Shown here piece by piece: positions 1 to 64,000 of a stretch of DNA of 64,000 bases. Both the position numbers and the translations under genes were made by a program. Source of the stretch: Massilia rubra (GTDB lineage Bacteria > Pseudomonadota > Gammaproteobacteria > Burkholderiales > Burkholderiaceae_D); the NCBI RefSeq assembly GCF_011682065.1, contig NZ_VUYU01000025.1:1-64000 (forward strand), read 5' to 3'. Every line of letters starts with the position of its first letter. Position 1 is the stretch's first letter. The notes under the pieces are model-generated. The model saw only the letters and a list, made by a program, of their open reading frames with translations, was not told where the DNA came from and did no database searches.

Positions 1-84
1 GACCTCTGATTCGAAATATTTCGAATCAGAGGTCAGACCCCGATGTGATGCCGGAAACGTTTCGAATCAGAGGTCAGACCCCGG
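1..84. repeat. REP-like palindromic repeats, two copies at the window edge
   Basis: Positions 1-34 form a perfect inverted repeat with 17-base arms (gacctctgattcgaaat and its reverse complement), followed by agacccc. A second copy of one arm, ttcgaatcagaggtcagacccc, lies at about 61-82. The same core (cagaggtcagaccccgg) recurs near 21.1-21.36 kb, so this is a dispersed family. Such units in Proteobacteria are usually REP-type elements mobilised by RAYT transposases, but no transposase is visible here. The first copy may continue beyond the window. Confidence 0.75.
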
Positions 85-124
85 TGTGGTTCTTGCGGTA
101 GGAGACCGGCAAGGCCGGAATCGG

Positions 125-1054
125 CTATGGTATCGGCAGCGCCGGCGTCGGGCCTGGCGCTGATGCCGCGCGACGGCCGAGTAGCGCCATGCCGACCAGC
201 CCGGCCAGCGCAAGCAGCACGGCAATGATCTCCGCCTGGCTCGCATGCACGCCGCCGACGCTCATCACGGGATTGACCCGGATTTGCTCGATCGCAAAGC
301 GCTCGATACCGGCCAGCACCAAATACACCGAGAACAGCCAGCCGCTCCGGAAGCGGTGCTTGCGCAACGCCCACAGCAGCGCGAAGCAGGCCAGCGCCAT
401 CGCCGTCTCGTACACCGAGGTCGGATACACGCCCGGCGCGGCGATCACTTCGCCGAAGATATTGTTGTCGTAGGTTTGCGCCCAGAACCAGGCCGGCAGC
501 CACGCGGGTTTCAGCGCCATGTTGGCGACCGTGCCCCAGTCGCCGTCACCGGACACCTGGCAACCGACGCGGCCAAGCGCGTAGCCGAGCATCATGGCCG
601 GCGCCACCGCGTCGAGCAGCGGGCGGATCGGCAATTTCCAGCGCCGCAGGCACACCACGCCGGCCACCGTGCCGAGAATCAGCCCGCCGAACACGCTCAG
701 GCCCGATCGGCTGAAAATCATGCTCCACGGATTGAGAAGAAACTGCTCGGTATGCTCCAGGATATGGAACAGGCGCGCCCCGACAATGCCGACCAGCACC
801 ACGATGAACGCCAGGTCGCTGACGATGTCCTGCGGCGGTACCGCCACCTCGGCCACGACGCCATCGTCGCCCTTGACGCGCTTGTATGCCGGCCCGACCC
901 GGCCATCGGCGTGCAGGCGCGCCAGTTCGCGCTTGAGGCAGGCGGCGCCGGCCAGGATGGCAAACGCGACCAACAGGCCGAAGGTGGCGATCGGCAACGG
1001 CAGGTCGATGCCGGTCAGGTCCTTGATGACATCGCTGAGATATGGATACGACAT
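125..1054 (-). CDS. Lgt-family (prolipoprotein diacylglyceryl transferase-like) membrane protein, divergent
   Basis: The 309-residue product is polytopic, with about seven hydrophobic segments, and aligns by motif with Lgt, which transfers diacylglyceryl from phosphatidylglycerol to prolipoproteins. The signature region reads GRVGCQVSGDGDWG where Lgt has GRIGNFINGELWG, and YPTSVYE sits where Lgt has HPSQLYE. ERFAIEQIR near the C-terminus keeps the Arg of that motif. Positions conserved in active Lgt are changed: the Tyr of the first-helix WYGL motif is Phe (IATFGLL), the His of HGGL is Phe (VFGGL), and the Asn of the signature is Cys. It is also longer than E. coli Lgt (291 residues), with an inserted soluble loop around residues 45-75. 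The start is supported by AAGGA upstream of the ATG. It is probably a paralogue with another role rather than the housekeeping enzyme; this is inference. Confidence 0.75.
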   Translation of the reverse strand: MSYPYLSDVIKDLTGIDLPLPIATFGLLVAFAILAGAACLKRELARLHADGRVGPAYKRVKGDDGVVAEVAVPPQDIVSDLAFIVVLVGIVGARLFHILEHTEQFLLNPWSMIFSRSGLSVFGGLILGTVAGVVCLRRWKLPIRPLLDAVAPAMMLGYALGRVGCQVSGDGDWGTVANMALKPAWLPAWFWAQTYDNNIFGEVIAAPGVYPTSVYETAMALACFALLWALRKHRFRSGWLFSVYLVLAGIERFAIEQIRVNPVMSVGGVHASQAEIIAVLLALAGLVGMALLGRRAASAPGPTPALPIP

Positions 1055-1082
1055 AAATTTTCCTTCGTCAGCAGAAAGTGTC

Positions 1083-1100
1083 GGGTCAGCGCGCTGACCC
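1083..1100. repeat. 18-bp perfect palindrome gggtcagcgcgctgaccc
   Basis: A perfect inverted repeat lies 29 bases upstream of the Lgt-like start codon, between that gene and the typA terminator. It could be an operator, a hairpin in the Lgt-like leader, or a degenerate member of the ggtcag repeat family at the window start. The sequence alone does not decide. Confidence 0.4.
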
Positions 1101-1126
1101 CAATTAAGAAATAGCTTGTGGAATAC

Positions 1127-1164
1127 AAAACGCCTTCCGCCGGACAGGTCCAGGGGAAGGCGTT
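1127..1164 (-). terminator. Intrinsic terminator downstream of typA
   Basis: A perfect 10-bp stem (aacgccttcc / ggaaggcgtt) with a 16-base loop lies about 40 bases past the typA stop. On the minus strand it is followed by TTTT, as expected for a rho-independent terminator. Confidence 0.8.
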
Positions 1165-1204
1165 ATCGCTACGGAATGCGGTGCACTCCGTTGACGTTCG
1201 TCAA

Positions 1205-3040
1205 TTACGCGGAATCGCGGCCAGCTTTTTTACGCTCGTGCTCTTTCAGGTAGCGCTTGCGCAGGCGGATCGATTTTGGCGTGATTTCAACCAGTTCGTC
1301 GTCGGCGATGAATTCGACCGCGTATTCGAGCGACATCTGGATCGGCGGTACCAAGCGCACCGCTTCGTCGGTACCCGACGAACGCACGTTGGTCAGCTGC
1401 TTGCCCTTGATCGGGTTGACGACCAAGTCGTTGTCACGCGAGTGAATACCGATGATCATGCCTTCGTACACCGGGTCGTTGTGGACCACGAACATACGGC
1501 CGCGATCCTGCAGTTTCCAGATTGCGTAAGCAACAGCGGCGCCGTCGTCTTGCGAGATCAGCACGCCGTTGCGACGGCCAGCCATTTCGCCTTTCGAGTT
1601 GTCGACCGGTGCGTACTCGTCGAACACGTGGCTCATCAAGCCGGTGCCGCGGGTCAGGGTCATGAATTCGCCCTGGAAGCCGATCAGGCCACGCGCAGGA
1701 ATCTTGTATTCCAGGCGAACACGGCCCTTGCCGTCCGATTCCATGTTCTGCAGGTCGCCACGACGACGGCCCAGTTCTTCCATGACGCCGCCCTGGTTGG
1801 CTTCTTCAACGTCGACCGACAGTTGCTCGAACGGCTCGTGACGCACGCCGTCAACCATTTTGAACACCACGCGCGGACGCGATACGGCCAGCTCGAAGCC
1901 TTCGCGACGCATGTTTTCGATCAGAATCGTCAGGTGCAATTCACCACGGCCCGAGACTTCGAAAATCGTGTCGTCGTCGGTTGGCGCAACGCGCAGCGCA
2001 ACGTTGGCTTTCAGTTCGCGGTCGAGACGGTCGCGCAGCTGGCGGCTGGTGACGAACTTGCCTTCGCGGCCGGCCAGTGGCGAGTTGTTGACCATGAAGT
2101 TCATGGTCAGGGTTGGCTCGTCGACGGTCAGCATCGGCAGCGCTTCCGGGGTGTCCGGCTGGCAGATGGTCGAACCGATGCCGATTTCGTCGATACCGTT
2201 GATCAGCACGATGTCGCCGGCAACCGCTTCGTCGACCAGCACGCGCTCGAGGCCCTTGAAGTTCAGCACCTGGTTGATGCGGCCCTTGATCGGGGTCGAA
2301 TCAGGACCGTTCAGGACGATCACGTCCTGGCCGGACTTGATGCGACCGCGCGAGATGCGGCCAATGCCGATCTTGCCGACGTACGACGAGTAATCGAGCG
2401 AGGTCACTTGCATCTGCAGCGGGCCGTCCGGATTGTCGTCACGCACAGGAACGTGCTTGAGGATGGCTTCGAACAGCGGGGTCATGTCGCCTTCGCGCAC
2501 TTCCGAGTCCAGGCTGGCGTAGCCGTTCAGGGCCGATGCGAACACGACCGGGAAGTCGAGCTGTTCGTCGGTGGCGCCCAGTTTGTCGAACAGTTCGAAC
2601 GTCTGGTTGATCGCCCATTCGGCGCGTGCGCCCGGACGGTCGATCTTGTTGACGACGACGATCGGCTTCAAACCCAGCGCCAGCGCTTTACGCGTCACGA
2701 AGCGGGTCTGTGGCATCGGGCCTTCTTGCGCATCGACCAGCAGCAGGACCGAGTCGACCATCGACAGCACGCGCTCGACTTCGCCACCGAAGTCGGCGTG
2801 GCCTGGGGTGTCGACGATGTTGATGTGGGTGCCTTCGTATTCAACCGCGCAGTTCTTCGACAGAATCGTGATGCCACGTTCTTTTTCGAGGTCGTTCGAA
2901 TCCATTACGCGGGTTTCGACTGCCTGGTTTTCACGGAAGGTACCGGATTGGCGCAGCAGCTTGTCCACGAGCGTGGTTTTGCCGTGGTCAACGTGGGCGA
3001 TGATAGCGATGTTACGAATTGCGCGTTTTGGATTTGACAT
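1205..3040 (-). CDS. typA: Translational GTPase TypA/BipA
   Basis: The 611-residue product is a full-length TypA/BipA ribosome-binding GTPase, a relative of EF-G involved in ribosome assembly and stress adaptation. The P-loop reads [10 protein letters not shown] near residue 20, the switch/G3 motif [16 protein letters not shown] near residue 75, and G4 is NKIDRPGA near residue 130. EF-G domain II and the TypA C-terminal domain ([21 protein letters not shown]) follow. Family length is about 605-615 residues. It has its own terminator just downstream. In relatives typA often follows truB; here the two are about 7.8 kb apart with an accessory segment between, so typA must have its own promoter (candidate -10 at 3109-3114). 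Confidence 0.97.
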
Positions 3041-3108
3041 GGTCGTAAGGAACGGAAATGTACGTGGTGTACGAAGGTGTACGGTGCTGCTTAAATCAGG
3101 AACCGACT

Positions 3109-3114
3109 AGTATA
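3109..3114 (-). promoter_or_regulatory. Candidate -10 element (TATACT) for typA
   Basis: TATACT lies on the minus strand 69 bases upstream of the typA ATG. No good -35 is seen 16-18 bases further upstream, so the call is tentative. Three direct gtgtac/tgtac repeats occur between this site and typA. Confidence 0.35.
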
Positions 3115-3311
3115 GCACGCTAAAGCGGCGTATTGCGCACCACCAATTTGAAAAGCCCTGCAATTTCAATGGCTTGCTGCTTTTTTCACCACAGACACGC
3201 ACCGGCCCGGTGCAATTGTGCCGGCTTTTCGTGTCCGCGGCATGACAGGCGCCACGATTGCCAGGCCCGCCCCGGCGCAGCATAATCGCCTGTCTTTATA
3301 AATTGGAAATC

Positions 3312-4391
3312 ATGATGAACGATCAAGCGGACAACGATAGCGGCACCGGTGGCTGGGACGCCATCAACGCCAGCCTGGCGCAGGCCTATCCCGGCCAGGA
3401 GCCACGCCACGCGGCGCCGGTGCTGCCAGCGAGCCTGGGCGGCGGCGATCCTCTGGACGGCATCAGCGCCTATTTCAGCACGCAGGGATGGCCGCACTGG
3501 CATTACGTTACCTACGGCCTGTCCGAACTGTACGGCAAGGAGTCCGAGGACCTGGACCACAGCGGCTATGGCCTGGAACTGACCTTCCGCCTGCGCGCGC
3601 TGCCGGGCCAGACCGAACCGCCGTCGTGGGCCTTCGATTTTCTGCAGAATCTGGCGCGCTACGTTTTCCGCACCGGCAATGTGTTCCAGGACGGTCACTG
3701 GATGACCGCCAACGGCCCGATCGCACTCGATACGCCTACCCGTATCTGCTCGATGGCCTTTGCCAGCGACCCGCAGCTACCGGCCATCGACAGCGTCAAC
3801 GGCCGCGTCGAATTCGTGCAGGTCGTCGGCCTGACGCTCGAGGAAGAGCGCGCGGCAAACCAGTGGGCGCCAAGAAAATTGCTCGACGCCCTGCTGCCGC
3901 ACATGCCGCTGTGGATCACCGACCTGGAGCGCGAGAGCCTGTTGGAGGCGCCGGATGTGGCCGAAGCTGTCGCCGCCGGCCTGGCGCGCGACGGCTCCTC
4001 CAGCGAGGCCCTGTTTACCGATGTGCTGCAGGTGGCCGAGATGGCCCCCTCCGGCGCCGCCGTCGGCCCGTCGTTCAAGGTCACGCTGGGTGCGCGCCAG
4101 GTTGCCAGCCTGCTTACCCTACTGCCCTTGCGACTGCCGTTCGGGCAGTTTTTCGTTTTGTCCGGCAGCGACTGGCAACTGTTCTTCGAGCCTGCCGAAG
4201 CCGACAGCGTGGTGCTCGAAGACACCATGCTGGTCGTGCGAATGTGCCCGGCGACGCTGGCCACCTTCACCTCGGCCATGGCGCCGCGCGAAGGTAGTTA
4301 CCAGGTGGCGGGCCTGGCGCAGCTAACATGGTCGGTCCAGAAGACCCTGATCAGGGATGCCAGCGGGGCCGTGGTGCAAACCATCGGCTGA
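3312..4391 (+). CDS. Suppressor of fused (SUFU) domain protein
   Basis: The product of about 359 residues resembles bacterial SUFU-domain proteins. The recognisable part is residues 40-200: DGISAYFSTQGWPHWHYVTYGLSELY, then YGLELTFRL and WAFDFLQNLARYVF, and ending with EFVQVVGLT. Bacterial SUFU proteins are soluble and cytoplasmic; in several genomes they act as immunity-like or accessory proteins, but no biochemical role is established. The start is put at 3312, one of two tandem ATGs preceded by TGGAAAT; the open frame extends upstream to 3258 without a ribosome-binding site. The gene stands alone, divergent from typA and convergent with the next gene 41 bases away. Confidence 0.8.
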   Translation: MMNDQADNDSGTGGWDAINASLAQAYPGQEPRHAAPVLPASLGGGDPLDGISAYFSTQGWPHWHYVTYGLSELYGKESEDLDHSGYGLELTFRLRALPGQTEPPSWAFDFLQNLARYVFRTGNVFQDGHWMTANGPIALDTPTRICSMAFASDPQLPAIDSVNGRVEFVQVVGLTLEEERAANQWAPRKLLDALLPHMPLWITDLERESLLEAPDVAEAVAAGLARDGSSSEALFTDVLQVAEMAPSGAAVGPSFKVTLGARQVASLLTLLPLRLPFGQFFVLSGSDWQLFFEPAEADSVVLEDTMLVVRMCPATLATFTSAMAPREGSYQVAGLAQLTWSVQKTLIRDASGAVVQTIG

Positions 4392-4432
4392 TGCCCTGTC
4401 GGCCGGCACGGCAGCAGAGCACTGGCCAGCCA

Positions 4433-5179
4433 TCACTCATACACCGTGCCAATCGCCAGCGGACGCGTCACGGCGTTCACCCTGGCCCCGGCCGGCAGGT
4501 CGGCAAAGCGCACCGTGACCACCTGGTACAGGCCCATCGAGCCATCTTCGAACGGATGCGCGGCCTGCGGCGCGAGCGCGCGTGGCGCCTGCGCGCCGTT
4601 TTCCAGCGCGACCTCGGGCGTTGATCCGGCCGGATACACGATCGTCACGCCGGCGCACTGCTTGCCCAGCAAGCGCATACGGTAACCCGAGGCGCGCTGC
4701 GCCGCCAGCAATTGCTCGCAGGCTTCGCGCAACAGGCTGGCGTCGTACAGGCCGTCGTCGCGCTCGCGGATGCTGTAGCGGCCGCTGAAGTAATAGTTGC
4801 CCTTTTGCCGGTTCAGGGTGATGACGGCGTCATCCTCGTAGGCCTGCTTTTCCATCGGCAGCACCGCCCGTCCCATGGCGTCGACCGGCACCTCGAAGCG
4901 GGTGCGCGCGCCGGCCACCGACAGGCGCAGGCCGTCGAGCGACAGGTCGGGGCGCAGCGGGCGCACTTGCAGATGCGCCTGGATCAGGGGCCGCGTGCGC
5001 ACGAACGGGCCGAAGAAGGCAGCGGCCTTGTAGGCGCGCCGGTAGCCGATCCATTCCGGGTCGCGCTGCGCGTTCACTTCCACGGTGGTGATCGTATCAG
5101 TATCGGCAACAGGCGCGGCGGCCGGTGCGAGGGCAGGCAGGCAAGCGGCAAGCAAGAGCAATTTCGTCAGCGTTTTCAT
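4433..5179 (-). CDS. Secreted hypothetical protein
   Basis: The 248-residue product is of unknown function. From the ATG at 5179 it begins with a clear Sec signal peptide (MKTLTKLLLLAACLPALAPAAA), so this start is preferred over the in-frame start at 5335, which would bury the signal sequence 52 residues deep. The mature part is predicted beta-rich and periplasmic (YYFSGRYSIRERDDGLYDASLL; VTVRFADLP near the C-terminus), with two Cys residues that could pair. No lipobox and no membrane segments follow the signal. I do not recognise the family. It is convergent with the SUFU gene and divergent from the sensor kinase. Confidence 0.7.
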   Translation of the reverse strand: MKTLTKLLLLAACLPALAPAAAPVADTDTITTVEVNAQRDPEWIGYRRAYKAAAFFGPFVRTRPLIQAHLQVRPLRPDLSLDGLRLSVAGARTRFEVPVDAMGRAVLPMEKQAYEDDAVITLNRQKGNYYFSGRYSIRERDDGLYDASLLREACEQLLAAQRASGYRMRLLGKQCAGVTIVYPAGSTPEVALENGAQAPRALAPQAAHPFEDGSMGLYQVVTVRFADLPAGARVNAVTRPLAIGTVYE

Positions 5180-5344
5180 GAGCGGCAATACAGAAGGCGG
5201 GACCGTCATTCTAGTGCAGGGCCGCGCTAGCGCCATGTGCCGGAAGATAGAGACCGCGCATGACTTCCGGCACTGACCGGCGCCACCCGCCGTCACGTAA
5301 AATTGCAGCCTTGACAGCAAGCGCTCCCGGCGCATACAGGCGCC

Positions 5345-6595
5345 ATGATGACATTCCGATTCGATCAGCTTTTCCCGCGTGCCGTATGGCCCCTGGCCTG
5401 CCTCCTGGTGGCGGGACCGGGCTTGGTGCTGCTATGGGGCTACACGCCCGATGCCGAGGAGTTCCATAGCGTGGGCGGGTACCTGGCCCGCAACGTGGCG
5501 GCCCGCTTCACGAGCGCGCCATCGGCCCTCAGCGCCGGCACCGACCGCATCGAACTGACCGTCCTGCTGCTGCGCATCCTGCAGACCGGCTGCGCCATCG
5601 GTTTTGCCGCGCTGGCCTGGCTGCGCGCCAGCGGAACGGCCTGCCCCGCCATGCTGCGCTCGCCGGCGGCGCTGGCGCTGCAATTGTGCCTGGCCGTGGT
5701 CGGCGACATGGGCCTGATTTATGTCTTCACCGCCCAGCTCGGCACACTTCCGCTGCGCGCCGCCATGCGCTGGCTGGCGGCCGCGATCGTCCTGGCATCG
5801 GGCACGACCTTGCTGACGATTGTGGCGCTGCGCATGTCCGATGGACGTTTTGTCATGGCCTGCACGCTCGCGGCCGCCGAAGCGATGATCATGTGCATCG
5901 TCACGGCGCTGGTGCTGGTGGCCCTGCGCGAACGGCGCGCGCGCGTGGCGCTGGCCGCGGCGCATGCCGAACTGCAGGCGACCCAGGCGTTGCTGACCGA
6001 AGCGGTGCGCGCCAGCGAGCGCATGCGCCTGGCGCGCGACCTGCACGACATGGCCGGCCACCACCTCACCGCGCTCAAGCTGCACCTGGACCTGGCCAGC
6101 CGCCAGGCCGGGGCCGCCGCCCCGCCGTCGCTGGCCACTGCCAGCACCCTGGCCGCCACCCTGCTGGCCGACGTGCGCCTGCTGGTGAGCAGCGAACGCG
6201 GCGGATGCGATATCGACGTGCGCCTGGCGCTGCAGACCCTGTGCGCCGGCATTCCGGCGCCGCGTATCGCACTCGACATCGGCGAGCGGCTCGGGATCGA
6301 TTCGGCGGCGGTCGCCCATGCCGTGTTTTGCGCGGTGCAGGAAGCGATCAGCAACGCCATCCGCCATGCGGGCGCGGCGGTCATGACGATCGCCCTGCGG
6401 CGCGACGCCAACGGCGACCTGATGCTCGACATCGCCGACGACGGCCGTGGCAGCGGTGGCGCGGCCGAAGGCAATGGCTTGCGCGGCATGCGCGAACGGC
6501 TGGACCAATTGGGCGGCACGCTGCTGGCCGCCAACGGCGCGCCGCATGGCTTTGCGCTCAACATCCGCCTGCCGCAAGCGGGAGCGGCGGCATGA
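5345..6595 (+). CDS. Sensor histidine kinase, NarL/DesK (HisKA_3) type
   Basis: The 416-residue inner-membrane kinase has about five or six hydrophobic segments in residues 10-200, with a periplasmic stretch of about 40 residues after the first. A short coiled linker follows (AAAHAELQATQALLTEAVRASERMR). The HisKA_3 dimerisation domain is LARDLHDMAGHHLT, with the phospho-accepting His near residue 234. The HATPase_c domain shows AVQEAISNAIRHAGA (N box) and DDGRGSGGAAEGNGLRGMRERL (G boxes). The stop overlaps the next gene's ATG (ATGA), so kinase and regulator are translationally coupled. The ligand is unknown; the membrane sensor has no recognisable domain. Confidence 0.9.
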   Translation: MMTFRFDQLFPRAVWPLACLLVAGPGLVLLWGYTPDAEEFHSVGGYLARNVAARFTSAPSALSAGTDRIELTVLLLRILQTGCAIGFAALAWLRASGTACPAMLRSPAALALQLCLAVVGDMGLIYVFTAQLGTLPLRAAMRWLAAAIVLASGTTLLTIVALRMSDGRFVMACTLAAAEAMIMCIVTALVLVALRERRARVALAAAHAELQATQALLTEAVRASERMRLARDLHDMAGHHLTALKLHLDLASRQAGAAAPPSLATASTLAATLLADVRLLVSSERGGCDIDVRLALQTLCAGIPAPRIALDIGERLGIDSAAVAHAVFCAVQEAISNAIRHAGAAVMTIALRRDANGDLMLDIADDGRGSGGAAEGNGLRGMRERLDQLGGTLLAANGAPHGFALNIRLPQAGAAA

Positions 6596-7227
6596 TCCGC
6601 GTGGTGCTGGTGGACGACCAGATGCTGGTCAGGAGCGGCATTCGCGGCCTGCTCGACCTGACACACGATATCCGGGTGGTGGCCGAAGCGGCCAATGGCG
6701 ATGAAGCGGTGGGCGTGATCGCGCAGGCGCAGGCCGACGTGCTGCTGCTGGACGTGCGCATGCCGCAGTGTTCGGGCATCGAACTGCTGCGCCGGCAACA
6801 GGGTTTGCTGCCGCCGACCATCCTCCTGACCACTTTCGACGATGACGAAGCGCTGTTCGAGGGCATGCGCGCCGGCGCGCGCGGCTTTCTGCTCAAGGAT
6901 ATTTCGCTCGAACGGCTGGCCGACGGCATCCGCAGCGTCGCCGCCGGCGCCACCCTGTTCCGCCCGGGCCTGACCGAGCGCACCCGCGCCGCCTACGAAC
7001 AGGCCAGCGGCCTGGCGGCGCCGGCCTCCGGCGGCGCACGCCTGACCGCGCGCGAGACCGAAATCCTGGCGCTGATGGCGGCCGGCTTGAACAACGCCGA
7101 AATCGGCGCCGCGCTCGGGCCGAGCGAAGGCACCATCAAGAACCACGTCTCGAACATCCTCGCCAAGCTCGTTGTGCGCGACCGCGTGCGCGCGGTGCTG
7201 CGCGGGCTCGAACTTGGCTACATCTGA
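6592..7227 (+). CDS. LuxR/NarL-family response regulator
   Basis: The 211-residue regulator pairs with the kinase encoded by the overlapping upstream gene. The receiver domain spans residues 1-120 with acidic pocket D8/D9, phospho-acceptor D54 (LLLDVRMP), Thr of LLTTFDDDE and Lys of LLKD. The C-terminal LuxR-type helix-turn-helix is clear (LTARETEILALMAAGLNNAEIGAAL, then GTIKNHVSNILAKL). The start is the ATG at 6592, which gives a 4-base ATGA overlap. The mipA-like gene begins 22 bases downstream on the same strand, so the regulator may control or be co-transcribed with that outer-membrane protein. Confidence 0.93.
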   Translation: MIRVVLVDDQMLVRSGIRGLLDLTHDIRVVAEAANGDEAVGVIAQAQADVLLLDVRMPQCSGIELLRRQQGLLPPTILLTTFDDDEALFEGMRAGARGFLLKDISLERLADGIRSVAAGATLFRPGLTERTRAAYEQASGLAAPASGGARLTARETEILALMAAGLNNAEIGAALGPSEGTIKNHVSNILAKLVVRDRVRAVLRGLELGYI

Positions 7228-7249
7228 CCACCCACTCCGACAGGAAACC

Positions 7250-8035
7250 ATGACCATCCCAAGCCCGGCGCGCTACCGCGCCAGTGTCGCCGCCCTCACC
7301 CTGCTGGCCGCCATCGGCCTGCCCGCGGCGGCGCAATCGCCCTCCACCCAGATGCCGGAAGGCACCACCGATATCGATCTCAGCCTGATTGCGGCGGTGG
7401 TGCCGGTCAGCGAAGGCCGCAGCGGGATGAAGGCAATCGTGCTGCCGAGCATATCGGCGCAATGGAGCAACGGCATCTTCGCCGAACCGGGCGAGCTCGG
7501 CATGCAGCTGTCGGAAGACCCGATGCTCAAGTTCGGCCCCGTGCTCAGCTACGGCACCCGCTCGCGCCGCGCCGACGACCACGAAGACAAGCTGCGTCTG
7601 GGCATCGAGGTGGGGGCGTTTGCGAATTATCAGTGGGCGCACAACATCGGGCTGCATTCGAGCGTGATGTACGGCGGCGGCGACGACCGCAGCGGCGTGC
7701 GCCTGAACCTGGGCGCCGGTTACGGCATGCGGCTCTCGACGCACCAGTCGCTCAATGCCAACCTGGGCATGAATCTGGTCAACAAGGGCTTCATGCAATC
7801 GTATTTCGGGATTTCACCGGAGCAAGCGGCGCGCAGCCGCAGGCCGGTCTACCAGGCCAGGGCCGGGATCAAGAATATCGACCTGACGCTACGCTGGAAT
7901 GTGGACCTGAGCACCAAGTATGCGCTCAGCACCGGCGTGAACGTCTCGCGCCTGATGGGCAGCGCGGCCGACAGCCCGCTGACCGACAGTCCGCACAACG
8001 TCGCCGCGTTCACGGCGCTGACCTATCACTGGTGA
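7250..8035 (+). CDS. MipA/OmpV family outer-membrane protein
   Basis: The 261-residue product starts with a signal peptide ending AAAQS and continues as alternating beta strands typical of an outer-membrane barrel. MipA/OmpV hallmarks include PVLSYGTRSRRADD and the conserved SYFGISPEQAARSRRPVY. The C-terminus ends in an aromatic residue (LTYHW), as barrel proteins do. MipA was described as a scaffold for murein hydrolase and synthase complexes; many homologues are associated with antimicrobial resistance and are induced by neighbouring two-component systems, which fits the kinase-regulator pair directly upstream. The start at 7250 has AGGAAACC just before it. The last 10 bases overlap the convergent next gene. 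Confidence 0.9.
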   Translation: MTIPSPARYRASVAALTLLAAIGLPAAAQSPSTQMPEGTTDIDLSLIAAVVPVSEGRSGMKAIVLPSISAQWSNGIFAEPGELGMQLSEDPMLKFGPVLSYGTRSRRADDHEDKLRLGIEVGAFANYQWAHNIGLHSSVMYGGGDDRSGVRLNLGAGYGMRLSTHQSLNANLGMNLVNKGFMQSYFGISPEQAARSRRPVYQARAGIKNIDLTLRWNVDLSTKYALSTGVNVSRLMGSAADSPLTDSPHNVAAFTALTYHW

Positions 8036-8532
8036 TCGGCGGCGCCACCGTTGCGGCGCTTCCTGAACTGGCGCCAGGTGTCCACCACCAGCCATAGCGC
8101 CACCCCCAGCAGGCAGGCCAGGTGCAGCGCGCGCACCGACACCAGCCCGAGGAAAGGGTTGGCGCTCGATAAGGGCCACCAGGGCTCGGTGTCGCTGTGC
8201 ATGATGGCGTCGAGCACGACATGCGAAAACGTGCCGAGGAAGGCGCCCATGCAGGAGGCGAACCAGCTGATCGACTGATCGGGCGCGCGCACCAGCCGCA
8301 GCACGAATTCGCTGACCGGTTTGCCGGTCAGCGCGGCCACGGCGCCGACCAGCAGCGCGCCCGGTACGCTGTGCGTGGGGCCGTGCACGATGCTGCTGCC
8401 GGCGATCAGGCGCACCAGCGGTTCCAGGTCCATCAGCACTTGCGCGCCGCCGAACACCATGAAGCTGAAATGACGCCCGCCGATGGCCTTCATCGCCGCG
8501 CCGGGGCCAAGATGGAAAGGTGTAAATGGCAT
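8026..8532 (-). CDS. Inner-membrane metal-dependent hydrolase-like protein (YdjM/DUF457-like)
   Basis: The 168-residue membrane protein has about four hydrophobic segments. The N-terminus MPFTPFHLGPG and the later GPTHSVPGALL and FSHVVLDAIMHSD carry the spaced His/Asp pattern of the membrane-bound hydrolase family that includes YdjM. The substrate is unknown. The ATG at 8532 is chosen because the family begins right at MPFTPFH; an in-frame upstream extension to 8595 is Arg-rich and unlikely. The 3' end overlaps the convergent mipA-like gene by 10 bases. Confidence 0.7.
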   Translation of the reverse strand: MPFTPFHLGPGAAMKAIGGRHFSFMVFGGAQVLMDLEPLVRLIAGSSIVHGPTHSVPGALLVGAVAALTGKPVSEFVLRLVRAPDQSISWFASCMGAFLGTFSHVVLDAIMHSDTEPWWPLSSANPFLGLVSVRALHLACLLGVALWLVVDTWRQFRKRRNGGAADHQ

Positions 8533-8636
8533 CGCTAGCGGCCGTGCACGGCGCGCGCCGGCGCTGTGTCTACCTGACGGCAAAACAGGTCGCATGGTGA
8601 GGATAGTAAAATGGCGTTCACCTTAAGGCAGCGTTC

Positions 8637-9389
8637 ATGAAAAAAAATCTACCCGGAATTATAGCGCTGATATACGGCGCGGCACTCGGCCTGGCTTCTC
8701 CTTCCGCCCTGGCGGCGTGCGAGGCGCATCCGGGCTATTTGTCGGAATTCGAGGGCACCATCGGCGGCAAGTACCGGATCGGCATGAGCCTCATCTTCGA
8801 CAACCCGGGCGTCGACGGCGACTATTTTTACGTCTCGCAGCGCAAGGACATTGTCTTGCGCGGAACGATACAAGCCGATGGCCGCATCAAGCTGGCCGAA
8901 TGGGACGAGCATGGCAAGGAGAGCGCCGACTTCGATCTGAGCCCGTCCAAGGAGTGCAACGCGCTCGATGGCGTCTGGCGCAAACGTGGCTCGGCCACCA
9001 GCCTGCCGGTGCACCTGACCAGCACCGGCGGCGGCAAGGGCGGCACTCACGACCGCTACTGGCGCGCCGGCGCCGAGACCGCAGAGGATGTGATGCGGAT
9101 CAACCACGCAGCCTATACATTCTGGCTGGGCGTCAAGGAAGGCAACAAAAAGGTGGTGGCGGCGCAGATGCGCTATCCGGTCAATGTCAGCGTCGGCGGG
9201 CGCCGTACCAAGCTCAAGACCAGCGCGGCCTTGATCGCCAATTACGACGCCATTTTCACCGACAAATACCGGGCCGCCATCCTGAACGGCGTGCCGCACA
9301 ATATGTCGAGCAACACCCAGGGCGTCATGCTGGGCCGTGGCGAAGTCTGGTTTAACGAGCAGGGCAAGGTTATCTCGCTGAACAACTGA
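8637..9389 (+). CDS. Secreted hypothetical protein
   Basis: The 250-residue product has a Sec signal peptide (MKKNLPGIIALIYGAALGL, cleavage near SALA-AC). The first half of the mature protein is a beta-rich sandwich-like region (YRIGMSLIFDN, GDYFYVSQRKDIVLRGTIQADGRIKL), often seen in small periplasmic ligand-binding folds. The second half (residues 150-250) alternates helices and strands, with a WLGVKEGNKKVVAAQMRYP segment. The C-terminal RGEVWFNEQGKVISLNN resembles the last strands of secreted SnoaL/NTF2-like proteins, but I cannot assign a family with confidence. It is monocistronic; RBS weak. Confidence 0.65.
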   Translation: MKKNLPGIIALIYGAALGLASPSALAACEAHPGYLSEFEGTIGGKYRIGMSLIFDNPGVDGDYFYVSQRKDIVLRGTIQADGRIKLAEWDEHGKESADFDLSPSKECNALDGVWRKRGSATSLPVHLTSTGGGKGGTHDRYWRAGAETAEDVMRINHAAYTFWLGVKEGNKKVVAAQMRYPVNVSVGGRRTKLKTSAALIANYDAIFTDKYRAAILNGVPHNMSSNTQGVMLGRGEVWFNEQGKVISLNN

Positions 9390-9554
9390 GGACGCCCGGC
9401 AGCAACGCGCGGGATCGACCGCCAGCGTGTTCCCGGCAAACTCGCGCAGGCGAGCGGCGCTTCGGCCTCGACGGCGTGGCTGGCTGCTGCGGTCGCGGCG
9501 CCGAATAACTCTTGTCGGTGGATGCCGCAAAAAGTGGACGCCCCGTCCGCTTTG

Positions 9555-9953
9555 CTATTCGGACATCTCGGCCTTCCGGGCCGGGCGCGCCGCGCTCGGG
9601 GAGCCAGCGATAACGACCTGGACGGATTGTCCCAATCTTGTCATCAGATCCGACATGGCATCGATCGAGAACTTCTCGACCTTGAAGTGCGTGATATCCG
9701 ACAGACGCGGGCGCGAAATGTCCAGCATGTTGGCGGCCTCCATCGCCGACAGTCCCCGCCTCGCGATCTCTCGGGTCAACCCGTCGACCATCGCGCGCTT
9801 GATGTTGTTGCGCTGCTCAATTTCGCGGTTGACCTTTTCCTGCATTCCTTTGGACGCCTGCTTGCCAAATCCCAGGTCTTCGAACACGCTCCCCCCGACC
9901 CGCGTCACGTGCATCACGCCATCGGGGTTTGCCGGCTTCGCTTGGTTTTTCAT
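9555..9953 (-). CDS. HigA-like antitoxin, XRE helix-turn-helix
   Basis: The 132-residue product has an XRE/HTH_37-type DNA-binding domain at residues 50-115: IKRAMVDGLTREIARRGLSAMEAANMLDISRPRLSDI, then FSIDAMSDLMTRLGQSVQVVI. It is predicted to neutralise the toxin encoded immediately upstream and to repress the pair. The start at 9953 has a strong GAGGAG site, which overlaps the toxin stop codon; 10 bases separate the genes. Toxin-first order is usual for higBA. Confidence 0.88.
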   Translation of the reverse strand: MKNQAKPANPDGVMHVTRVGGSVFEDLGFGKQASKGMQEKVNREIEQRNNIKRAMVDGLTREIARRGLSAMEAANMLDISRPRLSDITHFKVEKFSIDAMSDLMTRLGQSVQVVIAGSPSAARPARKAEMSE

Positions 9954-9963
9954 ATCCAACTCC

Positions 9964-10452
9964 TCAAGGTGTCGTTTTGGGCGCCACAGTCTTCGGGGCC
10001 TTGGCCGCAGCCGCTTTCGCATCAGCTTGCGCGAGGGCGTAGCGCCGCTTTCCAATGTCGATGTCTTCTTTCGGCGTCTTGTTCGTCTTCTTTTGAAACG
10101 CGTGGAGCACATAGATCGCGTCGCCGAATTTAGCGACATAGAAGACGCGAAACCATCCTCCCGCCTTGTTGATCCTTATCTCGTAGGCGCCAGAGCCGAC
10201 CTCGCCCATGGGAGCCGCGTCGACCGCATCCTCACCGCATTGGATACGATACAACTCCTCGCCCCCGGCCTGCTTCGCTTCGGCAGGAAATCCGGACATC
10301 ACGTCTTTCGCGTCCCCCATCCACCGGACCTCTTTTTTGACCACCGGCTCGGCACGTGGGATTTCCGCCGACGGCGCCCTGACATTTTTTCGCACCGCGC
10401 GCGCCGGCCCGGGCCTGCTTTCGCTTGCTGAAAGGGGCTTTTTGGCCATCAT
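9964..10452 (-). CDS. HigB/RelE-type toxin, phage Gp49-like
   Basis: The 162-residue product has a Gp49-like (HigB) core at residues 40-140: WMGDAKDVMSGFP, YEIRINKAGGWFRVFYVAKFGDAIYVLHAFQKKTNKTPKEDID and GKRRYA are the family signature. HigB toxins are ribosome-associated mRNA interferases. The protein carries an unusual basic, low-complexity N-terminal extension of about 40 residues and an Ala/Lys/Pro tail, so it is longer than the usual 100-120 residues. Tandem ATGs at 10452 and 10449 are the likely start; the first 40 residues may not all be translated. It is co-directional with the antitoxin gene downstream. Confidence 0.85.
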   Translation of the reverse strand: MMAKKPLSASESRPGPARAVRKNVRAPSAEIPRAEPVVKKEVRWMGDAKDVMSGFPAEAKQAGGEELYRIQCGEDAVDAAPMGEVGSGAYEIRINKAGGWFRVFYVAKFGDAIYVLHAFQKKTNKTPKEDIDIGKRRYALAQADAKAAAAKAPKTVAPKTTP

Positions 10453-10800
10453 GATTGTATCAAAACTTATACAGGGCGGGACGCTTTTGTCCAGCGACAT
10501 GAGCAAGATCAGAGCATAGCGATGGCTAGGAGTCTGCGCGACCAGCGGCGCCTTCCGGAACAGTGCGCTTCGCGCTCCCCCTGCATCGTATAGATGCAAG
10601 AGTCGCGCATTCCCTGGAAATTATCAAGCCCAACATCCACATTGGGCATTGGCGGAAAAACGCGAAGACAGTCCCGGCGGGCGCGCCTCGATTGAGGTTC
10701 AAGGGCAAGCTCGACATAAGCATGGCCGGATAGTGATGTGGATCGGGCGGCAAATGGGATTCCAACTGCCGCCATGACTGTTCAGTTAAGTCAGTTCGGC
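10453..10800. other. Intergenic region without a supported gene
   Basis: About 350 bases lie between the toxin gene and truB. Only short open frames with poor coding character occur. Two small hairpins are visible (tgcatc...gatgca at 10582-10597 and gcccaa...ttgggc at 10628-10647). The toxin promoter should lie near 10460-10600 but no convincing -35/-10 pair is seen. The stretch may be decayed mobile DNA. Confidence 0.4.
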
Positions 10801-11724
10801 TCAGTGCGCGGCGGCGATCAGGCGCTCGGGCGCCAGGATCGCGTATTCCTGCAAGTTCGCCGTGCCCAGCAGGCGGGTCTCGTGGTACACCCGCACCCGG
10901 CCCAGGGTTTCCGGCAAAGCCAGTCCTTCTTCCTTGCCGAGTGCCAGGCGCTGGCCTTGCAGGAAGCGCTTGGCCAGTTCCTCGGTCAATTGCACCGCCG
11001 GAAAACTCGACAGCAAGGCGTCGACCGGGGCCAGCAGGGTCAGTGGCGCCTCATGCGCCTGCAAGGCTTCCAGCGTCACCATGCCATCGATGGTCAGGGC
11101 GCCGACCTGGGTGCGGCGCAGCTGGATCAGGTGCGCGCCGCAACCGAGCGCGTGGCCGATATCTTCGCCCAGCACGCGGATATACGTCCCCTTGCTGCAA
11201 GTAACCGCCAACTTCAGCAGCGGCGTTTCGAACGAAATCAGTTCGAGCTTGAGGATGGTGACCGGGCGCGCTTCGCGCTCGAGCGTGATGCCTTCGCGCG
11301 CGTATTCGTAGTAGGCCTTGCCGTCGCGCTTGAGCGCCGAATACATGGGCGGCACTTGCATGATGGGGCCACGGAACTGCGGCAGCACCGCTTCGATCTG
11401 GGCCAGGGTGACGTCGACATCGCGCATGTCGATCGCTTCGCCTTCGGTGTCGCCGGTGGTGGTGGTGATGCCCAAATGAACCGTGGTCTCGTAGCTCTTG
11501 TCGGCTTCGAGCAAGTCTTGCGAAAATTTGGTCGCCTCGCCGAAGCACAGCGGCAATAAACCGGTGGCGAACGGGTCGAGCGTGCCGGTGTGGCCGGCTT
11601 TCTTGGCGTTGAGCACGCGCTTGGCCTTGATCAGCGCGTCGTTGGACGACAGGCCGACCGGTTTGTCGAGCAGCAGCACGCCGTCGACCAGGTCGCGCAC
11701 CCTTTTGATGTGGGCTTGTTTCAT
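10801..11724 (-). CDS. truB: tRNA pseudouridine(55) synthase TruB
   Basis: The 307-residue product makes pseudouridine 55 in the T-psi-C loop of tRNAs. It carries the catalytic motif GHTGTLDPFATGLLP with the nucleophile Asp at residue 50, the KPVGLSSN motif at residues 21-28, YEYAREG near residue 140 and KGTYIRVLGEDIG near residue 175. Length matches bacterial TruB. It starts 6 bases after the rbfA stop and so is the last gene of the rimP-nusA-infB-rbfA-truB series in this window. Confidence 0.97.
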   Translation of the reverse strand: MKQAHIKRVRDLVDGVLLLDKPVGLSSNDALIKAKRVLNAKKAGHTGTLDPFATGLLPLCFGEATKFSQDLLEADKSYETTVHLGITTTTGDTEGEAIDMRDVDVTLAQIEAVLPQFRGPIMQVPPMYSALKRDGKAYYEYAREGITLEREARPVTILKLELISFETPLLKLAVTCSKGTYIRVLGEDIGHALGCGAHLIQLRRTQVGALTIDGMVTLEALQAHEAPLTLLAPVDALLSSFPAVQLTEELAKRFLQGQRLALGKEEGLALPETLGRVRVYHETRLLGTANLQEYAILAPERLIAAAH

Positions 11725-11730
11725 GCTGGC

Positions 11731-12156
11731 TTAGTCGGCGTCGGGCTTGCTGGTATCTTCCGGCACCGGGTCCGGCTCGGCATCGGCGGCGCGGGTGGCG
11801 TTGGCCTGGTCGATCAGGAGCGACATTTCCATGCCGCGCGAGGTCGAGGTGTCGTGCACGAAGTGCAGCATCGGCAAGGTGTGGATGTGCAGGCGCTTGC
11901 CCAGCTGGTTGCGGATGAAGCCGGCGGCGGCGCCGAGGCCGTCGACCGTGTTCTTGATCGCATCCTTGTCGTCCTTGAACATGGTGAAGAACACCTTGGC
12001 GTGGGCGTAGTCGGGGGTGATCTGGACTTCGGTGATGGTGATCATGCCGATGCGCGGGTCTTTCAGACCGTACGCGACGATTTCGGCCAGGTCGCGCTGG
12101 ATCTGGTCGGCCACGCGCAAGCCGCGGGCGGGAATGGTTTTGCTGTGTTTAGCCAT
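11731..12156 (-). CDS. rbfA: 30S ribosome-binding factor RbfA
   Basis: The 141-residue product is the KH-fold late-stage 30S maturation factor. It begins with a basic stretch ([24 protein letters not shown]) followed by the typical [21 protein letters not shown] and [18 protein letters not shown] motifs. The C-terminal 20 residues are acidic and disordered. It sits 6 bases before truB. Upstream a 321-base gap with repeats separates it from infB, so read-through from infB or a local promoter is needed. Confidence 0.96.
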
Positions 12157-12240
12157 GGTCGTATACTACTCTTTATGATTTTGTAGGGGCGAATTAACGA
12201 GGTGCCGTTACGGCTTCCCAGAAAACCTCCGCCCGCAAAA

Positions 12241-12320
12241 CCGTCGTTCCCGCGCAGGCGGGAATCCATAGCACCTATGCTCAGGCGTGCCATGGATCCC
12301 CGCCTTCGCGGGGAAGACGG
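12241..12320. repeat. Long inverted-repeat element (dRS3-like, cgttcccgcgcaggcgggaatcca type)
   Basis: Two 29-base arms face each other around about 22 bases: ccgtcgttcccgcgcaggcg...atccat on the left and the near-complement ending cggggaagacgg on the right. Each arm has its own smaller hairpin (cccgcgcaggcggg; ccccgccttcgcgggg). This is the widespread 'ttcccgcgcaggcgggaa' intergenic repeat of Burkholderiales and Neisseria-like genomes. It splits infB from rbfA. Confidence 0.75.
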
Positions 12321-12388
12321 TTTGAAGGTTAGCGACATTTGGACATCTGTCCGCATACCGCTTGAAAATACCGTCCAGAAACATCAAA

Positions 12389-12425
12389 ACCGTCACCCCG
12401 CCTGCGCGGGAATGACGGTCTTTTA
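12389..12425 (-). repeat. Solo copy of the same repeat, terminator-like
   Basis: accgtcaccccgcctgcg... forms a hairpin with the following cgcgggaatgacggt. On the minus strand it is followed by TTTTG and on the plus strand by ctttta. It lies 53 bases past the infB stop, so it could attenuate transcription between infB and rbfA in addition to being a repeat unit. Confidence 0.6.
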
Positions 12426-12477
12426 CGTTTGAGGCCACAGTGACTTCATCGGAAGCCACTATTGCCGCTGGGAAGAA

Positions 12478-15315
12478 TTACAGCGTACGGGCGATCTCTT
12501 GAACTTCGAACACTTCGAGGACGTCGCCGACTTCGATATCGTTGTAGTTCTTGAGCGACAGGCCGCACTCCAGGCCGGCGCGGACATCTTTCGCGTCGTC
12601 CTTGAAGCGCTTGAGCGAGTCGATCTCGCCAGTCCACACAACAATATTGTTGCGCAGCAGGCGTACCGAGGACGAACGCTTGACCACACCATCGGTGACC
12701 AGGCAACCGGCAATCGCGCCGACTTTCGAGACCAGGATAACCTGGCGAATCTCGACCTGGCCGGTGATGTGCTCGCGCTTCTCCGGTGCCAGCATGCCCG
12801 ACAAGGCCGCTTTGATCTCGTCGATCGCATCGTAAATGATGTTGTAGTAGCGAATGTCCACGCCGTTCGACTCGGCCAGCTTGCGCGCCTGGGCGTCAGC
12901 ACGGGTGTTAAAGCCGATGATGACCGCTTTCGATGCGACCGCCAGATTGACGTCGGACTCCGTAATACCACCCACCGCCGCGTGCACAACCTGAACGCGC
13001 ACTTCGGAAGTCGACAGTTTTTGCAGCGAGCCGACCAGCGCTTCCTGCGAACCCTGCACGTCGGTCTTGACGATGACCGGCAGATTCTTGACTTCGCCTT
13101 CGCCCATGTTGTCGAACATGTTCTCGAGCTTGGCAGCTTGCTGCTTGGCCAGTTTGACGTCGCGGAACTTACCTTGACGGAACAGACCAATTTCACGCGC
13201 TTTACGCTCGTCGGCCATGACCATGACTTCTTCACCGGCAACCGGCACTTCGGTCAAGCCCTGGATTTCGACCGGGATCGACGGACCAGCTTCGCTGATC
13301 GCCTTGCCGTTTTCGTCCAGCATGGCGCGCACGCGGCCATACGAGGAGCCAGCCAGGATCACGTCGCCGCGACGCAGGGTACCGGACTGCACCAGGATCG
13401 TCGCAACAGGACCACGGCCCTTGTCCAGACGTCCCTCGACCACCAGGCCACGCGCTGGCGCGTCGATCGGGGCTTTGAGTTCCAGTACTTCGGCTTGCAG
13501 CAGAACCTGTTCCAGCAAGGCATCAATGCCTTCGCCGGTCTTGGCCGACACCGGCACGAATGGCGATTCGCCACCGTATTCTTCCGGCACCACTTGTTCA
13601 GCAACCAGTTCCTGCTTGACGCGGTCCAGGTTGGCGCCCGGCTTGTCGATCTTGTTGATCGCGACCACCAGCGGTACGCCGGCAGCTTTTGCGTGAGCAA
13701 TCGCTTCCTTCGTCTGCGGCATCACGCCATCGTCGGCGGCAACCACCAGAATGACGATGTCAGTCGCTTTCGCTCCCCTTGCACGCATCGCCGTAAACGC
13801 TTCGTGACCCGGGGTGTCGAGGAAGGTGATGATGCCGCGCGGCGTTTCGACGTGGTAAGCGCCGATGTGCTGCGTGATCCCGCCCGCTTCACCCGACGCC
13901 ACTTTGGCGCGGCGGATGTAATCGAGCAAGGAGGTCTTACCATGGTCGACGTGACCCATGACGGTGACCACCGGTGCGCGCGAGACGGCTTCGAAGTGGG
14001 CGTGTTCGCCCTGGTCGGCCAGCAGTGCTTCCGGATCGTCGAGTTCAGCCGCAAATGCCTTGTGGCCCATCTCTTCGACCAGAATCATCGCCGTTTCCTG
14101 ATCCAGCACCTGGTTAATGGTGCACATCTGGCCCAGCTTCATCAGCTGTTTAATGACTTCGGATGCCTTGACGGACATCTTGTGCGCCAGTTCGGCGACC
14201 GTGATGGTCTCAGGAACGTGAACGTCCTTGATGACCGCTTCGGTCGGCGCCTGGAAATTGGTTTCGCGGTCATCGCTGTGCGATGGACGACGGCCCTTGG
14301 CGCCACCGCGCCAGCTGTCGCGGCCACCCGGCGAACCGGTGTTGCCACGTGGCTTGATCGAGCCCGGCGCGCCGCGTTTTTTCGCGTCGTCCGACCAGGT
14401 CGAGGAGACATTGGCCGACTTGATCGACTTCTTGTCCGCCGTGACCGGCTTCTTGTCGCCTGGCTTGTCGCCCGGCTTCTTGTCGGCTGGCTTGTGCAGG
14501 GTGCCTTCGGGCGGCTTCGGCTTGATCGCGGCGACCGGCGGCGGAACGGGTTCCGGCGCCTTGATCGCGCGACGCGGCGCATTCATCATGGCCTTGATCT
14601 GCGCGACTTCGTCGGCCACGGCCTTGCGGGCGCGGTCGTTCGCTTCGGCGCGGGCCGCAGCTTCTTGCGCAGCGACAGCAGCCTTTTTCTTGGCTTCGTC
14701 GGCGGCAGCTTTCTTCGCTTCGTCGGCGGCAGCCTGGTCGGCGCCGGCAGCGGCGGCCGCGGCGGCAGCGGCTACGCGCTTCGCTTCGGCGTCGGCTTCT
14801 TTCTTGGCGTCAGTCTCGGCCTGCTTGGCCTGGGCTTCTTTTTCAGCGTCGAGCTTGGCGAGGCGCTCCTGCTTTTCACGCAGGTCGGCTTCCTGGCGCG
14901 CAATCAGCTCTTGCTGACGGCGTGCTTCTTCCTCGCGACGGGCCACTTCGGCCGCGTCGATCACCGGTGCAACGGGCGCGACCGGTGCCGGCGCGGGCGC
15001 CGGTGCCGGATCGTCGCGCTGCACGAAGGTGCGCTTCTTGCGTACTTCGACCTGGATCGTGCGCGACTTGCCAGTGGCGTCAGCCTGCTTGATCTCGGTG
15101 GTTTCTTTGCGCGTCAGCGTGATTTTCTTCTTCTCGGTGTCGGTCGCCGTGCCGTGGGTACGGCGCAGGTGATCCAACAACTTATCCTTATCATCTTTCG
15201 ACAATGGATCTGACGTCGAACTTTTATCGACGCCGGCAGAACGCAGCTGCGTCAGCAGCAAATCTGCAGGCATCTTCAGTTCGGTGGCAAATTGGGCTAC
15301 GTTGTTACTCGCCAT
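12478..15315 (-). CDS. infB: Translation initiation factor IF-2
   Basis: The 945-residue product delivers initiator fMet-tRNA to the 30S subunit. The N-terminal IF2_N domain ([21 protein letters not shown]) is followed by a long charged, Ala/Lys/Glu-rich and coiled region to about residue 300, a Gly/Arg-rich linker, and a second IF2_N-like motif ([25 protein letters not shown]). The G domain shows [29 protein letters not shown] and NKIDKPGA, then IF2 domains II-IV. Length and domain order are standard. It begins 47 bases after the nusA stop. Internal starts (IF2-beta forms) are possible but not resolvable here. Confidence 0.98.
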
Positions 15316-15362
15316 TCAGTCCTCTTTTCTTTGTGTCGAGACAGATGATAAGGTTACTCAAA

Positions 15363-17413
<2,051 letters not shown>

Positions 17414-17462
17414 ACAAGTTCTCCAGATCACGGCCCCGCGGGACCACTAAAAACGATTTACC

Positions 17463-17487
17463 AAAAAAAAAATGGGCATGTGCCCAT
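17463..17487 (-). terminator. Intrinsic terminator inside the rimP leader (putative attenuator)
   Basis: On the minus strand atgggcacatgcccat (6-7 bp stem) is followed directly by about nine T residues. It sits between the promoter (17560-17588) and the rimP start at 17413, so transcription of rimP-nusA-infB must pass it. Upstream leader segments (TTCTTCCCACC around 17532-17545 and GGAAGATGGGC next to the stem) can pair as an alternative fold. An analogous terminator-bearing rimP leader is known from Enterobacteria. Confidence 0.8.
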
Positions 17488-17559
17488 CTTCCTATACTCC
17501 CAACCAGATGAAAGCACTTGCACCAGTGTGTGGTGGGAAGAACTTTTATTAGGCTGCAG

Positions 17560-17588
17560 ATTATAACCTGTTATCGGGCCGTTCGCAA
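17560..17588 (-). promoter_or_regulatory. Sigma-70 promoter for rimP-nusA-infB
   Basis: On the minus strand TTGCGA (17583-17588) and TATAAT (17560-17565) are separated by exactly 17 bases. The expected start near 17552 gives a leader of about 140 nucleotides ahead of rimP, containing the terminator at 17463-17487. Confidence 0.8.
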
Positions 17589-17706
17589 TCCGATGACTGG
17601 CAAATGAACAGGCATACAACACTTATCAAGTTTAAAACAAAAGCCGCGTTCACGGTGCTGCGGGCAGCGCCGTGCGCGCCGCTTCGGTCACAAAACAACA
17701 CCGCCA

Positions 17707-17749
17707 CCGTCGTTCCCGGCCCCGGCAAGTCCCTTGGCGGGAACGACGG
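17707..17749 (-). terminator. Hairpin downstream of rluB (repeat-derived)
   Basis: A perfect 12-bp stem (ccgtcgttcccg / cgggaacgacgg) with a 19-base loop lies 5 bases past the rluB stop. It resembles the repeat family at 12241-12425. No long T run follows, so its role as terminator is uncertain. Confidence 0.5.
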
Positions 17750-17754
17750 CTTGC

Positions 17755-19857
17755 TTAACCCCGGCGACCGCGGCGCGGCATGCCGTGATCGGCGCTGCGT
17801 GGACCTTGCGGACCCTGCGGACGACGATTCCCGCCACCCGCATTCCCGAAACCGAAGGTCGTCTGCAATGGATCGGGCTGGCGCGGCCCTTTGGCCCCGC
17901 CACCACCATTGCCGCCGTTGCCGCCATTGCCGCCGCCACCACCCGGACGACCGGTGCGTGGCTGCCCATCGCCCTGCGGACGCGCCGAACGCGGCTGGCC
18001 GTCACCCTGCGGACGACCTTGGCCTTGGCCTTGGCCCTGGCCACGGCTCTGTCCATCGAAACCGCCGGCGCTGCGCGCCTGCCCGCCCATGCCACCCATG
18101 CCGCCCGCACCACCCGGACGCCCTTGCGGACGGCCACCGGCGCCGCGTCCCGCACCGCCACGCCCGTTCGGCGGACCGAACGGATCGGCATTGCGGTTGG
18201 CGTCGACGCGGTCGATGCGATTGCCATCGGAACGCTTATCCTCGTCGCTGCGCGGCTTGGCGTCGCTGCGGCCTTTCGGACCGCGCGCGTCGGCGCCGGC
18301 GCCGGCGCCCTTCTTCTCGACGCCGAACGCAACGAGCAGGTCGCGCACGGTGTTTTCTTCCATCTCATCCCAACGACCGCGCTTGAGGTTGCTTGGCAGG
18401 GTCATGATGCCGTAGCGGGTACGGATCAGGCGCGAGACGGTCAGGCCGACCGCCTCGAACATGCGGCGCACCTCGCGGTTGCGGCCTTCGCCGATGACCA
18501 CGCGATACCATTTGTTGATGCCTTCGCCGCCGCCATCGGCGATCTTGGTGAACGACGCCACGCCATCGTCGAGCTCGACGCCGGCCAGCAGTTTCTGGCG
18601 CATGCCCTCTTCCAGCTCGCCCAGGGTACGCACGGCGTATTCGCGGTCGATGTTGTAGCGCGGGTGCATCAGGCGGTTGGCCAAGTCACCGGAAGTCGTA
18701 AACAGCAGCAAACCTTCGGTATTAAAGTCGAGGCGGCCGACGGCCAGCCATTTGCCTGCCTTCATGGTCGGCAGGCGATCGAAGACCGATGGACGGCCTT
18801 CCGGATCGTCGTGACTGACGATTTCGCCGGCCGGCTTGTGGTACACCAGCACGCGCGGCGGCTTGCTGCTCACCTTGCGGTGGATCAGCTTGCCGTTGAT
18901 GCGCACGGCGTCCGACGGCAGGATGCGCTGGCCGATGTGGGCCGGCTCGCCGTTGACCGACACGCGGCCGGCGACGATCAGGTCTTCCATGTCGCGGCGC
19001 GAACCGAGACCGGCTTCGGCCAGCACCTTGTGCAGCTTCGGCGCGTCATCGTCGGACGTGAGGTCGCGGCGCACCACCTTGACCGGCTGCGCGCGGCCGC
19101 CGTCGGTGGCGTCGAACGCATCCGAGGTGACGTACGAAAACGCCGCATCGGCATCGTTCATCTTGTTCTTGCCGTGGTGCTGCAGGCCCGGATTGCCTTT
19201 TTTATTCTTTTTGACGCGCGGCTTGGCGTCCAGGCTGCGCTCGGGGCGCGGACCGCGTTCGGGGCGGGCGACCGGCTCGGCGGGCGCTTCGGCCACCACT
19301 TCCGGCTCGCCGGACTCGATACGCTCCATCTGGATACGCGCTTCGCGCTGGCCGCGCAGTTCGCGCATCTGGCGCGGACCGCGTGGCGCACGTGGAGCGT
19401 GCTCGCCATTGGCAGGCGCGGCGCCGTCGGCCGCCGGGGCGCCGTCGGCTGCTTGCGCTGCCGGCGCGGCGCTGTCTTTCGGGGCGCGCGGCTTGCGGGC
19501 GGCGGGGGCGGGCTTGTCGGTGGTGGCGGCTGCGACGGCCACGGGCGCGCTGGCGGCGACCGGGGCTGCGGCGACAGGCGCGCTGGCGGCTACCGGAGCG
19601 GACTCATCCGCTGCCACGGCAACTGCTTTCTTTGCGCGCGGCTTGGCCGGGGCCTTGGCTGGGGCATCCAGCGCGGCGGGCGCGGCGGCCTCGACTTCGG
19701 CGACAGCCTTTTTGGCGGCGGCGCGTTTCGGTTTCGGCGCGTCGGCGCCGGCGTCCGCCTCTATCTGTGCCTTGGTGCGGCGTTTTGGCTTCGCTACTGC
19801 CTCGTCCATGGCTGCTACGTCGGCGTTACTTGTCTCTGTCGGTTTAGTTGGATTCAT
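17755..19857 (-). CDS. rluB: 23S rRNA pseudouridine(2605) synthase RluB with long disordered extensions
   Basis: The 700-residue product contains a normal RsuA/RluB core at about residues 270-500: an S4 RNA-binding domain ([29 protein letters not shown]), the catalytic motif [16 protein letters not shown] with its Asp, and [15 protein letters not shown]. coli RluB has 291 residues; here an N-terminal extension of about 260 residues is Lys/Ala/Pro-rich, and a C-terminal tail of about 190 residues is Gly/Arg/Pro/Gln-rich with short tandem repeats. Both are predicted disordered and may bind RNA. The ATG at 19857 overlaps the scpB 3' end by 14 bases. Extended RluB proteins are common in Oxalobacteraceae. 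Confidence 0.93.
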
Positions 19858-20647
19858 TATTCGTTTCTTGGTTGTGCTGACCTGGCGCAGCGTCAACCGT
19901 TATTTCTGGCGCAGGGTCGTGAATGAGGACTTCAGGAGATGAAGTGTCGGAGCCGGCCGCATCCGCGACGGCGGGAGGAAATGCCTCCTGCGCGTCGCCG
20001 CTACCTGCACCATCGTCGTTTGCGGCCTCCGAGGCCGCCGCTTTATCAAAATTTTCCTGCAAGGCAGCCTCGAGTGTTTCCATGTCGTGACCGCCCCGCA
20101 TGTCGCTGATTTGCTGCAACGGAGGCAGCTGGGACAGCGAATTCAAACCCAAATCGTCAAGGAACTGCTTGGTCGTACCCAGCAAGGCCGGGCGCCCGAT
20201 CACATCGCGGTAGCCGATGGCATCGATCCAGCCGCGGTCTTCCAGCATCTTGATCGTCTGCGAATTGACGGCAACGCCACGTATTTCTTCGATATCGCCG
20301 CGGGTGACCGGCTGGCGGTAAGCGATGATCGCCAGGGTTTCCAGGGTGGCGCGCGAATACTTCTGCGGCTTTTCCGGGCTCAGGCGATCGAGGTACTGCT
20401 TCATTTCCGGGCGACTCTGGAAGCGCCAGCCGCTGGCCAGGCTGACGATCTCGATACCGCGTTCGCTCCAATCGCGGCGCAACTCTTCGAGCATGATCTT
20501 GATGGTATCGGCGCCGACCCCGGCGCCGAGTGGGCGGCCATGGTCATCGACATCGACGAACAGCTTCTTCATGCCGTGGATCGACATGGGCTCGCGCGCA
20601 CAGAGCAAAGCGGTTTCGAGGACCCGTTTGGCCTCATCAGTATTCAT
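19844..20647 (-). CDS. scpB: SMC-Scp complex subunit ScpB
   Basis: The 267-residue product has the two winged-helix domains of ScpB, a kleisin partner in chromosome condensation: [26 protein letters not shown] at the start, then [43 protein letters not shown] and [22 protein letters not shown]. The C-terminal 70 residues are acidic and disordered. The ATG at 20647 (MNTDEAKRV) is preferred over an in-frame start 20 codons upstream. scpA is not in the window. It overlaps rluB by 14 bases. Confidence 0.95.
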
Positions 20648-20727
20648 AACGATGTCGTATGCGGATGTTGCAATTAGATCTGCAGAGAAAAAACAACCAA
20701 ATACCATTCAACGCATGGTGGCATGCG

Positions 20728-20952
20728 TCACCGAAATGACGCCGACAGCATGAAAACACGTTGAAACTGGAATCCGTCGCCTGCGACGAAGCGCGCTGGG
20801 CGGGAATGATACAGGTGGCGAGATGCGAACCCTGCCACACGGTTGCCTGCATACCTGGCGAGGCTAAACCGTTGATTTTCAAGACAAACGCTGGTTCGTC
20901 GCAGCGGCAGGGAGGCCAAGCTCCGGGCGCGCACTACACGAACGATCGACAT
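20728..20952 (-). CDS. Possible small basic ORF or scpB leader
   Basis: A 74-codon frame begins with ATG at 20952, has GGAG six bases before it and a TACAAT -10-like hexamer 21-26 bases before it. The predicted product is Arg-rich (about 14 Arg) with no recognised domain. It could be a small protein gene or part of a long scpB 5' leader; codon statistics by eye do not decide. Low confidence. Confidence 0.22.
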   Translation of the reverse strand: MSIVRVVRARSLASLPLRRTSVCLENQRFSLARYAGNRVAGFASRHLYHSRPARFVAGDGFQFQRVFMLSASFR

Positions 20953-21060
20953 CGTTTGCTCCAACAGCGGCCATTGTACCTGATAAAAGCGCGAAAAGGA
21001 CAATCCCCCGCGTCAGAATCGCCTGCAAATGCCCCGAACAGACCCCAGCCGCCCCCACAC

Positions 21061-21361
21061 CGGGGTCAGAGCTTTGACTTGCAACTAGTTGCCACCCAGA
21101 TTCAAAACACCCCCCAACCGGGGTCTGACCTCTGATTCGTAATTAGTTACCCGAAGAATGATACCAGCGGCACTATCCGGCCGCGTTTTCGCATGCGCCC
21201 TATGCAGGCACGACGATCACGCCATAATTTCGACCGGCAAGCGTGTCGGAATCTCGTTCGCCACGCCGGATTGCACAAATAATTGCTAATCAGAGGTCAG
21301 ACCCCGGTGCGGGGGGATTGCCATCAAAGTAACTAATTGCCAATTAAAGCTCTGACCCCGG
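21061..21361. repeat. Nested inverted-repeat element (four REP-like units)
   Basis: Four related units are arranged as a palindrome: cggggtcagagctttgac at 21061, ccggggtctgacctctgatt at 21118, its reverse complement ending at 21307, and the complement of the first at about 21344-21361. Each unit has an attached aactagttgcc / taattagttac / gtaactaattgcc motif. About 130 bases of unique DNA separate the halves (21151-21280). The core matches the repeats at 1-84. Confidence 0.75.
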
Positions 21362-21406
21362 TTGTAGGAATCGGTGAGAGCTTTGGCGGATATTGTAAGA
21401 AATATC

Positions 21407-22432
21407 TTAGCTGCGGAGCTTTTCGGCAAGGATGGCGGAGACGCCGAGGAAGGCCGGGTAGTCGGCCGTAATCACGAATGTCGGCACTTGCGCCAGATAG
21501 TTGACGAAGCGCCCTTTCTGCTCGAAGCGGCTGCGGAAGCTCGAGCGCGCAAAGCGCTCGCCCAGCCTCGGCACGATCCCGCCACCTATATAGATACCAC
21601 CCTGCGCCCCGAGCGTGACCGCGAGATTGCCCGCGACCGTGCCCAGCATGCCGCAGAACGCTTCGATCGCCTGGTCGCACAGGACGCATTCCCCCGCCAG
21701 CGCACGCCGCGATATCTCGGGGGCGTCCAGCGCCTGCGCCGCTTGCCCCGTATGGTGCGCCAGCGCCCGGTAGATCAGTTCGATGCCGTCGCCGGAGAGC
21801 AGCCGTTCCGCCGATACGTGCTCGTACTGGCGCCACGCAAACTGCAAGATCGCCACTTCGGTCTCGTTGGCCGGCGAAAACGTCACGTGCCCGCCTTCGC
21901 TGAGCAAGGCCGTCCAGCTCTCGCCCGCGGGAATCAGTCCCGATACGCCCAGCCCGGTCCCGGCGCCAACCAGCCCCAGCGGCGTGTGCGCGCGCGCCAC
22001 GCCGCCGCCGACTTGCCGCTTCTGGCTGGCGGCCAGGTGCGGCAAGGCGCGCGCCAGCGCGGTGAAGTCGTTGACCACTTCCAGGGTCTCGAAGCCGCAC
22101 TCGACCCGCAAGGCGGCAATCGAAAACTCCCAGTGATGATTGGTCATGCGCACCAGGTCGCCCGTGATCGGATTGGCAATCGCCAGCGCCGCGTGACGCA
22201 AGCCGTCCACCCCGGCCGCCACCACGGCGGGCGAGCCCAGATAGGCGCGCAAGGCATCGGCCAGGGTCGGGTAGTTGTCACACGGCAGCACGTCGATCAG
22301 GCCGACTTGCCCGGGAGCGGTTTCGAGCGCGAAGCGGGCGTTGGTGCCGCCAATGTCGGCCAGCAGGCGCGGGCCGTCGACATAAGCGGAAGGCGGGACA
22401 ACAGGGTGCGGCGCGGTGGCGTGGTCGGTCAT
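21407..22432 (-). CDS. glk: Glucokinase
   Basis: The 341-residue product phosphorylates glucose to glucose 6-phosphate using ATP. It belongs to the Glk family: ATP-binding [15 protein letters not shown] near residue 22, the catalytic Asp region [16 protein letters not shown] near residue 118, [23 protein letters not shown] and C-terminal [17 protein letters not shown]. Length is slightly above the E. coli enzyme (321) because of an N-terminal tail of about 20 residues. It is flanked by the repeat element downstream and a DedA gene upstream; no other sugar genes are near. Confidence 0.95.
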
Positions 22433-22609
22433 GGTGGCGATTGTTCTATGGACTCGCCAAGCTTAATGGATCACCTGCCCACGGTGCAAGCTTTCTTTGT
22501 AGTTATAGTACAGAGAGGCCGGAAATTCCTGCCTTAAGCGGAGTTTTCACCGGTCCGGACGTAGTATAGGTACGCGCGGGGCTTGCGCAAGGGGGCTTGG
22601 CGGCCGATA

Positions 22610-23557
22610 TCAGCCGGCCTGGGCGGTGCGCTGTTCGGGGTCGACCGCGTGATGGGCATTCCACGCGTCCAGTCCGCCATGGAGGGGACGGGCCAGGCGG
22701 TAGCCGCGCGCGATCAGTTCCTTGGCGACTTGCGCGGCCGTGACGTCGTTCGGGCAGCTGCAGTAAACGACGATGTGGCGCTCCTTGTCGAGCAGGGCCA
22801 CGAAGCTGTCCGGCGCGCTGGCGTTGTAGATCAACGCGCCGGGCACGGCTTGTTCGAGCTGCTGGGCGGTGATGCTGCGCGCGTCGATGATGATCGGCTG
22901 CTGCCCGCCGCGAATCAGCTGGGCCAGTTCGCTCATGCTGATGCGCTCGATCTGCATGCCCTGGCGGAAGCGGCGCCGTTCGATGTACTTGTACAGGACG
23001 AACAGTCCCAGCAAGGTCAGCAGGACCATCAGGGCGGTGCCGCCCATGTTTTCGAGCATGACCAGTACTTTGTCGACGCTCTTGTGGAACAGGGCGCCGA
23101 TGGCGATCCCGGTGCCGCTCCAGAGCAGGCTGCCGGTCATGCTGAAGGCCAGAAAGCGCGCCGTGCTCACGCCCAGCGCGCCGGACATGGGCGAGGCGAT
23201 GATGTTGAAACCCGGAATGAACTTGGCGACCATCAGCGATTTTGGCCCGAAGCGCTTGAAGCGGTCTTCGGTCTGGCTGACGCAGTAGTCGGGCGAAAGT
23301 GAAATCTTGCACAGCAGCCGCAGGATGCGCTTGCCGTAGAAGCGGCCGGCGTTGAACCAGATCACGTCGCTGATCAGGCAGGCGCCGATGGCCACGGCCA
23401 GGCACACGCCCCAGCTCATCTCGCCGCCCACGGACAGGGCGCCGGCCACGATCAGGATCGGGAAGGCGGGAATCGGCATACCGATTTGTTCGACCAGCAC
23501 GATGGCAAACACGATGAGCACACCGTAGAGCTGAAGCAATTCGATAAGATTGGGCAT
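22610..23557 (-). CDS. DedA-family membrane protein fused to a rhodanese domain
   Basis: The 315-residue product has a DedA/SNARE-associated domain at residues 1-195, with several hydrophobic segments and family motifs (EQIGMPIPAFPILIVAG, SDVIWFNAGRFYGKRI, VAKFIPGFNIIASPMSGALG). DedA proteins are linked to undecaprenyl phosphate and lipid flipping. A cytoplasmic rhodanese domain follows (residues 205-300: PIIIDARS, then VVYCSCPNDVTAAQVAKEL) with Cys at the active-site loop, although the usual CxxGxR loop is changed. The fusion couples a lipid-transport fold to a sulfur-relay or Cys-loop domain; it recurs in Burkholderiales. Confidence 0.92.
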   Translation of the reverse strand: MPNLIELLQLYGVLIVFAIVLVEQIGMPIPAFPILIVAGALSVGGEMSWGVCLAVAIGACLISDVIWFNAGRFYGKRILRLLCKISLSPDYCVSQTEDRFKRFGPKSLMVAKFIPGFNIIASPMSGALGVSTARFLAFSMTGSLLWSGTGIAIGALFHKSVDKVLVMLENMGGTALMVLLTLLGLFVLYKYIERRRFRQGMQIERISMSELAQLIRGGQQPIIIDARSITAQQLEQAVPGALIYNASAPDSFVALLDKERHIVVYCSCPNDVTAAQVAKELIARGYRLARPLHGGLDAWNAHHAVDPEQRTAQAG

Positions 23558-23678
23558 GCCGCCATCTTATCCCAAAATGCGCCGCGCTTCTCCCCCGAAA
23601 GTGGTATTGCAGCCCGGCGCCGGCAAACGGCTGTGGCGCCGCACGCACGCATGCACGCGCAGCGGCGGCATGCCGATG

Positions 23679-25355
23679 TCATGCGCCCGGGATCGCCGCC
23701 AGCAAGGCCCGGGTGTACGGATGCTGCGGATTGCGGTACAGCTCGTCCGAATCGGCCATTTCGACCACGCTGCCGGCGCGCATGACCATCACCCGGTCGG
23801 CCATGTATTTCACCACCGCCAGGTCGTGCGAGATAAAGATGTAACTCATGCGGTATTCATCCTGCAAGTCTTGCAGCAGGTTGAGCACCTGCGCCTGCAC
23901 CGACACGTCCAGCGCCGACACCGATTCGTCGCACACCAGGATCTCGGGGCGCATGGTCAGGCAGCGCGCGATCGCGATGCGCTGGCGCTGCCCGCCCGAA
24001 AACTCGTGCGGATAGCGCTGCATGGCCTGCGCCGGCAGGCCGACCTTGTCGAGCAGTTGCAGGGCCATGCCGACGCGCTCGCCATCGCCCGCGCCGATGC
24101 GGTGGATGCGCATCGGTTCGAGCAGTATTTGCCCGACCGTAAAGCGCGGATTGAGCGAGGCGTACGGGTTTTGAAACACGATCTGGATGCGCCGCTTGTA
24201 GGGCAGAAAATCGCGTGCCTGCATGCCGATCAGGTCCTTGCCCTCGAACATCGCCGTGCCGCCGCTGGCCTTGTGCAGGCGCAACAAGGTCAGTCCGAGC
24301 GTGCTCTTGCCCGAGCCGGATTCGCCCACCACGCCGAGCGTCTTGCCGCGCGCCAGGGTGAACGAGACGTCGCTCACGGCGCGCAGCTCGCGCTTGCCGA
24401 ACAGCCCCTCGCGCGTGTAAAAACCCTTGCTCAGCTTGCTCACGACCAGCACCTCCTCGTCATCAAACGCGTAGCCGCGCGCGCGTTGCGCGCCGCCCGC
24501 CGCTTCCCGCGCTTCTGAAGTGTGGGCAAGGTAATCGTCCAGCACCGGCAGGCGCAGCGGACGCTGGTCCAGGCGCGGCCGGCAGTGCAGCAGAGCACGC
24601 GTATAAGCGTCGGCCGGATGGTCCAGCACCTGGCGCGCCAGGCCCTGTTCGCGCACTTCGCCGTTGCGCATCACGATCACATGGTCGGCGATCTCGCTCA
24701 CCAGCGCCAGGTCGTGCGTGATGAACAGCACCGACATGGCGCGCTCCTTCTGCAAGCGGGCAATCAGCGCCATGATTTGCTTCTGGATGGTGACGTCGAG
24801 CGCGGTGGTCGGCTCGTCGGCGATCAGCAGGGCCGGCTCGCAGGCGATCGCCATGGCGATCATCACGCGCTGCTGCTGGCCGCCGGACAACTGGCCGGGG
24901 TAGGCGTCGATCTTGCGCGCCGGGTCGGGCATGCCGACTTCGTCGAGCAAGGCCAGGGTGCGCACCCTGGCCGCTTTCGCGCTCATGCCCAGGTGCTGGC
25001 GCAGCACTTCGCCGATCTGGTAGCCGACCGTCAGCACCGGGTTGAGCGACGACATCGGCTCCTGGAAGATCATGGCGATGTCCTTGCCGCACCGGCGCCG
25101 CCGCTCGGCGCGCGGCAGCGCCAGCAGGTCGACCCCGTCGAACACGATGCGCGAGGCCGGGTCGATGATGGTGGTTTCCGGCGCCAGCAAGCCCATCACC
25201 GCCAGCGAGCTGACCGACTTGCCGCTGCCGGACTCGCCCACCAGCGCCACCGTGGCGTTGCGCGGCACCGAAAACGATACGCCGCGCACCGCCTCGACCG
25301 TATTGTGCTTGTCGATGCGGAAGGCGATGCGCAGCTTGTTTACTTCTAGCAGCAT
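23679..25355 (-). CDS. ABC transporter ATPase, fused double domain (DppD-DppF/YejF type)
   Basis: The 558-residue protein contains two complete nucleotide-binding domains. The first (residues 1-275) has Walker [12 protein letters not shown], signature LSGGQQQRV and Walker [14 protein letters not shown]. The second (residues 310-558) has [24 protein letters not shown] and [13 protein letters not shown], ending with the oligopeptide tail ([17 protein letters not shown]). This architecture matches YejF, which energises import of peptides or microcin-like compounds. The ATG at 25355 lies 8 bases past the stop of the first permease gene upstream. Confidence 0.93.
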
Positions 25356-25363
25356 GCCGGCCT

Positions 25364-26377
25364 TTACTTGAGTTTCGGATCGAGCGCATCGCGCAGGGCG
25401 TCGGTCAGCAGCGAAAACGCCGTCACCAGCAGCGCCATGGCGCTCGCGGCGGCGGTGAGCTGCCACCATTTTCCGAGGATCAGTTCGTTCTGCGCTTCGT
25501 TCAGCATGCTACCCCACGACACCACGCCGACCGGCACGCCGAAGCCGAGAAAACTCAGGATCACTTCGGCCTTGATGAAGCCGACCGCCAGGATCGACAG
25601 CTGCACCAGGGCCACGTGGCTGACGTTGGGGAAAATATGCGAAAACATCTTGCGCCAGTGCGAGGCGCCGATGGCGTCGGCCGCCAGCACATACTCGCGC
25701 CCTTTGTGCTTCATGTATTCGGCGCGGATCAGGCGGTACGGCCCGGTCCAGCCGGTCAGCCCCAGGATGAGCACGATGGTGCTCACGCCCTTGTGTTGCA
25801 GCACGGCCGCCACCGCGAGGATCATCAGGATCGGGGGAATCGCGGTAAACACGTTGTAGAACCAGTTGAACAGGTCGTCGACCACGCCGCCGAAGTAGCC
25901 GGACAAGGCGCCGCCCACGGTGCCCAGCGCGACCGCCAGCAGCGCCGCCGCCAGCCCCACCACGATCGAGGTTTCGCCGCCCTTGATGGTTTTGAGCAGC
26001 ACGTCGTGGCCCCATTTGTCGGCCCCGAACGGCAAGCTGGCCAGGCGCGGCGGAGGTGGGGCGGTGATGGCGGCGCCCTGCGCGGCGATGATGGCGGCGA
26101 TCTCGCCTGCCAGCGGGTCGAACGCGTTCGGCGGCGGCGGCCCGCTGCGCGCCGCGCTGGCGCCCTCCCCCATGGCCCTGTCCGCACCGATGAACGATGG
26201 GGGCGCGTAGGTGACGCCCACCTCGTCTTCCCAGCCGGCCGCGACCAGGCCCGTGCTGGACAGGGCCAGCAGCGCCAGGAACAGCGCCACCACCGCCAGC
26301 GACGCCATGGCCACGCGGTCGGCGCGCAGGCGCCGCATGGCCAGGGTCCACAGGCCCGACTGGTGGCCCGGCCTCAT
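25364..26377 (-). CDS. ABC transporter permease (YejE/DppC type)
   Basis: The 337-residue inner-membrane permease has the OppC/DppC arrangement: an N-terminal helix ([18 protein letters not shown]), a periplasmic loop of about 90 residues rich in Pro and Ala, and a five-helix BPD_transp_1 domain with the EAA motif ([24 protein letters not shown]). YejE-like proteins have such an extended periplasmic loop. It overlaps the second permease by 4 bases (26374-26377), showing co-translation. Confidence 0.92.
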
Positions 26378-27312
26378 GCGAGCTCGACGCGCGGATCGAC
26401 CGCCTTGTACAGCAGGTCGGCCAGCAAGTTGAATACCATGGTGGCGGCGGCCACATACACGGTAATGGCTTTGATCACCGGAAAATCGCTGCGCTCAACC
26501 GCCAGGATGACTTCGCGCCCGATGCCGGGAATGCCGAAAAAGCGCTCCAGCAGGAACGCGCCGATCAGCAGCGCCGGCAGGTTCGCCATGACGTGCGTGA
26601 TGATGGGAATGGCGGCGTTGCGCAGCACATGCACCCACTTGATGCGGCGCTCGGACAAGCCCTTGGCGCGCGCCGTGCGCACATAATCCTGCTGCACTTC
26701 GTCGAGCACGAAGCTGCGGTACAGGCGCAGGGTTGGCGCGACCGACACCGCCAGCCCGATCAGCACCGGCAGCGCCGCGTAGCGCAGCAGGTTTTCGCCC
26801 AGCCCGTTACCCCAGCCCTGCACCGGAAACAGCCCCAGCTTGTAAGCGAGCCCGTACTGGAAGGCGATGATGTACACCAGGATACTGACCGACATGCCGA
26901 CCGTGCAGGCCAGCATCACCGCGCGGTCGGTCAGCGAGCCGCGCACGAAGGCCACGGCCAGCGCCAGCGCGATCCCGGTCACGGTTTCGAGCACGGTCAG
27001 CGGGATCAGCACCGTCAGCGACGGCCCCAGCCGGCTGGCGATGATGTGGGAAACCGGCTCGCCGGTGCTCCAGGCATTGCCGAAGTCAAACGTCACGATC
27101 TGCTTGACGAAGATCCACAGCTGCACCTGCAGCGGCTGGTCGGTGCCGAGCTGGCGCCGGATATTCTCGATCTCGGCGGCGTCGGACATCTTGCCGGCGA
27201 GCAGATACGCCGGATCGCCGCCGATCCAGTTAAACAGTATAAACACCAGCAGCACGACGCCGCCCATGGTGGGCAGCATCTGCCACAGGCGGCGCAGGAT
27301 ATAGGCAAGCAT
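26374..27312 (-). CDS. ABC transporter permease (YejB/DppB type)
   Basis: The 312-residue inner-membrane permease begins MLAYILRRLWQMLPTMGGVVLLVFILFNWIGGDPA, the usual DppB/YejB first helix and short periplasmic loop, and carries the EAA motif (YVRTARAKGLSERRIKWVHVLRNAAIPI). It is first of three genes (yejB-, yejE-, yejF-like order) on the minus strand. The start at 27312 is set by the family N-terminus; a GGAAAGGAC stretch lies about 14 bases upstream. No substrate-binding protein gene is adjacent, which is unusual for this importer class. Confidence 0.92.
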   Translation of the reverse strand: MLAYILRRLWQMLPTMGGVVLLVFILFNWIGGDPAYLLAGKMSDAAEIENIRRQLGTDQPLQVQLWIFVKQIVTFDFGNAWSTGEPVSHIIASRLGPSLTVLIPLTVLETVTGIALALAVAFVRGSLTDRAVMLACTVGMSVSILVYIIAFQYGLAYKLGLFPVQGWGNGLGENLLRYAALPVLIGLAVSVAPTLRLYRSFVLDEVQQDYVRTARAKGLSERRIKWVHVLRNAAIPIITHVMANLPALLIGAFLLERFFGIPGIGREVILAVERSDFPVIKAITVYVAAATMVFNLLADLLYKAVDPRVELA

Positions 27313-27723
27313 ATTGGTGCGGCGCGGTCCTTTCCTGGTGGGCGTGGGGGCTTGTTTCGCAGGCCATGACGATAGCGCATTTCGGCCCCGCGTGGTGATG
27401 CCGGGCGAACATGGCCTTGGTTGCCGCACAGAAAATAATCTTCGTTGACGGCAGACAACGCAGACAAATTCAAGTACAAATTTGTAGCGTCGGGAAACTG
27501 TTGTTTCGCTGCCAAACTAGCCCGTGTGTACATTGACAGTCAGACATTGAGATGTTGAGATGTGTGCGCTTGGAAAATGTTCTCACCAACTATTTCACAA
27601 GAAAACGAGAGACATCATGTATTTTTCGCCGATCTCAGCAAGCCTGTGCTGGGAATCGGGCACAAAGCGAAATATGCATGCAGATATAGAAGTTTTTAAC
27701 ATTGATACCCTCTGGAGTTACAC
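27313..27723. other. Divergent intergenic region with candidate promoter for TonB receptor A1
   Basis: About 410 bases separate the ABC permease from the first TonB receptor. On the plus strand TTGACA (27533-27538) and TGAGAT (27556-27561) are spaced by 17 bases and could form the receptor promoter, giving a leader of about 150 nucleotides. CTGGAG lies just before the receptor ATG. No gene is supported in the region. Confidence 0.45.
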
Positions 27724-30516
27724 ATGTTTAGAAAAACCGTAATGGCGCACGCCGTCTCTGTGGCGCTCGCTTCGGCAGCATTCACCCTGGCCGCACCGGC
27801 CATGGCGCAAGACCCGTCAGGCCCGATCCAACGCGTTGAAGTGACCGGCTCGAGCATCAAGCGTGCTAGCGCCGAAAGCGCTTCCCCGGTCCAGGTCATC
27901 ACCGCGCAAGACATGGCCAAGTCCGGCAAGGGCACGGTCGCCGAATACCTCCAGACCCTGACCGCCGATGGCGCCGGCTCGCTGCCGACCGGTTTCGGCA
28001 ACGGTTTTGCCGCCGGTTCGACCGCGATCTCGCTGCGCGGCCTCGGCGCCACCTCGACCCTGGTGCTGCTCAACGGCCGCCGCATGGCGCCGTTCGCACG
28101 CGCCGACGATGGCCAGAAGAGCTTCACCGACCTGTCGACCATCCCGATGGAAGCGGTCGAGCGCATTGAAGTGCTGAAAGACGGCGCTTCCTCGACCTAT
28201 GGCGCGGACGCGATCGCGGGCGTGGTGAACATCATCCTGCGCAAGGATTTCACGGGCTTGATCGCCAAGGGCACGCTCGGCCAGTCCAAATACAAAGACG
28301 GCGAAATGGCCAAGGGCTCGCTGACCTGGGGCAAGGGCAACCTGGAAGCCGACGGTTACAACGTGCTGGTCAACGCCGAGTACTACACCAACAACGAACT
28401 CAAAAACAAAGACCGCGCCGACCGCGCCTGGATCGGCCACGGCGACCTGCGTCCGTACGGCTACAACATGGATACCCAGTTCGCCTCCGGCTACCTGGCC
28501 GGCAGCAACAACACCGGCGCCAGCCCGACCGGCTCGATCCGCAATCCGGTCACCAACACCTATGTGTCGCTGCCAGGCTGCACGGCCCTGTCGCAAACCA
28601 AGAACAGCGATCCGCAGGGCGGCTGCCTGTGGCACCACGACCAGTTCCGCTCGATGCAGCCCCAGGTCGACGGCTTGAACCTGTACACGCGCGCCAGCAA
28701 AAAACTCGGCGACGACCTGCTTGTGTACGGCGAAGTGGGCTACTCGAAACGCGACACCTCGTTCACCCTGGTTCCGGGCGAAATCACGCGCACCTATGCC
28801 GGCCCGCCATCAGCGGGCAACCCGACCGGCGTGACCAACTGGGGTTCGGGCGCCGGCACCACCATGCAACTGGCCGCCAACCACCCGCAAAACCCGTACG
28901 GCGTGCCGGTCCGGGTGCGTTATTCGGCCTTCGACGTCGGCCCGAGCGAGCGTTCGGTCAACAATGAATTCAACCGCATCGTGGTGGGCCTCAAGGGCGC
29001 GGCCATGGGCTGGGATTTCGACACGTCCTACGTGCATTCCGAGTCCAAGCTCGATCTCTTGTACAGCAACATGCTGAACCTGCGCGTGGTGCAGGCGGCG
29101 CTGGGCAATTCGGCCAGCCCGTACTTCCCGTACTACCTCGGCGAGCAGGCCGGCAAGAACCCGGCCTCGCTGTACCAGGCCATGGTGCGCACCGCCACCT
29201 CGCATTCGACCACCAAGCTCGACATCGTCGACTTCAAGGCTTCGCGCGAGCTGTTCCAGCTGCCGGGCGGCGCCCTGGGCCTGGCCGTGGGCGCCGAACA
29301 CCGCCGCGAAAAACTCGACAATCCTTCCCTGTCGGGCACCGAAGACGGCTCAATCAACTCGTCCTACGTGGCGGCCAAGGGCGAAGAGAAAATTTCGGCC
29401 GTGTTCCTCGAAATCGCGGCGCCGGTCCTGAAATCGGTGGAACTGTCGGGCGCGCTGCGTTACGACAAGTACACCAACTTCTCCTCGACCACGCCGAAAC
29501 TGGGCGCCAAGTGGACCCCGATCAAGAGCTTCGCCGTGCGCGGCACCTATTCGGAAGGCTTCCGTGCGCCGGGCGCGGCTGAAGCGAGCGCCTCGTCGCG
29601 TTCGACCGGCACCGCCACCACGCGCGATCCGGTCCGTTGCCCGGGCGGCACTCCGGCAGCCGGCGGCGGCAGCGCCACCGATTGCTTGATCTCGCTGGCG
29701 GCGGTCAAGGTCGGCAATCCGGCCCTGAAACCGGAAACCTCGAAAGGCATGACGCTCGGCATGGTCTGGGATCCGCTGAACGATACCAGCCTGTCGGTCG
29801 ACCTGTGGAAGATCAAGCGCAGCGACGAGATCAATCCGCTGCCGTACAACGAAGCGGCGGCCCTGCCGACCGCGGTGCGCGCCGATAACAACCTGGTGGT
29901 CGGCGGCGTGGCCATTCCGAACACCGGCACCATCCTGATTTCGAACGCGCCGTACCGCAATTCGAGCTACACCGAAATCAAGGGTGTCGACTTCGACATC
30001 AAGCAAAAGTTCCGCCTCGGCGACTACGGCCGCGCCAACCTGGGCCTGACCTGGACCTACATCGATTCGTGGATCCGGGCCGAGTCGGCCGCCGTCAAGT
30101 ACGAGTACGCTGGCACCCACGGCAACTGCGACACCTCCAACTGCGCCGGCACGCCCAAGCAGAAGATCAGCTTCGTGGCAGGCTGGGACTGGAACGACCT
30201 GAACGTCACCGCCACCACCAACTACCGTTCGAAGATGAAGAACGTGGGCTTCGAAGGCGACCTGTGCGCATCGAAGTTCGCCAACGGCGCCTCGGCCCCG
30301 AACGCGGAATGCACCCTCGCTTCGTTCACCTCGACCGACCTGTCGGTGCGCTACAACGTGTCGAAGAACTTCCAGGTGTTCGGTTCGATCAACAATCTGT
30401 TCGACAAGGTCGCACCGCTCGATGCCTACACCTACGGCGGCATGAGCTACAACCCGATGGACGCCAGCGGCGCCATCGGCCGCTACTTCAAGGCCGGCGC
30501 GCGCTACCAGTTCTAG
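27724..30516 (+). CDS. TonB-dependent receptor (A1)
   Basis: The 930-residue outer-membrane receptor has a signal peptide cleaved near AMAQD, then the sequence VEVTGSSIKR that these receptors share at the mature N-terminus. The plug domain (residues 55-180) shows SPVQVITAQDMAKSGK, ISLRGLGATSTLVLLNGRR and AIAGVVNIILRKD. The 22-strand barrel ends in RYQF, the C-terminal aromatic signature. Two Cys pairs in predicted external loops (GNCDTSNC; CASK...ECTL) are conserved in the paralogue at 46011. The imported substrate is unknown. It is first of a tandem pair and is followed by its own terminator. Confidence 0.93.
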   Translation: MFRKTVMAHAVSVALASAAFTLAAPAMAQDPSGPIQRVEVTGSSIKRASAESASPVQVITAQDMAKSGKGTVAEYLQTLTADGAGSLPTGFGNGFAAGSTAISLRGLGATSTLVLLNGRRMAPFARADDGQKSFTDLSTIPMEAVERIEVLKDGASSTYGADAIAGVVNIILRKDFTGLIAKGTLGQSKYKDGEMAKGSLTWGKGNLEADGYNVLVNAEYYTNNELKNKDRADRAWIGHGDLRPYGYNMDTQFASGYLAGSNNTGASPTGSIRNPVTNTYVSLPGCTALSQTKNSDPQGGCLWHHDQFRSMQPQVDGLNLYTRASKKLGDDLLVYGEVGYSKRDTSFTLVPGEITRTYAGPPSAGNPTGVTNWGSGAGTTMQLAANHPQNPYGVPVRVRYSAFDVGPSERSVNNEFNRIVVGLKGAAMGWDFDTSYVHSESKLDLLYSNMLNLRVVQAALGNSASPYFPYYLGEQAGKNPASLYQAMVRTATSHSTTKLDIVDFKASRELFQLPGGALGLAVGAEHRREKLDNPSLSGTEDGSINSSYVAAKGEEKISAVFLEIAAPVLKSVELSGALRYDKYTNFSSTTPKLGAKWTPIKSFAVRGTYSEGFRAPGAAEASASSRSTGTATTRDPVRCPGGTPAAGGGSATDCLISLAAVKVGNPALKPETSKGMTLGMVWDPLNDTSLSVDLWKIKRSDEINPLPYNEAAALPTAVRADNNLVVGGVAIPNTGTILISNAPYRNSSYTEIKGVDFDIKQKFRLGDYGRANLGLTWTYIDSWIRAESAAVKYEYAGTHGNCDTSNCAGTPKQKISFVAGWDWNDLNVTATTNYRSKMKNVGFEGDLCASKFANGASAPNAECTLASFTSTDLSVRYNVSKNFQVFGSINNLFDKVAPLDAYTYGGMSYNPMDASGAIGRYFKAGARYQF

Positions 30517-30546
30517 CCTGATCCGGTAAGCCATCACAAACCACAG

Positions 30547-30573
30547 GGGCGGTGCTCAGGCACTGCCCTTTTT
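30547..30573 (+). terminator. Intrinsic terminator after receptor A1
   Basis: gggcggtgc and gcactgccc pair (one G-U) around a 4-base loop and are followed by ttttt. It lies 30 bases past the A1 stop, so A1 and B1 are probably separate transcription units. Confidence 0.8.
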
Positions 30574-30736
30574 CATGCGCGTCTTGTTCATATGTATATG
30601 CGCAGCGGGCGTTTGTGTTGCAGCGCAGCAGACAATTCCCGCAGGAACATGCTTGCTGACTGGAAGCTTACTTTGCAATCAAGCTAAACAATTTATCTAT
30701 TTTCGTTGTATTTCGATCAAACCCAATCTTGTTCGA

Positions 30737-30765
30737 TTGACACCCGCAGTTACTGATGATTCTAT
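30737..30765 (+). promoter_or_regulatory. Sigma-70 promoter for receptor B1
   Basis: TTGACA (30737-30742) and TTCTAT (30760-30765) are separated by 17 bases; TCTATA with 18 bases is an alternative register. Start of transcription near 30772 gives a short leader with GGAG at 30787-30790. Confidence 0.75.
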
Positions 30766-30799
30766 AGTCCCCTCTCACTTTTGGATGGAGTTGAACAGC

Positions 30800-33418
30800 A
30801 TGATGAAGCCAACCGTATTATCCCTGTCGTTGGGCGCGATGTTTGCAGCCGGCGGCGGTTTTGCAGGCACGGCGTTCGCACAGGACGGCCAGCCAATGCA
30901 ACGCGTCGAGATCACCGGATCGTCGATCAAGCGCATTCAAAGCGAAACCGCCAACCCGCTCTCCATCATCAAAGCCGACGAGTTCATCAAGCAGGGATTG
31001 ACCACGGCCCAGGAAGCGCTCTCGCGCATTCCCTCGAACCAGAGCACCATGGGCAGCGGCAACGTCGTTGGCGGCAACAGCAGCGGCCTGCCGACCGGCG
31101 GCCAGGCCAGCGCCGACTTGCGCGGCCTGGGCGGCGACAAGACCCTGGTGCTGCTCAACGGCCGGCGCCTCGCCAACCACCCGTACGACAGCTCCAGCGT
31201 CGACCTGAACATGATTCCCCTGTCCGCCCTCGACCGGGTCGAAGTGCTGCGCGACGGCGCCTCGGCCATCTACGGCACCGACGCCATCGGCGGCGTGATC
31301 AACTTCATCACCAAGCGCTCGGTCACCACCACCACCATCACCGGCGAAATCGTGCGTCCGCGCAAGGACGGCGGCGATGAAAAGCGCGTCAACCTGTCCA
31401 GCGGCTTCGGCAACCTCGACAAGGACGGCTTCAACGTCTTCGGCGTCGTCGACTGGCACGAGCAAACATCGATCAATTCGCAGCAGCGCGAATTTTCCAA
31501 AACCGGCATCGTCGCCAGCCGCGGCCTGAACCTCACTTCCGGCACTACCTTCCCCGGCAACTACTACGATGCGGGCGCCGACAAGTCCGGCAATCCGGGC
31601 TGGGCCACCGGTTGCAATCCGCCCTTCTCGGTACCGAACGCGGCCGGCATCTGCCGCCAGGATTACACGCGCCAGATCGACAGCATGCCCGACCAGGAGC
31701 AACTGGCCCTGTTCGCGCGCGGCAGCATGAAGCTCGGCGCCGACCACCTGGCCACCCTGGAATTCTTGCATTCGCAAAACGACGTGACCTCGCGCACCGC
31801 GCCGCCGCCGCAGACCGGCCTGATCCTGCCGAACACCAGCAAGTACTATCCGAAGACCGGCGTGTCCGGCCAGCCGCTGTCGGTCAACTGGCGTCCGACC
31901 GAAGCGGGCCAGCGCACCATCGATTCGACCGGCAAGGCCGACCGCGTGGTGCTCGGCATGGAAGGCTTGCTGGCGGGCTGGGATTACAAGGGCGGCCTGG
32001 CGCACTCGATTTCCAAGTCGAGCGAAGATTTTGTCAACGGCTACGTGGCCGACGCCTCGTTCGCGGCCGGCGTGGCCAATGGCATCCTCAACCCGTTCGC
32101 GCTGCAGGATGCGGCCGGCAAGGCTTACCTGGACAGCACCGCCCTGCGCGGACGCGTCCAGAGCGCCGAAGTGAAGAACACCAGCTTCGACTTCAAGGCC
32201 AGCCGCGACATCATGGCCATGGGCGGCGGCCAGATGGCGGTGGCGGTGGGCACCGAGATCCGGCGCGAGACGGCCGACTTCAACGTCAACCGCGCGATCG
32301 CGTCGCAGGCGTCGAGCTCGGGCTTGTCGGGTTCGCTGTCGAAAACCGGTTCGCGCAATATCCAGGCCGTGTTCACCGAGCTGAACCTGCCGTTCACCAA
32401 GGAACTGGAAGTGCAGCTGGCGGCCAGGTACGACCGTTACAGCGACGTCGGCAACACCACCAACCCGAAGATCGGCCTGCGCTACCAGCCGACCCCGCAG
32501 TTGCTGGTGCGCGGTTCGGCCAGCACGGGCTTCCGCGCGCCGACCCTGTTCGAAAAGAACGGTCCGCCGTCGCGCAACGATACCAACGACAGCTACAGCG
32601 ATCCGATCCTGTGCCCGGGCGGCAAGCCGCAGCCAGGCTCGAATCCGCTGCGCGATTGCGACCTGCAACAGTTCAAGCTGCAAGGCGGAAATATCAACCT
32701 GAAGCCGGAAAAATCGAAGTCGTTCTCCTTCGGCGCCGTGATCGAGCCGATCCCGAGCGTGACGATCGCCGCCGACTACTGGAACATCCAGTTGAAGGAC
32801 AAGATCGCCGCCCTGCCGGAACAAACCATCTACGGCAACTACGAAAAGTACAAAGCCTTGTTCCTGCGTAATCCGGACGGCTCGCCGAACGCGATCGAAG
32901 ACTTCCTCAACAACCTGGGCGAAGTCAAGACCGACGGCGTCGACCTGAGCGCCACCCTGCGCCTGCCGCGCACCAGCGTCGGCAACTTCACCGTGACGGT
33001 GGACGGCACCTACGTGCACAAGTACGACTACCAGAACGAGCGCAATGGCGAGTTCATCCACAACGTGGGCCGCTACGCCGACATGGCGCCGGTGTTCCGC
33101 TGGCAGCACACCGCCGCGCTGAACTGGAACAGCGGCCCGTGGGGCGCGACCCTGTCGCAATCGTTCAAGTCCGCGTACCAGGATCAGAACCAGGTCGAGC
33201 CGGAGTTCAAGCACAAGGTCGAGGCCTACAGCCTGCTGAACCTGTCGGGCAGCTACAGCGGCATCAAGGGCCTGACCCTGACCGCCGGCCTGAAAAACCT
33301 GCTCGACGAACAGCCGCCGTTCTCGAACCAGGGCACCCTGTTCCAGAAGGGCTACGATCCGCGCTTCAGCGATCCGATCGGACGCGCGGTGTACCTGCGC
33401 GCCAGCTACGCGTTTTAA
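30800..33418 (+). CDS. TonB-dependent receptor (B1)
   Basis: The 872-residue receptor begins at one of two tandem ATGs (30800), nine bases after GGAG; upstream in-frame starts to 30575 lack a signal sequence. The signal peptide ends near TAFAQ, followed by VEITGSSIKR. The plug shows SIIKADEFIKQGLTTAQEALSRIPSNQ, ADLRGLGGDKTLVLLNGRRLANH and GGVINFITKRS. The barrel ends YLRASYAF. It is a close paralogue of the receptor at 48955 (shared PPFSNQ/PPFTVQ and YDPRFSDPIGR/YDPRYTDPLGR ends). A strong terminator follows. Confidence 0.92.
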   Translation: MMKPTVLSLSLGAMFAAGGGFAGTAFAQDGQPMQRVEITGSSIKRIQSETANPLSIIKADEFIKQGLTTAQEALSRIPSNQSTMGSGNVVGGNSSGLPTGGQASADLRGLGGDKTLVLLNGRRLANHPYDSSSVDLNMIPLSALDRVEVLRDGASAIYGTDAIGGVINFITKRSVTTTTITGEIVRPRKDGGDEKRVNLSSGFGNLDKDGFNVFGVVDWHEQTSINSQQREFSKTGIVASRGLNLTSGTTFPGNYYDAGADKSGNPGWATGCNPPFSVPNAAGICRQDYTRQIDSMPDQEQLALFARGSMKLGADHLATLEFLHSQNDVTSRTAPPPQTGLILPNTSKYYPKTGVSGQPLSVNWRPTEAGQRTIDSTGKADRVVLGMEGLLAGWDYKGGLAHSISKSSEDFVNGYVADASFAAGVANGILNPFALQDAAGKAYLDSTALRGRVQSAEVKNTSFDFKASRDIMAMGGGQMAVAVGTEIRRETADFNVNRAIASQASSSGLSGSLSKTGSRNIQAVFTELNLPFTKELEVQLAARYDRYSDVGNTTNPKIGLRYQPTPQLLVRGSASTGFRAPTLFEKNGPPSRNDTNDSYSDPILCPGGKPQPGSNPLRDCDLQQFKLQGGNINLKPEKSKSFSFGAVIEPIPSVTIAADYWNIQLKDKIAALPEQTIYGNYEKYKALFLRNPDGSPNAIEDFLNNLGEVKTDGVDLSATLRLPRTSVGNFTVTVDGTYVHKYDYQNERNGEFIHNVGRYADMAPVFRWQHTAALNWNSGPWGATLSQSFKSAYQDQNQVEPEFKHKVEAYSLLNLSGSYSGIKGLTLTAGLKNLLDEQPPFSNQGTLFQKGYDPRFSDPIGRAVYLRASYAF

Positions 33419-33443
33419 GCGCTCTTAGCCTTCCAGGCTGACC

Positions 33444-33479
33444 AAAAAACCGCCGGATGCGAGTCTGGCGGTTTTTTTT
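33444..33479 (+). terminator. Intrinsic terminator after receptor B1
   Basis: aaaaaaccgcc / ggcggtttttttt forms an 11-bp A-T/G-C stem with a 12-base loop and an eight-T tail, 25 bases past the stop. It may also act on hipA transcripts arriving from the other side. Confidence 0.88.
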
Positions 33480-33517
33480 CGTGCGCGCGCCGGCGCGGCG
33501 AATCGGGCTTGCGCCGC

Positions 33518-34744
33518 TCACACCATGCGCGCGCAATTTGCAGCGACCGTGCTTGCGATCGCGGCGCGCGTCGCTTTGCGCATTGGATAGTCTGCGAGAA
33601 CACGGTCGAACGTCAGCGCAATCGATACAATGCGCTCAATGGCACTGCGGGCACGCTCCAGTGCGATGCCATTGCGCTCAGCAAGCTTTAGCAAATGCAC
33701 TTTTGCCGGATGAAGGCTTTCGCCGTCGACATCCATCTGGTGATGTCCGGCAGGACCGTGGCAATACGTCAGGTCGTAACACGGGGCAAGCGCCCATGTC
33801 AGCGACTCATCCATCCTGAAGGAGAAATTCTTGGTGTGGTCGTCCCGATTGTTGAATACGACATTGAAGACGCACCGCTCGTACGCCTTGAGCACTTCGG
33901 GCTCACTCAGTGTCAAGGCGCGCGTTGTCCGCAGCAAGGTTTCATAACCGGTATTCGGAAGGCGGAAATTCAGATTCAAGGCCCCCGCCAGCGTGTGAAC
34001 GGGCACCTTCATTGCGTCAGCGCGGTCAAACCGTTCGATGCCAAATGCGGCCGTTTTGGGCCCCAGCACAAAATGCCTGGTCGCCGGCACATCCAGGCCG
34101 CAGTCGCGGGCGGTTTCGGAATAGGCATGTTCAATTGCGCAGACTTCCTTGTGCTCATCTTGCCCAGGAAACTTCACCAGCCACGGCGTACCCGGCCCAT
34201 CTTCCAATGTGCTGATGATTCCTGACGTCGCGTCGTACTGCACCAGCACTTTTGGCCGGGCGCCGTGCGGCGAGCCGCCGAGCAGGATCAGCTGTTTCAA
34301 CGCCGCAGTATCCTTATCGGCAACAACAAGCTGGATTTCCTTCGCAAGGTCGACCAGTTTCACATCCTGCGGTGTGAGTGCAATGTCCGTCGCCGGCGAA
34401 AAGCTGAGGGCGCCCAGCGCGCGGCTTCCAATGAAGGCTAATCTGTCCAGCGCCGAGATCTCATGCGCGCGCTTTTGGAAGTGTTTCTTGAAAAACCGGT
34501 CCATGAGAAGCAAGCCCCATCCGTCCGGTAGTGCATCGGCGAGCAAGCCAGGTAGCTGGAGTTGCTCCCTCGGAAAATCTCTGTAGCTGTCTACCGACAA
34601 AGGCATGCGGATCGGGGACAACTCGACGCCCTTGGCGCGTGCCTCGGGCGAGTACTCGAACACCACCTGGCGGCCGTCGCTTGCGATATAGCCCAGCGGC
34701 CACGACTGCCCCCATCCGCAAAATTGCACCTGTAGCTTTTGCAT
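33518..34744 (-). CDS. hipA: HipA-type serine/threonine kinase toxin
   Basis: The 408-residue product resembles HipA, whose E. coli member phosphorylates glutamyl-tRNA synthetase and causes growth arrest and persistence. The N-terminal HipA_N region (residues 1-110) includes FEYSPEARAKGVELSPIRMPLS and LPGLLADALPDGWG. The kinase part shows the Gly-rich loop GGSPHGARPKVLV, Lys in WLVKFPG, EHAYSETARDCGLDVP, the catalytic loop FNNRDDHTKNFSF and metal-binding Asp in LAPCYDLTY. All key residues appear intact. Its ATG overlaps the hipB stop by one base (TGATG), so the two are co-translated. Confidence 0.93.
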   Translation of the reverse strand: MQKLQVQFCGWGQSWPLGYIASDGRQVVFEYSPEARAKGVELSPIRMPLSVDSYRDFPREQLQLPGLLADALPDGWGLLLMDRFFKKHFQKRAHEISALDRLAFIGSRALGALSFSPATDIALTPQDVKLVDLAKEIQLVVADKDTAALKQLILLGGSPHGARPKVLVQYDATSGIISTLEDGPGTPWLVKFPGQDEHKEVCAIEHAYSETARDCGLDVPATRHFVLGPKTAAFGIERFDRADAMKVPVHTLAGALNLNFRLPNTGYETLLRTTRALTLSEPEVLKAYERCVFNVVFNNRDDHTKNFSFRMDESLTWALAPCYDLTYCHGPAGHHQMDVDGESLHPAKVHLLKLAERNGIALERARSAIERIVSIALTFDRVLADYPMRKATRAAIASTVAANCARMV

Positions 34745-35067
34745 CAGCGTCCCTTAGGCCTCAGCTTGCGCGGTGCGCGCATGCGCTTTCCGTGTTCAGC
34801 GTCACGCTCCATTTGCGCAATCGACAGGCTTTTCAAAGCGAAGCTGTCCTGCAGCTCGCTTGCCATGCCAAGCGCCAGCACAGCACGAATAAAGTTTTCG
34901 AACGTGCAATCGCCACCCGTCTCCAGCCGTTGCAGCGTGGCCTTGCCCATCCCGGCGCGCTCGGCTAACGTTTCCAGGGTAATCCCTTTGATAAGCCGTC
35001 GCTGCCTGAGGCGCGCGGTCAGCTCTTCACGAATCTCTTTTTCGGTTGCCAGCGAAAATTCCAACAT
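34744..35067 (-). CDS. hipB: HipB-like antitoxin, XRE helix-turn-helix
   Basis: The 107-residue product has an XRE domain (residues 12-70: LTARLRQRRLIKGITLETLAERAGMGKATLQRLETGG) and a basic C-terminal tail (KRMRAPRKLRPKGR). It should bind HipA and repress the operon. The ATG at 35067 has a strong GGGAGGGGG site; an in-frame start at 35118 lacks one. An A+T-rich operator-like region lies upstream. Confidence 0.9.
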   Translation of the reverse strand: MLEFSLATEKEIREELTARLRQRRLIKGITLETLAERAGMGKATLQRLETGGDCTFENFIRAVLALGMASELQDSFALKSLSIAQMERDAEHGKRMRAPRKLRPKGR

Positions 35068-35116
35068 TGCCCCCTCCCAATCGCCAACTTGGCGGACGAA
35101 CACGCCAAGCAATCTC

Positions 35117-35183
35117 ATAAAATATCATATTTGATAAAAGATGAAAGGATTCTTTATATAATACATCGATTTTGATATTTTAT
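35117..35183. promoter_or_regulatory. Operator-like inverted repeats upstream of hipBA
   Basis: This A+T-rich stretch holds ataaaatatca at 35117-35127 and its exact reverse complement at 35173-35183, and within the first site tatca-N4-tgata (35123-35136). HipB proteins bind TATCC-N8-GGATA-type palindromes, so these are candidate HipB sites around the hip promoter. The base composition contrasts sharply with the flanks. Confidence 0.6.
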
Positions 35184-35401
35184 AGAGTGGACACACATCT
35201 TCCCGCGTTGTTCCCAAAAAAGCAGGAACAGCTTACTATCGCGGGAAATGTTATCAGTTTGATCGTGTCGGTCCGGGTCCGTTAAAATTGCCCAAGTACC
35301 ATGAAATGGTAAGGTCGCCCGGGCCTGCGTGCCGAATGGAAGCATGAGCAATTGTAAGTACTGAACATCCCCCCCTTCCCTTAACACTGGAGCCTTTACC
35401 C

Positions 35402-35725
35402 ATGAAGTGCATTCTCGCCAGTCTCATCGTGCTCGCCACCTGCGGGAGCGCCCTGACCGGGGCCGATGAACCGGCGCGCCATTCCTACATGCCCGCGCAG
35501 GGCTATGTTCCCGATGCGGCGACAGCGGTGACCATTGCCATCGCGGTACTGTCACCAATTTACGGTGCAAGCAAAATCAAGGGCGAAGCGCCGTTCATCG
35601 CGACATTGAAGGATGGGGTGTGGATCGTCAGCGGCACCTTGCCGCCGAACATGTATGGGGGCGTCGCGGTGATCGATATCTCCAGGACTAACGGCACGAT
35701 ACTGCGGGTAAGTCACGGCAAATGA
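35402..35725 (+). CDS. NTF2-fold immunity-like secreted protein
   Basis: The 107-residue product starts with a signal peptide (MKCILASLIVLATC...; a Cys is at residue 14 but the preceding T makes a lipobox imperfect). The mature part matches the NTF2-fold immunity family by its pattern: GYVPDAATAVTIAIAVLSPIYG, PFIATLKDGVWIVSGTLP, GGVAVIDISRTNGTILRVSHGK. Members are immunity proteins of polymorphic toxin systems. No cognate toxin is visible nearby, so it is an orphan. CTGGAG precedes the ATG. It is divergent from hipBA. Confidence 0.75.
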   Translation: MKCILASLIVLATCGSALTGADEPARHSYMPAQGYVPDAATAVTIAIAVLSPIYGASKIKGEAPFIATLKDGVWIVSGTLPPNMYGGVAVIDISRTNGTILRVSHGK

Positions 35726-36042
35726 GTTTCAGGCAAGGCTACAGGGGCCACCCGGGTGATCGCTTACCCGTGTGCGATGGTGGCGCGCCTTGAGACGCTG
35801 GCCAGACGCCGGCCGCCTTTCACTCGCTGCTCATCGTCGCAACGCTCTTTCCACAAAGGCAGTGTGACGCCGGCGCGCCCGGCCAGGGTCTTGAGAATCT
35901 CCGGTTGCCCATTGGCCAGCTCGATCAAGAGCCGGGTCGAGGCGTCAGGATAAGAATCTTCGTTTTCATAGCAAGTACGGATAGCGACGCACCGAGATAC
36001 ATCAAATACAGATCGATACCGCAAGCAACTTTGCGCAAGATC
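35726..36042. other. Intergenic region without a supported gene
   Basis: About 317 bases separate the immunity-like gene from the flavoprotein gene. A minus-strand open frame crossing 35764-35990 has some helix-like residues (LLIELANGQPEILKTLAGRAGV) but no start with a ribosome-binding site and no recognised family; it may be the remnant of a decayed gene. Confidence 0.35.
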
Positions 36043-37623
36043 ATGAAGCGAGCTCCTCTTCCTCCGATACTGAAAGATTCCCATCCCCGGACCGTGACCA
36101 TGCTGACTCTGAAAATTGGCGCCGCCCGCGATGGCGACGTGATCATCGCGGGCGCCGGCCCGGCGGGCGCATCCGCTGCCGCCCATCTGGCCGACGCCGG
36201 CTTTTCCGTCATCCTGATCGACCACCAGCAATTCCCGCGCGATAAAGTCTGCGGCGACTTCGTCGGCCCGGCCGCCCTGCTCGAACTGCACAGCCTGGGC
36301 ATCGCCGGGCTGCCCGCGTTCCGGCAAACGAATATCATCGACGAGGCCGCGCTGTACCTGAACGGGCGCCACTTGATCACCCATCCCATCCCGCGCATGC
36401 CCGGCATGCCCGCGCACGGCCGGGTCATCGAACGCAAGGCGCTCGACCAATGGATCCTTGAGCGGGCGCGCGCCGCCGGCGCCCGGGTGATCGAAAACAC
36501 CCGCGTGCAAGGCTTCGCGATCGAGCCCGACGGCGTGTGCGTGAGCCTCAAAGGCCCGGCCGGGCCGGCCACCCTGCGCGCGCAAGCCCTGATCGGCGCC
36601 GACGGCAGCAGTTCGGTGGTGGCGCGCCTGCTGCGCGGCCACGCCGTGCCGGACCGCAACCGCATCATCGCCATGCGCGGCTACCTGGACGGCTTGCCGG
36701 ACACGGGCAACCGCTGCGACCTGTACTTTTCCAACGAAACCTTCCCCGGCTATTACTGGCTGTTCCCCACCGGCCCGCACTCGGCCAATGTCGGCATCGG
36801 CATGGTGCGCGAAACCCTGCCGCGCAATGAGGAACACCTGCGCCAGCTGATGCTCGACCTGATCTCTGGCGACCCGGCCCTGCGCGCACGCCTCGGCGGC
36901 GCGCAACTGCGCGCTCCGCTGGTCGGCTGGCCGCTGACCACCTACGACGCCGCCCTGCCCTGCGTGGGCGAACGGGTGCTGCTGGCGGGCGACGCCGCCG
37001 GACTGATCAACCCGCTCAATGGCGAAGGCATCCAGTACGCCATGCTGAGCGGGCGCTGGGCCGCCGAGACCCTGCTCGCGGCGCGCGCGCGCAACGACTT
37101 TTCGCAGCCCAGCCTGCTGCCCTACGCGCAGCGCATCGAACGCGAGCTGCGTTTCGACATGGCGCTGGCGCGCCTGCTCGTGCAACTGATCCGCAACCGC
37201 CACCTGACCCCGGTGTGGCTCGAGGCCTTGCACATCATCGTGGCGCGCGCCCGCGTCGACCCGGCCTATGCCGAGATCACCGGCGGGGTGCTGGCCGGGC
37301 TGGTGCCGGCGCGCCGCGTGCTGGGCGCCGACATCGTGCGCAAGAGCGCCTTGCAGGCGCTGTTGTCGCTGGCCGGGATGGGCGCGAAACACCTGCTGCG
37401 CGGGCGCGCCCACTGCGTGCGCATCGGCCTGCAAACCGGCACGGCGGCGGCCGGCGTGGCCGTGTCGATGGCAGCCGATCCGCGCGCCGCGCTGGCCTGG
37501 GGCATGGGGGTGGCCGGCAGCGCGCTGGAACTGGGCGGCGGCATGGCCGGCGCGCTGCTGCGCCCCGCCGCCCAGGCGATCACGCCGATCGATGCCGATT
37601 ACAAATCGCGCTCGATCATGTAA
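36043..37623 (+). CDS. Geranylgeranyl reductase-family FAD-dependent oxidoreductase
   Basis: The product (526 residues from 36043, or 507 from the ATG at 36100) is a flavoprotein of the geranylgeranyl reductase family, which saturates double bonds of prenyl chains in archaeal lipids and chlorophyll and includes related monooxygenases. It has the dinucleotide-binding GAGPAGASAAAHLADAG, the family motif PRDKVCGDFVGPAALLEL, GADGSSSVVARLLRG and the FAD-binding GDAAGLINPLNGEGIQYAMLSG. A hydrophobic C-terminal region of about 150 residues may associate with membrane. Its last 25 bases overlap the convergent polyprenyl synthase gene, which suggests a functional link. Neither start has a strong ribosome-binding site. 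Confidence 0.85.
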   Translation: MKRAPLPPILKDSHPRTVTMLTLKIGAARDGDVIIAGAGPAGASAAAHLADAGFSVILIDHQQFPRDKVCGDFVGPAALLELHSLGIAGLPAFRQTNIIDEAALYLNGRHLITHPIPRMPGMPAHGRVIERKALDQWILERARAAGARVIENTRVQGFAIEPDGVCVSLKGPAGPATLRAQALIGADGSSSVVARLLRGHAVPDRNRIIAMRGYLDGLPDTGNRCDLYFSNETFPGYYWLFPTGPHSANVGIGMVRETLPRNEEHLRQLMLDLISGDPALRARLGGAQLRAPLVGWPLTTYDAALPCVGERVLLAGDAAGLINPLNGEGIQYAMLSGRWAAETLLAARARNDFSQPSLLPYAQRIERELRFDMALARLLVQLIRNRHLTPVWLEALHIIVARARVDPAYAEITGGVLAGLVPARRVLGADIVRKSALQALLSLAGMGAKHLLRGRAHCVRIGLQTGTAAAGVAVSMAADPRAALAWGMGVAGSALELGGGMAGALLRPAAQAITPIDADYKSRSIM

Positions 37624-38642
37624 AGCACCACCTCGCGCAAGAAGCGCTTGTGCTCGGAGTCGGGCAGCGCGCCGAAGTGCTGGTCGAATTCGTGCAGGGC
37701 CGCGCCGGCCAGCTGGCGCGCGCTGCTGCGCGCATGGGCGATGCTGTCGTACTTGTCCATCGTGGCGCGCAGCCAATCGACCTCGGCTTGCCGGCGCGCG
37801 GCGCGCGGCACCGACAGAAAATCCCGGATGCGTTGTTTCTCTCCGTCGCTGGCATGCCCGACGGTGTGGATCAGCATCAGCGTGCGCTTGCCTTCCCAGA
37901 GATCGCCGTTGATTTCCTTGCCGTATTTGCCCTCGTCGGCGTCGAGGTTGAGGATATCGTCCTGGATCTGGAACGCCGCCCCCATGTAATAGCCGAAGCG
38001 GTCGAAGCGCTCGAGCGCGATGGCCCCGCCGCCGGCGACCAGGGCGCCGATGCGCAGCGGGTGCATGCAGGTGTACCAGCAGGTTTTCTTGAGCACCATG
38101 CGCAGGTAGTCTTCTTCGCTCAGCTCGGCCACGTTGTCGCGCACCCAGCCCAGTTCCAGCGCCTGGCCTTCCACCGTCTGGCACACCATGTGTTCGATCT
38201 CGTTGACGATGCGCCAGGTCAGCTGCGGGCCGACGATGCCCAGGTTGTTGAGCAGCAGGCGGATGCACAGCACCTGCATGGCGTCGCCCACGTTGAGCGC
38301 GACCGCCAGGCCCTGGTCGGCCTGCAGGGTAGGCAGTCCGCGCCGGCTTTCGCTGCCGTCTTCGATGTCGTCGTGGATCAGGAAGGCATTGTGGTACAGC
38401 TCGATGGCGACGGCCGACTCGAGCACCCGCCGCACCTCGCCGCCAAACGCGCAGCAGGCGGCGATGCACAGCGCCGGGCGCAAGCCTTTGCCCGAGCGCA
38501 GCGGATACACCGGCAACAGGTCGTACAGATAGCGCCGCGGCTCCTTGCTGGGCAGGTATTCCAGCAGGCGCGCCATGGTCAGTTCCTTGTAGCGCGCCAG
38601 GCTGGCCTCGACAAAACGGGACCGTCCGGCCGCCTCACTCAC
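37599..38642 (-). CDS. Polyprenyl diphosphate synthase (trans-isoprenyl)
   Basis: The 347-residue product belongs to the IspA/GGPP synthase fold. The first Asp-rich motif DDIED is near residue 91 (AFLIHDDIEDGSESRRG), the second is QDDILNLD near 240, and GKGLRPALC supplies the Lys/Arg for IPP binding. GTG at 38642 is taken as start: it overlaps the upstream stop (GTGAGTGA), and conserved helix residues (RSRFVEASLARYKEL) precede the alternative ATG at 38576. It is the last gene of the ispH operon. Chain length of the product cannot be fixed by eye. Confidence 0.88.
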   Translation of the reverse strand: MSEAAGRSRFVEASLARYKELTMARLLEYLPSKEPRRYLYDLLPVYPLRSGKGLRPALCIAACCAFGGEVRRVLESAVAIELYHNAFLIHDDIEDGSESRRGLPTLQADQGLAVALNVGDAMQVLCIRLLLNNLGIVGPQLTWRIVNEIEHMVCQTVEGQALELGWVRDNVAELSEEDYLRMVLKKTCWYTCMHPLRIGALVAGGGAIALERFDRFGYYMGAAFQIQDDILNLDADEGKYGKEINGDLWEGKRTLMLIHTVGHASDGEKQRIRDFLSVPRAARRQAEVDWLRATMDKYDSIAHARSSARQLAGAALHEFDQHFGALPDSEHKRFLREVVLYMIERDL

Positions 38643-39324
38643 CGGGCGACTCGACCCGCACGGTGAGCACGGCGCGCACCTGGTCCAGCTGGCTGGCCAG
38701 CAGCAGCCCGGAATAGGTGCCCGGCGCCGCATCGGGCGGCACGCTGACGGTAATGAGCACCGTGGCCGAGCCGCGCGCGGGGATGGACAACTCCTCCGGC
38801 GCGAAACCGATCTGGACCGCCGCCAGACGGGCGCCGCTTTCGCTGAGCAGGTCGGAGCAGTGGAAGCGCAAGGTCGCGGTCGGCACATCGGCCGCGTTTT
38901 CCAGGGTCATCGGCACGCTCAGCGAGCCGCCCGGCGCGATCGGCTGCGGCATGGTGAGCGATGCGGTGGCGTCGCCGCCTTGTTTCGGCGCCGCCGCGCC
39001 GCCGGGGCGCACCGTGACCACCCGCTCCGACAGCGCACCGAGCGAATTGCTGGCCAAGACCACCATGTCGAGCAGGATGTCGACCACCTCGTGCGCATCG
39101 CGGCGGAAGCGCTGCATGACGTCGGCGGGGTCGCCGGCGCGCAGTTTTTCCACATCCACGAAACGCATTTCGACCCGTTTGGCGGCGGCCACGCCGAGGG
39201 CGATTTCCTCTTCCAGTGTCGAGGCGGCCTGCTGCACGATGCGCGAGGTGGTACCGGCCATGCGCACCAGGTAATCGAGTTCGGCCCGGCTCATGCTGAT
39301 GTTGTCGCTTTCATTGCTTGGCAT
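38635..39324 (-). CDS. Unknown protein with C-terminal Ig-like (NEW3/CARDB-like) domain
   Basis: The 229-residue product has a helical N-terminal half (residues 10-100: LDYLVRMAGTTSRIVQQAASTLEEEIALG, then VMQRFRRDAHEVVDILLDMVVLASN) and a beta-sandwich C-terminal half (IAPGGSLSVPMTLENAADVPTATLRFHCSDL...SIPARGSATVLITVSVPPDAAPGTYSGLLLAS) of the type seen in extracellular accessory domains. There is no signal peptide or membrane segment, so it is predicted cytoplasmic, which is odd for such a domain. It overlaps the polyprenyl synthase start by 8 bases. Function unknown; operon context ties it to isoprenoid metabolism. Confidence 0.75.
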   Translation of the reverse strand: MPSNESDNISMSRAELDYLVRMAGTTSRIVQQAASTLEEEIALGVAAAKRVEMRFVDVEKLRAGDPADVMQRFRRDAHEVVDILLDMVVLASNSLGALSERVVTVRPGGAAAPKQGGDATASLTMPQPIAPGGSLSVPMTLENAADVPTATLRFHCSDLLSESGARLAAVQIGFAPEELSIPARGSATVLITVSVPPDAAPGTYSGLLLASQLDQVRAVLTVRVESPGE

Positions 39325-39392
39325 TGCTCACAGCTCCTGATGATGGTGATAACGGTTGTAAAAGCGGGGATGATCGGGCCTCGCCAGCGACC

Positions 39393-39761
39393 TCAGCCCG
39401 GCACCGGCACCGGCGTCGGCGTCGGCGTCGGCGTATCGTCGCGGCAGGCGAACAGGCGCGTGGTGCCGCGCACCGAAATGCTGGCAAACGGGTTGCCGAA
39501 CACCTCGATGCCGATGGTGTAATCGCTACGCGCGCAGATCGGTTCGCACACGGTGATGCACACCGGTACCGGCTCGCGCGCGACCAGCTGCATGTTCATG
39601 CTGACCTGGAGCGGACGCTGCGGGTCGCTTGATAGCGTCACGTTGGCCGGCGCCGGCTCGAACGAGATCGAGACCGGGCACGGCTTGTCGAGTTTGAAGG
39701 TGTGTTCGAGCTGGGCCGATTGTTTCGGCCAGGACGTGATCGAGAGGGTTTGTTCGGGCAT
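39393..39761 (-). CDS. Unknown beta-rich protein with Pro-Thr tail
   Basis: The 122-residue product is predicted beta-strand throughout (LSITSWPKQSAQLEHTF, VSISFEPAPANVTLSS, LQVSMNMQLVAREPVPVC) and ends in a Thr-Pro repeat (PTPTPTPVPVPG). Four Cys residues sit in the middle and C-terminal half (VCITVCEPIC; FACRDD), which could bind metal or pair. No signal peptide is visible. The ATG at 39761 has a good AAGGAG site. It lies between ispH and the Ig-like-domain gene in one operon. I do not recognise the family. Confidence 0.72.
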   Translation of the reverse strand: MPEQTLSITSWPKQSAQLEHTFKLDKPCPVSISFEPAPANVTLSSDPQRPLQVSMNMQLVAREPVPVCITVCEPICARSDYTIGIEVFGNPFASISVRGTTRLFACRDDTPTPTPTPVPVPG

Positions 39762-39786
39762 GATGGTTCTCCTTACAGGGTAAAGT

Positions 39787-40740
39787 TCAGGTTGCGGAGC
39801 GCGCGGCGCCGGCCAGTTCGCGCGGCAGGGCGAACACGACATGTTCCCGCACGCCGGGCCGATTGAGCACCGGGCCGGCGCCCCACTCTTCCAGGCGCGC
39901 CACCACCTGCCCGAGCAGCACTTCGGGGGTCGAGGCGCCGGAGGTGATGCCGACGCAGCGCCGGCCCTCGAACCACGCGCGCTGCAACTGGTCGGCGTGA
40001 TCGATCAGATGGGCGTCCACTTGCTGCTGGGCGGCGATCTCGCGCAGGCGCTGCGAATTGGCGCTGGCGGGCGAACCGATCACCAGGATCAGGTCGCAGA
40101 TGGCGGCCAGTTCCTTGACGGCCGACTGGCGGTTCTGGGTGGCGTAGCAGATGTCTTCCTTGCGCGGCCCGAGCAGCGCCGGAAAGCGTGCTTGCAGCGT
40201 TTGCAGGATCGGCTTGATGTCGTCGATCGAAAACGTGGTCTGGGTGGCGTACGCCAGGCGCGTGCCGTCCTGCACCTGGAGCCGCGCGGCTTCCTCGGCG
40301 GTGCCGACGACGTAGATGGCGCGTGCGCCCGCGCCGCTGTAGTGGCCGAGCGTGCCGATGATTTCGGGATGCCCTTCGTGGCCGATCAGGACCACTTCGC
40401 GGCCGGCGCGCGCGTGGCGCGCTACTTCCATGTGCACCTTGCCGACCAGCGGACAGGTGGCGTCGAACACGTGCAGGCCGCGCTGGCGCGCCTCGGCCGC
40501 GACCTCGGGCGCGATGCCGTGCGCGCTGAACACCACGATGCTGTGCTCGGGCACCTGCGCCAGTTCGTCGACGAATACCGCGCCGCGCTCGCGCAGCGCA
40601 GCGACCACATGGCGGTTATGCACGATTTCGTGGCGCACATAGACCGGCGCGCCGAACACGTCGAGGGCGCGTTCGACGATGTCGATGGCCCGCTCGACCC
40701 CGGCGCAAAAGCCACGCGGATTGGCCAACACGATTTGCAT
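39787..40740 (-). CDS. ispH: 4-hydroxy-3-methylbut-2-enyl diphosphate reductase IspH (LytB)
   Basis: The 317-residue enzyme converts HMBPP to IPP and DMAPP, the last step of the MEP pathway, using a [4Fe-4S] cluster. The three cluster Cys residues are in PRGFCAGVERAID, FDATCPLVGKVH and EDICYATQNRQ; substrate-binding motifs HEGHPEIIGTLGH, TQTTFS and SASANSQRL-like (GSPASANSQRLRE) are present, and the C-terminal GITSGASTPE is standard. It heads a four-gene operon. Many Burkholderiales carry two ispH copies; whether this is the essential one is unknown. A palindromic Fnr-like site lies about 65 bases upstream. Confidence 0.96.
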   Translation of the reverse strand: MQIVLANPRGFCAGVERAIDIVERALDVFGAPVYVRHEIVHNRHVVAALRERGAVFVDELAQVPEHSIVVFSAHGIAPEVAAEARQRGLHVFDATCPLVGKVHMEVARHARAGREVVLIGHEGHPEIIGTLGHYSGAGARAIYVVGTAEEAARLQVQDGTRLAYATQTTFSIDDIKPILQTLQARFPALLGPRKEDICYATQNRQSAVKELAAICDLILVIGSPASANSQRLREIAAQQQVDAHLIDHADQLQRAWFEGRRCVGITSGASTPEVLLGQVVARLEEWGAGPVLNRPGVREHVVFALPRELAGAARSAT

Positions 40741-40805
40741 ACGTCCTCCGGAGCGAAGACTGGATCAGTCCGCTTTAGAGCTTACGTGCGTGAGGTCGGG
40801 CGAGC

Positions 40806-40819
40806 TTGCGCCAAATCAA
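40806..40819 (-). promoter_or_regulatory. Candidate Fnr/Anr-type site upstream of ispH
   Basis: TTGCGCCAAATCAA (reading plus strand), or TTGATTTGGCGCAA on the ispH strand, matches the TTGAT-N4-ATCAA pattern in 8 of 10 half-site bases. A TCTAAA -10-like hexamer on the ispH strand at 40774-40779 puts the site centre near -44, close to the usual activating position. Similar sites lie at 45842 and 45908. Confidence 0.45.
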
Positions 40820-40852
40820 GCTGGTGATATTTCGCAAACACAAACGCCCAAG

Positions 40853-40890
40853 AAAAAACCCCGCCGGACACGAAGTCCGGCGGGGTTTTT
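40853..40890 (-). terminator. Intrinsic terminator after TonB receptor at 40957
   Basis: ccccgccggac / gtccggcgggg is a perfect 11-bp stem with a 5-base loop, flanked by aaaaaa and ttttt, so it can work in both directions. On the minus strand it lies 67 bases past the receptor stop and before the ispH promoter. Confidence 0.9.
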
Positions 40891-40956
40891 AACGCCCTAC
40901 AAGTTTCTTACAACAGTACGCGATGGCTGTCTGTCAACCGCCGCGCACGGCGGCAA

Positions 40957-43854
40957 TTACAGGAACTTGTAGTTCAGACGTGCGTAGAACGTGCGACCGA
41001 GCGGGTTGGTGAACGAGGCGTCGTAACCGACCTGGAAGTTGGCGCCATTGCGCGACGATGGTGGATCTTCGTCGGCGATGTTTTTTACGCCAAATGTCAT
41101 GCTCAGGTTTTTCATCGGTTTCCAGCCCAAGGTGGCATCGAAGGTCGAGTAGTTGTCGACCTTGCGCAGCTCCGGGTAGGTCGCGGCGATCAGCGACGGA
41201 TCGGTGTAGTCCCAGTAACCTTTGGTGTAATTGTGGGTGAGCGAGCCGGTCCATTGACCAACGCCGTAGGTCAGGCCCAAGGTGTGGCGATAACGCGGGG
41301 TCGGGCCGAAATCCTTGAAGTTGCCCAGGTCGCTGACTTCCTTTTCGCCTTCATACTGATAGCCGTGCTTGGTATAGTAAGTCGAATCGTAGTTCGCACC
41401 CAGCGTGCCCATGTCACCGAACTTCTGGCGATAATTCAGGTTCAGATCGACACCAGCCGCATAGAACTTACCGGTGTTTACACGTGGCAGGGCAACGTAA
41501 GCAAGCGGGAAGTCCTTGTTGGCATTGGCTTTATAAGGCAAATCACTGCCGCCGACCGGCACTGGAGGCGGTGGCAAGTTGTTTAGCTCAGCCAACGCCT
41601 TGTCATCCTCATACTGCTTCTGGATTTTCGGGTCGTAGCGATAGAACTGGCCCAGATTGGCCACCGGATCGCCGAACACCGTGTTTTCGGACATGGCGTT
41701 GATCGATTTATCGATCTTGACGTTCCAGTAATCGAGCGAACCGCTGATGGTCGACGTTGGCTGGAATACGAGGCCCAGGGTGTACTGTTTCGATTTCTCA
41801 GGCTTGAGATCCGCGTTGCCGCTGTTCTGGGTAGTCAACTGAACAGAGCACTCGTCCTGCAAGGCGCCGACCTTGTTCACACTGGTTACTTCCACGCCGT
41901 TCGGGCAGCGCACCGGGTCGTTAAAGTTCGACGAGGTGTTGTTCAGCGCCTTCGGATTGAGGTTATCGACCAGGGTCGGTGCGCGGAAACCGCGCGCCAC
42001 CGAACCGCGCGCCATGATCATGGTGCTCGGGCGATAGGTGAAGCCGAGTTTCGGGCTCAGGTTGTCGAACTCGGTGCCGAAACCATTCTTGTACTTGTCG
42101 TAGCGCGCAGCAGCAGTCAGTTCCAGGTCCTTGACGACCGGAACCACGACTTCGGAGAACAGGCCGAACACTTTGCGGTCGCCAGTCACGCCCGGAATTT
42201 CGCCCGCGCCGCCAACCTCGTCACCTTTACGCAGCACTTCCGACGACACCTGGGTCAGCTCTTCCTTGCGGAACGAGGTGCCGACCGAGAAGCCAACCGC
42301 GCCGGCCGGCAGGTTGAAAATTTCTTTGGACATTTTGAAATCGAACTCTTTCGAGATCGAGCTACCGCCATTTTCAAAGCCGCTCAGCTGCGAACCGAGC
42401 AAGGCCGCCAGGCTGGCCGCATCTTGCGTACCGAACACGTTGATTTCGCCTTTGGCGAGCAAGGGATCGAGCTTGGCGTAGCTGAACTTGCCCGGACCGA
42501 ACTGGATCTCCACTTCGTTCTTGCCGTAAGTGAGGGCGGTCTCGTAATCCCAGCCCGCGATCATCCCCTTGGCGCCGACCACGACGCGGGTGTTCTCGGT
42601 CTTGGTCAGGTCATTACGGCCGCCACCGGCGACGGTACGCCAGGTGCCGCCGATTTCGCCGGTCGGCACCACATCCATGTCGGCGGCAAGTACGGTGTCG
42701 GCGGTTGTGACGGTACCGTTCGGCATTTTGTAGCCAGCCGGGAGTTTCAGACCCTTGGGCAGTTTGACGCTCGCCGGATAGAAGCGGCCCGTGGCCGGAT
42801 ACTTCATGGCCTTGGTGTACGGCGCCGGCGACGACGCCGCGATCATCTTGTCCTTGGTGTAGGCCGCTTCGGCGAACAGTTCCAGGCTGTCGCTGACCTT
42901 GAACACGCCGCGCGTGACCAGGTTGGTATGCTTGGCTTCGGGAACCAGGTCGATGTACTTGACGTAGTCGGTACCGCAGCCTTTTTCGCTGTTGACCACC
43001 AGGCTGAATTCGTCGTTCTTGCAACCGTTGTAGCGGAACGGATTCACGCCCACATATTCGTTGCCGAGCTTGTCGGTGAAGTTCAGGTTAGGCACGCCGT
43101 TACGCGGCGACGACTTGTTGATGCCCAGGTCGGGACGCACGGAGGTGGTCGAGAAGCTGCGGTCGGAGGCAAGCAGTTTTTCGTTTTCTTCGTGGTTGGC
43201 GCTGACCAGCACGTTGAAGCGGTCGGTCGCGATGTCGCCGAAGCCGGCCGTGATGTTAAAACTCTTGGTGTTGCCGCCGCCCTGGTCGACGTGGGTCTTG
43301 TAGGCGGACATTTCCACGCCCTTGTAATCCTTGCGCAGGATGAAGTTGATCACGCCGGCCACCGCATCGGCGCCGTACACGGCCGAGGCGCCGTCGCGCA
43401 GCACTTCGATGCGTTCGATGGCCGACAGCGGGATCGAATTCAAGTCGACCGGGTTGTTGCCGACCGCATAGTTGGCCACGCGGCGGCCGTTCAGCAGCAC
43501 CAGCGTGTAGCGGGCGCCCAGGGCGCGCAGGTTGGCGGTCGACGGCACGCCGGAGGCGCCGACGTTGTTGGCGGTGACGCCACCGCCGAAGTTACCGGGA
43601 ATCAGGTTAACGAGGTCTTGGGCGGAGGTGGCGCCGGTGCGCTCGATGTCTTCGCGGCGAAGAATGGTGACAGGCAGCGCGGTTTCAGCGGCAACGCGTT
43701 TGATCGACGAGCCGGTGATCTCGACGCGCTGCATCGAATTGTCCTGGGAAGCGGTCTGGGCGACGGCTGGCAATGCCGCAAGGCCGAGGCCGACTGCGAT
43801 ACCGCCCGAGAAGACCAAGCGCAGTGAACGCGATAAAACGGTTTCTGTCATCAT
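40957..43854 (-). CDS. TonB-dependent receptor (third, B-like)
   Basis: The 965-residue receptor has a signal peptide ending PAVAQ, then VEITGSSIKR. The plug shows LPVTILRREDIERTGATSAQDLVNLIPGNFGGG, ANLRALGARYTLVLLNGRR and VAGVINFILRKDYKG; the barrel ends YARLNYKFL. Its end (DPPSSRNGANFQVGYDASFTNPLGR) resembles B1/B2, but the plug lacks their insert and it has longer external loops, so it is a separate branch. Tandem ATGs are preceded by AAGGGA. Upstream is a 240-base leader from a candidate promoter at 44098-44126. Substrate unknown. Confidence 0.92.
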   Translation of the reverse strand: MMTETVLSRSLRLVFSGGIAVGLGLAALPAVAQTASQDNSMQRVEITGSSIKRVAAETALPVTILRREDIERTGATSAQDLVNLIPGNFGGGVTANNVGASGVPSTANLRALGARYTLVLLNGRRVANYAVGNNPVDLNSIPLSAIERIEVLRDGASAVYGADAVAGVINFILRKDYKGVEMSAYKTHVDQGGGNTKSFNITAGFGDIATDRFNVLVSANHEENEKLLASDRSFSTTSVRPDLGINKSSPRNGVPNLNFTDKLGNEYVGVNPFRYNGCKNDEFSLVVNSEKGCGTDYVKYIDLVPEAKHTNLVTRGVFKVSDSLELFAEAAYTKDKMIAASSPAPYTKAMKYPATGRFYPASVKLPKGLKLPAGYKMPNGTVTTADTVLAADMDVVPTGEIGGTWRTVAGGGRNDLTKTENTRVVVGAKGMIAGWDYETALTYGKNEVEIQFGPGKFSYAKLDPLLAKGEINVFGTQDAASLAALLGSQLSGFENGGSSISKEFDFKMSKEIFNLPAGAVGFSVGTSFRKEELTQVSSEVLRKGDEVGGAGEIPGVTGDRKVFGLFSEVVVPVVKDLELTAAARYDKYKNGFGTEFDNLSPKLGFTYRPSTMIMARGSVARGFRAPTLVDNLNPKALNNTSSNFNDPVRCPNGVEVTSVNKVGALQDECSVQLTTQNSGNADLKPEKSKQYTLGLVFQPTSTISGSLDYWNVKIDKSINAMSENTVFGDPVANLGQFYRYDPKIQKQYEDDKALAELNNLPPPPVPVGGSDLPYKANANKDFPLAYVALPRVNTGKFYAAGVDLNLNYRQKFGDMGTLGANYDSTYYTKHGYQYEGEKEVSDLGNFKDFGPTPRYRHTLGLTYGVGQWTGSLTHNYTKGYWDYTDPSLIAATYPELRKVDNYSTFDATLGWKPMKNLSMTFGVKNIADEDPPSSRNGANFQVGYDASFTNPLGRTFYARLNYKFL

Positions 43855-44462
43855 TTGTGAATCCCTTGATTTTATATAATATTAGTATTAACACCATCTC
43901 TTTTGGAGGGTGCATCAATTTAAGTAGCGAACCTCGCGGTGCCACGTTCCGGATCGCGGATACGTGCCGGTGCAAGGTACAACAGCCGAGTTCTTGGTCA
44001 TGCTGTCTCCGTCGGCTGAAACTTCTTCACTTCGCTTAAAGCGACTTTCTCCAACTGGCGTCGCACTTCTGTGCTTTTCTGCCAATCAAGCCCAAGATAG
44101 AAACATATGGGAATAATTGATGTCAACGGTAAACACACAATATGTATATAAACAACAGCCGTGGTCGCGTGCATACGATTGCATTGTAGTTTCTTGCATA
44201 CGGAACACGAATTTGTGATTGAATAAAGGTAATGAATTGCAGGTGTTGGCAATGCACAGCCGCGCCCGCTGGAAAAGTGGCGCGTCGAAGCGCGCCATGC
44301 TGTGCATGGCGGCGTGCAAAGTGGGCGCCGGTTGCGGCGTGGGAATGTTGAACGGGCGGCAGCGCCGCCGTGAGGCCATATCAGGACGCCGCGCGGATGC
44401 AACAGCAAGCGCGCGGTTCATCCGCATATCTTATTCGTCGTGCATACGCGGTCGCGCCGGCT
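43855..44462. other. Intergenic region with receptor leader and a possible short upstream ORF
   Basis: The roughly 600 bases between the receptor and aroG contain the receptor's promoter (see 44098-44126) and, in its leader, a 28-codon minus-strand frame (ATG 44001, stop 43915) with GGAG five bases before its ATG. Farther upstream (44130-44460) nothing is supported. The frame is too short to call a gene. Confidence 0.35.
44098..44126 (-). promoter_or_regulatory. Candidate promoter for the TonB receptor at 40957
   Basis: On the minus strand TTGACA (44121-44126) is followed after 17 bases by TTTCTA or after 18 bases by TTCTAT (44097-44102). The element resembles the B1 promoter (TTGACA-N17-TTCTAT). 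Confidence 0.55.
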
Positions 44463-45524
44463 TCAGCCCTGCGCACCCTGGCGGCGCTGGCGCACCGCCT
44501 CGGCCAGGCCTTCGAGCACGGCCACGCTGCTGTCCCAATCGATGCAGCCATCGGTGATCGACTGGCCGTACACCAGTTCCTTGCCCAGCACCAGGTCCTG
44601 ACGCCCGGCCACCAGGTGCGACTCCACCATCACGCCGACGATACGGCCATCGCCCCCGGCCACCTGGGCCGCGATATCGGCGCACACCGGCACCTGGTTT
44701 TCCGGCTTCTTGGAACTGTTGGCGTGCGAGGCGTCGATCATCAGGCGCGCGGCCAGGCCTTGCGCGGCGATCTGCTGGCAAGCCAGTTCCACGCTGGCGG
44801 CGTCGTAGTTCGGCGTCTTGCCGCCGCGCAGGATGATGTGGCAATCCTCGTTGCCGTTGGTCGACACGATTGCCGAATGGCCGCCCTTGGTCACCGACAA
44901 GAAGTGGTGCGGCTGCGAAGCGGCCTTGATCGCTTCCACCGCGATCTTGATATTGCCGTCGGTCCCGTTCTTGAAACCCACCGGACACGACAAGCCGGAC
45001 GCCAGTTCGCGGTGCACCTGCGACTCGGTGGTGCGGGCGCCGATCGCGCCCCAGCTGATCAGGTCGGCGATGTACTGCGGACTGATCACGTCGAGGTATT
45101 CGGTGCCGGCCGGCAAGCCGAGTTCGTTGATGTCGCGCAGCAGCTCGCGCGCCATGCGCAGCCCGTCATTGATGCGGAAACTGTTATCCATGTACGGATC
45201 GTTGATCAAGCCCTTCCAGCCGACCGTGGTGCGCGGCTTTTCGAAGTACACGCGCATGACGATTTCCAGCTCGCCCTTGAAGCGGTCGCGCTCGCCGGCC
45301 AGGCGGCGCGCGTATTCCATCGCGGCCTTGGTATCGTGGATCGAGCATGGCCCGATCACCACCATCAAGCGGTCGTCCTGGCCGTGCAGGATGCGGTGCA
45401 GCGCCACGCGCGAACCGGCCGCGGTCTGCTCGGCGCGCTCGCCGCAGGCAAACTCGCGGATCAGATGGGAAGGCGGCGTCAGTTCCTTCATTTCGCGGAT
45501 GCGTAGATCGTCGGTGCGTGGCAT
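44463..45524 (-). CDS. aroG: 3-deoxy-7-phosphoheptulonate (DAHP) synthase, class I
   Basis: The 353-residue enzyme condenses phosphoenolpyruvate and erythrose 4-phosphate, the first step of the shikimate pathway. Class I (AroFGH) motifs are clear: VVIGPCSIHDTKAAMEYA, MRVYFEKPRTTVGWKGLINDP, WGAIGARTTESQVHRELASGLSCPVGFKNGTDG and the metal-binding DASHANSSK. The start at 45524 has GGAG seven bases upstream; an in-frame ATG at 45551 lacks one. A leader with a Phe/Tyr-rich peptide and an intrinsic terminator precedes it, so expression is probably controlled by aromatic amino acid supply. Which isozyme this is (Phe-, Tyr- or Trp-sensitive) cannot be fixed by eye; the gene symbol is for the family. 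Confidence 0.95.
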   Translation of the reverse strand: MPRTDDLRIREMKELTPPSHLIREFACGERAEQTAAGSRVALHRILHGQDDRLMVVIGPCSIHDTKAAMEYARRLAGERDRFKGELEIVMRVYFEKPRTTVGWKGLINDPYMDNSFRINDGLRMARELLRDINELGLPAGTEYLDVISPQYIADLISWGAIGARTTESQVHRELASGLSCPVGFKNGTDGNIKIAVEAIKAASQPHHFLSVTKGGHSAIVSTNGNEDCHIILRGGKTPNYDAASVELACQQIAAQGLAARLMIDASHANSSKKPENQVPVCADIAAQVAGGDGRIVGVMVESHLVAGRQDLVLGKELVYGQSITDGCIDWDSSVAVLEGLAEAVRQRRQGAQG

Positions 45525-45562
45525 GGTGTTCTCCGTGGCTGGGTCATTCAAATGGTCGGGCT

Positions 45563-45590
45563 AAAAAAAAACCGCCATGGCTGGCGGTTT
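45563..45590 (-). terminator. Attenuator terminator in the aroG leader
   Basis: On the minus strand AACCGCCA / TGGCGGTT forms a perfect 8-bp stem around GCCA and is followed by nine T residues. It lies 45 bases past the leader-peptide stop and 38 bases before the aroG ATG. The 5' arm ACCGCC is complementary to GGCGGT within the last codons of the leader peptide. Confidence 0.88.
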
Positions 45591-45634
45591 ATCTGGATAT
45601 TGCAAGATCTCGTTGTTGCTACGTGAACCTGCCG

Positions 45635-45703
45635 CTACTCCACCGCCTTTGGGTTGGAATTGCTAAAGTAAAAGTAGCAGGTAAAGAAAACGACGTTGTG
45701 CAT
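45635..45703 (-). CDS. Phe/Tyr leader peptide of the aroG attenuator
   Basis: A 22-codon frame begins at the ATG 45703 (CGGAT site eight bases upstream) and ends with TAG at 45635. The middle of the peptide reads VVFFTCYFYF: four Phe and two Tyr codons within eight positions. The last codons (Lys-Ala-Val) contain GGCGGT, 15 bases after the final Phe codon. This spacing matches classical ribosome-mediated attenuators such as pheL: a ribosome stalled at the Phe/Tyr codons leaves GGCGGT free to pair with the terminator arm, while one at the stop codon covers it. It is far too short for a functional protein and its aromatic codon run is unlikely by chance. Confidence 0.87.
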   Translation of the reverse strand: MHNVVFFTCYFYFSNSNPKAVE

Positions 45704-45728
45704 GGCAAGATCCGAAAGTGGTGCAAGG

Positions 45729-45758
45729 ACTATAACAACAATTCCTGCAATTTGGCAA
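45729..45758 (-). promoter_or_regulatory. Sigma-70 promoter for the aroG leader
   Basis: On the minus strand TTGCCA (45753-45758) and TATAGT (45729-45734) are separated by 18 bases (or TTATAG with 17). A start near 45722 gives a leader RNA of about 200 nucleotides ending at aroG, with the leader peptide ATG about 20 bases in. Confidence 0.7.
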
Positions 45759-45841
45759 GCTGTTTTATCGGCGTCCGTCAAGACCGCACGGCACAAGCGG
45801 TTGCGCCTTTCCCACAACAGCGGCGCCGATGCTTGTCACAT

Positions 45842-45855
45842 TTGATCCAGATCAG
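45842..45855 (+). promoter_or_regulatory. Candidate Fnr/Anr-type site (distal) upstream of receptor A2
   Basis: TTGATCCAGATCAG matches TTGAT-N4-ATCAA at 9 of 10 half-site bases. It lies 66 bases upstream of the second similar site and between the divergent aroG leader and receptor A2, so it could affect either. Confidence 0.5.
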
Positions 45856-45907
45856 TTGCGCAAACGCGCCCGGTGCAAAACTCAGTCACCGAGCCCCCTG
45901 CCGGACT

Positions 45908-45921
45908 TTGCGCCAGATCAA
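45908..45921 (+). promoter_or_regulatory. Candidate Fnr/Anr-type site (proximal) upstream of receptor A2
   Basis: TTGCGCCAGATCAA matches TTGAT-N4-ATCAA at 8 of 10 half-site bases. A TAGATT hexamer at 45946-45951 could be the -10; a start near 45957 would place this site at about -42, the class II activation position. It shares TTGCGCCA-ATCAA with the ispH site. Confidence 0.45.
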
Positions 45922-46010
45922 ATGCGATCGACTTTTCCAGTCAGATAGATTGACTTGGATCATGGCTTTTCAAAGCGGACGGGGCAGTCATACGCTTTGT
46001 GGAGCCTGTC

Positions 46011-48860
46011 ATGAAACACACCATCTTGTCCCGTTCGCTGCGGGGCCTGTTCGCCGGCGGTGGCGCCGCCGGCTTGGCCCTGCTCGCGTGCCCCGCGCGC
46101 GCGCAAGCACCGGCGCCGCCGGCCCCCATCCCGCGCGTCGAAATCACCGGCACCCTGATCCCGCGCGCGACGCGCGAAACGGCGGCCGCCGTCATCACCC
46201 TCAACCGCAACGATATCGAGCGTTCCGGCAAGACCACCGTGGCCGAGCTGCTGCAAACACTGGCGGTCGACAACCAGGGCTCGGTGCCGTCGAGCTTCGG
46301 CGGCGGCTTCGCCAGCGGCGCCTCCGGCATCTCGCTGCGCGGCCTGGGCGCGGCCTCCACCCTGGTGTTGCTCAACGGGCGCCGGGTGGCCCCCTACGGC
46401 CTGGCCGACGATGGCCAGAAAGTCTTTTCCGACCTGAACATCATCCCCACCGACGCCGTCGAGCGGGTCGAAGTGCTCAAGGACGGCGCCTCGGCCATCT
46501 ACGGCTCGGACGCGATCGCCGGCGTGGTCAACGTGATCCTGCGGCGCGACTTTCGCGGCACCACCGTGCGCGCCAGCTTCGGCCAGTCGCGCGAGCACGA
46601 CGGCAACGACGGCGTCGCCTCGCTCACCTGGGGCAAGGGCGACCTGCAGGCCGACCGCTACAACCTGCTGGCCAGCCTCGAGTACGGACGGCGCGCCGAG
46701 ATCTGGAACCGCGACCGCGCCGAGCGCGCGTACATCGGGCGCGGCGACCTGCGCCCCTGGGGCTTCAGCGCCCAGGAGTCGCTCGGCGGCACCGGCGCCA
46801 TCACCGCCAACAACGCCGGGGGCAGCGCCATCAACGGCAATGTGCGCAACCCCGATACGCTCGACTACGTCAACCGCGGCAACCTGGCCGGGGCGGGTTT
46901 CACCCGCACCTTTCCGGGCGCGGCCTGCGCCAACTTCACGCGCCACCCGCAGGGCGACCCGGGCGGCGGCTGCCTGGTCGACGCGGCGCAGTTGTACAAC
47001 CAGATCCAGCCGCGCCAGGAGCGGGTCAATTTCTTCGGGCGCGCCACCTTCCAGGCCACGCCCGAGGTGCAAACCTACGCCGAACTGAACCTGTATCGCA
47101 GCAAATCGACCTCGTCCTCGACGCCGTCGGCGCTCAGCGGCGCGGTCGGCTATCCGGGCGGCCCGGTCAACAGCGCCAACGTCATGCTGGGCGCGACCCA
47201 TCCCGACAATCCCTACTTCGGCACGCCGGCGCGGCTGCGTTACACAGCCGCCGATGTGGGCCCGCGCGTGAGCGAGATCGATTCCGACTTCGTGCGCTTG
47301 CTGGCCGGCGTCAAGGGCAGCGTGGGGCCGTGGGAGCTCGACACCGCCCTGCTGTTCTCGCAAAACCAGGTCAGCCAGGAACGCAGCCGCTACCTGCAGC
47401 GCGACGTCATGTACGCGCTGCTCAATCCGAGTCCGGCCAATGTGGCGGCGGCCAGCGCCAACCCCGCCTATGCCGCGCTGCCGCCCGGCAGCGTGTGGCG
47501 CATCGCCGAAAACGCCGGCGTCAATTCGCCGGCCCTGTACGCGGCGCTGGCGCCCTCACTGACCAACGACGCCAAGAGCCGCATCGCCCAGCTCGACCTG
47601 CTCGCCTCGCGCGAACTGGCCCAACTGCCGGGCGGGCCGCTCGGCATCGCGCTCGGCGGCGAATTCCGGCGCGAAACGGCCGAACTGGAACCGACTCCCG
47701 GCACCGAACGCGGCAACATCATCGGCCTCGGCTACTCGGCCTACAAGGGCGGCCGCAACGTGGCCGCACTCTACGGCGAAGTGCTCGCGCCAGTGCACCC
47801 GACCGTCGAACTGTCGGCCGCGCTGCGGGCCGACCACTACACCGACGCCGGCGACGCCTACAATCCCAAGTTCGGCGTCAAATGGACCCCGGTACGCACC
47901 TTCGCCTTGCGCGGCACGTATGCGCGCGGCTTCCGGGCCCCGAGCACCGCCGAAAACGGCGTCGGCGGCCTGGCCGCGTTTTCCACCGCGGTCGACCCGC
48001 TGCGCTGCAGCCTGGGGGTTGAGATCGCCTGCAACCCGGCCGCGATCGCCATCATCACCTCGCCCAACCCGGCGCTGTCGCCCGAAAAATCGCGCAGCGT
48101 CAACGTCGGCATGGTGTGGGACCCGTACAAGCGCACCAATATCGCGCTCGACCTGTGGGAAATCAAGCGCAAGAACGAGATCAACCAGGAGCAGAGCGAC
48201 GCCGCCATCCAGGCCGGGCGCATCGCGCGCGATCCCAGCGGCGCCACCCGTCCCGGCGACCCCGGTCCGATCACGGCGGTGCTGGCCAGCTACGTCAATT
48301 CGGCGCGCACCGAGGTGCGCGGGGCCGACCTGGAATTGAACCAGCGCTTCGACTTCGGACCCGGCACCGGCGAAGTGACCATGAATACCAAGTGGACCCA
48401 CCTGTTCAAGTGGCTGCGCACCGAGCAGGACGGCAGCGCGCGCGACTTCGCCGGCACCCACGGCAACTGCGATGTCACCAACTGCGTCGGCACGCCCGAG
48501 GACCGGGTCAACTTCGGCCTGTCGTGGGAGCGCGCGGCCTGGCGCGTGGCGGCCAACGTGAATTACCGGGGCGACCTCAAGAACACGCTGTTCAAGAACG
48601 ACCCGGCCGGTTGCGCCAGCCATCTCGCCAATGGCGATGCGGCCCCGGCCGGCTGCGAACTGCCATCCTTCACCACGGTCGACCTGACGTTCCGCTGGAA
48701 GCCGAGCACGCGGGTGGAAGTGTTCGGGTCGGCGCAAAACATTTTCGACAAGATCGCCCCGCTCGACCCGCTGACCTACGGCGCGACCGCCTATAACCCG
48801 CTCGACTACGCCGGCGCCGTCGGGCGTTTCTTCACGGCCGGCGTGCGTTACACCTTCTAG
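46011..48860 (+). CDS. TonB-dependent receptor (A2, paralogue of A1)
   Basis: The 949-residue receptor starts at the ATG 46011, seven bases after GGAG; an in-frame GTG lies four codons upstream. The signal peptide ends near ARAQA, followed by VEITGTLIPR. The plug (AVITLNRNDIERSGKTTVAELLQTLAVD, ISLRGLGAASTLVLLNGRR, IAGVVNVILRRD) and the barrel end (FDKIAPLDPLTYGATAYNPLD...RYTF) parallel A1 closely, including external Cys pairs (GNCDVTNC; CASH...GCEL). Two Fnr-like sites lie upstream. The next receptor gene starts 94 bases downstream on the same strand. Confidence 0.93.
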   Translation: MKHTILSRSLRGLFAGGGAAGLALLACPARAQAPAPPAPIPRVEITGTLIPRATRETAAAVITLNRNDIERSGKTTVAELLQTLAVDNQGSVPSSFGGGFASGASGISLRGLGAASTLVLLNGRRVAPYGLADDGQKVFSDLNIIPTDAVERVEVLKDGASAIYGSDAIAGVVNVILRRDFRGTTVRASFGQSREHDGNDGVASLTWGKGDLQADRYNLLASLEYGRRAEIWNRDRAERAYIGRGDLRPWGFSAQESLGGTGAITANNAGGSAINGNVRNPDTLDYVNRGNLAGAGFTRTFPGAACANFTRHPQGDPGGGCLVDAAQLYNQIQPRQERVNFFGRATFQATPEVQTYAELNLYRSKSTSSSTPSALSGAVGYPGGPVNSANVMLGATHPDNPYFGTPARLRYTAADVGPRVSEIDSDFVRLLAGVKGSVGPWELDTALLFSQNQVSQERSRYLQRDVMYALLNPSPANVAAASANPAYAALPPGSVWRIAENAGVNSPALYAALAPSLTNDAKSRIAQLDLLASRELAQLPGGPLGIALGGEFRRETAELEPTPGTERGNIIGLGYSAYKGGRNVAALYGEVLAPVHPTVELSAALRADHYTDAGDAYNPKFGVKWTPVRTFALRGTYARGFRAPSTAENGVGGLAAFSTAVDPLRCSLGVEIACNPAAIAIITSPNPALSPEKSRSVNVGMVWDPYKRTNIALDLWEIKRKNEINQEQSDAAIQAGRIARDPSGATRPGDPGPITAVLASYVNSARTEVRGADLELNQRFDFGPGTGEVTMNTKWTHLFKWLRTEQDGSARDFAGTHGNCDVTNCVGTPEDRVNFGLSWERAAWRVAANVNYRGDLKNTLFKNDPAGCASHLANGDAAPAGCELPSFTTVDLTFRWKPSTRVEVFGSAQNIFDKIAPLDPLTYGATAYNPLDYAGAVGRFFTAGVRYTF

Positions 48861-48954
48861 CGACATCCGGGGGCATCGGAAAACCGTGGCGCAGTCAGTT
48901 CTTCGAGGTCCCCATCCCTTCACCAACCGTTTAACCACCCCACCGGAGCAGTCC

Positions 48955-51621
48955 ATGATTGAAAAAGCCTTATCCGCCGCCATTCGCCGCCTGTGCGCCG
49001 GCGGCGCCCTCCTCGGCGCCGGCGTGCTGGCCTTGCCGGCCCAGGCCCAGTCCCCCGCCGAGGGCGCGCAGCCGATGCAAAAAGTCGAAATCGTCGGCAC
49101 CTCGATCCGCCAGCGCCTGGCCAGCCAGACCGCGCTGCCGATCAGCACCATCCGCGCCGAAGACTTCGCCAAGCAGGGCCTCTCGACCGTGCAGGAAGTG
49201 CTGGCCACCATTCCCATGAACCAGACCTCGGTCGGTTCGAGCCAGTCGGTCGGTTCCGGCACGGGCGGACGCGCCGAGGCCAACCTGCGCGGCCTCGGCA
49301 GCGACAAGACCCTGGTGCTGCTCAACGGCCGGCGCCTGGCCAACCACCCCTTCTTCGCCGACACGGTCGACCTGAACATCATTCCCGTGGCCGCGCTCGA
49401 ACGGGTCGAGGTGCTGCGCGACGGCGCCTCGGCCATCTACGGCAGCGACGCCATCGGCGGCGTGATCAACTTCGTCACCAAGCGCTCCTACCGGGGCATG
49501 GAAGTGAGCGTGGAAGCACACGAACCGGCCGGCTCGGGCGGCGGCGACGAGCAGCGCATCAACTTCACCGGCGGCTGGGGCGACCTGGGCACCGACGGCT
49601 ACAACCTGCTCGGCATTGTCGACTTTCACCGCCAGTCCACCCTCATGGCCACCGACCGCGACTTCGCGCGCACCGGCGTGCGCCCCGAGCGTGGCCTGTA
49701 CCAGACCAGCGGCACCACCTTTCCCGCCAACTTCTTTTCCGACGAAGGCATTGCCGGCAATCCCAGCTACGCCAGCGGTTGCCGGCCGCCCTACTCCATT
49801 CCCAACCAGAGCGGCGCGCCGAACTGCCGCTTCGACTCGACCCAGTTCGTCGACCTGATTCCGCTGACCAAGCAGGAAACCTTCCTCGGCCGCTTCAGCA
49901 AAAAAATCGGCGCCGAGCACACGGCCACCCTCGAATACCTGCACAGCCGCAGCACCAACGAAGCGCACGTGGCGCCGCCGCCGCTGGCCGGCATCGGCCT
50001 GACCATGAGCAATACCAGCCCCTTCTACCCCGGCGCCGGCATCACCCCCGCCGTGGCCGGCCTGACCGGCGAACCGCTCGACGTCAGCTGGCGCCCGCTG
50101 GTAACGGGCAAGCGCGAAGGGCTCGACGTCAGCCTGACCGACCGCCTGCTGGCCGGCATGGAGGGCACGGCCGGCGGCTGGGACTACAACCTTGGCTTGT
50201 CGTATGCGGTGGGGCGGGCGCGCAGCGCGTTCACCAACGGCTACGTGGTCGATGCGCGCATCATCGAAGGGGTCGGCAATGGCTTGCTCAATCCCTTCGG
50301 CGAACAAACGCCCGCCGGCAACGACTACCTGCGCCAGTCGCTGCTACAAGGCGAATACCTGCGCGCCAAGATCAAGAGCGGCGCCATCGACTTCAAGGCC
50401 AGCCGCGAACTGATGACCTTGCCCGCCGGCGCGCTCGGCTTCGCGCTCGGCGGCGAATTCCGGCGCGACGAAGCCGATTACCGCGTCAACCGCGAACTGG
50501 CCAGCCAGGCCTCCAGTTCCGGCTACGCCGACGCCCAGGACCAGAGCGGCAGCCGCAATATCGGCGCTGTCTTCACCGAGCTCAACATCCCGGTCATCAA
50601 GGACCTGGAAGTGAACCTGGCCGCGCGCTACGACGACTATACCGATTTCGGTCACAGCTTCAATCCCAAGGTGGCGCTGCGCTGGCAACCGAGCAAGCAG
50701 GTGCTGCTGCGCGGCTCGTTCAACAAGGGCTTCCGCGCGCCCACCCTGTACGACCTGCACGGACCGCAGACGACCACCAATACCGGCAATCCCTGGAACG
50801 ATCCGGTGCTGTGCCCGGGCGGTAAGGCGGTGCCGGGGGCCAACCCGAATATTTCCTGCGACCAGCAGCAGAACATCCGCGGCGGCGGCAATCCCGAGGT
50901 CAAGCCTGAACGCTCGCGCACCTACAGCGCCGGGGTCGTGCTCGAACCGACCACCAACCTGACGCTCACGGCCGACTACTGGGATATCCGGCTCAAGGAC
51001 CAGATCAGCGCATTGGCGGAAGAATCGATCTTCGGCGAATACCAGAAATACCAGAACCTGTATTTCTACAATGCCGCCCGCACCCGGCTCGATTACGTGC
51101 TGGCGATCACCCAGAACCTGGGCGAGGTCAAGACGCGCGGCGTCGACCTGGGCATGTTGTGGCGCTTGCAGCGCGACCAGCTGGGTAACTTTACGCTCGG
51201 CGTGGAAGGCACCTATGTCGACCGCTACGACTACCAGAACGAGCGCAACGGGCCGTTCACGGTCAACGCGGGCCGCTTTGCGGACGCCAGCCCGGTGTTT
51301 CGGTGGCGCCACACCGCCACCCTGGGATGGACCCGGGGACCGGTGAACATGACCTTGTCCAACCGCTACCTGTCCGGCTATGACGACCAGCCCGACGCCG
51401 AGGGCGTGGTGCCCGGGCGCGTGGGACATTACTCGACCTGGGCGCTGGCGGGCACGTACACGGCCAACCAGAAGGTCAGCGTGACGGCCGGAGTGAAGAA
51501 CCTGCTGGACGACGACCCGCCTTTCACGGTTCAGAGCACAACGTTCCAGCAGGGCTACGATCCGCGCTACACGGACCCGCTCGGGCGTACGTTTTACGTG
51601 AGGGCGACCTACAAGTTCTGA
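48955..51621 (+). CDS. TonB-dependent receptor (B2, paralogue of B1)
   Basis: The 888-residue receptor begins at ATG 48955 with CCGGAG eight bases before. The signal peptide ends PAQAQ, then VEIVGTSIRQR. The plug reads ISTIRAEDFAKQGLSTVQEVLATIPMNQ, ANLRGLGSDKTLVLLNGRRLANH and GGVINFVTKRSYRG, and the barrel ends YVRATYKF; the whole aligns with B1 block by block. No terminator is seen between A2 and B2, so they may be one transcript, unlike A1 and B1. Confidence 0.92.
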   Translation: MIEKALSAAIRRLCAGGALLGAGVLALPAQAQSPAEGAQPMQKVEIVGTSIRQRLASQTALPISTIRAEDFAKQGLSTVQEVLATIPMNQTSVGSSQSVGSGTGGRAEANLRGLGSDKTLVLLNGRRLANHPFFADTVDLNIIPVAALERVEVLRDGASAIYGSDAIGGVINFVTKRSYRGMEVSVEAHEPAGSGGGDEQRINFTGGWGDLGTDGYNLLGIVDFHRQSTLMATDRDFARTGVRPERGLYQTSGTTFPANFFSDEGIAGNPSYASGCRPPYSIPNQSGAPNCRFDSTQFVDLIPLTKQETFLGRFSKKIGAEHTATLEYLHSRSTNEAHVAPPPLAGIGLTMSNTSPFYPGAGITPAVAGLTGEPLDVSWRPLVTGKREGLDVSLTDRLLAGMEGTAGGWDYNLGLSYAVGRARSAFTNGYVVDARIIEGVGNGLLNPFGEQTPAGNDYLRQSLLQGEYLRAKIKSGAIDFKASRELMTLPAGALGFALGGEFRRDEADYRVNRELASQASSSGYADAQDQSGSRNIGAVFTELNIPVIKDLEVNLAARYDDYTDFGHSFNPKVALRWQPSKQVLLRGSFNKGFRAPTLYDLHGPQTTTNTGNPWNDPVLCPGGKAVPGANPNISCDQQQNIRGGGNPEVKPERSRTYSAGVVLEPTTNLTLTADYWDIRLKDQISALAEESIFGEYQKYQNLYFYNAARTRLDYVLAITQNLGEVKTRGVDLGMLWRLQRDQLGNFTLGVEGTYVDRYDYQNERNGPFTVNAGRFADASPVFRWRHTATLGWTRGPVNMTLSNRYLSGYDDQPDAEGVVPGRVGHYSTWALAGTYTANQKVSVTAGVKNLLDDDPPFTVQSTTFQQGYDPRYTDPLGRTFYVRATYKF

Positions 51622-51656
51622 GTAGGGCCGGCAGACACGCCGGCCACCAACGCAAA

Positions 51657-51679
51657 GGGGCGCACCACCAGTGCGCCCC
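51657..51679. terminator. Hairpin between receptor B2 and tldD
   Basis: ggggcgcac / gtgcgcccc form a 9-bp stem with a 5-base loop in the 117 bases between the convergent genes. T runs are short on both sides, so it is only a weak candidate for a bidirectional terminator. Confidence 0.45.
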
Positions 51680-51738
51680 CTTGGGAACTTTCTTGAGCAA
51701 GGTCATCGCCGGCACGGCCGGCGATGACGGCGTGCGAT

Positions 51739-53199
51739 TTACGCGGTGCCGCCCACGATCACGTCTTCGATGCGCAGGGTCGGCTGGCCCACGCCCACCG
51801 GCACGCTCTGGCCTTCCTTGCCGCACACGCCCACGCCCGAATCGAGGCGCATGTCGTTGCCGATCATCGATACGCGGTTGAGCACGTCCGGACCGTTGCC
51901 GATCAGGGTCGCGCCCTTGACCGGATAGGTGACCTTGCCGTTTTCGATCATGTAGGCTTCGCTGGCCGAGAACACGAACTTGCCGTTCGTGATATCGACC
52001 TGGCCGCCGCCGAAATTGACCGCGTACAAGCCGTTCTTGACCGAGGCCAGGATTTCTTCCGGGTCCTTGTCGCCGCCGAGCATGTAGGTGTTGGTCATGC
52101 GCGGCATCGGCAGGTGCGCGAACGATTCGCGGCGCGCGTTGCCGGTCACCGGCATCTTCATCAGGCGCGCGTTCATGGTGTCCTGGATGTAGCCTTTCAG
52201 GATGCCATCTTCGATCAGGGTGGTACACTGGGTCGGATTGCCTTCGTCATCGATATTGAGCGAACCGCGGCGGTCGGCCAGGGTGCCGTCATCGACCACG
52301 GTGACGCCCTTGGCGGCCACGCGCTCGCCGATGCGTCCCGAAAACGCCGACGAACCCTTGCGGTTGAAGTCGCCCTCCAGGCCATGGCCGATCGCTTCGT
52401 GCAGCAGCACGCCGGGCCAGCCCGGCCCGAGCACGATGGTCATCGGCCCGGCCGGGGCCGGACGCGCGTCGAGGTTGACCACGGCCGCCTTGACCGCTTC
52501 GTCGGCGTAGCGCTCGAGCACCACATCGTCGAAGTAACCGTAGTTAAAGCGTCCGCCGCCGCCCGACGAGCCCATTTCGCGCCGTCCGTTCTGCTCGACG
52601 ATGACGGTCACCGAGACCCGCACCAGCGGACGGATATCGGCCGCCAGCACGCCATCGCTGCGCACCACCAGCACCACGTCGTATTCACCGGCCAGGCCGG
52701 CCATGACCTGCACCACGCGCGGATCTTTGGCGCGTGCCATTTTTTCCACGCGTTCGAGCAATTTGACCTTGGCGGTCGCGTCGAGCGAGGCCAGCGGATC
52801 GTTGGGCAGGTACAGCGAGCGTCCGCCCACCGGGGTCATCGAGGACGCCACCTTGATCTTGCCGGCGCCGGCGCGCGCAATGGTGCGCGTGGCCGCGGCC
52901 GCGTCGAGCAGGGCGCGTTCCGAGATTTCGTCGGAGTACGAAAAGGCGGTCTTGTCGCCGGACACGGCGCGCACGCCGACGCCCTGGTCGATCGAGAAAC
53001 TGCCGGTCTTGACGATGCCTTCTTCCAGGCTCCAGCCTTCACTCTTGGTGAACTGGAAATACAGGTCGGCGTAATCGACCTTGTGGGTGAACATCGTGCC
53101 CAGGGTGCTGAGCAGCTTGCCTTCGTCGAGGCCAAAGGGCGTCAGCAGCACATCGCGCGCGACAGCCAGGGAGGAGAGATTCGGTTCGAACGGTGTCAT
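51739..53199 (-). CDS. tldD: Metalloprotease TldD
   Basis: The 486-residue product is the TldD subunit of the TldD/TldE heterodimeric zinc protease that degrades unfolded peptides and matures some RiPPs. The active-site [11 protein letters not shown] (HExxxH) is present near residue 260, followed by [25 protein letters not shown]-type sequence (here [18 protein letters not shown]) and the C-terminal [18 protein letters not shown]. Length is standard. tldE is not in the window. It follows the nitrilase gene by 82 bases, in the yhdP-nit-tldD order typical of betaproteobacteria. Confidence 0.97.
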
Positions 53200-53281
53200 T
53201 TTGCGGGTCTTTCAATGTGGATCAGCCATTGTGCCATAGTCGGCCTGTTGTAGTAGCTCACAGGGTAGCTCACAGCGTGGT

Positions 53282-54079
53282 TCACAGCTTTCTGTGCTTG
53301 AGTGCGGGCAAGCTTTCGCGCACACCCGCCAGGAAAGCGGCGTCGAGCGCGCCGCTGACGACGCCTTCGCCCTCTTCCAGCAGCGCCTTGACCTCGCCCC
53401 AGGGGTCGATCAGCATGCTGTGGCCGAAGGTGCGGCGCCCGTTCACATGGGTGCCGCCCTGGGCCGAGGCCAGCACGTAGCACTGGTTTTCGATGGCGCG
53501 CGCGCGCAGCAGCACTTCCCAGTGCGCAAGACCGGTGGTGTGGGTGAACGCGGCGGTGACCACGATCAACGCGCACTCGCCCATGGCCCGGTACAGCTCG
53601 GGAAAGCGCAAGTCGTAGCAGACCGACAAGCCGACCCGCCCGAACGGCGCCTCGAAGGCCACCACCGCCTCGCCCGGCACGATGGTGCGCGCCTCGTCGT
53701 AGCTTTCAAGCCCCTTGGTAAAGCCGAACAGGTGGATCTTGTCGTAGCGCTGCACCGGCGCGCCCTGCGGGTCGTACACCAGGGTGGTGTTCATGACGCG
53801 CCCGGCGTCCTTCGACACCAGCGGCAAGGTGCCGCCGATCAGCCAGATGCCGTGCTCGCGCGCCAGTTGCGCCATGCAGGCCTGGATCGGCCCCTGTCCG
53901 GGCGCCTCGGCGTGGGCCACCTTGTCGGTGTCGCTCATGCCCATGATGGGCCAGTATTCCGGCAAGGTCACCAGGGTGGCGCCGCGCGCCGCCGCCTCGC
54001 CCACCAGCCGGCGCGCCGTGGCGATATTCTCGGCGACATCGGGGGTGCTGATCATCTGTACTGCGGCCACGCTCGTCAT
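53282..54079 (-). CDS. Carbon-nitrogen hydrolase (Nit1-like; deaminated glutathione amidase-type)
   Basis: The 265-residue product belongs to the nitrilase superfamily with its Glu-Lys-Cys triad: Glu in [10 protein letters not shown], Lys in YDKIHLFGF and Cys in [16 protein letters not shown]. The neighbourhood and these motifs match the Nit1/NitB branch, whose characterised members hydrolyse deaminated glutathione, a metabolite-repair role. The ATG at 54079 has GGAGAG upstream. Located between yhdP and tldD on the same strand, probably one operon. Confidence 0.92.
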
Positions 54080-54123
54080 GTCTCGCTCTCCGGTCGGTCG
54101 TTCTGTTGCGTCAGTCGTTCTGT

Positions 54124-57100
54124 TCAGTTCGTCTCGGGTTTCACGTTGGTCGCCGGCAGCACCAGCGGCGGCGGACCTTTGGGCGCACCGAGCTTGGTGA
54201 TGACCGGCGCCTTCCACGGGCCGGTGATCTGCATTTCGTAGGTCAGCGCCTTCATCACGGGCGCGCGCAGGAACAGTTGCGCGAGAAAACTGCCCAGCCC
54301 GACCACCGGATTGACCGCCAGCGCGTACACCAGCGGGCCGGTGCCCAGGTTGAATTCGGGGATCACCACCACATGCAGGTTGGTCGACTCGTTGGCAATG
54401 TCGGCGGTGCCGGCCATGAGCACGGTGGCCGCCACGCCATGCATTTTGAGATTGTCGGTGCGCACCACGCCGCGCGTGATGCTGGCGTTGGCGGTGATGC
54501 CGTCGAAGGCCAGCCCTTCCGAAAACACATCGTGGAAATCGAGCTTGAGCAGGCGCGGCAGCATTTGCAGGCTCAGCACGCCCAGCAGCTTGGCCGCGCC
54601 CGGGTCTTGCTTGAGGAACTGGCCCGCAGCCACGCCCATTTCGATCTTGCCCGACAAACTAGGAATGTCCAGCGAATACGGCAAGCCATTCCAGGCGATC
54701 TCGCCCGCCATCTTGCCCTTGCCGCGCCGCAGCGTTTCAGGGAAACCGAAGCGGTCCAGCAACTTGCCGGCATCTTCGATGTCGAGCACGAACTTCAGGC
54801 TGGTGTTGCTGTGCCCTTCCCCGGTCACCCACTTGCCGGTGCTGCGCAGCACGCCGTCGGGATTGGCCAGCAGCAAGCTGTTAATCTGCCACTCGCGCCC
54901 GCTGGCCAGCTGGGCGTTGCTGGCGACCAGTTCCAGGCGCCCGAGTTTCTTGTTGAACAGTTCGAAATGCTCGGCCACGATATCGAGCGCGGGAATGGTG
55001 GCGGCCGCGCTCTTGCCGCCTTCGAGCAAGTCTTTCACGCCGGCGGCGGCCGATTCGGGAATGATCAGCGAAGCCAGGCGCGCCGTGACCTTGCCCAGGC
55101 CCTGGCCGCTCGGCCCCTCGGCCCAGGTGACGTGGCCGGCCACCTGGCGCGCATCGACGTTGGCCTGCCAGGTATCTTTCACGTGCGAGGCGCCCACCAC
55201 CACGTTGTCGAGCTTGCGTTCACTGATGATCAGTTCGTTCGCGCGCGCGGCCAGCACATCGGCCACCACGTACTGGGCCAGGTCGATGCCCTCGCCCGGG
55301 GCGCCGGCCGCCGGCGCCGGCTCGGGTGCGGCGTGCGCCACCGACGAGCCGATCGCGATCCACTGGTCGACGTTGATGGTTTTCATATCGGCATTGATCA
55401 TCAGGCCGCTGTCCGGGATCGGGGCCGGCACGTTCACGCCGATGCCGCCGCTGTCGACCTTCCACGCTCCCTTGCCCAGCTTGCTGCGCTGGTAGCGCGC
55501 GCTGATGTTCGGCCCCAGCGCCAGCCGGATCTCGTCATGCGCCACGCCGGGGTCGGCGCCCGCCAAGCCGGTCAGGGTGAAATGCAGCGGCAGGCTGTCG
55601 GCGGCCGCCTTGTTGAGCGGCGCCGGCAATTCCACGCCCATGCCGGCCAGGGTCGAGTCGACCGTTACCTGGGCCTGGTGATCGCGCACCACCACCGCGC
55701 CGTTGTAGCGGGCGGCGCCCGAGACCAGCCCCAGCACGTGCTGCAAGGCGGCCGACGGGTAGGTCTTGCGGATGCCGTCGGCGGTGGCCGTGCCGGCCAG
55801 CTTGATCACGATCGCATTGTCGCGCTGCGTGCCGCCGGTCAGCGCCAGCGGCCCGCCCAGGAAGCTGGCGCCGACGCCGTTCAGGTTGATGCCTTTTTCG
55901 TTGAATTCGAGCTTGCCGATGGCCGACTGCAGCGGCGGCAAGGGATCGAACAGCACCACGTCGTTGTTCATCAGCTGCAAGGTGCCCTGGACTTTCGATT
56001 CGATCAGGTGGGCCAGCGGCAGTTGCAGCTTCAATCCCAGCTTGGCGTTGCCGCTCGCGCGCGTGTGTTCGGTAAAGCGGCCGATCCAGTTCAGCACCGG
56101 GCTCGCTTCCACGTAGCCGAGGAAATCCTGCATCGGCCCGGCGGCGTTGCCGTCGATTTCCAGCACCTTGTCCGGGTCGGCCAGGTCGGCGATCACGGCT
56201 TTGACCGCGCTCAGCGCCACGCCACGGGTTTTCGCCGTGTCGCCCTTGATTTCCATGCGCGTGCGGTCGAACAAAAAGCTGCCGTTGATCTGCTCGGCCT
56301 GCGGCCACACCGGCGCCACCCCATCGGGCGCGAAATGGCCGGGCGCGTAGTTCAGCCTGGCGTTTTCCAGGCGTCCGCCAACCCGGAATTCGCCCTTGCG
56401 CTCGCCCGGCGTATTGCTGCGGAACGGGAAGTGCGCCAGGTCGCCGCGCAGGCGGAAGGTGGCGTCCTGCGCCATGCCGTCTTCCAGCGCGCCGGTCAGC
56501 CAGCCGCGCAGGTGTTCCGGGGTTTTCAGGGGCAGGTAGCGCCCGATGGTGTTGATCGCGAAGCCCGACAAGGTGCCGCTGACGTCGACGATGTCGGCCG
56601 GCTTGCCGGCCTGGCTTCCCAGGGTCATCTGGTGCGTGCCCGACAGCGATCCGGTCAGCGTCCCTTGCGCAAAATCGAGGCTCTCTAGTTGCACCAGCAA
56701 TTTGTTCTGGGGCGCAAAGGTCCAACGGGCGCGCGCGTCGAATTGATCGAAGGCCATGGCCGGGTCGGCAAACCAGGCCGGCAGTTGCAGCACCAGTTGC
56801 TGCGAATTGAGGGTCAGCATGCCACCCTTCTCGCTCGCGTCCAGGGCGCCGGACAAATTCTCGATGCCGGGAATCGGCGGAAACGCCGCCCGCGCCGGGC
56901 TCGACGCGGTCCTGGCCACGGCCGGCCGGGCCGCCTGGGCGCGCATGCCCAGGCCGTCGAGCTTGCCGCGCACGCGGTAGCTGGCGAGGTCCGGGAACTT
57001 GCCCTGCCACTCCACCGAAAAATCGCTGACCTTGCCGCGCAGGCCGCCGTCCACCAGCAACTGGCGCTGCACAGCGGTCAGCGGCAATTGGCCGGCCAGG

Positions 57101-58317
57101 CGCGACAGGGTTTCCAGGTCGAGTTGGCGGGCACTCACTTTCACCTGCTCCGGCGCCTGGCCGCGCGCCGGGGTGTAGGACTCGGACAAGGTGGTCGGCG
57201 CCAGGCTCAGGCCGTCGGCGGTGAGCAGGGAAAAATCGGTGAGCGTCACTTCGTGCCCGTGCGTCCCGAAAGCCGGGGTGCCTCGATTACTGCCGGCGGC
57301 AAAGGTTTCGCGCGCGGACAAGCGGCCGCGCACGCGCGCCAGCGCCAGCGCCGGCAAGTCGCGCCCCAGGCGCGCACTGACGCCGGCCAGCGCCACGTCG
57401 GCGGTGAACCCGGCCAGCTTGGCCCGGTCCAGGCTCAGCCAGGCGCGCACCGATCCCTGGCCCTGGCTCACCTTGACCGGGTAATCGAGGTAGGGGGTCC
57501 AGGCGGCCAGGTCGGTATCGGGCAGGTCGGCGTACAGCTCGCCTTTCCACTGGCGCATGTCGGCCATGCGCGCCGTAAAGCGCGGATGGGCGAAGTCGGC
57601 GCGCACATCGAGCGGCCCGGCCAGGCTGGCCGGCGGCGTGGCGCGCAGGCCGAAGCGGTGGTGCTGCCAGCGGTTCTTGAGCACCACGTCGACGTTCTCC
57701 AGCGCCAGCACCGGCGCGCCGCGCAACTGGTCGGTCCACTGCACGCGCCCTTCGCGGATCAGGATCTGGCGCTGCTTGAAGGCCCAGTCGGCGCCGCCGG
57801 CGTCGCCGTGCTCGCCCTGCTTGATCGGCATGCCGGCCACGAACAGCTGGCCGCTGGCGTCGCGCCGGATGTCGAGGTCGGGGCGAATGATTTCGAGGGA
57901 GTAAAAACGCGGTTCCAGGGTCGGCACGCTCCACCACGACAGGGTGGCCGACACGCTCGGCAGGCTCAGCACCTGGCGGCCGGCCGGGTCGCGCAGGATC
58001 ACATCGCCCAGGAACAGGTTCGGGCGCAAGCCGCGCCAGGACGCATAAATGCGGGTGATGGTGACGTCGCTGCCCAGCGCGCGGCTGGCGATGCGCTCGA
58101 TATTGCCCTTGTAATAGTCAATATTCGGCAGGATGAGGTAGCGCAGCACCAGGAACACGATGGTGAACAGAAAATACACCAGCAGCGCCAGCTTGATGGT
58201 GAAGCCCAGCACGTGATGGGTGGCGCGATTGCAGGCCCGATAGGCGGAACGCAGCCGCCGCCAGCGCTCTGCGATGGGCAGGTGCTCGGCGGGAGCCTGT
58301 GCTTCCGGTGTATGCAT
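54124..58317 (-). CDS. yhdP: YhdP-family AsmA-like outer-membrane lipid transport protein
   Basis: The 1397-residue protein has one N-terminal membrane helix (residues 37-60: LGFTIKLALLVYFLFTIVFLVLRYLI) and a very long periplasmic region of repeating beta segments, ending in the conserved YhdP C-terminus (GTGPLVYALAVNPVVGLGSFLAQLFL). YhdP, TamB and YdbH in E. coli form bridges that carry phospholipids to the outer membrane. Length (E. coli about 1266) and domain layout fit. The ATG at 58317 is preferred; a TTG 11 codons upstream is possible. It heads the yhdP-nit-tldD block and is divergent from glnE. Confidence 0.95.
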   Translation of the reverse strand: MHTPEAQAPAEHLPIAERWRRLRSAYRACNRATHHVLGFTIKLALLVYFLFTIVFLVLRYLILPNIDYYKGNIERIASRALGSDVTITRIYASWRGLRPNLFLGDVILRDPAGRQVLSLPSVSATLSWWSVPTLEPRFYSLEIIRPDLDIRRDASGQLFVAGMPIKQGEHGDAGGADWAFKQRQILIREGRVQWTDQLRGAPVLALENVDVVLKNRWQHHRFGLRATPPASLAGPLDVRADFAHPRFTARMADMRQWKGELYADLPDTDLAAWTPYLDYPVKVSQGQGSVRAWLSLDRAKLAGFTADVALAGVSARLGRDLPALALARVRGRLSARETFAAGSNRGTPAFGTHGHEVTLTDFSLLTADGLSLAPTTLSESYTPARGQAPEQVKVSARQLDLETLSRLAGQLPLTAVQRQLLVDGGLRGKVSDFSVEWQGKFPDLASYRVRGKLDGLGMRAQAARPAVARTASSPARAAFPPIPGIENLSGALDASEKGGMLTLNSQQLVLQLPAWFADPAMAFDQFDARARWTFAPQNKLLVQLESLDFAQGTLTGSLSGTHQMTLGSQAGKPADIVDVSGTLSGFAINTIGRYLPLKTPEHLRGWLTGALEDGMAQDATFRLRGDLAHFPFRSNTPGERKGEFRVGGRLENARLNYAPGHFAPDGVAPVWPQAEQINGSFLFDRTRMEIKGDTAKTRGVALSAVKAVIADLADPDKVLEIDGNAAGPMQDFLGYVEASPVLNWIGRFTEHTRASGNAKLGLKLQLPLAHLIESKVQGTLQLMNNDVVLFDPLPPLQSAIGKLEFNEKGINLNGVGASFLGGPLALTGGTQRDNAIVIKLAGTATADGIRKTYPSAALQHVLGLVSGAARYNGAVVVRDHQAQVTVDSTLAGMGVELPAPLNKAAADSLPLHFTLTGLAGADPGVAHDEIRLALGPNISARYQRSKLGKGAWKVDSGGIGVNVPAPIPDSGLMINADMKTINVDQWIAIGSSVAHAAPEPAPAAGAPGEGIDLAQYVVADVLAARANELIISERKLDNVVVGASHVKDTWQANVDARQVAGHVTWAEGPSGQGLGKVTARLASLIIPESAAAGVKDLLEGGKSAAATIPALDIVAEHFELFNKKLGRLELVASNAQLASGREWQINSLLLANPDGVLRSTGKWVTGEGHSNTSLKFVLDIEDAGKLLDRFGFPETLRRGKGKMAGEIAWNGLPYSLDIPSLSGKIEMGVAAGQFLKQDPGAAKLLGVLSLQMLPRLLKLDFHDVFSEGLAFDGITANASITRGVVRTDNLKMHGVAATVLMAGTADIANESTNLHVVVIPEFNLGTGPLVYALAVNPVVGLGSFLAQLFLRAPVMKALTYEMQITGPWKAPVITKLGAPKGPPPLVLPATNVKPETN

Positions 58318-58498
58318 CAATAAGCTGATAAAGGGTCCCGCCGTATCCAAATGTAGTGCAATAAGGTAACGCTTGCGCGAATCGCGCCGGCTCCCTTACC
58401 ATCGTCCTGATCCTCACCGTAGCGCGGCCCATGTTAATTTTACCTTATACAAGCGCCACCGAACCCGACTTTCACTTACCCTTTCCTGACGCCAACCA

Positions 58499-61249
58499 AT
58501 GAATCCAGCCTCCCTGACACCGCTGTCGCGCTTTTATCAACGCTGGCTGGCGGCCGATCCAAGCCGCGCCGGCGCTGTGGCCAGCATCACCGCCGGCCCG
58601 CTCGACCAGCTTGATCTGGCGCAAGGCTTGGCCCGCGTGGCCGTGGACGACGCCAAACCGGGCGCCCCGCCGCTTCCCGCCGTGCGCGCCATGCGCCGCC
58701 TGCGCAACCTGCTGGTCTCAAGCCTGATACAGCGCGACCTGGACGGCCAGGCCGATCTGGCCGAAGTGGTGGCCACCATGACGGCGTTTGCCGACTTCGC
58801 CATCCGCACCCACCTGGCCGCCCTCATGGCCGAGCAGGTGAGCAGCCACGGCATGCCGGTCGGCCACGAATCGGGACTGCCGCAGGAAATGATTGTGTTG
58901 GCGATGGGCAAGCAAGGCGGCGGCGAGCTGAATGTCTCGTCCGACATCGACCTGATCTTCGTCTACCCGGAAGATGGCGACACCGCCGCCGGGGCCGGCC
59001 AGCGCCAGCTGTCGAACCACGAGTTTTTCACGCGCCTGGGCAAAAAGTTGATCGCCGCCCTGTCCGAGATCACCGAGGATGGCTTTACCTTCCGGGTGGA
59101 CATGGCGCTGCGCCCGAACGGCAACTCCGGCCCGCTGGTCGCCAGCCTGAACATGGTCGAGGAATACCTGATCGTGCAGGGCCGCGAGTGGGAGCGCTAC
59201 GCCTGGGTCAAGGCGCGCGCCGTCACCGGCGCGCCGCAAGACATCGCCGCGCTCGAAGCCATCGTCCATCCCTTCGTGTACCGGCGCTACCTCGACTTCG
59301 GCGTGATCGACGCGATTCGCACCATGCACGCCCAGATCCGCGCCGAGGTCGACCGCCAGGAACGCCTGCATCCGGACCGCAGCAACAACGTCAAGCTGGG
59401 GCGCGGCGGGATCCGCGAAATCGAATTTCTGGCGCAAGTGTTCCAGCTGATCCGGGGCGGGCGCGACAGCGCCCTGCGCGACCGTTCCACCCGCGCCACC
59501 CTGCGCGTGCTGGCCGACAAGGAACTGCTGCCGGCCGACACGGTCGAGCAATTGCTCGCTTCCTACGCCTTCCTGCGCAACCTGGAACACCGCCTGCAAT
59601 ACCTGGACGACGCCCAGACCCACACCCTGCCCGCCAGCGACGCCGACCGCGCCGTCATCGCGCAGATGATGCGCCTGCCCGACGTGGCCACCCTGCTGGC
59701 GCAACTGGAAGAACACCGCCATTTCGTGGCAGCCCAGTTCGACGCCATCTTCAGCGACAAGTCCGAGCAGGCTGGCGACACGGTCGACCCGGGCGCCAGC
59801 AGCTGGGCCGGGGCCGACCTCGACAACCGCGAAGCGATCGAAGCGCACCTGCGCGCGCTCAGCTTCGACGACGCCGGCGGCGCCGCCCAGCGCCTGATGA
59901 GCACCTGGCAGTCCGGCAAGGTGCAAGCCCTGCCCGAAGCGAGCCGCACCCGCCTGCTGGCGCTGGTCAACGCCGCGCTGCCGCTGATCGGCAAGACCGC
60001 GCTGGAAGCCGGCGCCGGCAGCGCCAGCTCGACCCTCACCCGCCTGCTGGCGTTTTTCGAAGCCATCGCGCGCCGCTCGGCCTACTTGTCCTTGCTGACC
60101 GAGTATCCGCACACCCTGGAACGCGTGATCCGCATGATGTACGCCAGCGGCTGGGCCGCCACCTTCCTGACCCAACACCCGATCGTGCTCGACGAACTGT
60201 TAGATGAGCGCGTGCGCAGCGCCGTGCCCGACTGCGCCGCCCTGGCCGCCGAACTCAAGGAGCAACTGGGCGCGGCCGCCGGCGACACCGAGCGCCAGAT
60301 GGATATCTTGCGCGAAGCCCACCACGCGCAACTGTTCCGCCTGCTGGCGCAAGACCTGGCGGGCGAACTGACCGTGGAAAAGCTGGCCGATTACCTCTCG
60401 GCGCTGGCCGACACCATCGTCGCCGCCACCATCGACGCCGCCTGGCAAGCCATTTCCACGCGCCACCGCGAGGTGCCGCGCTTCGCCGTCATCGCCTACG
60501 GCAAGCTGGGCGGCAAGGAACTGGGCTACGTGTCGGACCTGGACGTGATTTTCCTGTTCGACGACGACGACCAGGAAGCGCCCGGCAACTACGCCAAGCT
60601 GGCCCAGCGTTTCATTACCTGGATGACGGCGCACACCTCGGCCGGCATCTTGTTCGATATCGACACCGCGCTGCGCCCGGACGGCGCCAGCGGCATGCTG
60701 GTCTCGAGCGTGGCCGCGTTCGAGCGCTACCAGGAAAATTCGGCCTGGATCTGGGAACACCAGGCGCTTACGCGCGCGCGCTTCTGCGCCGGCGACGCGG
60801 CCATCGGCGAACGCTTCGAGGCGGTGCGCGAACGCGTGCTGCGCACCGACCGCAGTGAGCGCGCGGACGAACTCAAGCAAGAAGTGCTGAAGATGCGCAA
60901 GAAGATGCACGACGCCTATCCGGCGCGCCCCGGCCTGTTCGACCTCAAGCAGGATGTGGGCGGCATGATCGATGTCGAATTCATGTCGCAGTACCTGGTG
61001 CTGCGCCATTGCGCGCAGTATCCGCAGCTCACCATCAACCTCGGCAACATCGGCCTGCTGCGCATGTTCGCCGACCTGGGGCTGATCGATGCGGATCTGG
61101 CGCTGGCGGTGGGCGACGCCTATCGCGCCATGCGCAAGCTGCAGCACCAGATGCGCCTGCAGGGCAAGGACAATGCGCGCGTGGACGCGGCGCTGGTGGC
61201 CAGGCACAGCGCACCGGTCAGGCAGTTGTGGGAAGCGGTGTTCGCCTAG
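58499..61249 (+). CDS. glnE: Bifunctional glutamine synthetase adenylyltransferase/deadenylase GlnE
   Basis: The 916-residue enzyme adjusts glutamine synthetase activity by adding or removing AMP from a Tyr. Both nucleotidyltransferase active sites are visible: GKQGGGELNVSSDIDLIFVY near residue 135 (deadenylylation) and GKLGGKELGYVSDLDVIFLF near residue 670 (adenylylation). The GlnD-like linker helices (IREIEFLAQVFQLIRGG; GMIDVEFMSQYLVLRH) are conserved. Length matches (E. coli 946). The stop codon overlaps the convergent binding-protein gene by 4 bases. Confidence 0.97.
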   Translation: MNPASLTPLSRFYQRWLAADPSRAGAVASITAGPLDQLDLAQGLARVAVDDAKPGAPPLPAVRAMRRLRNLLVSSLIQRDLDGQADLAEVVATMTAFADFAIRTHLAALMAEQVSSHGMPVGHESGLPQEMIVLAMGKQGGGELNVSSDIDLIFVYPEDGDTAAGAGQRQLSNHEFFTRLGKKLIAALSEITEDGFTFRVDMALRPNGNSGPLVASLNMVEEYLIVQGREWERYAWVKARAVTGAPQDIAALEAIVHPFVYRRYLDFGVIDAIRTMHAQIRAEVDRQERLHPDRSNNVKLGRGGIREIEFLAQVFQLIRGGRDSALRDRSTRATLRVLADKELLPADTVEQLLASYAFLRNLEHRLQYLDDAQTHTLPASDADRAVIAQMMRLPDVATLLAQLEEHRHFVAAQFDAIFSDKSEQAGDTVDPGASSWAGADLDNREAIEAHLRALSFDDAGGAAQRLMSTWQSGKVQALPEASRTRLLALVNAALPLIGKTALEAGAGSASSTLTRLLAFFEAIARRSAYLSLLTEYPHTLERVIRMMYASGWAATFLTQHPIVLDELLDERVRSAVPDCAALAAELKEQLGAAAGDTERQMDILREAHHAQLFRLLAQDLAGELTVEKLADYLSALADTIVAATIDAAWQAISTRHREVPRFAVIAYGKLGGKELGYVSDLDVIFLFDDDDQEAPGNYAKLAQRFITWMTAHTSAGILFDIDTALRPDGASGMLVSSVAAFERYQENSAWIWEHQALTRARFCAGDAAIGERFEAVRERVLRTDRSERADELKQEVLKMRKKMHDAYPARPGLFDLKQDVGGMIDVEFMSQYLVLRHCAQYPQLTINLGNIGLLRMFADLGLIDADLALAVGDAYRAMRKLQHQMRLQGKDNARVDAALVARHSAPVRQLWEAVFA

Positions 61250-62049
61250 GCGAGATGGGGATAGCCGCGCGCGCACGCCTCCGCTTGCAGCGCGCCGATG
61301 CGTTCGTAATCGTGCATGGAGCACGGCGCAAAGTGGCCGATCGACAGCGCCGGCAGCAGCTCGGCCAGCGCCGCCGCAGGCGCCAGCAAGGCGTCGCGCA
61401 AGCGCTGTCGCAGCGCGTCCGGCACAGCGGCGCCCGTCACGAACGGCAGGCCGGGCGATGGCGCCGAGTAGCGCAGGATCGAGATGCCATCCAGGCTGGA
61501 CGGCTGCTCGCGGCGCAGATAGCCGAGCGTGACGCAGTCGATGGCCGCCAGGTCGGCCGCGCCGCTTTGCACCAGCGCCAGGCTGGCGCGGTGACTGCCC
61601 GACCATGTCACGCCGCTGAAAAAACGCCCGTCGCGCGCGAATGGCGCCACCGCATGGCGCAGCGCGTTCATGCCGCTGTTGGAGTAAATGTCGTTGGCGG
61701 CGGCCCTGCGCCCGCGCGCGTCGGCCAGGGTGGCGATGCCGCTGCCGTCGCGCACCACGAGCGCGCTGGCGTAGTCCGCCCCCGCGCAGCCGTCGAACTC
61801 GTAAGCTGGCGTCGCGAGCAAGCGGACGTGTTCGCGCAGCTGGGTCAGGTAGGGATAGCCGCAGGTCTGGCTGAGCAGCATGTCCGGCCGCTTCCAGAAG
61901 TCCGGCAAGACCGGCTCGCGTTCGAGCTCGACGGCATCAAGCATGCCATCGGCGCGCAGCACATCGACCAGCGCGTCGAACAGGGCTTCATAGTCTGCTG
62001 CGACCTGGGCCGACACGTTGTACATCGGGAATGCGACTGTCCACCTCAT
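61246..62049 (-). CDS. PhnD/SsuA-like periplasmic binding-fold protein
   Basis: The 267-residue product has the type 2 periplasmic-binding fold of PhnD-like phosphonate/phosphite binding proteins: ALFDALVDVLRADG, PDMLLSQTCGYPYLTQL, ALVVRDGSGIATLADARGRRAA, SNSGMNALRHAV, GSHRASLALVQSGAADLAAIDCVT. No signal peptide is visible at the chosen start (62049, MRWTVAFPMYNV), so it may be cytoplasmic or part of a signalling role. No ABC transporter lies beside it. It follows the desaturase gene by 4 bases on the same strand, probably one operon, and converges on glnE. Confidence 0.82.
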   Translation of the reverse strand: MRWTVAFPMYNVSAQVAADYEALFDALVDVLRADGMLDAVELEREPVLPDFWKRPDMLLSQTCGYPYLTQLREHVRLLATPAYEFDGCAGADYASALVVRDGSGIATLADARGRRAAANDIYSNSGMNALRHAVAPFARDGRFFSGVTWSGSHRASLALVQSGAADLAAIDCVTLGYLRREQPSSLDGISILRYSAPSPGLPFVTGAAVPDALRQRLRDALLAPAAALAELLPALSIGHFAPCSMHDYERIGALQAEACARGYPHLA

Positions 62050-62053
62050 CTTC

Positions 62054-63028
62054 TTAGTCCGGCATGTGGGGATGGACCGGCGCATCGACCGCCGTCAGGC
62101 CGAAACGGCGCATCAGATCGCCGTAACCGCGCACGTAAAAGCCGCCGCTGCGGGCAATATACGCCTCGCGCCGCGTATGGTAGACGCGCGGCAGCAGATA
62201 CCACGGCAGCGATGGAAAGTCATGGTGTACCAGATGGAAATTGTTATTCAAATACAGCAGGCGGAACACGAAGCCCGCTTCGTTGAGCACGATGCGCTGC
62301 TTGTGGTTTTCCGCCGGACGATGTTCGTAATACGAGCGGATCATCACCAGCGACTGGGCCGGATACGATATCGCCAGCACGTAATACAGCGCCGACACGC
62401 CGAACGCGGCCTCGACCACCCACAGCAGCGCCCCCAGCATGGCTACATGGCGCAGCCACATGTGGGCCTGGGTCCAGTCCCCGCGCAAGGGCTGGCGCAC
62501 GGCCTCGATCCAGGCGGACGTGATCGCAATCGCCGGGCCGACCAGCATGCGGCCCCAGAAGGTCTTGTTAAACCACAGCAGTTGTTGCAGCGGCTTGCTC
62601 ATGCCGGCCCAGGCGGCCGGCGAGACGTAATGGCTTTCGGTATCGAGCGCCGGCATGGTCAGGTGGAAATCGACGTGATGGCGCAGATGGCTGTCGCGAT
62701 ACAACTGATATGGATACCACACCGCCAGCGGCAGCGTGCCGAACAGGCGGTTCAGCGTCGGCCAGCGGGTCGGATGGCCGTGAATCAATTCGTGCTGAAG
62801 CGACATGTACCATGCGCACCACCAGATCATCAGCACCGTGGCGGCGGGTGTGCCGAGCGCGCGCCAGTTTGCCAGGGTGGCCAGCCAGCCGCCATGAATG
62901 ACGACGATCAACAGCCAGGTGGGCCATTCCGCCAGCCATAACCAGCGCTGGCGTTCGCCGCGCATTTGCTGCTGTTGCGCGGCGTCCATGTAGTTCGTGC
63001 ACACTTCCTTTGCCACTGCTGTTGTCAT
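62054..63028 (-). CDS. Membrane fatty acid desaturase
   Basis: The 324-residue integral membrane protein has the three His boxes of the FA_desaturase family: HELIH, HLRHH and HLVHHD, which bind the di-iron centre, between four hydrophobic segments. It introduces double bonds into acyl chains or hydroxylates related lipids. The ATG at 63028 has GGGAGAA nine bases upstream; a TTG two codons earlier is too close to that site. The binding-protein gene follows by 4 bases, and a TonB receptor gene lies just downstream of this region's promoter side, so the three may be functionally linked. Confidence 0.93.
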   Translation of the reverse strand: MTTAVAKEVCTNYMDAAQQQQMRGERQRWLWLAEWPTWLLIVVIHGGWLATLANWRALGTPAATVLMIWWCAWYMSLQHELIHGHPTRWPTLNRLFGTLPLAVWYPYQLYRDSHLRHHVDFHLTMPALDTESHYVSPAAWAGMSKPLQQLLWFNKTFWGRMLVGPAIAITSAWIEAVRQPLRGDWTQAHMWLRHVAMLGALLWVVEAAFGVSALYYVLAISYPAQSLVMIRSYYEHRPAENHKQRIVLNEAGFVFRLLYLNNNFHLVHHDFPSLPWYLLPRVYHTRREAYIARSGGFYVRGYGDLMRRFGLTAVDAPVHPHMPD

Positions 63029-63064
63029 AAGCAAGTTCTCCCGGTAAGTGCGCTACAAAAGGCG

Positions 63065-64000
63065 CTAAAAACGCGATTTCACACGAATGCCGACTGTGCG
63101 CGGACGCGCCATGAACAAGGTATCGCCCGGCTGGATGGCGATGCTGTTGGTCGTCACATCGCTCACTTTATTGCCGTTGGTCAGATTGGTGCCGAACAGG
63201 CCGACTTCGACAGCGCGCGTGGTGTAGGTCAAGGTGGCGTTGAGCGTATTCGACGATGGAATCTCCGAATAGCTGCCCTGGGCGGCGGCAAAATTGGTGT
63301 AGGCGCTGCCCTTGTAGGCATAGCTGGCGGCCAGGCCGACTTCATCCGTGCCGCCGACCGGAATCCGGTAGCTGACGGTGGCGCTGGCGGCCACGCGCGG
63401 CGCATACGGCGTGCGCGCCCCGGCCGGAATGTTCTGCGCCGCGATGCCGGTCACCACCGCGTTGCGCGCGTAGGCATGGTTGTAAGCGGCATTGAAACCG
63501 ATGCTGGCGCGCCGCGTCAGCTTGAAAGCGCCCTCCACTTCCACGCCTTCGCTGCGGATCTTGCCGGCGTTCTGGGTGAAGTAATACGTGCACGGCAGCT
63601 TGTTGAACACCTGCACATCGTCCCAATTGCTCAGGTAAGCGTTCACATTGAGGGTCATGCGGCGCTCGAACAGGGTGTTCTTGGAACCGATTTCGTAGCT
63701 CCACAAGCTGTCCGGCGCGAAGGTGGACGGCGCATTGAGCCCGCAAAAGTTGAACGGCACCGGCTGGTTGTTGCCGCCGTAGCGGAAACCCTTGCCCGCG
63801 TTGGCGTACAGCAGGTGATCCTGGTCCAGATGATAGGCCGCCGCCAGGCGCGGATTGGCGCCCTGCGCGGTGGCGCTGCTGCTGCTCGTCTCCGGGCTGC
63901 CGACGGGCGCCGCCGGGGTGGCGCCCACCAGGTTGCCGAACAGGCCGGAAAAATGCAGGTCGAAATCCTGGGTACCCTTGAACAGGCGCAGGCCGGCGGT
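63065..64000 (-). CDS. TonB-dependent receptor, C-terminal part, runs off the window
   Basis: About 311 C-terminal residues are visible; the frame stays open to base 64000, so the N-terminus and plug lie outside. The barrel strands YHLDQDHLLYANAGKGFRYGG, LWSYEIGSKNTLFERRMTLNVNAY and ARPRTVGIRVKSRF are typical of the CirA/FecA-like class from sphingomonads and xanthomonads, and this receptor is unlike the five VEITGSSIKR-type ones in the window. The stop lies 36 bases before the desaturase start on the same strand, so the three genes probably form one transcript. Confidence 0.88.
   Translation of the reverse strand, partial: TAGLRLFKGTQDFDLHFSGLFGNLVGATPAAPVGSPETSSSSATAQGANPRLAAAYHLDQDHLLYANAGKGFRYGGNNQPVPFNFCGLNAPSTFAPDSLWSYEIGSKNTLFERRMTLNVNAYLSNWDDVQVFNKLPCTYYFTQNAGKIRSEGVEVEGAFKLTRRASIGFNAAYNHAYARNAVVTGIAAQNIPAGARTPYAPRVAASATVSYRIPVGGTDEVGLAASYAYKGSAYTNFAAAQGSYSEIPSSNTLNATLTYTTRAVEVGLFGTNLTNGNKVSDVTTNSIAIQPGDTLFMARPRTVGIRVKSRF

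Follow-up and report, generated by a model that had tools for sequence, protein, structure and literature searches.

The aroG gene of Massilia rubra is very probably controlled by a ribosome-mediated transcription attenuator, a reading drawn from sequence comparison and predicted RNA folds. The window, a stretch of 64,000 nucleotides, carries aroG on the minus strand (44463 to 45524, with its ATG at 45524). The gene encodes a DAHP synthase of 353 aa that matches NCBIfam AroG NF006723 with 582.5 bits (cut-off, 568), and the nearest named relative among the matches listed is Massilia atriviolacea, at 97% in AroG. DAHP synthase supplies all three aromatic amino acids, as stated in the accessible part of PMC5343134 and as is known of the pathway, so a leader of mixed aromatic codons makes sense at this step. 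Features of the attenuator class are found upstream of the gene: a short ORF rich in codons for the end products of the pathway, an intrinsic terminator between that ORF and the structural gene and, by prediction, an antiterminator (segments 2 and 3) that cannot coexist with the terminator and is released when a ribosome occupies the control codons.

The preliminary description had placed a sigma-70-type promoter and a 22-codon leader with four Phe and two Tyr codons before aroG, and both were found on the minus strand. The promoter, TTGCCA-18-TATAGT (45729 to 45758), gave 10 of 12 matches in a promoter scan; its -35 element, TTGCCA, is at 45758-45753 and its -10 element, TATAGT, is at 45734-45729, with an 18-base spacer that has TG ahead of the -10. 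The leader ORF, MHNVVFFTCYFYFSNSNPKAVE, was identified by ORF translation (45635 to 45703, from ATG at 45703 to TAG) and is kept in relatives; its aromatic codon run, FFTCYFYF, spans 45665 to 45688. Segment 1, ACCTGC (45677 to 45682), lies within this run and pairs with GCAGGT (45627 to 45632), directly 3' of the stop codon. Segment 2, GGCGGT (45642 to 45647), occupies the final leader codons and matches segment 3, ACCGCC (45583 to 45588), in the 5' arm of the terminator (45582-45590). Segment 4, TGGCGGTTT (45569 to 45577), is the 3' arm; stem prediction and covariation support both segments 3 and 4. The whole terminator, detected by a terminator scan, reads AAACCGCCA-GCCA-TGGCGGTTT (45590-45569), and nine T residues (45563 to 45571) come after the stem. 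Two earlier measurements needed correction: the nine T residues stand, and the stem has 9 bp instead of 8 (ACCGCCA:TGGCGGT, 7 bp, followed in the count by two A-U pairs); GGCGGT in the last leader codons is indeed complementary to ACCGCC, and it begins 17 bases, not 15, after the last Phe codon. Three large ORFs flank aroG (40957-43854 on the minus strand, 45999-48860 and 48886-51621 on the plus strand) and by eye resemble TonB-dependent receptors.

Scanning 701 bases of the window yielded 1 promoter-like site, compared with 0.3 in shuffles, and 2 terminator-like sites, compared with 0.9 in shuffles, so these scans by themselves prove little. The leader RNA of the window folds with a z score of -3.61, and the complementarity of segments 2 and 3, taken by itself, has a P value of 0.025 against shuffles. 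The leader peptide belongs to no family in Pfam or NCBIfam at an E value of 1, and no Rfam element was found in the window at gathering score.

Under the proposed mechanism, transcription would begin near 45722, about 20 bases ahead of the leader ORF, and a ribosome would trail the polymerase. When charged Phe- and Tyr-tRNAs are plentiful, the ribosome would reach the stop codon and cover or pass segment 2, and the 3:4 terminator would form before aroG. A shortage of these charged tRNAs would stall the ribosome on the aromatic codons, where it would occupy segment 1 and leave segment 2 free; the free GGCGGT would then capture ACCGCC of segment 3 before segment 4 is made, and aroG would be transcribed. 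If no ribosome is present, segment 2 would be folded away and the terminator would form. We infer this transcription start, this timing, and a response to tRNA charging in the cell, with aroG answering to Phe- and Tyr-tRNA charging and, where Trp codons occur, to Trp-tRNA charging as well.

A set of 238 aroG upstream regions was compared: 80 from named relatives, 29 and 60 from a family sample of 145 genomes, 28 and 40 from an order sample of 160 genomes, and the window, with some genomes repeated. The 80 named regions were the best of 590 matches to the window's AroG, and the sets of 29 and 28 were likewise best matches to it; the sets of 60 and 40 were hand-picked, with one to four per genus or family. 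Regions were scored by a rule calling for an ORF of 10 to 45 codons in which a stretch of eight residues contains four or more F, Y, or W and a terminator starting at most 130 bases 3' of the ORF. Of the 238 regions, 187 satisfied the rule, compared with 1 of 714 dinucleotide shuffles, which bears out the expectation that relatives keep both the short ORF and its aromatic codons. By set, the matches were 78/80, 28/29, 57/60, 14/28, and 9/40, plus the window; the best 80 named relatives and the family sample together gave 163 of 169. Beyond the window's family, 21 of 65 regions from the order satisfied the rule, across twelve families, and 44 of these 65 were without the attenuator. The attenuator is widespread but patchy in the order outside the window's family. 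Since the set repeats some genomes, the 187 matches comprise 166 distinct leader-terminator sequences. A promoter-like site stands 5' of the leader start in 109 of these 166 (a count without a shuffle control), with TTGCCA in 83 of the 109.

The rule missed 51 of the 238 regions. One of these loci (L103) has a leader whose aromatic codons fall short of the cut-off, and in Candidatus Burkholderia humilis (L083) the leader is present in a slipped frame of 48 codons; its T-rich run is out of frame relative to that of its relatives, possibly through symbiont decay. Another locus (L170) offers only 57 bases upstream. No leader was found at L032, L141, and L173, which are one and the same contig, and no aromatic ORF was found upstream at L182 (233 bases upstream only) or, among the regions of the class sample described below, at L281, L283, and L301. 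L083, L103, L170, and L182 all stay in the counts as misses. Upstream of its two DAHP synthase paralogs, the window's genome has no such leader. When that genome was searched with a covariance model of the leader built from 35 sequences, one full match (94.7 bits) was obtained and no second strong copy; the 29 weaker matches up to an E value of 10 reached at most 30.4 bits, and 3 of them cover the whole model, with the others covering its later part.

The RNA segments are conserved along with the ORF. Segment 2 contains GGCGG, the core of the terminator 3' arm, in 183 of 187 leaders, and it begins inside the ORF, 1 to 23 bases (most often 17) after the last aromatic codon. Leader by leader, the match of segments 2 and 3 against shuffles has a P value of at most 0.05 in 166 of 187 and no better than 0.05 in the other 21. 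Helix 2:3 hardly varies within groups, so its covariation there is uninformative. A swap test was applied to diverse sequences: each leader's own segment 3 fits segment 2 better than a swapped one, both in 40 chosen diverse sequences (19.43 versus 17.95; standard deviation, 0.27; 0/5000) and in the 24 most diverse (19.67 versus 17.91; 0/5000), with shared ancestry left in place by these swap controls as by the segment shuffles.

Helices 1:2 and 3:4 were analyzed in an alignment of the window's group (A1; 44 sequences). Helix 1:2, formed by ACCNGC in the aromatic codons and GCNGGT after the stop, is 87.9% paired in A1, and pairing drops to 53% or less when the helix is slid. It has 19 double-changed cells, compared with 9.9 in shuffles (0/500), 18 of them from one pair. 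The terminator helix 3:4 has 9 double-changed cells, compared with 1.1 (0/500), in 2 pairs. Counted by pairs with such changes, neither helix stands above shuffles (1:2, 2 compared with 1.6; terminator, 2 compared with 0.9). Both helices thus covary in the window's group, by few pairs. In the Burkholderia group, helix 1:2 is 97% paired, with a covariation score not above shuffles (148/500). A protector helix 1:2 over the control codons is therefore partly supported by the alignments. The tetramer CACG (45622-45625, minus strand), 3' of the leader stop and outside segments 1 to 4, is invariant in 44 of 44 A1 rows.

Predicted folds agree with the alternatives that had been proposed. In the absence of a ribosome, the terminator is part of the minimum-energy fold of 163 of the 166 distinct leaders, and in 160 segment 2 has a pairing partner other than segment 3. 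When a ribosome was placed on the last aromatic codon, with the polymerase just past segment 3, the 2:3 antiterminator was predicted in 165 of 166, whereas controls in which the intervening RNA was shuffled gave it in 494 of 1,660 under a laxer criterion. In 26 of the 166, the assumed footprint overlapped segment 2 and was limited to the segment edge; for one leader (L189), a fixed, uncapped footprint covered segment 2 and no 2:3 fold resulted. With the ribosome at the stop codon, the terminator is predicted in 165 of 166. Once segment 4 is available, the equilibrium favors the terminator in each of the six leaders that were folded, and the corresponding values for the window are -27.7 with the terminator and -22.3 for the 2:3 fold before segment 4. 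The choice would therefore be kinetic, made after segment 3 has emerged and before segment 4 has. The classic attenuator model likewise places the choice between the emergence of segments 3 and 4. At the sequence level, the parts of the element, their conservation, and the mutual exclusion of its helices are shown; conservation and folds together support the reading of the preliminary description that this is an attenuator.

Constraint on the leader as a coding sequence was gauged by pN/pS in three frames over nine codons of the aromatic run region. Burkholderia-type leaders (n = 21) gave 0.07 in frame, compared with 1.42 and 1.19 in the other frames, and a Herbaspirillum-like group (n = 37) gave 0.31, compared with 1.08 and 0.78. 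For the window's group (n = 44), the in-frame value was 0.60, compared with 1.05 and 0.55, and pN/pS does not discriminate there because one other frame gives 0.55. These comparisons demonstrate codon-level constraint on the leader in two of the three groups. Counted over the whole ORF, Phe is present in 166 of 166 distinct leaders, Tyr in 160, and Trp in 57; Trp lies within the densest eight residues, the aromatic run, in 48. As for codon usage, the leaders strongly prefer UUU for Phe: it makes up 647 of 876 Phe codons in the 187 leaders, compared with 90 of 519 in aroG itself, counted over codons 1 to 300 of the genes of 80 relatives.

These data bear on whether the terminated transcript is mainly an independent small RNA, with any effect on aroG incidental. 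The promoter and terminator do bracket an RNA of about 160 bases, and the invariant block after the stop in A1 lies outside the four segments. Such a function would not account for a position before aroG kept in 187 of 238 regions, for the codon constraint in two groups, or for the retained alternative pairing, and we consider it very unlikely. Action in trans by the terminated leader RNA or its peptide, in addition to attenuation, is suggested by analogy and seems unlikely, if somewhat easier to entertain: the trp leader of Sinorhizobium meliloti (peTrpL) is reported to act in trans in the accessible part of PMC7298713, and the CACG block could serve as a pairing seed. The data favor milder propositions over trans action, namely, that one leader gates the shared first step through charging of all three aromatic tRNAs and that aroG travels between orders with its switch.

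An arrest peptide, whose nascent chain would respond inside the ribosome to free Phe or Tyr in the way that TnaC responds to Trp, could present a similar picture of a conserved aromatic peptide followed by a terminator, and FYFS.S motifs are common to several leaders. However, the aromatic codons number from 4 to 11 per leader and vary in position, and His or Trp may stand for Tyr. Moreover, 13 of the 163 leaders with GGCGG have an altered reading frame over this word but retain it in the RNA, which favors a role for the RNA and argues against one for the C-terminal end of the peptide. Peptide arrest is therefore highly improbable. That a TyrR-type regulator chiefly controls aroG and the leader is a vestige is hardly credible, given that a vestige would not retain its frame and pairings across families and that, of 13 genomes of the genus searched (the window's own among the 13), 5 have no match to the TyrR-type helix-turn-helix domain at an E value of 0.001, a weak test because the domain is not specific to TyrR. 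The window's genome does have one borderline match, at 26.6 bits (27.4 with frame neighbors; cut-off, 27). Three of the five genomes (G075, G011, and G052) retain the leader (L089, L088, and L096), so a TyrR-type regulator is not needed for its persistence.

Attenuation by tRNA charging has well-known precedents. The pheL attenuator of enterobacterial pheA (Rfam Phe_leader RF01859) likewise consists of a Phe-codon leader ORF, a terminator, and an alternative pairing; here, in contrast, the gene serves the first shikimate step rather than the Phe branch, Phe codons are accompanied by Tyr codons and often by Trp codons, and the window scores 19.7 bits against RF01859, far below its gathering score of 55. 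The trpL attenuator of the trp operon (Rfam Trp_leader RF00513) has the four-segment logic in common but senses Trp only and serves a different operon; the window scores 13.6 bits against it (gathering score, 41) and 17.2 bits against Leu_leader (gathering score, 50). Eight relative loci matched no Rfam leader family at gathering scores. Mixed-codon systems such as ilvGMEDA and thr likewise use a single leader to read two or more amino acids, but these belong to the branched-chain or Thr/Ile pathways, not the aromatic one.

In the accessible parts of the literature, pheA attenuation is named in PMC1183508 and PMC5343134, and attenuation has been proposed before aroF in E. coli and Shewanella (PMC2659441) and before aroA-tyrA in Vibrio (PMC1173090). 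The last two cases also concern sites before a DAHP synthase gene, but the isoenzyme or operon and the lineages are different, and those parts of the two accounts contain no leader like that of aroG. In Burkholderia cenocepacia, 82 short 5' untranslated regions arising from processing or attenuation are reported in the accessible part of PMC5688073; the word deoxyheptonate is absent from its main text. A description of the aroG leader was not found in the accessible open literature, specifically in those parts of PMC2965389, PMC6321483, PMC7377471, PMC5760752, PMC4603805, PMC1173090, PMC2659441, PMC5343134, PMC5688073, and PMC1183508, and PMC4833913 had no match to the terms searched; an earlier mention in subscription papers or supplementary tables is possible. 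Judged by its sequence, the aroG leader would work like the leader-peptide attenuators, most of whose testable features it shares, and what appears to be new is the gene concerned, the range, the mix of aromatic codons, and an apparent transfer. The 1:2 helix within the aromatic codons, the Trp codons of many relatives, the range across the order, and the apparent transfer are additions to the preliminary description. For Oxalobacteraceae, Burkholderiaceae, and several further families, the result predicts how the way into the shikimate pathway is controlled, by a circuit that would read two and in many species three amino acids at their shared step. Many short ORFs before aroG are thereby marked as regulatory, and the switch seems to have crossed between orders along with its gene.

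The range of the element in the class was assessed with the covariance model. In 370 class genomes, matches of at least 56 bits were found in six genomes besides the window's own, two from the order (both of family f48) and four from elsewhere in the class (f60 in three cases and f65 in one); all six matches, including that in G309, stand before DAHP synthase genes. The best 29 AroG relatives in a 184-genome class sample included 2 with the attenuator, both of family f60. An AroG tree of 75 rows, 33 of which had a leader known beforehand, was rooted at its midpoint. It separates 48 rows (34 with the leader and 14 without) from 27 class rows without the leader (support, 100/97). The f60 and f65 rows share a fork (100/94) nested inside the 48-row part and form a seven-row fork (100/91) with three f4 rows, one of which has no leader; their link to the two leader-bearing f4 rows is weak (83/12). 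The simplest reading of the tree would be that aroG passed to two families beyond the order along with its attenuator and that several members of the order lost the attenuator. The aroG genes at L249, L250, L252, and L253 (f60 and f65), which have the attenuator, are outside the order and group within Burkholderiales genes.

Three class-wide matches below 40 bits were inspected (L255, L258, and L266). L255 and L266 were rejected as aroG leaders, as they do not stand before a DAHP synthase. L258 (genome G462; about 1450-1750 in the locus) has another DAHP synthase gene, preceded by a CFFYFSFF leader and a terminator whose stem differs in sequence (GCTGGG with CCCAGC), a single case that is perhaps independent or very diverged.
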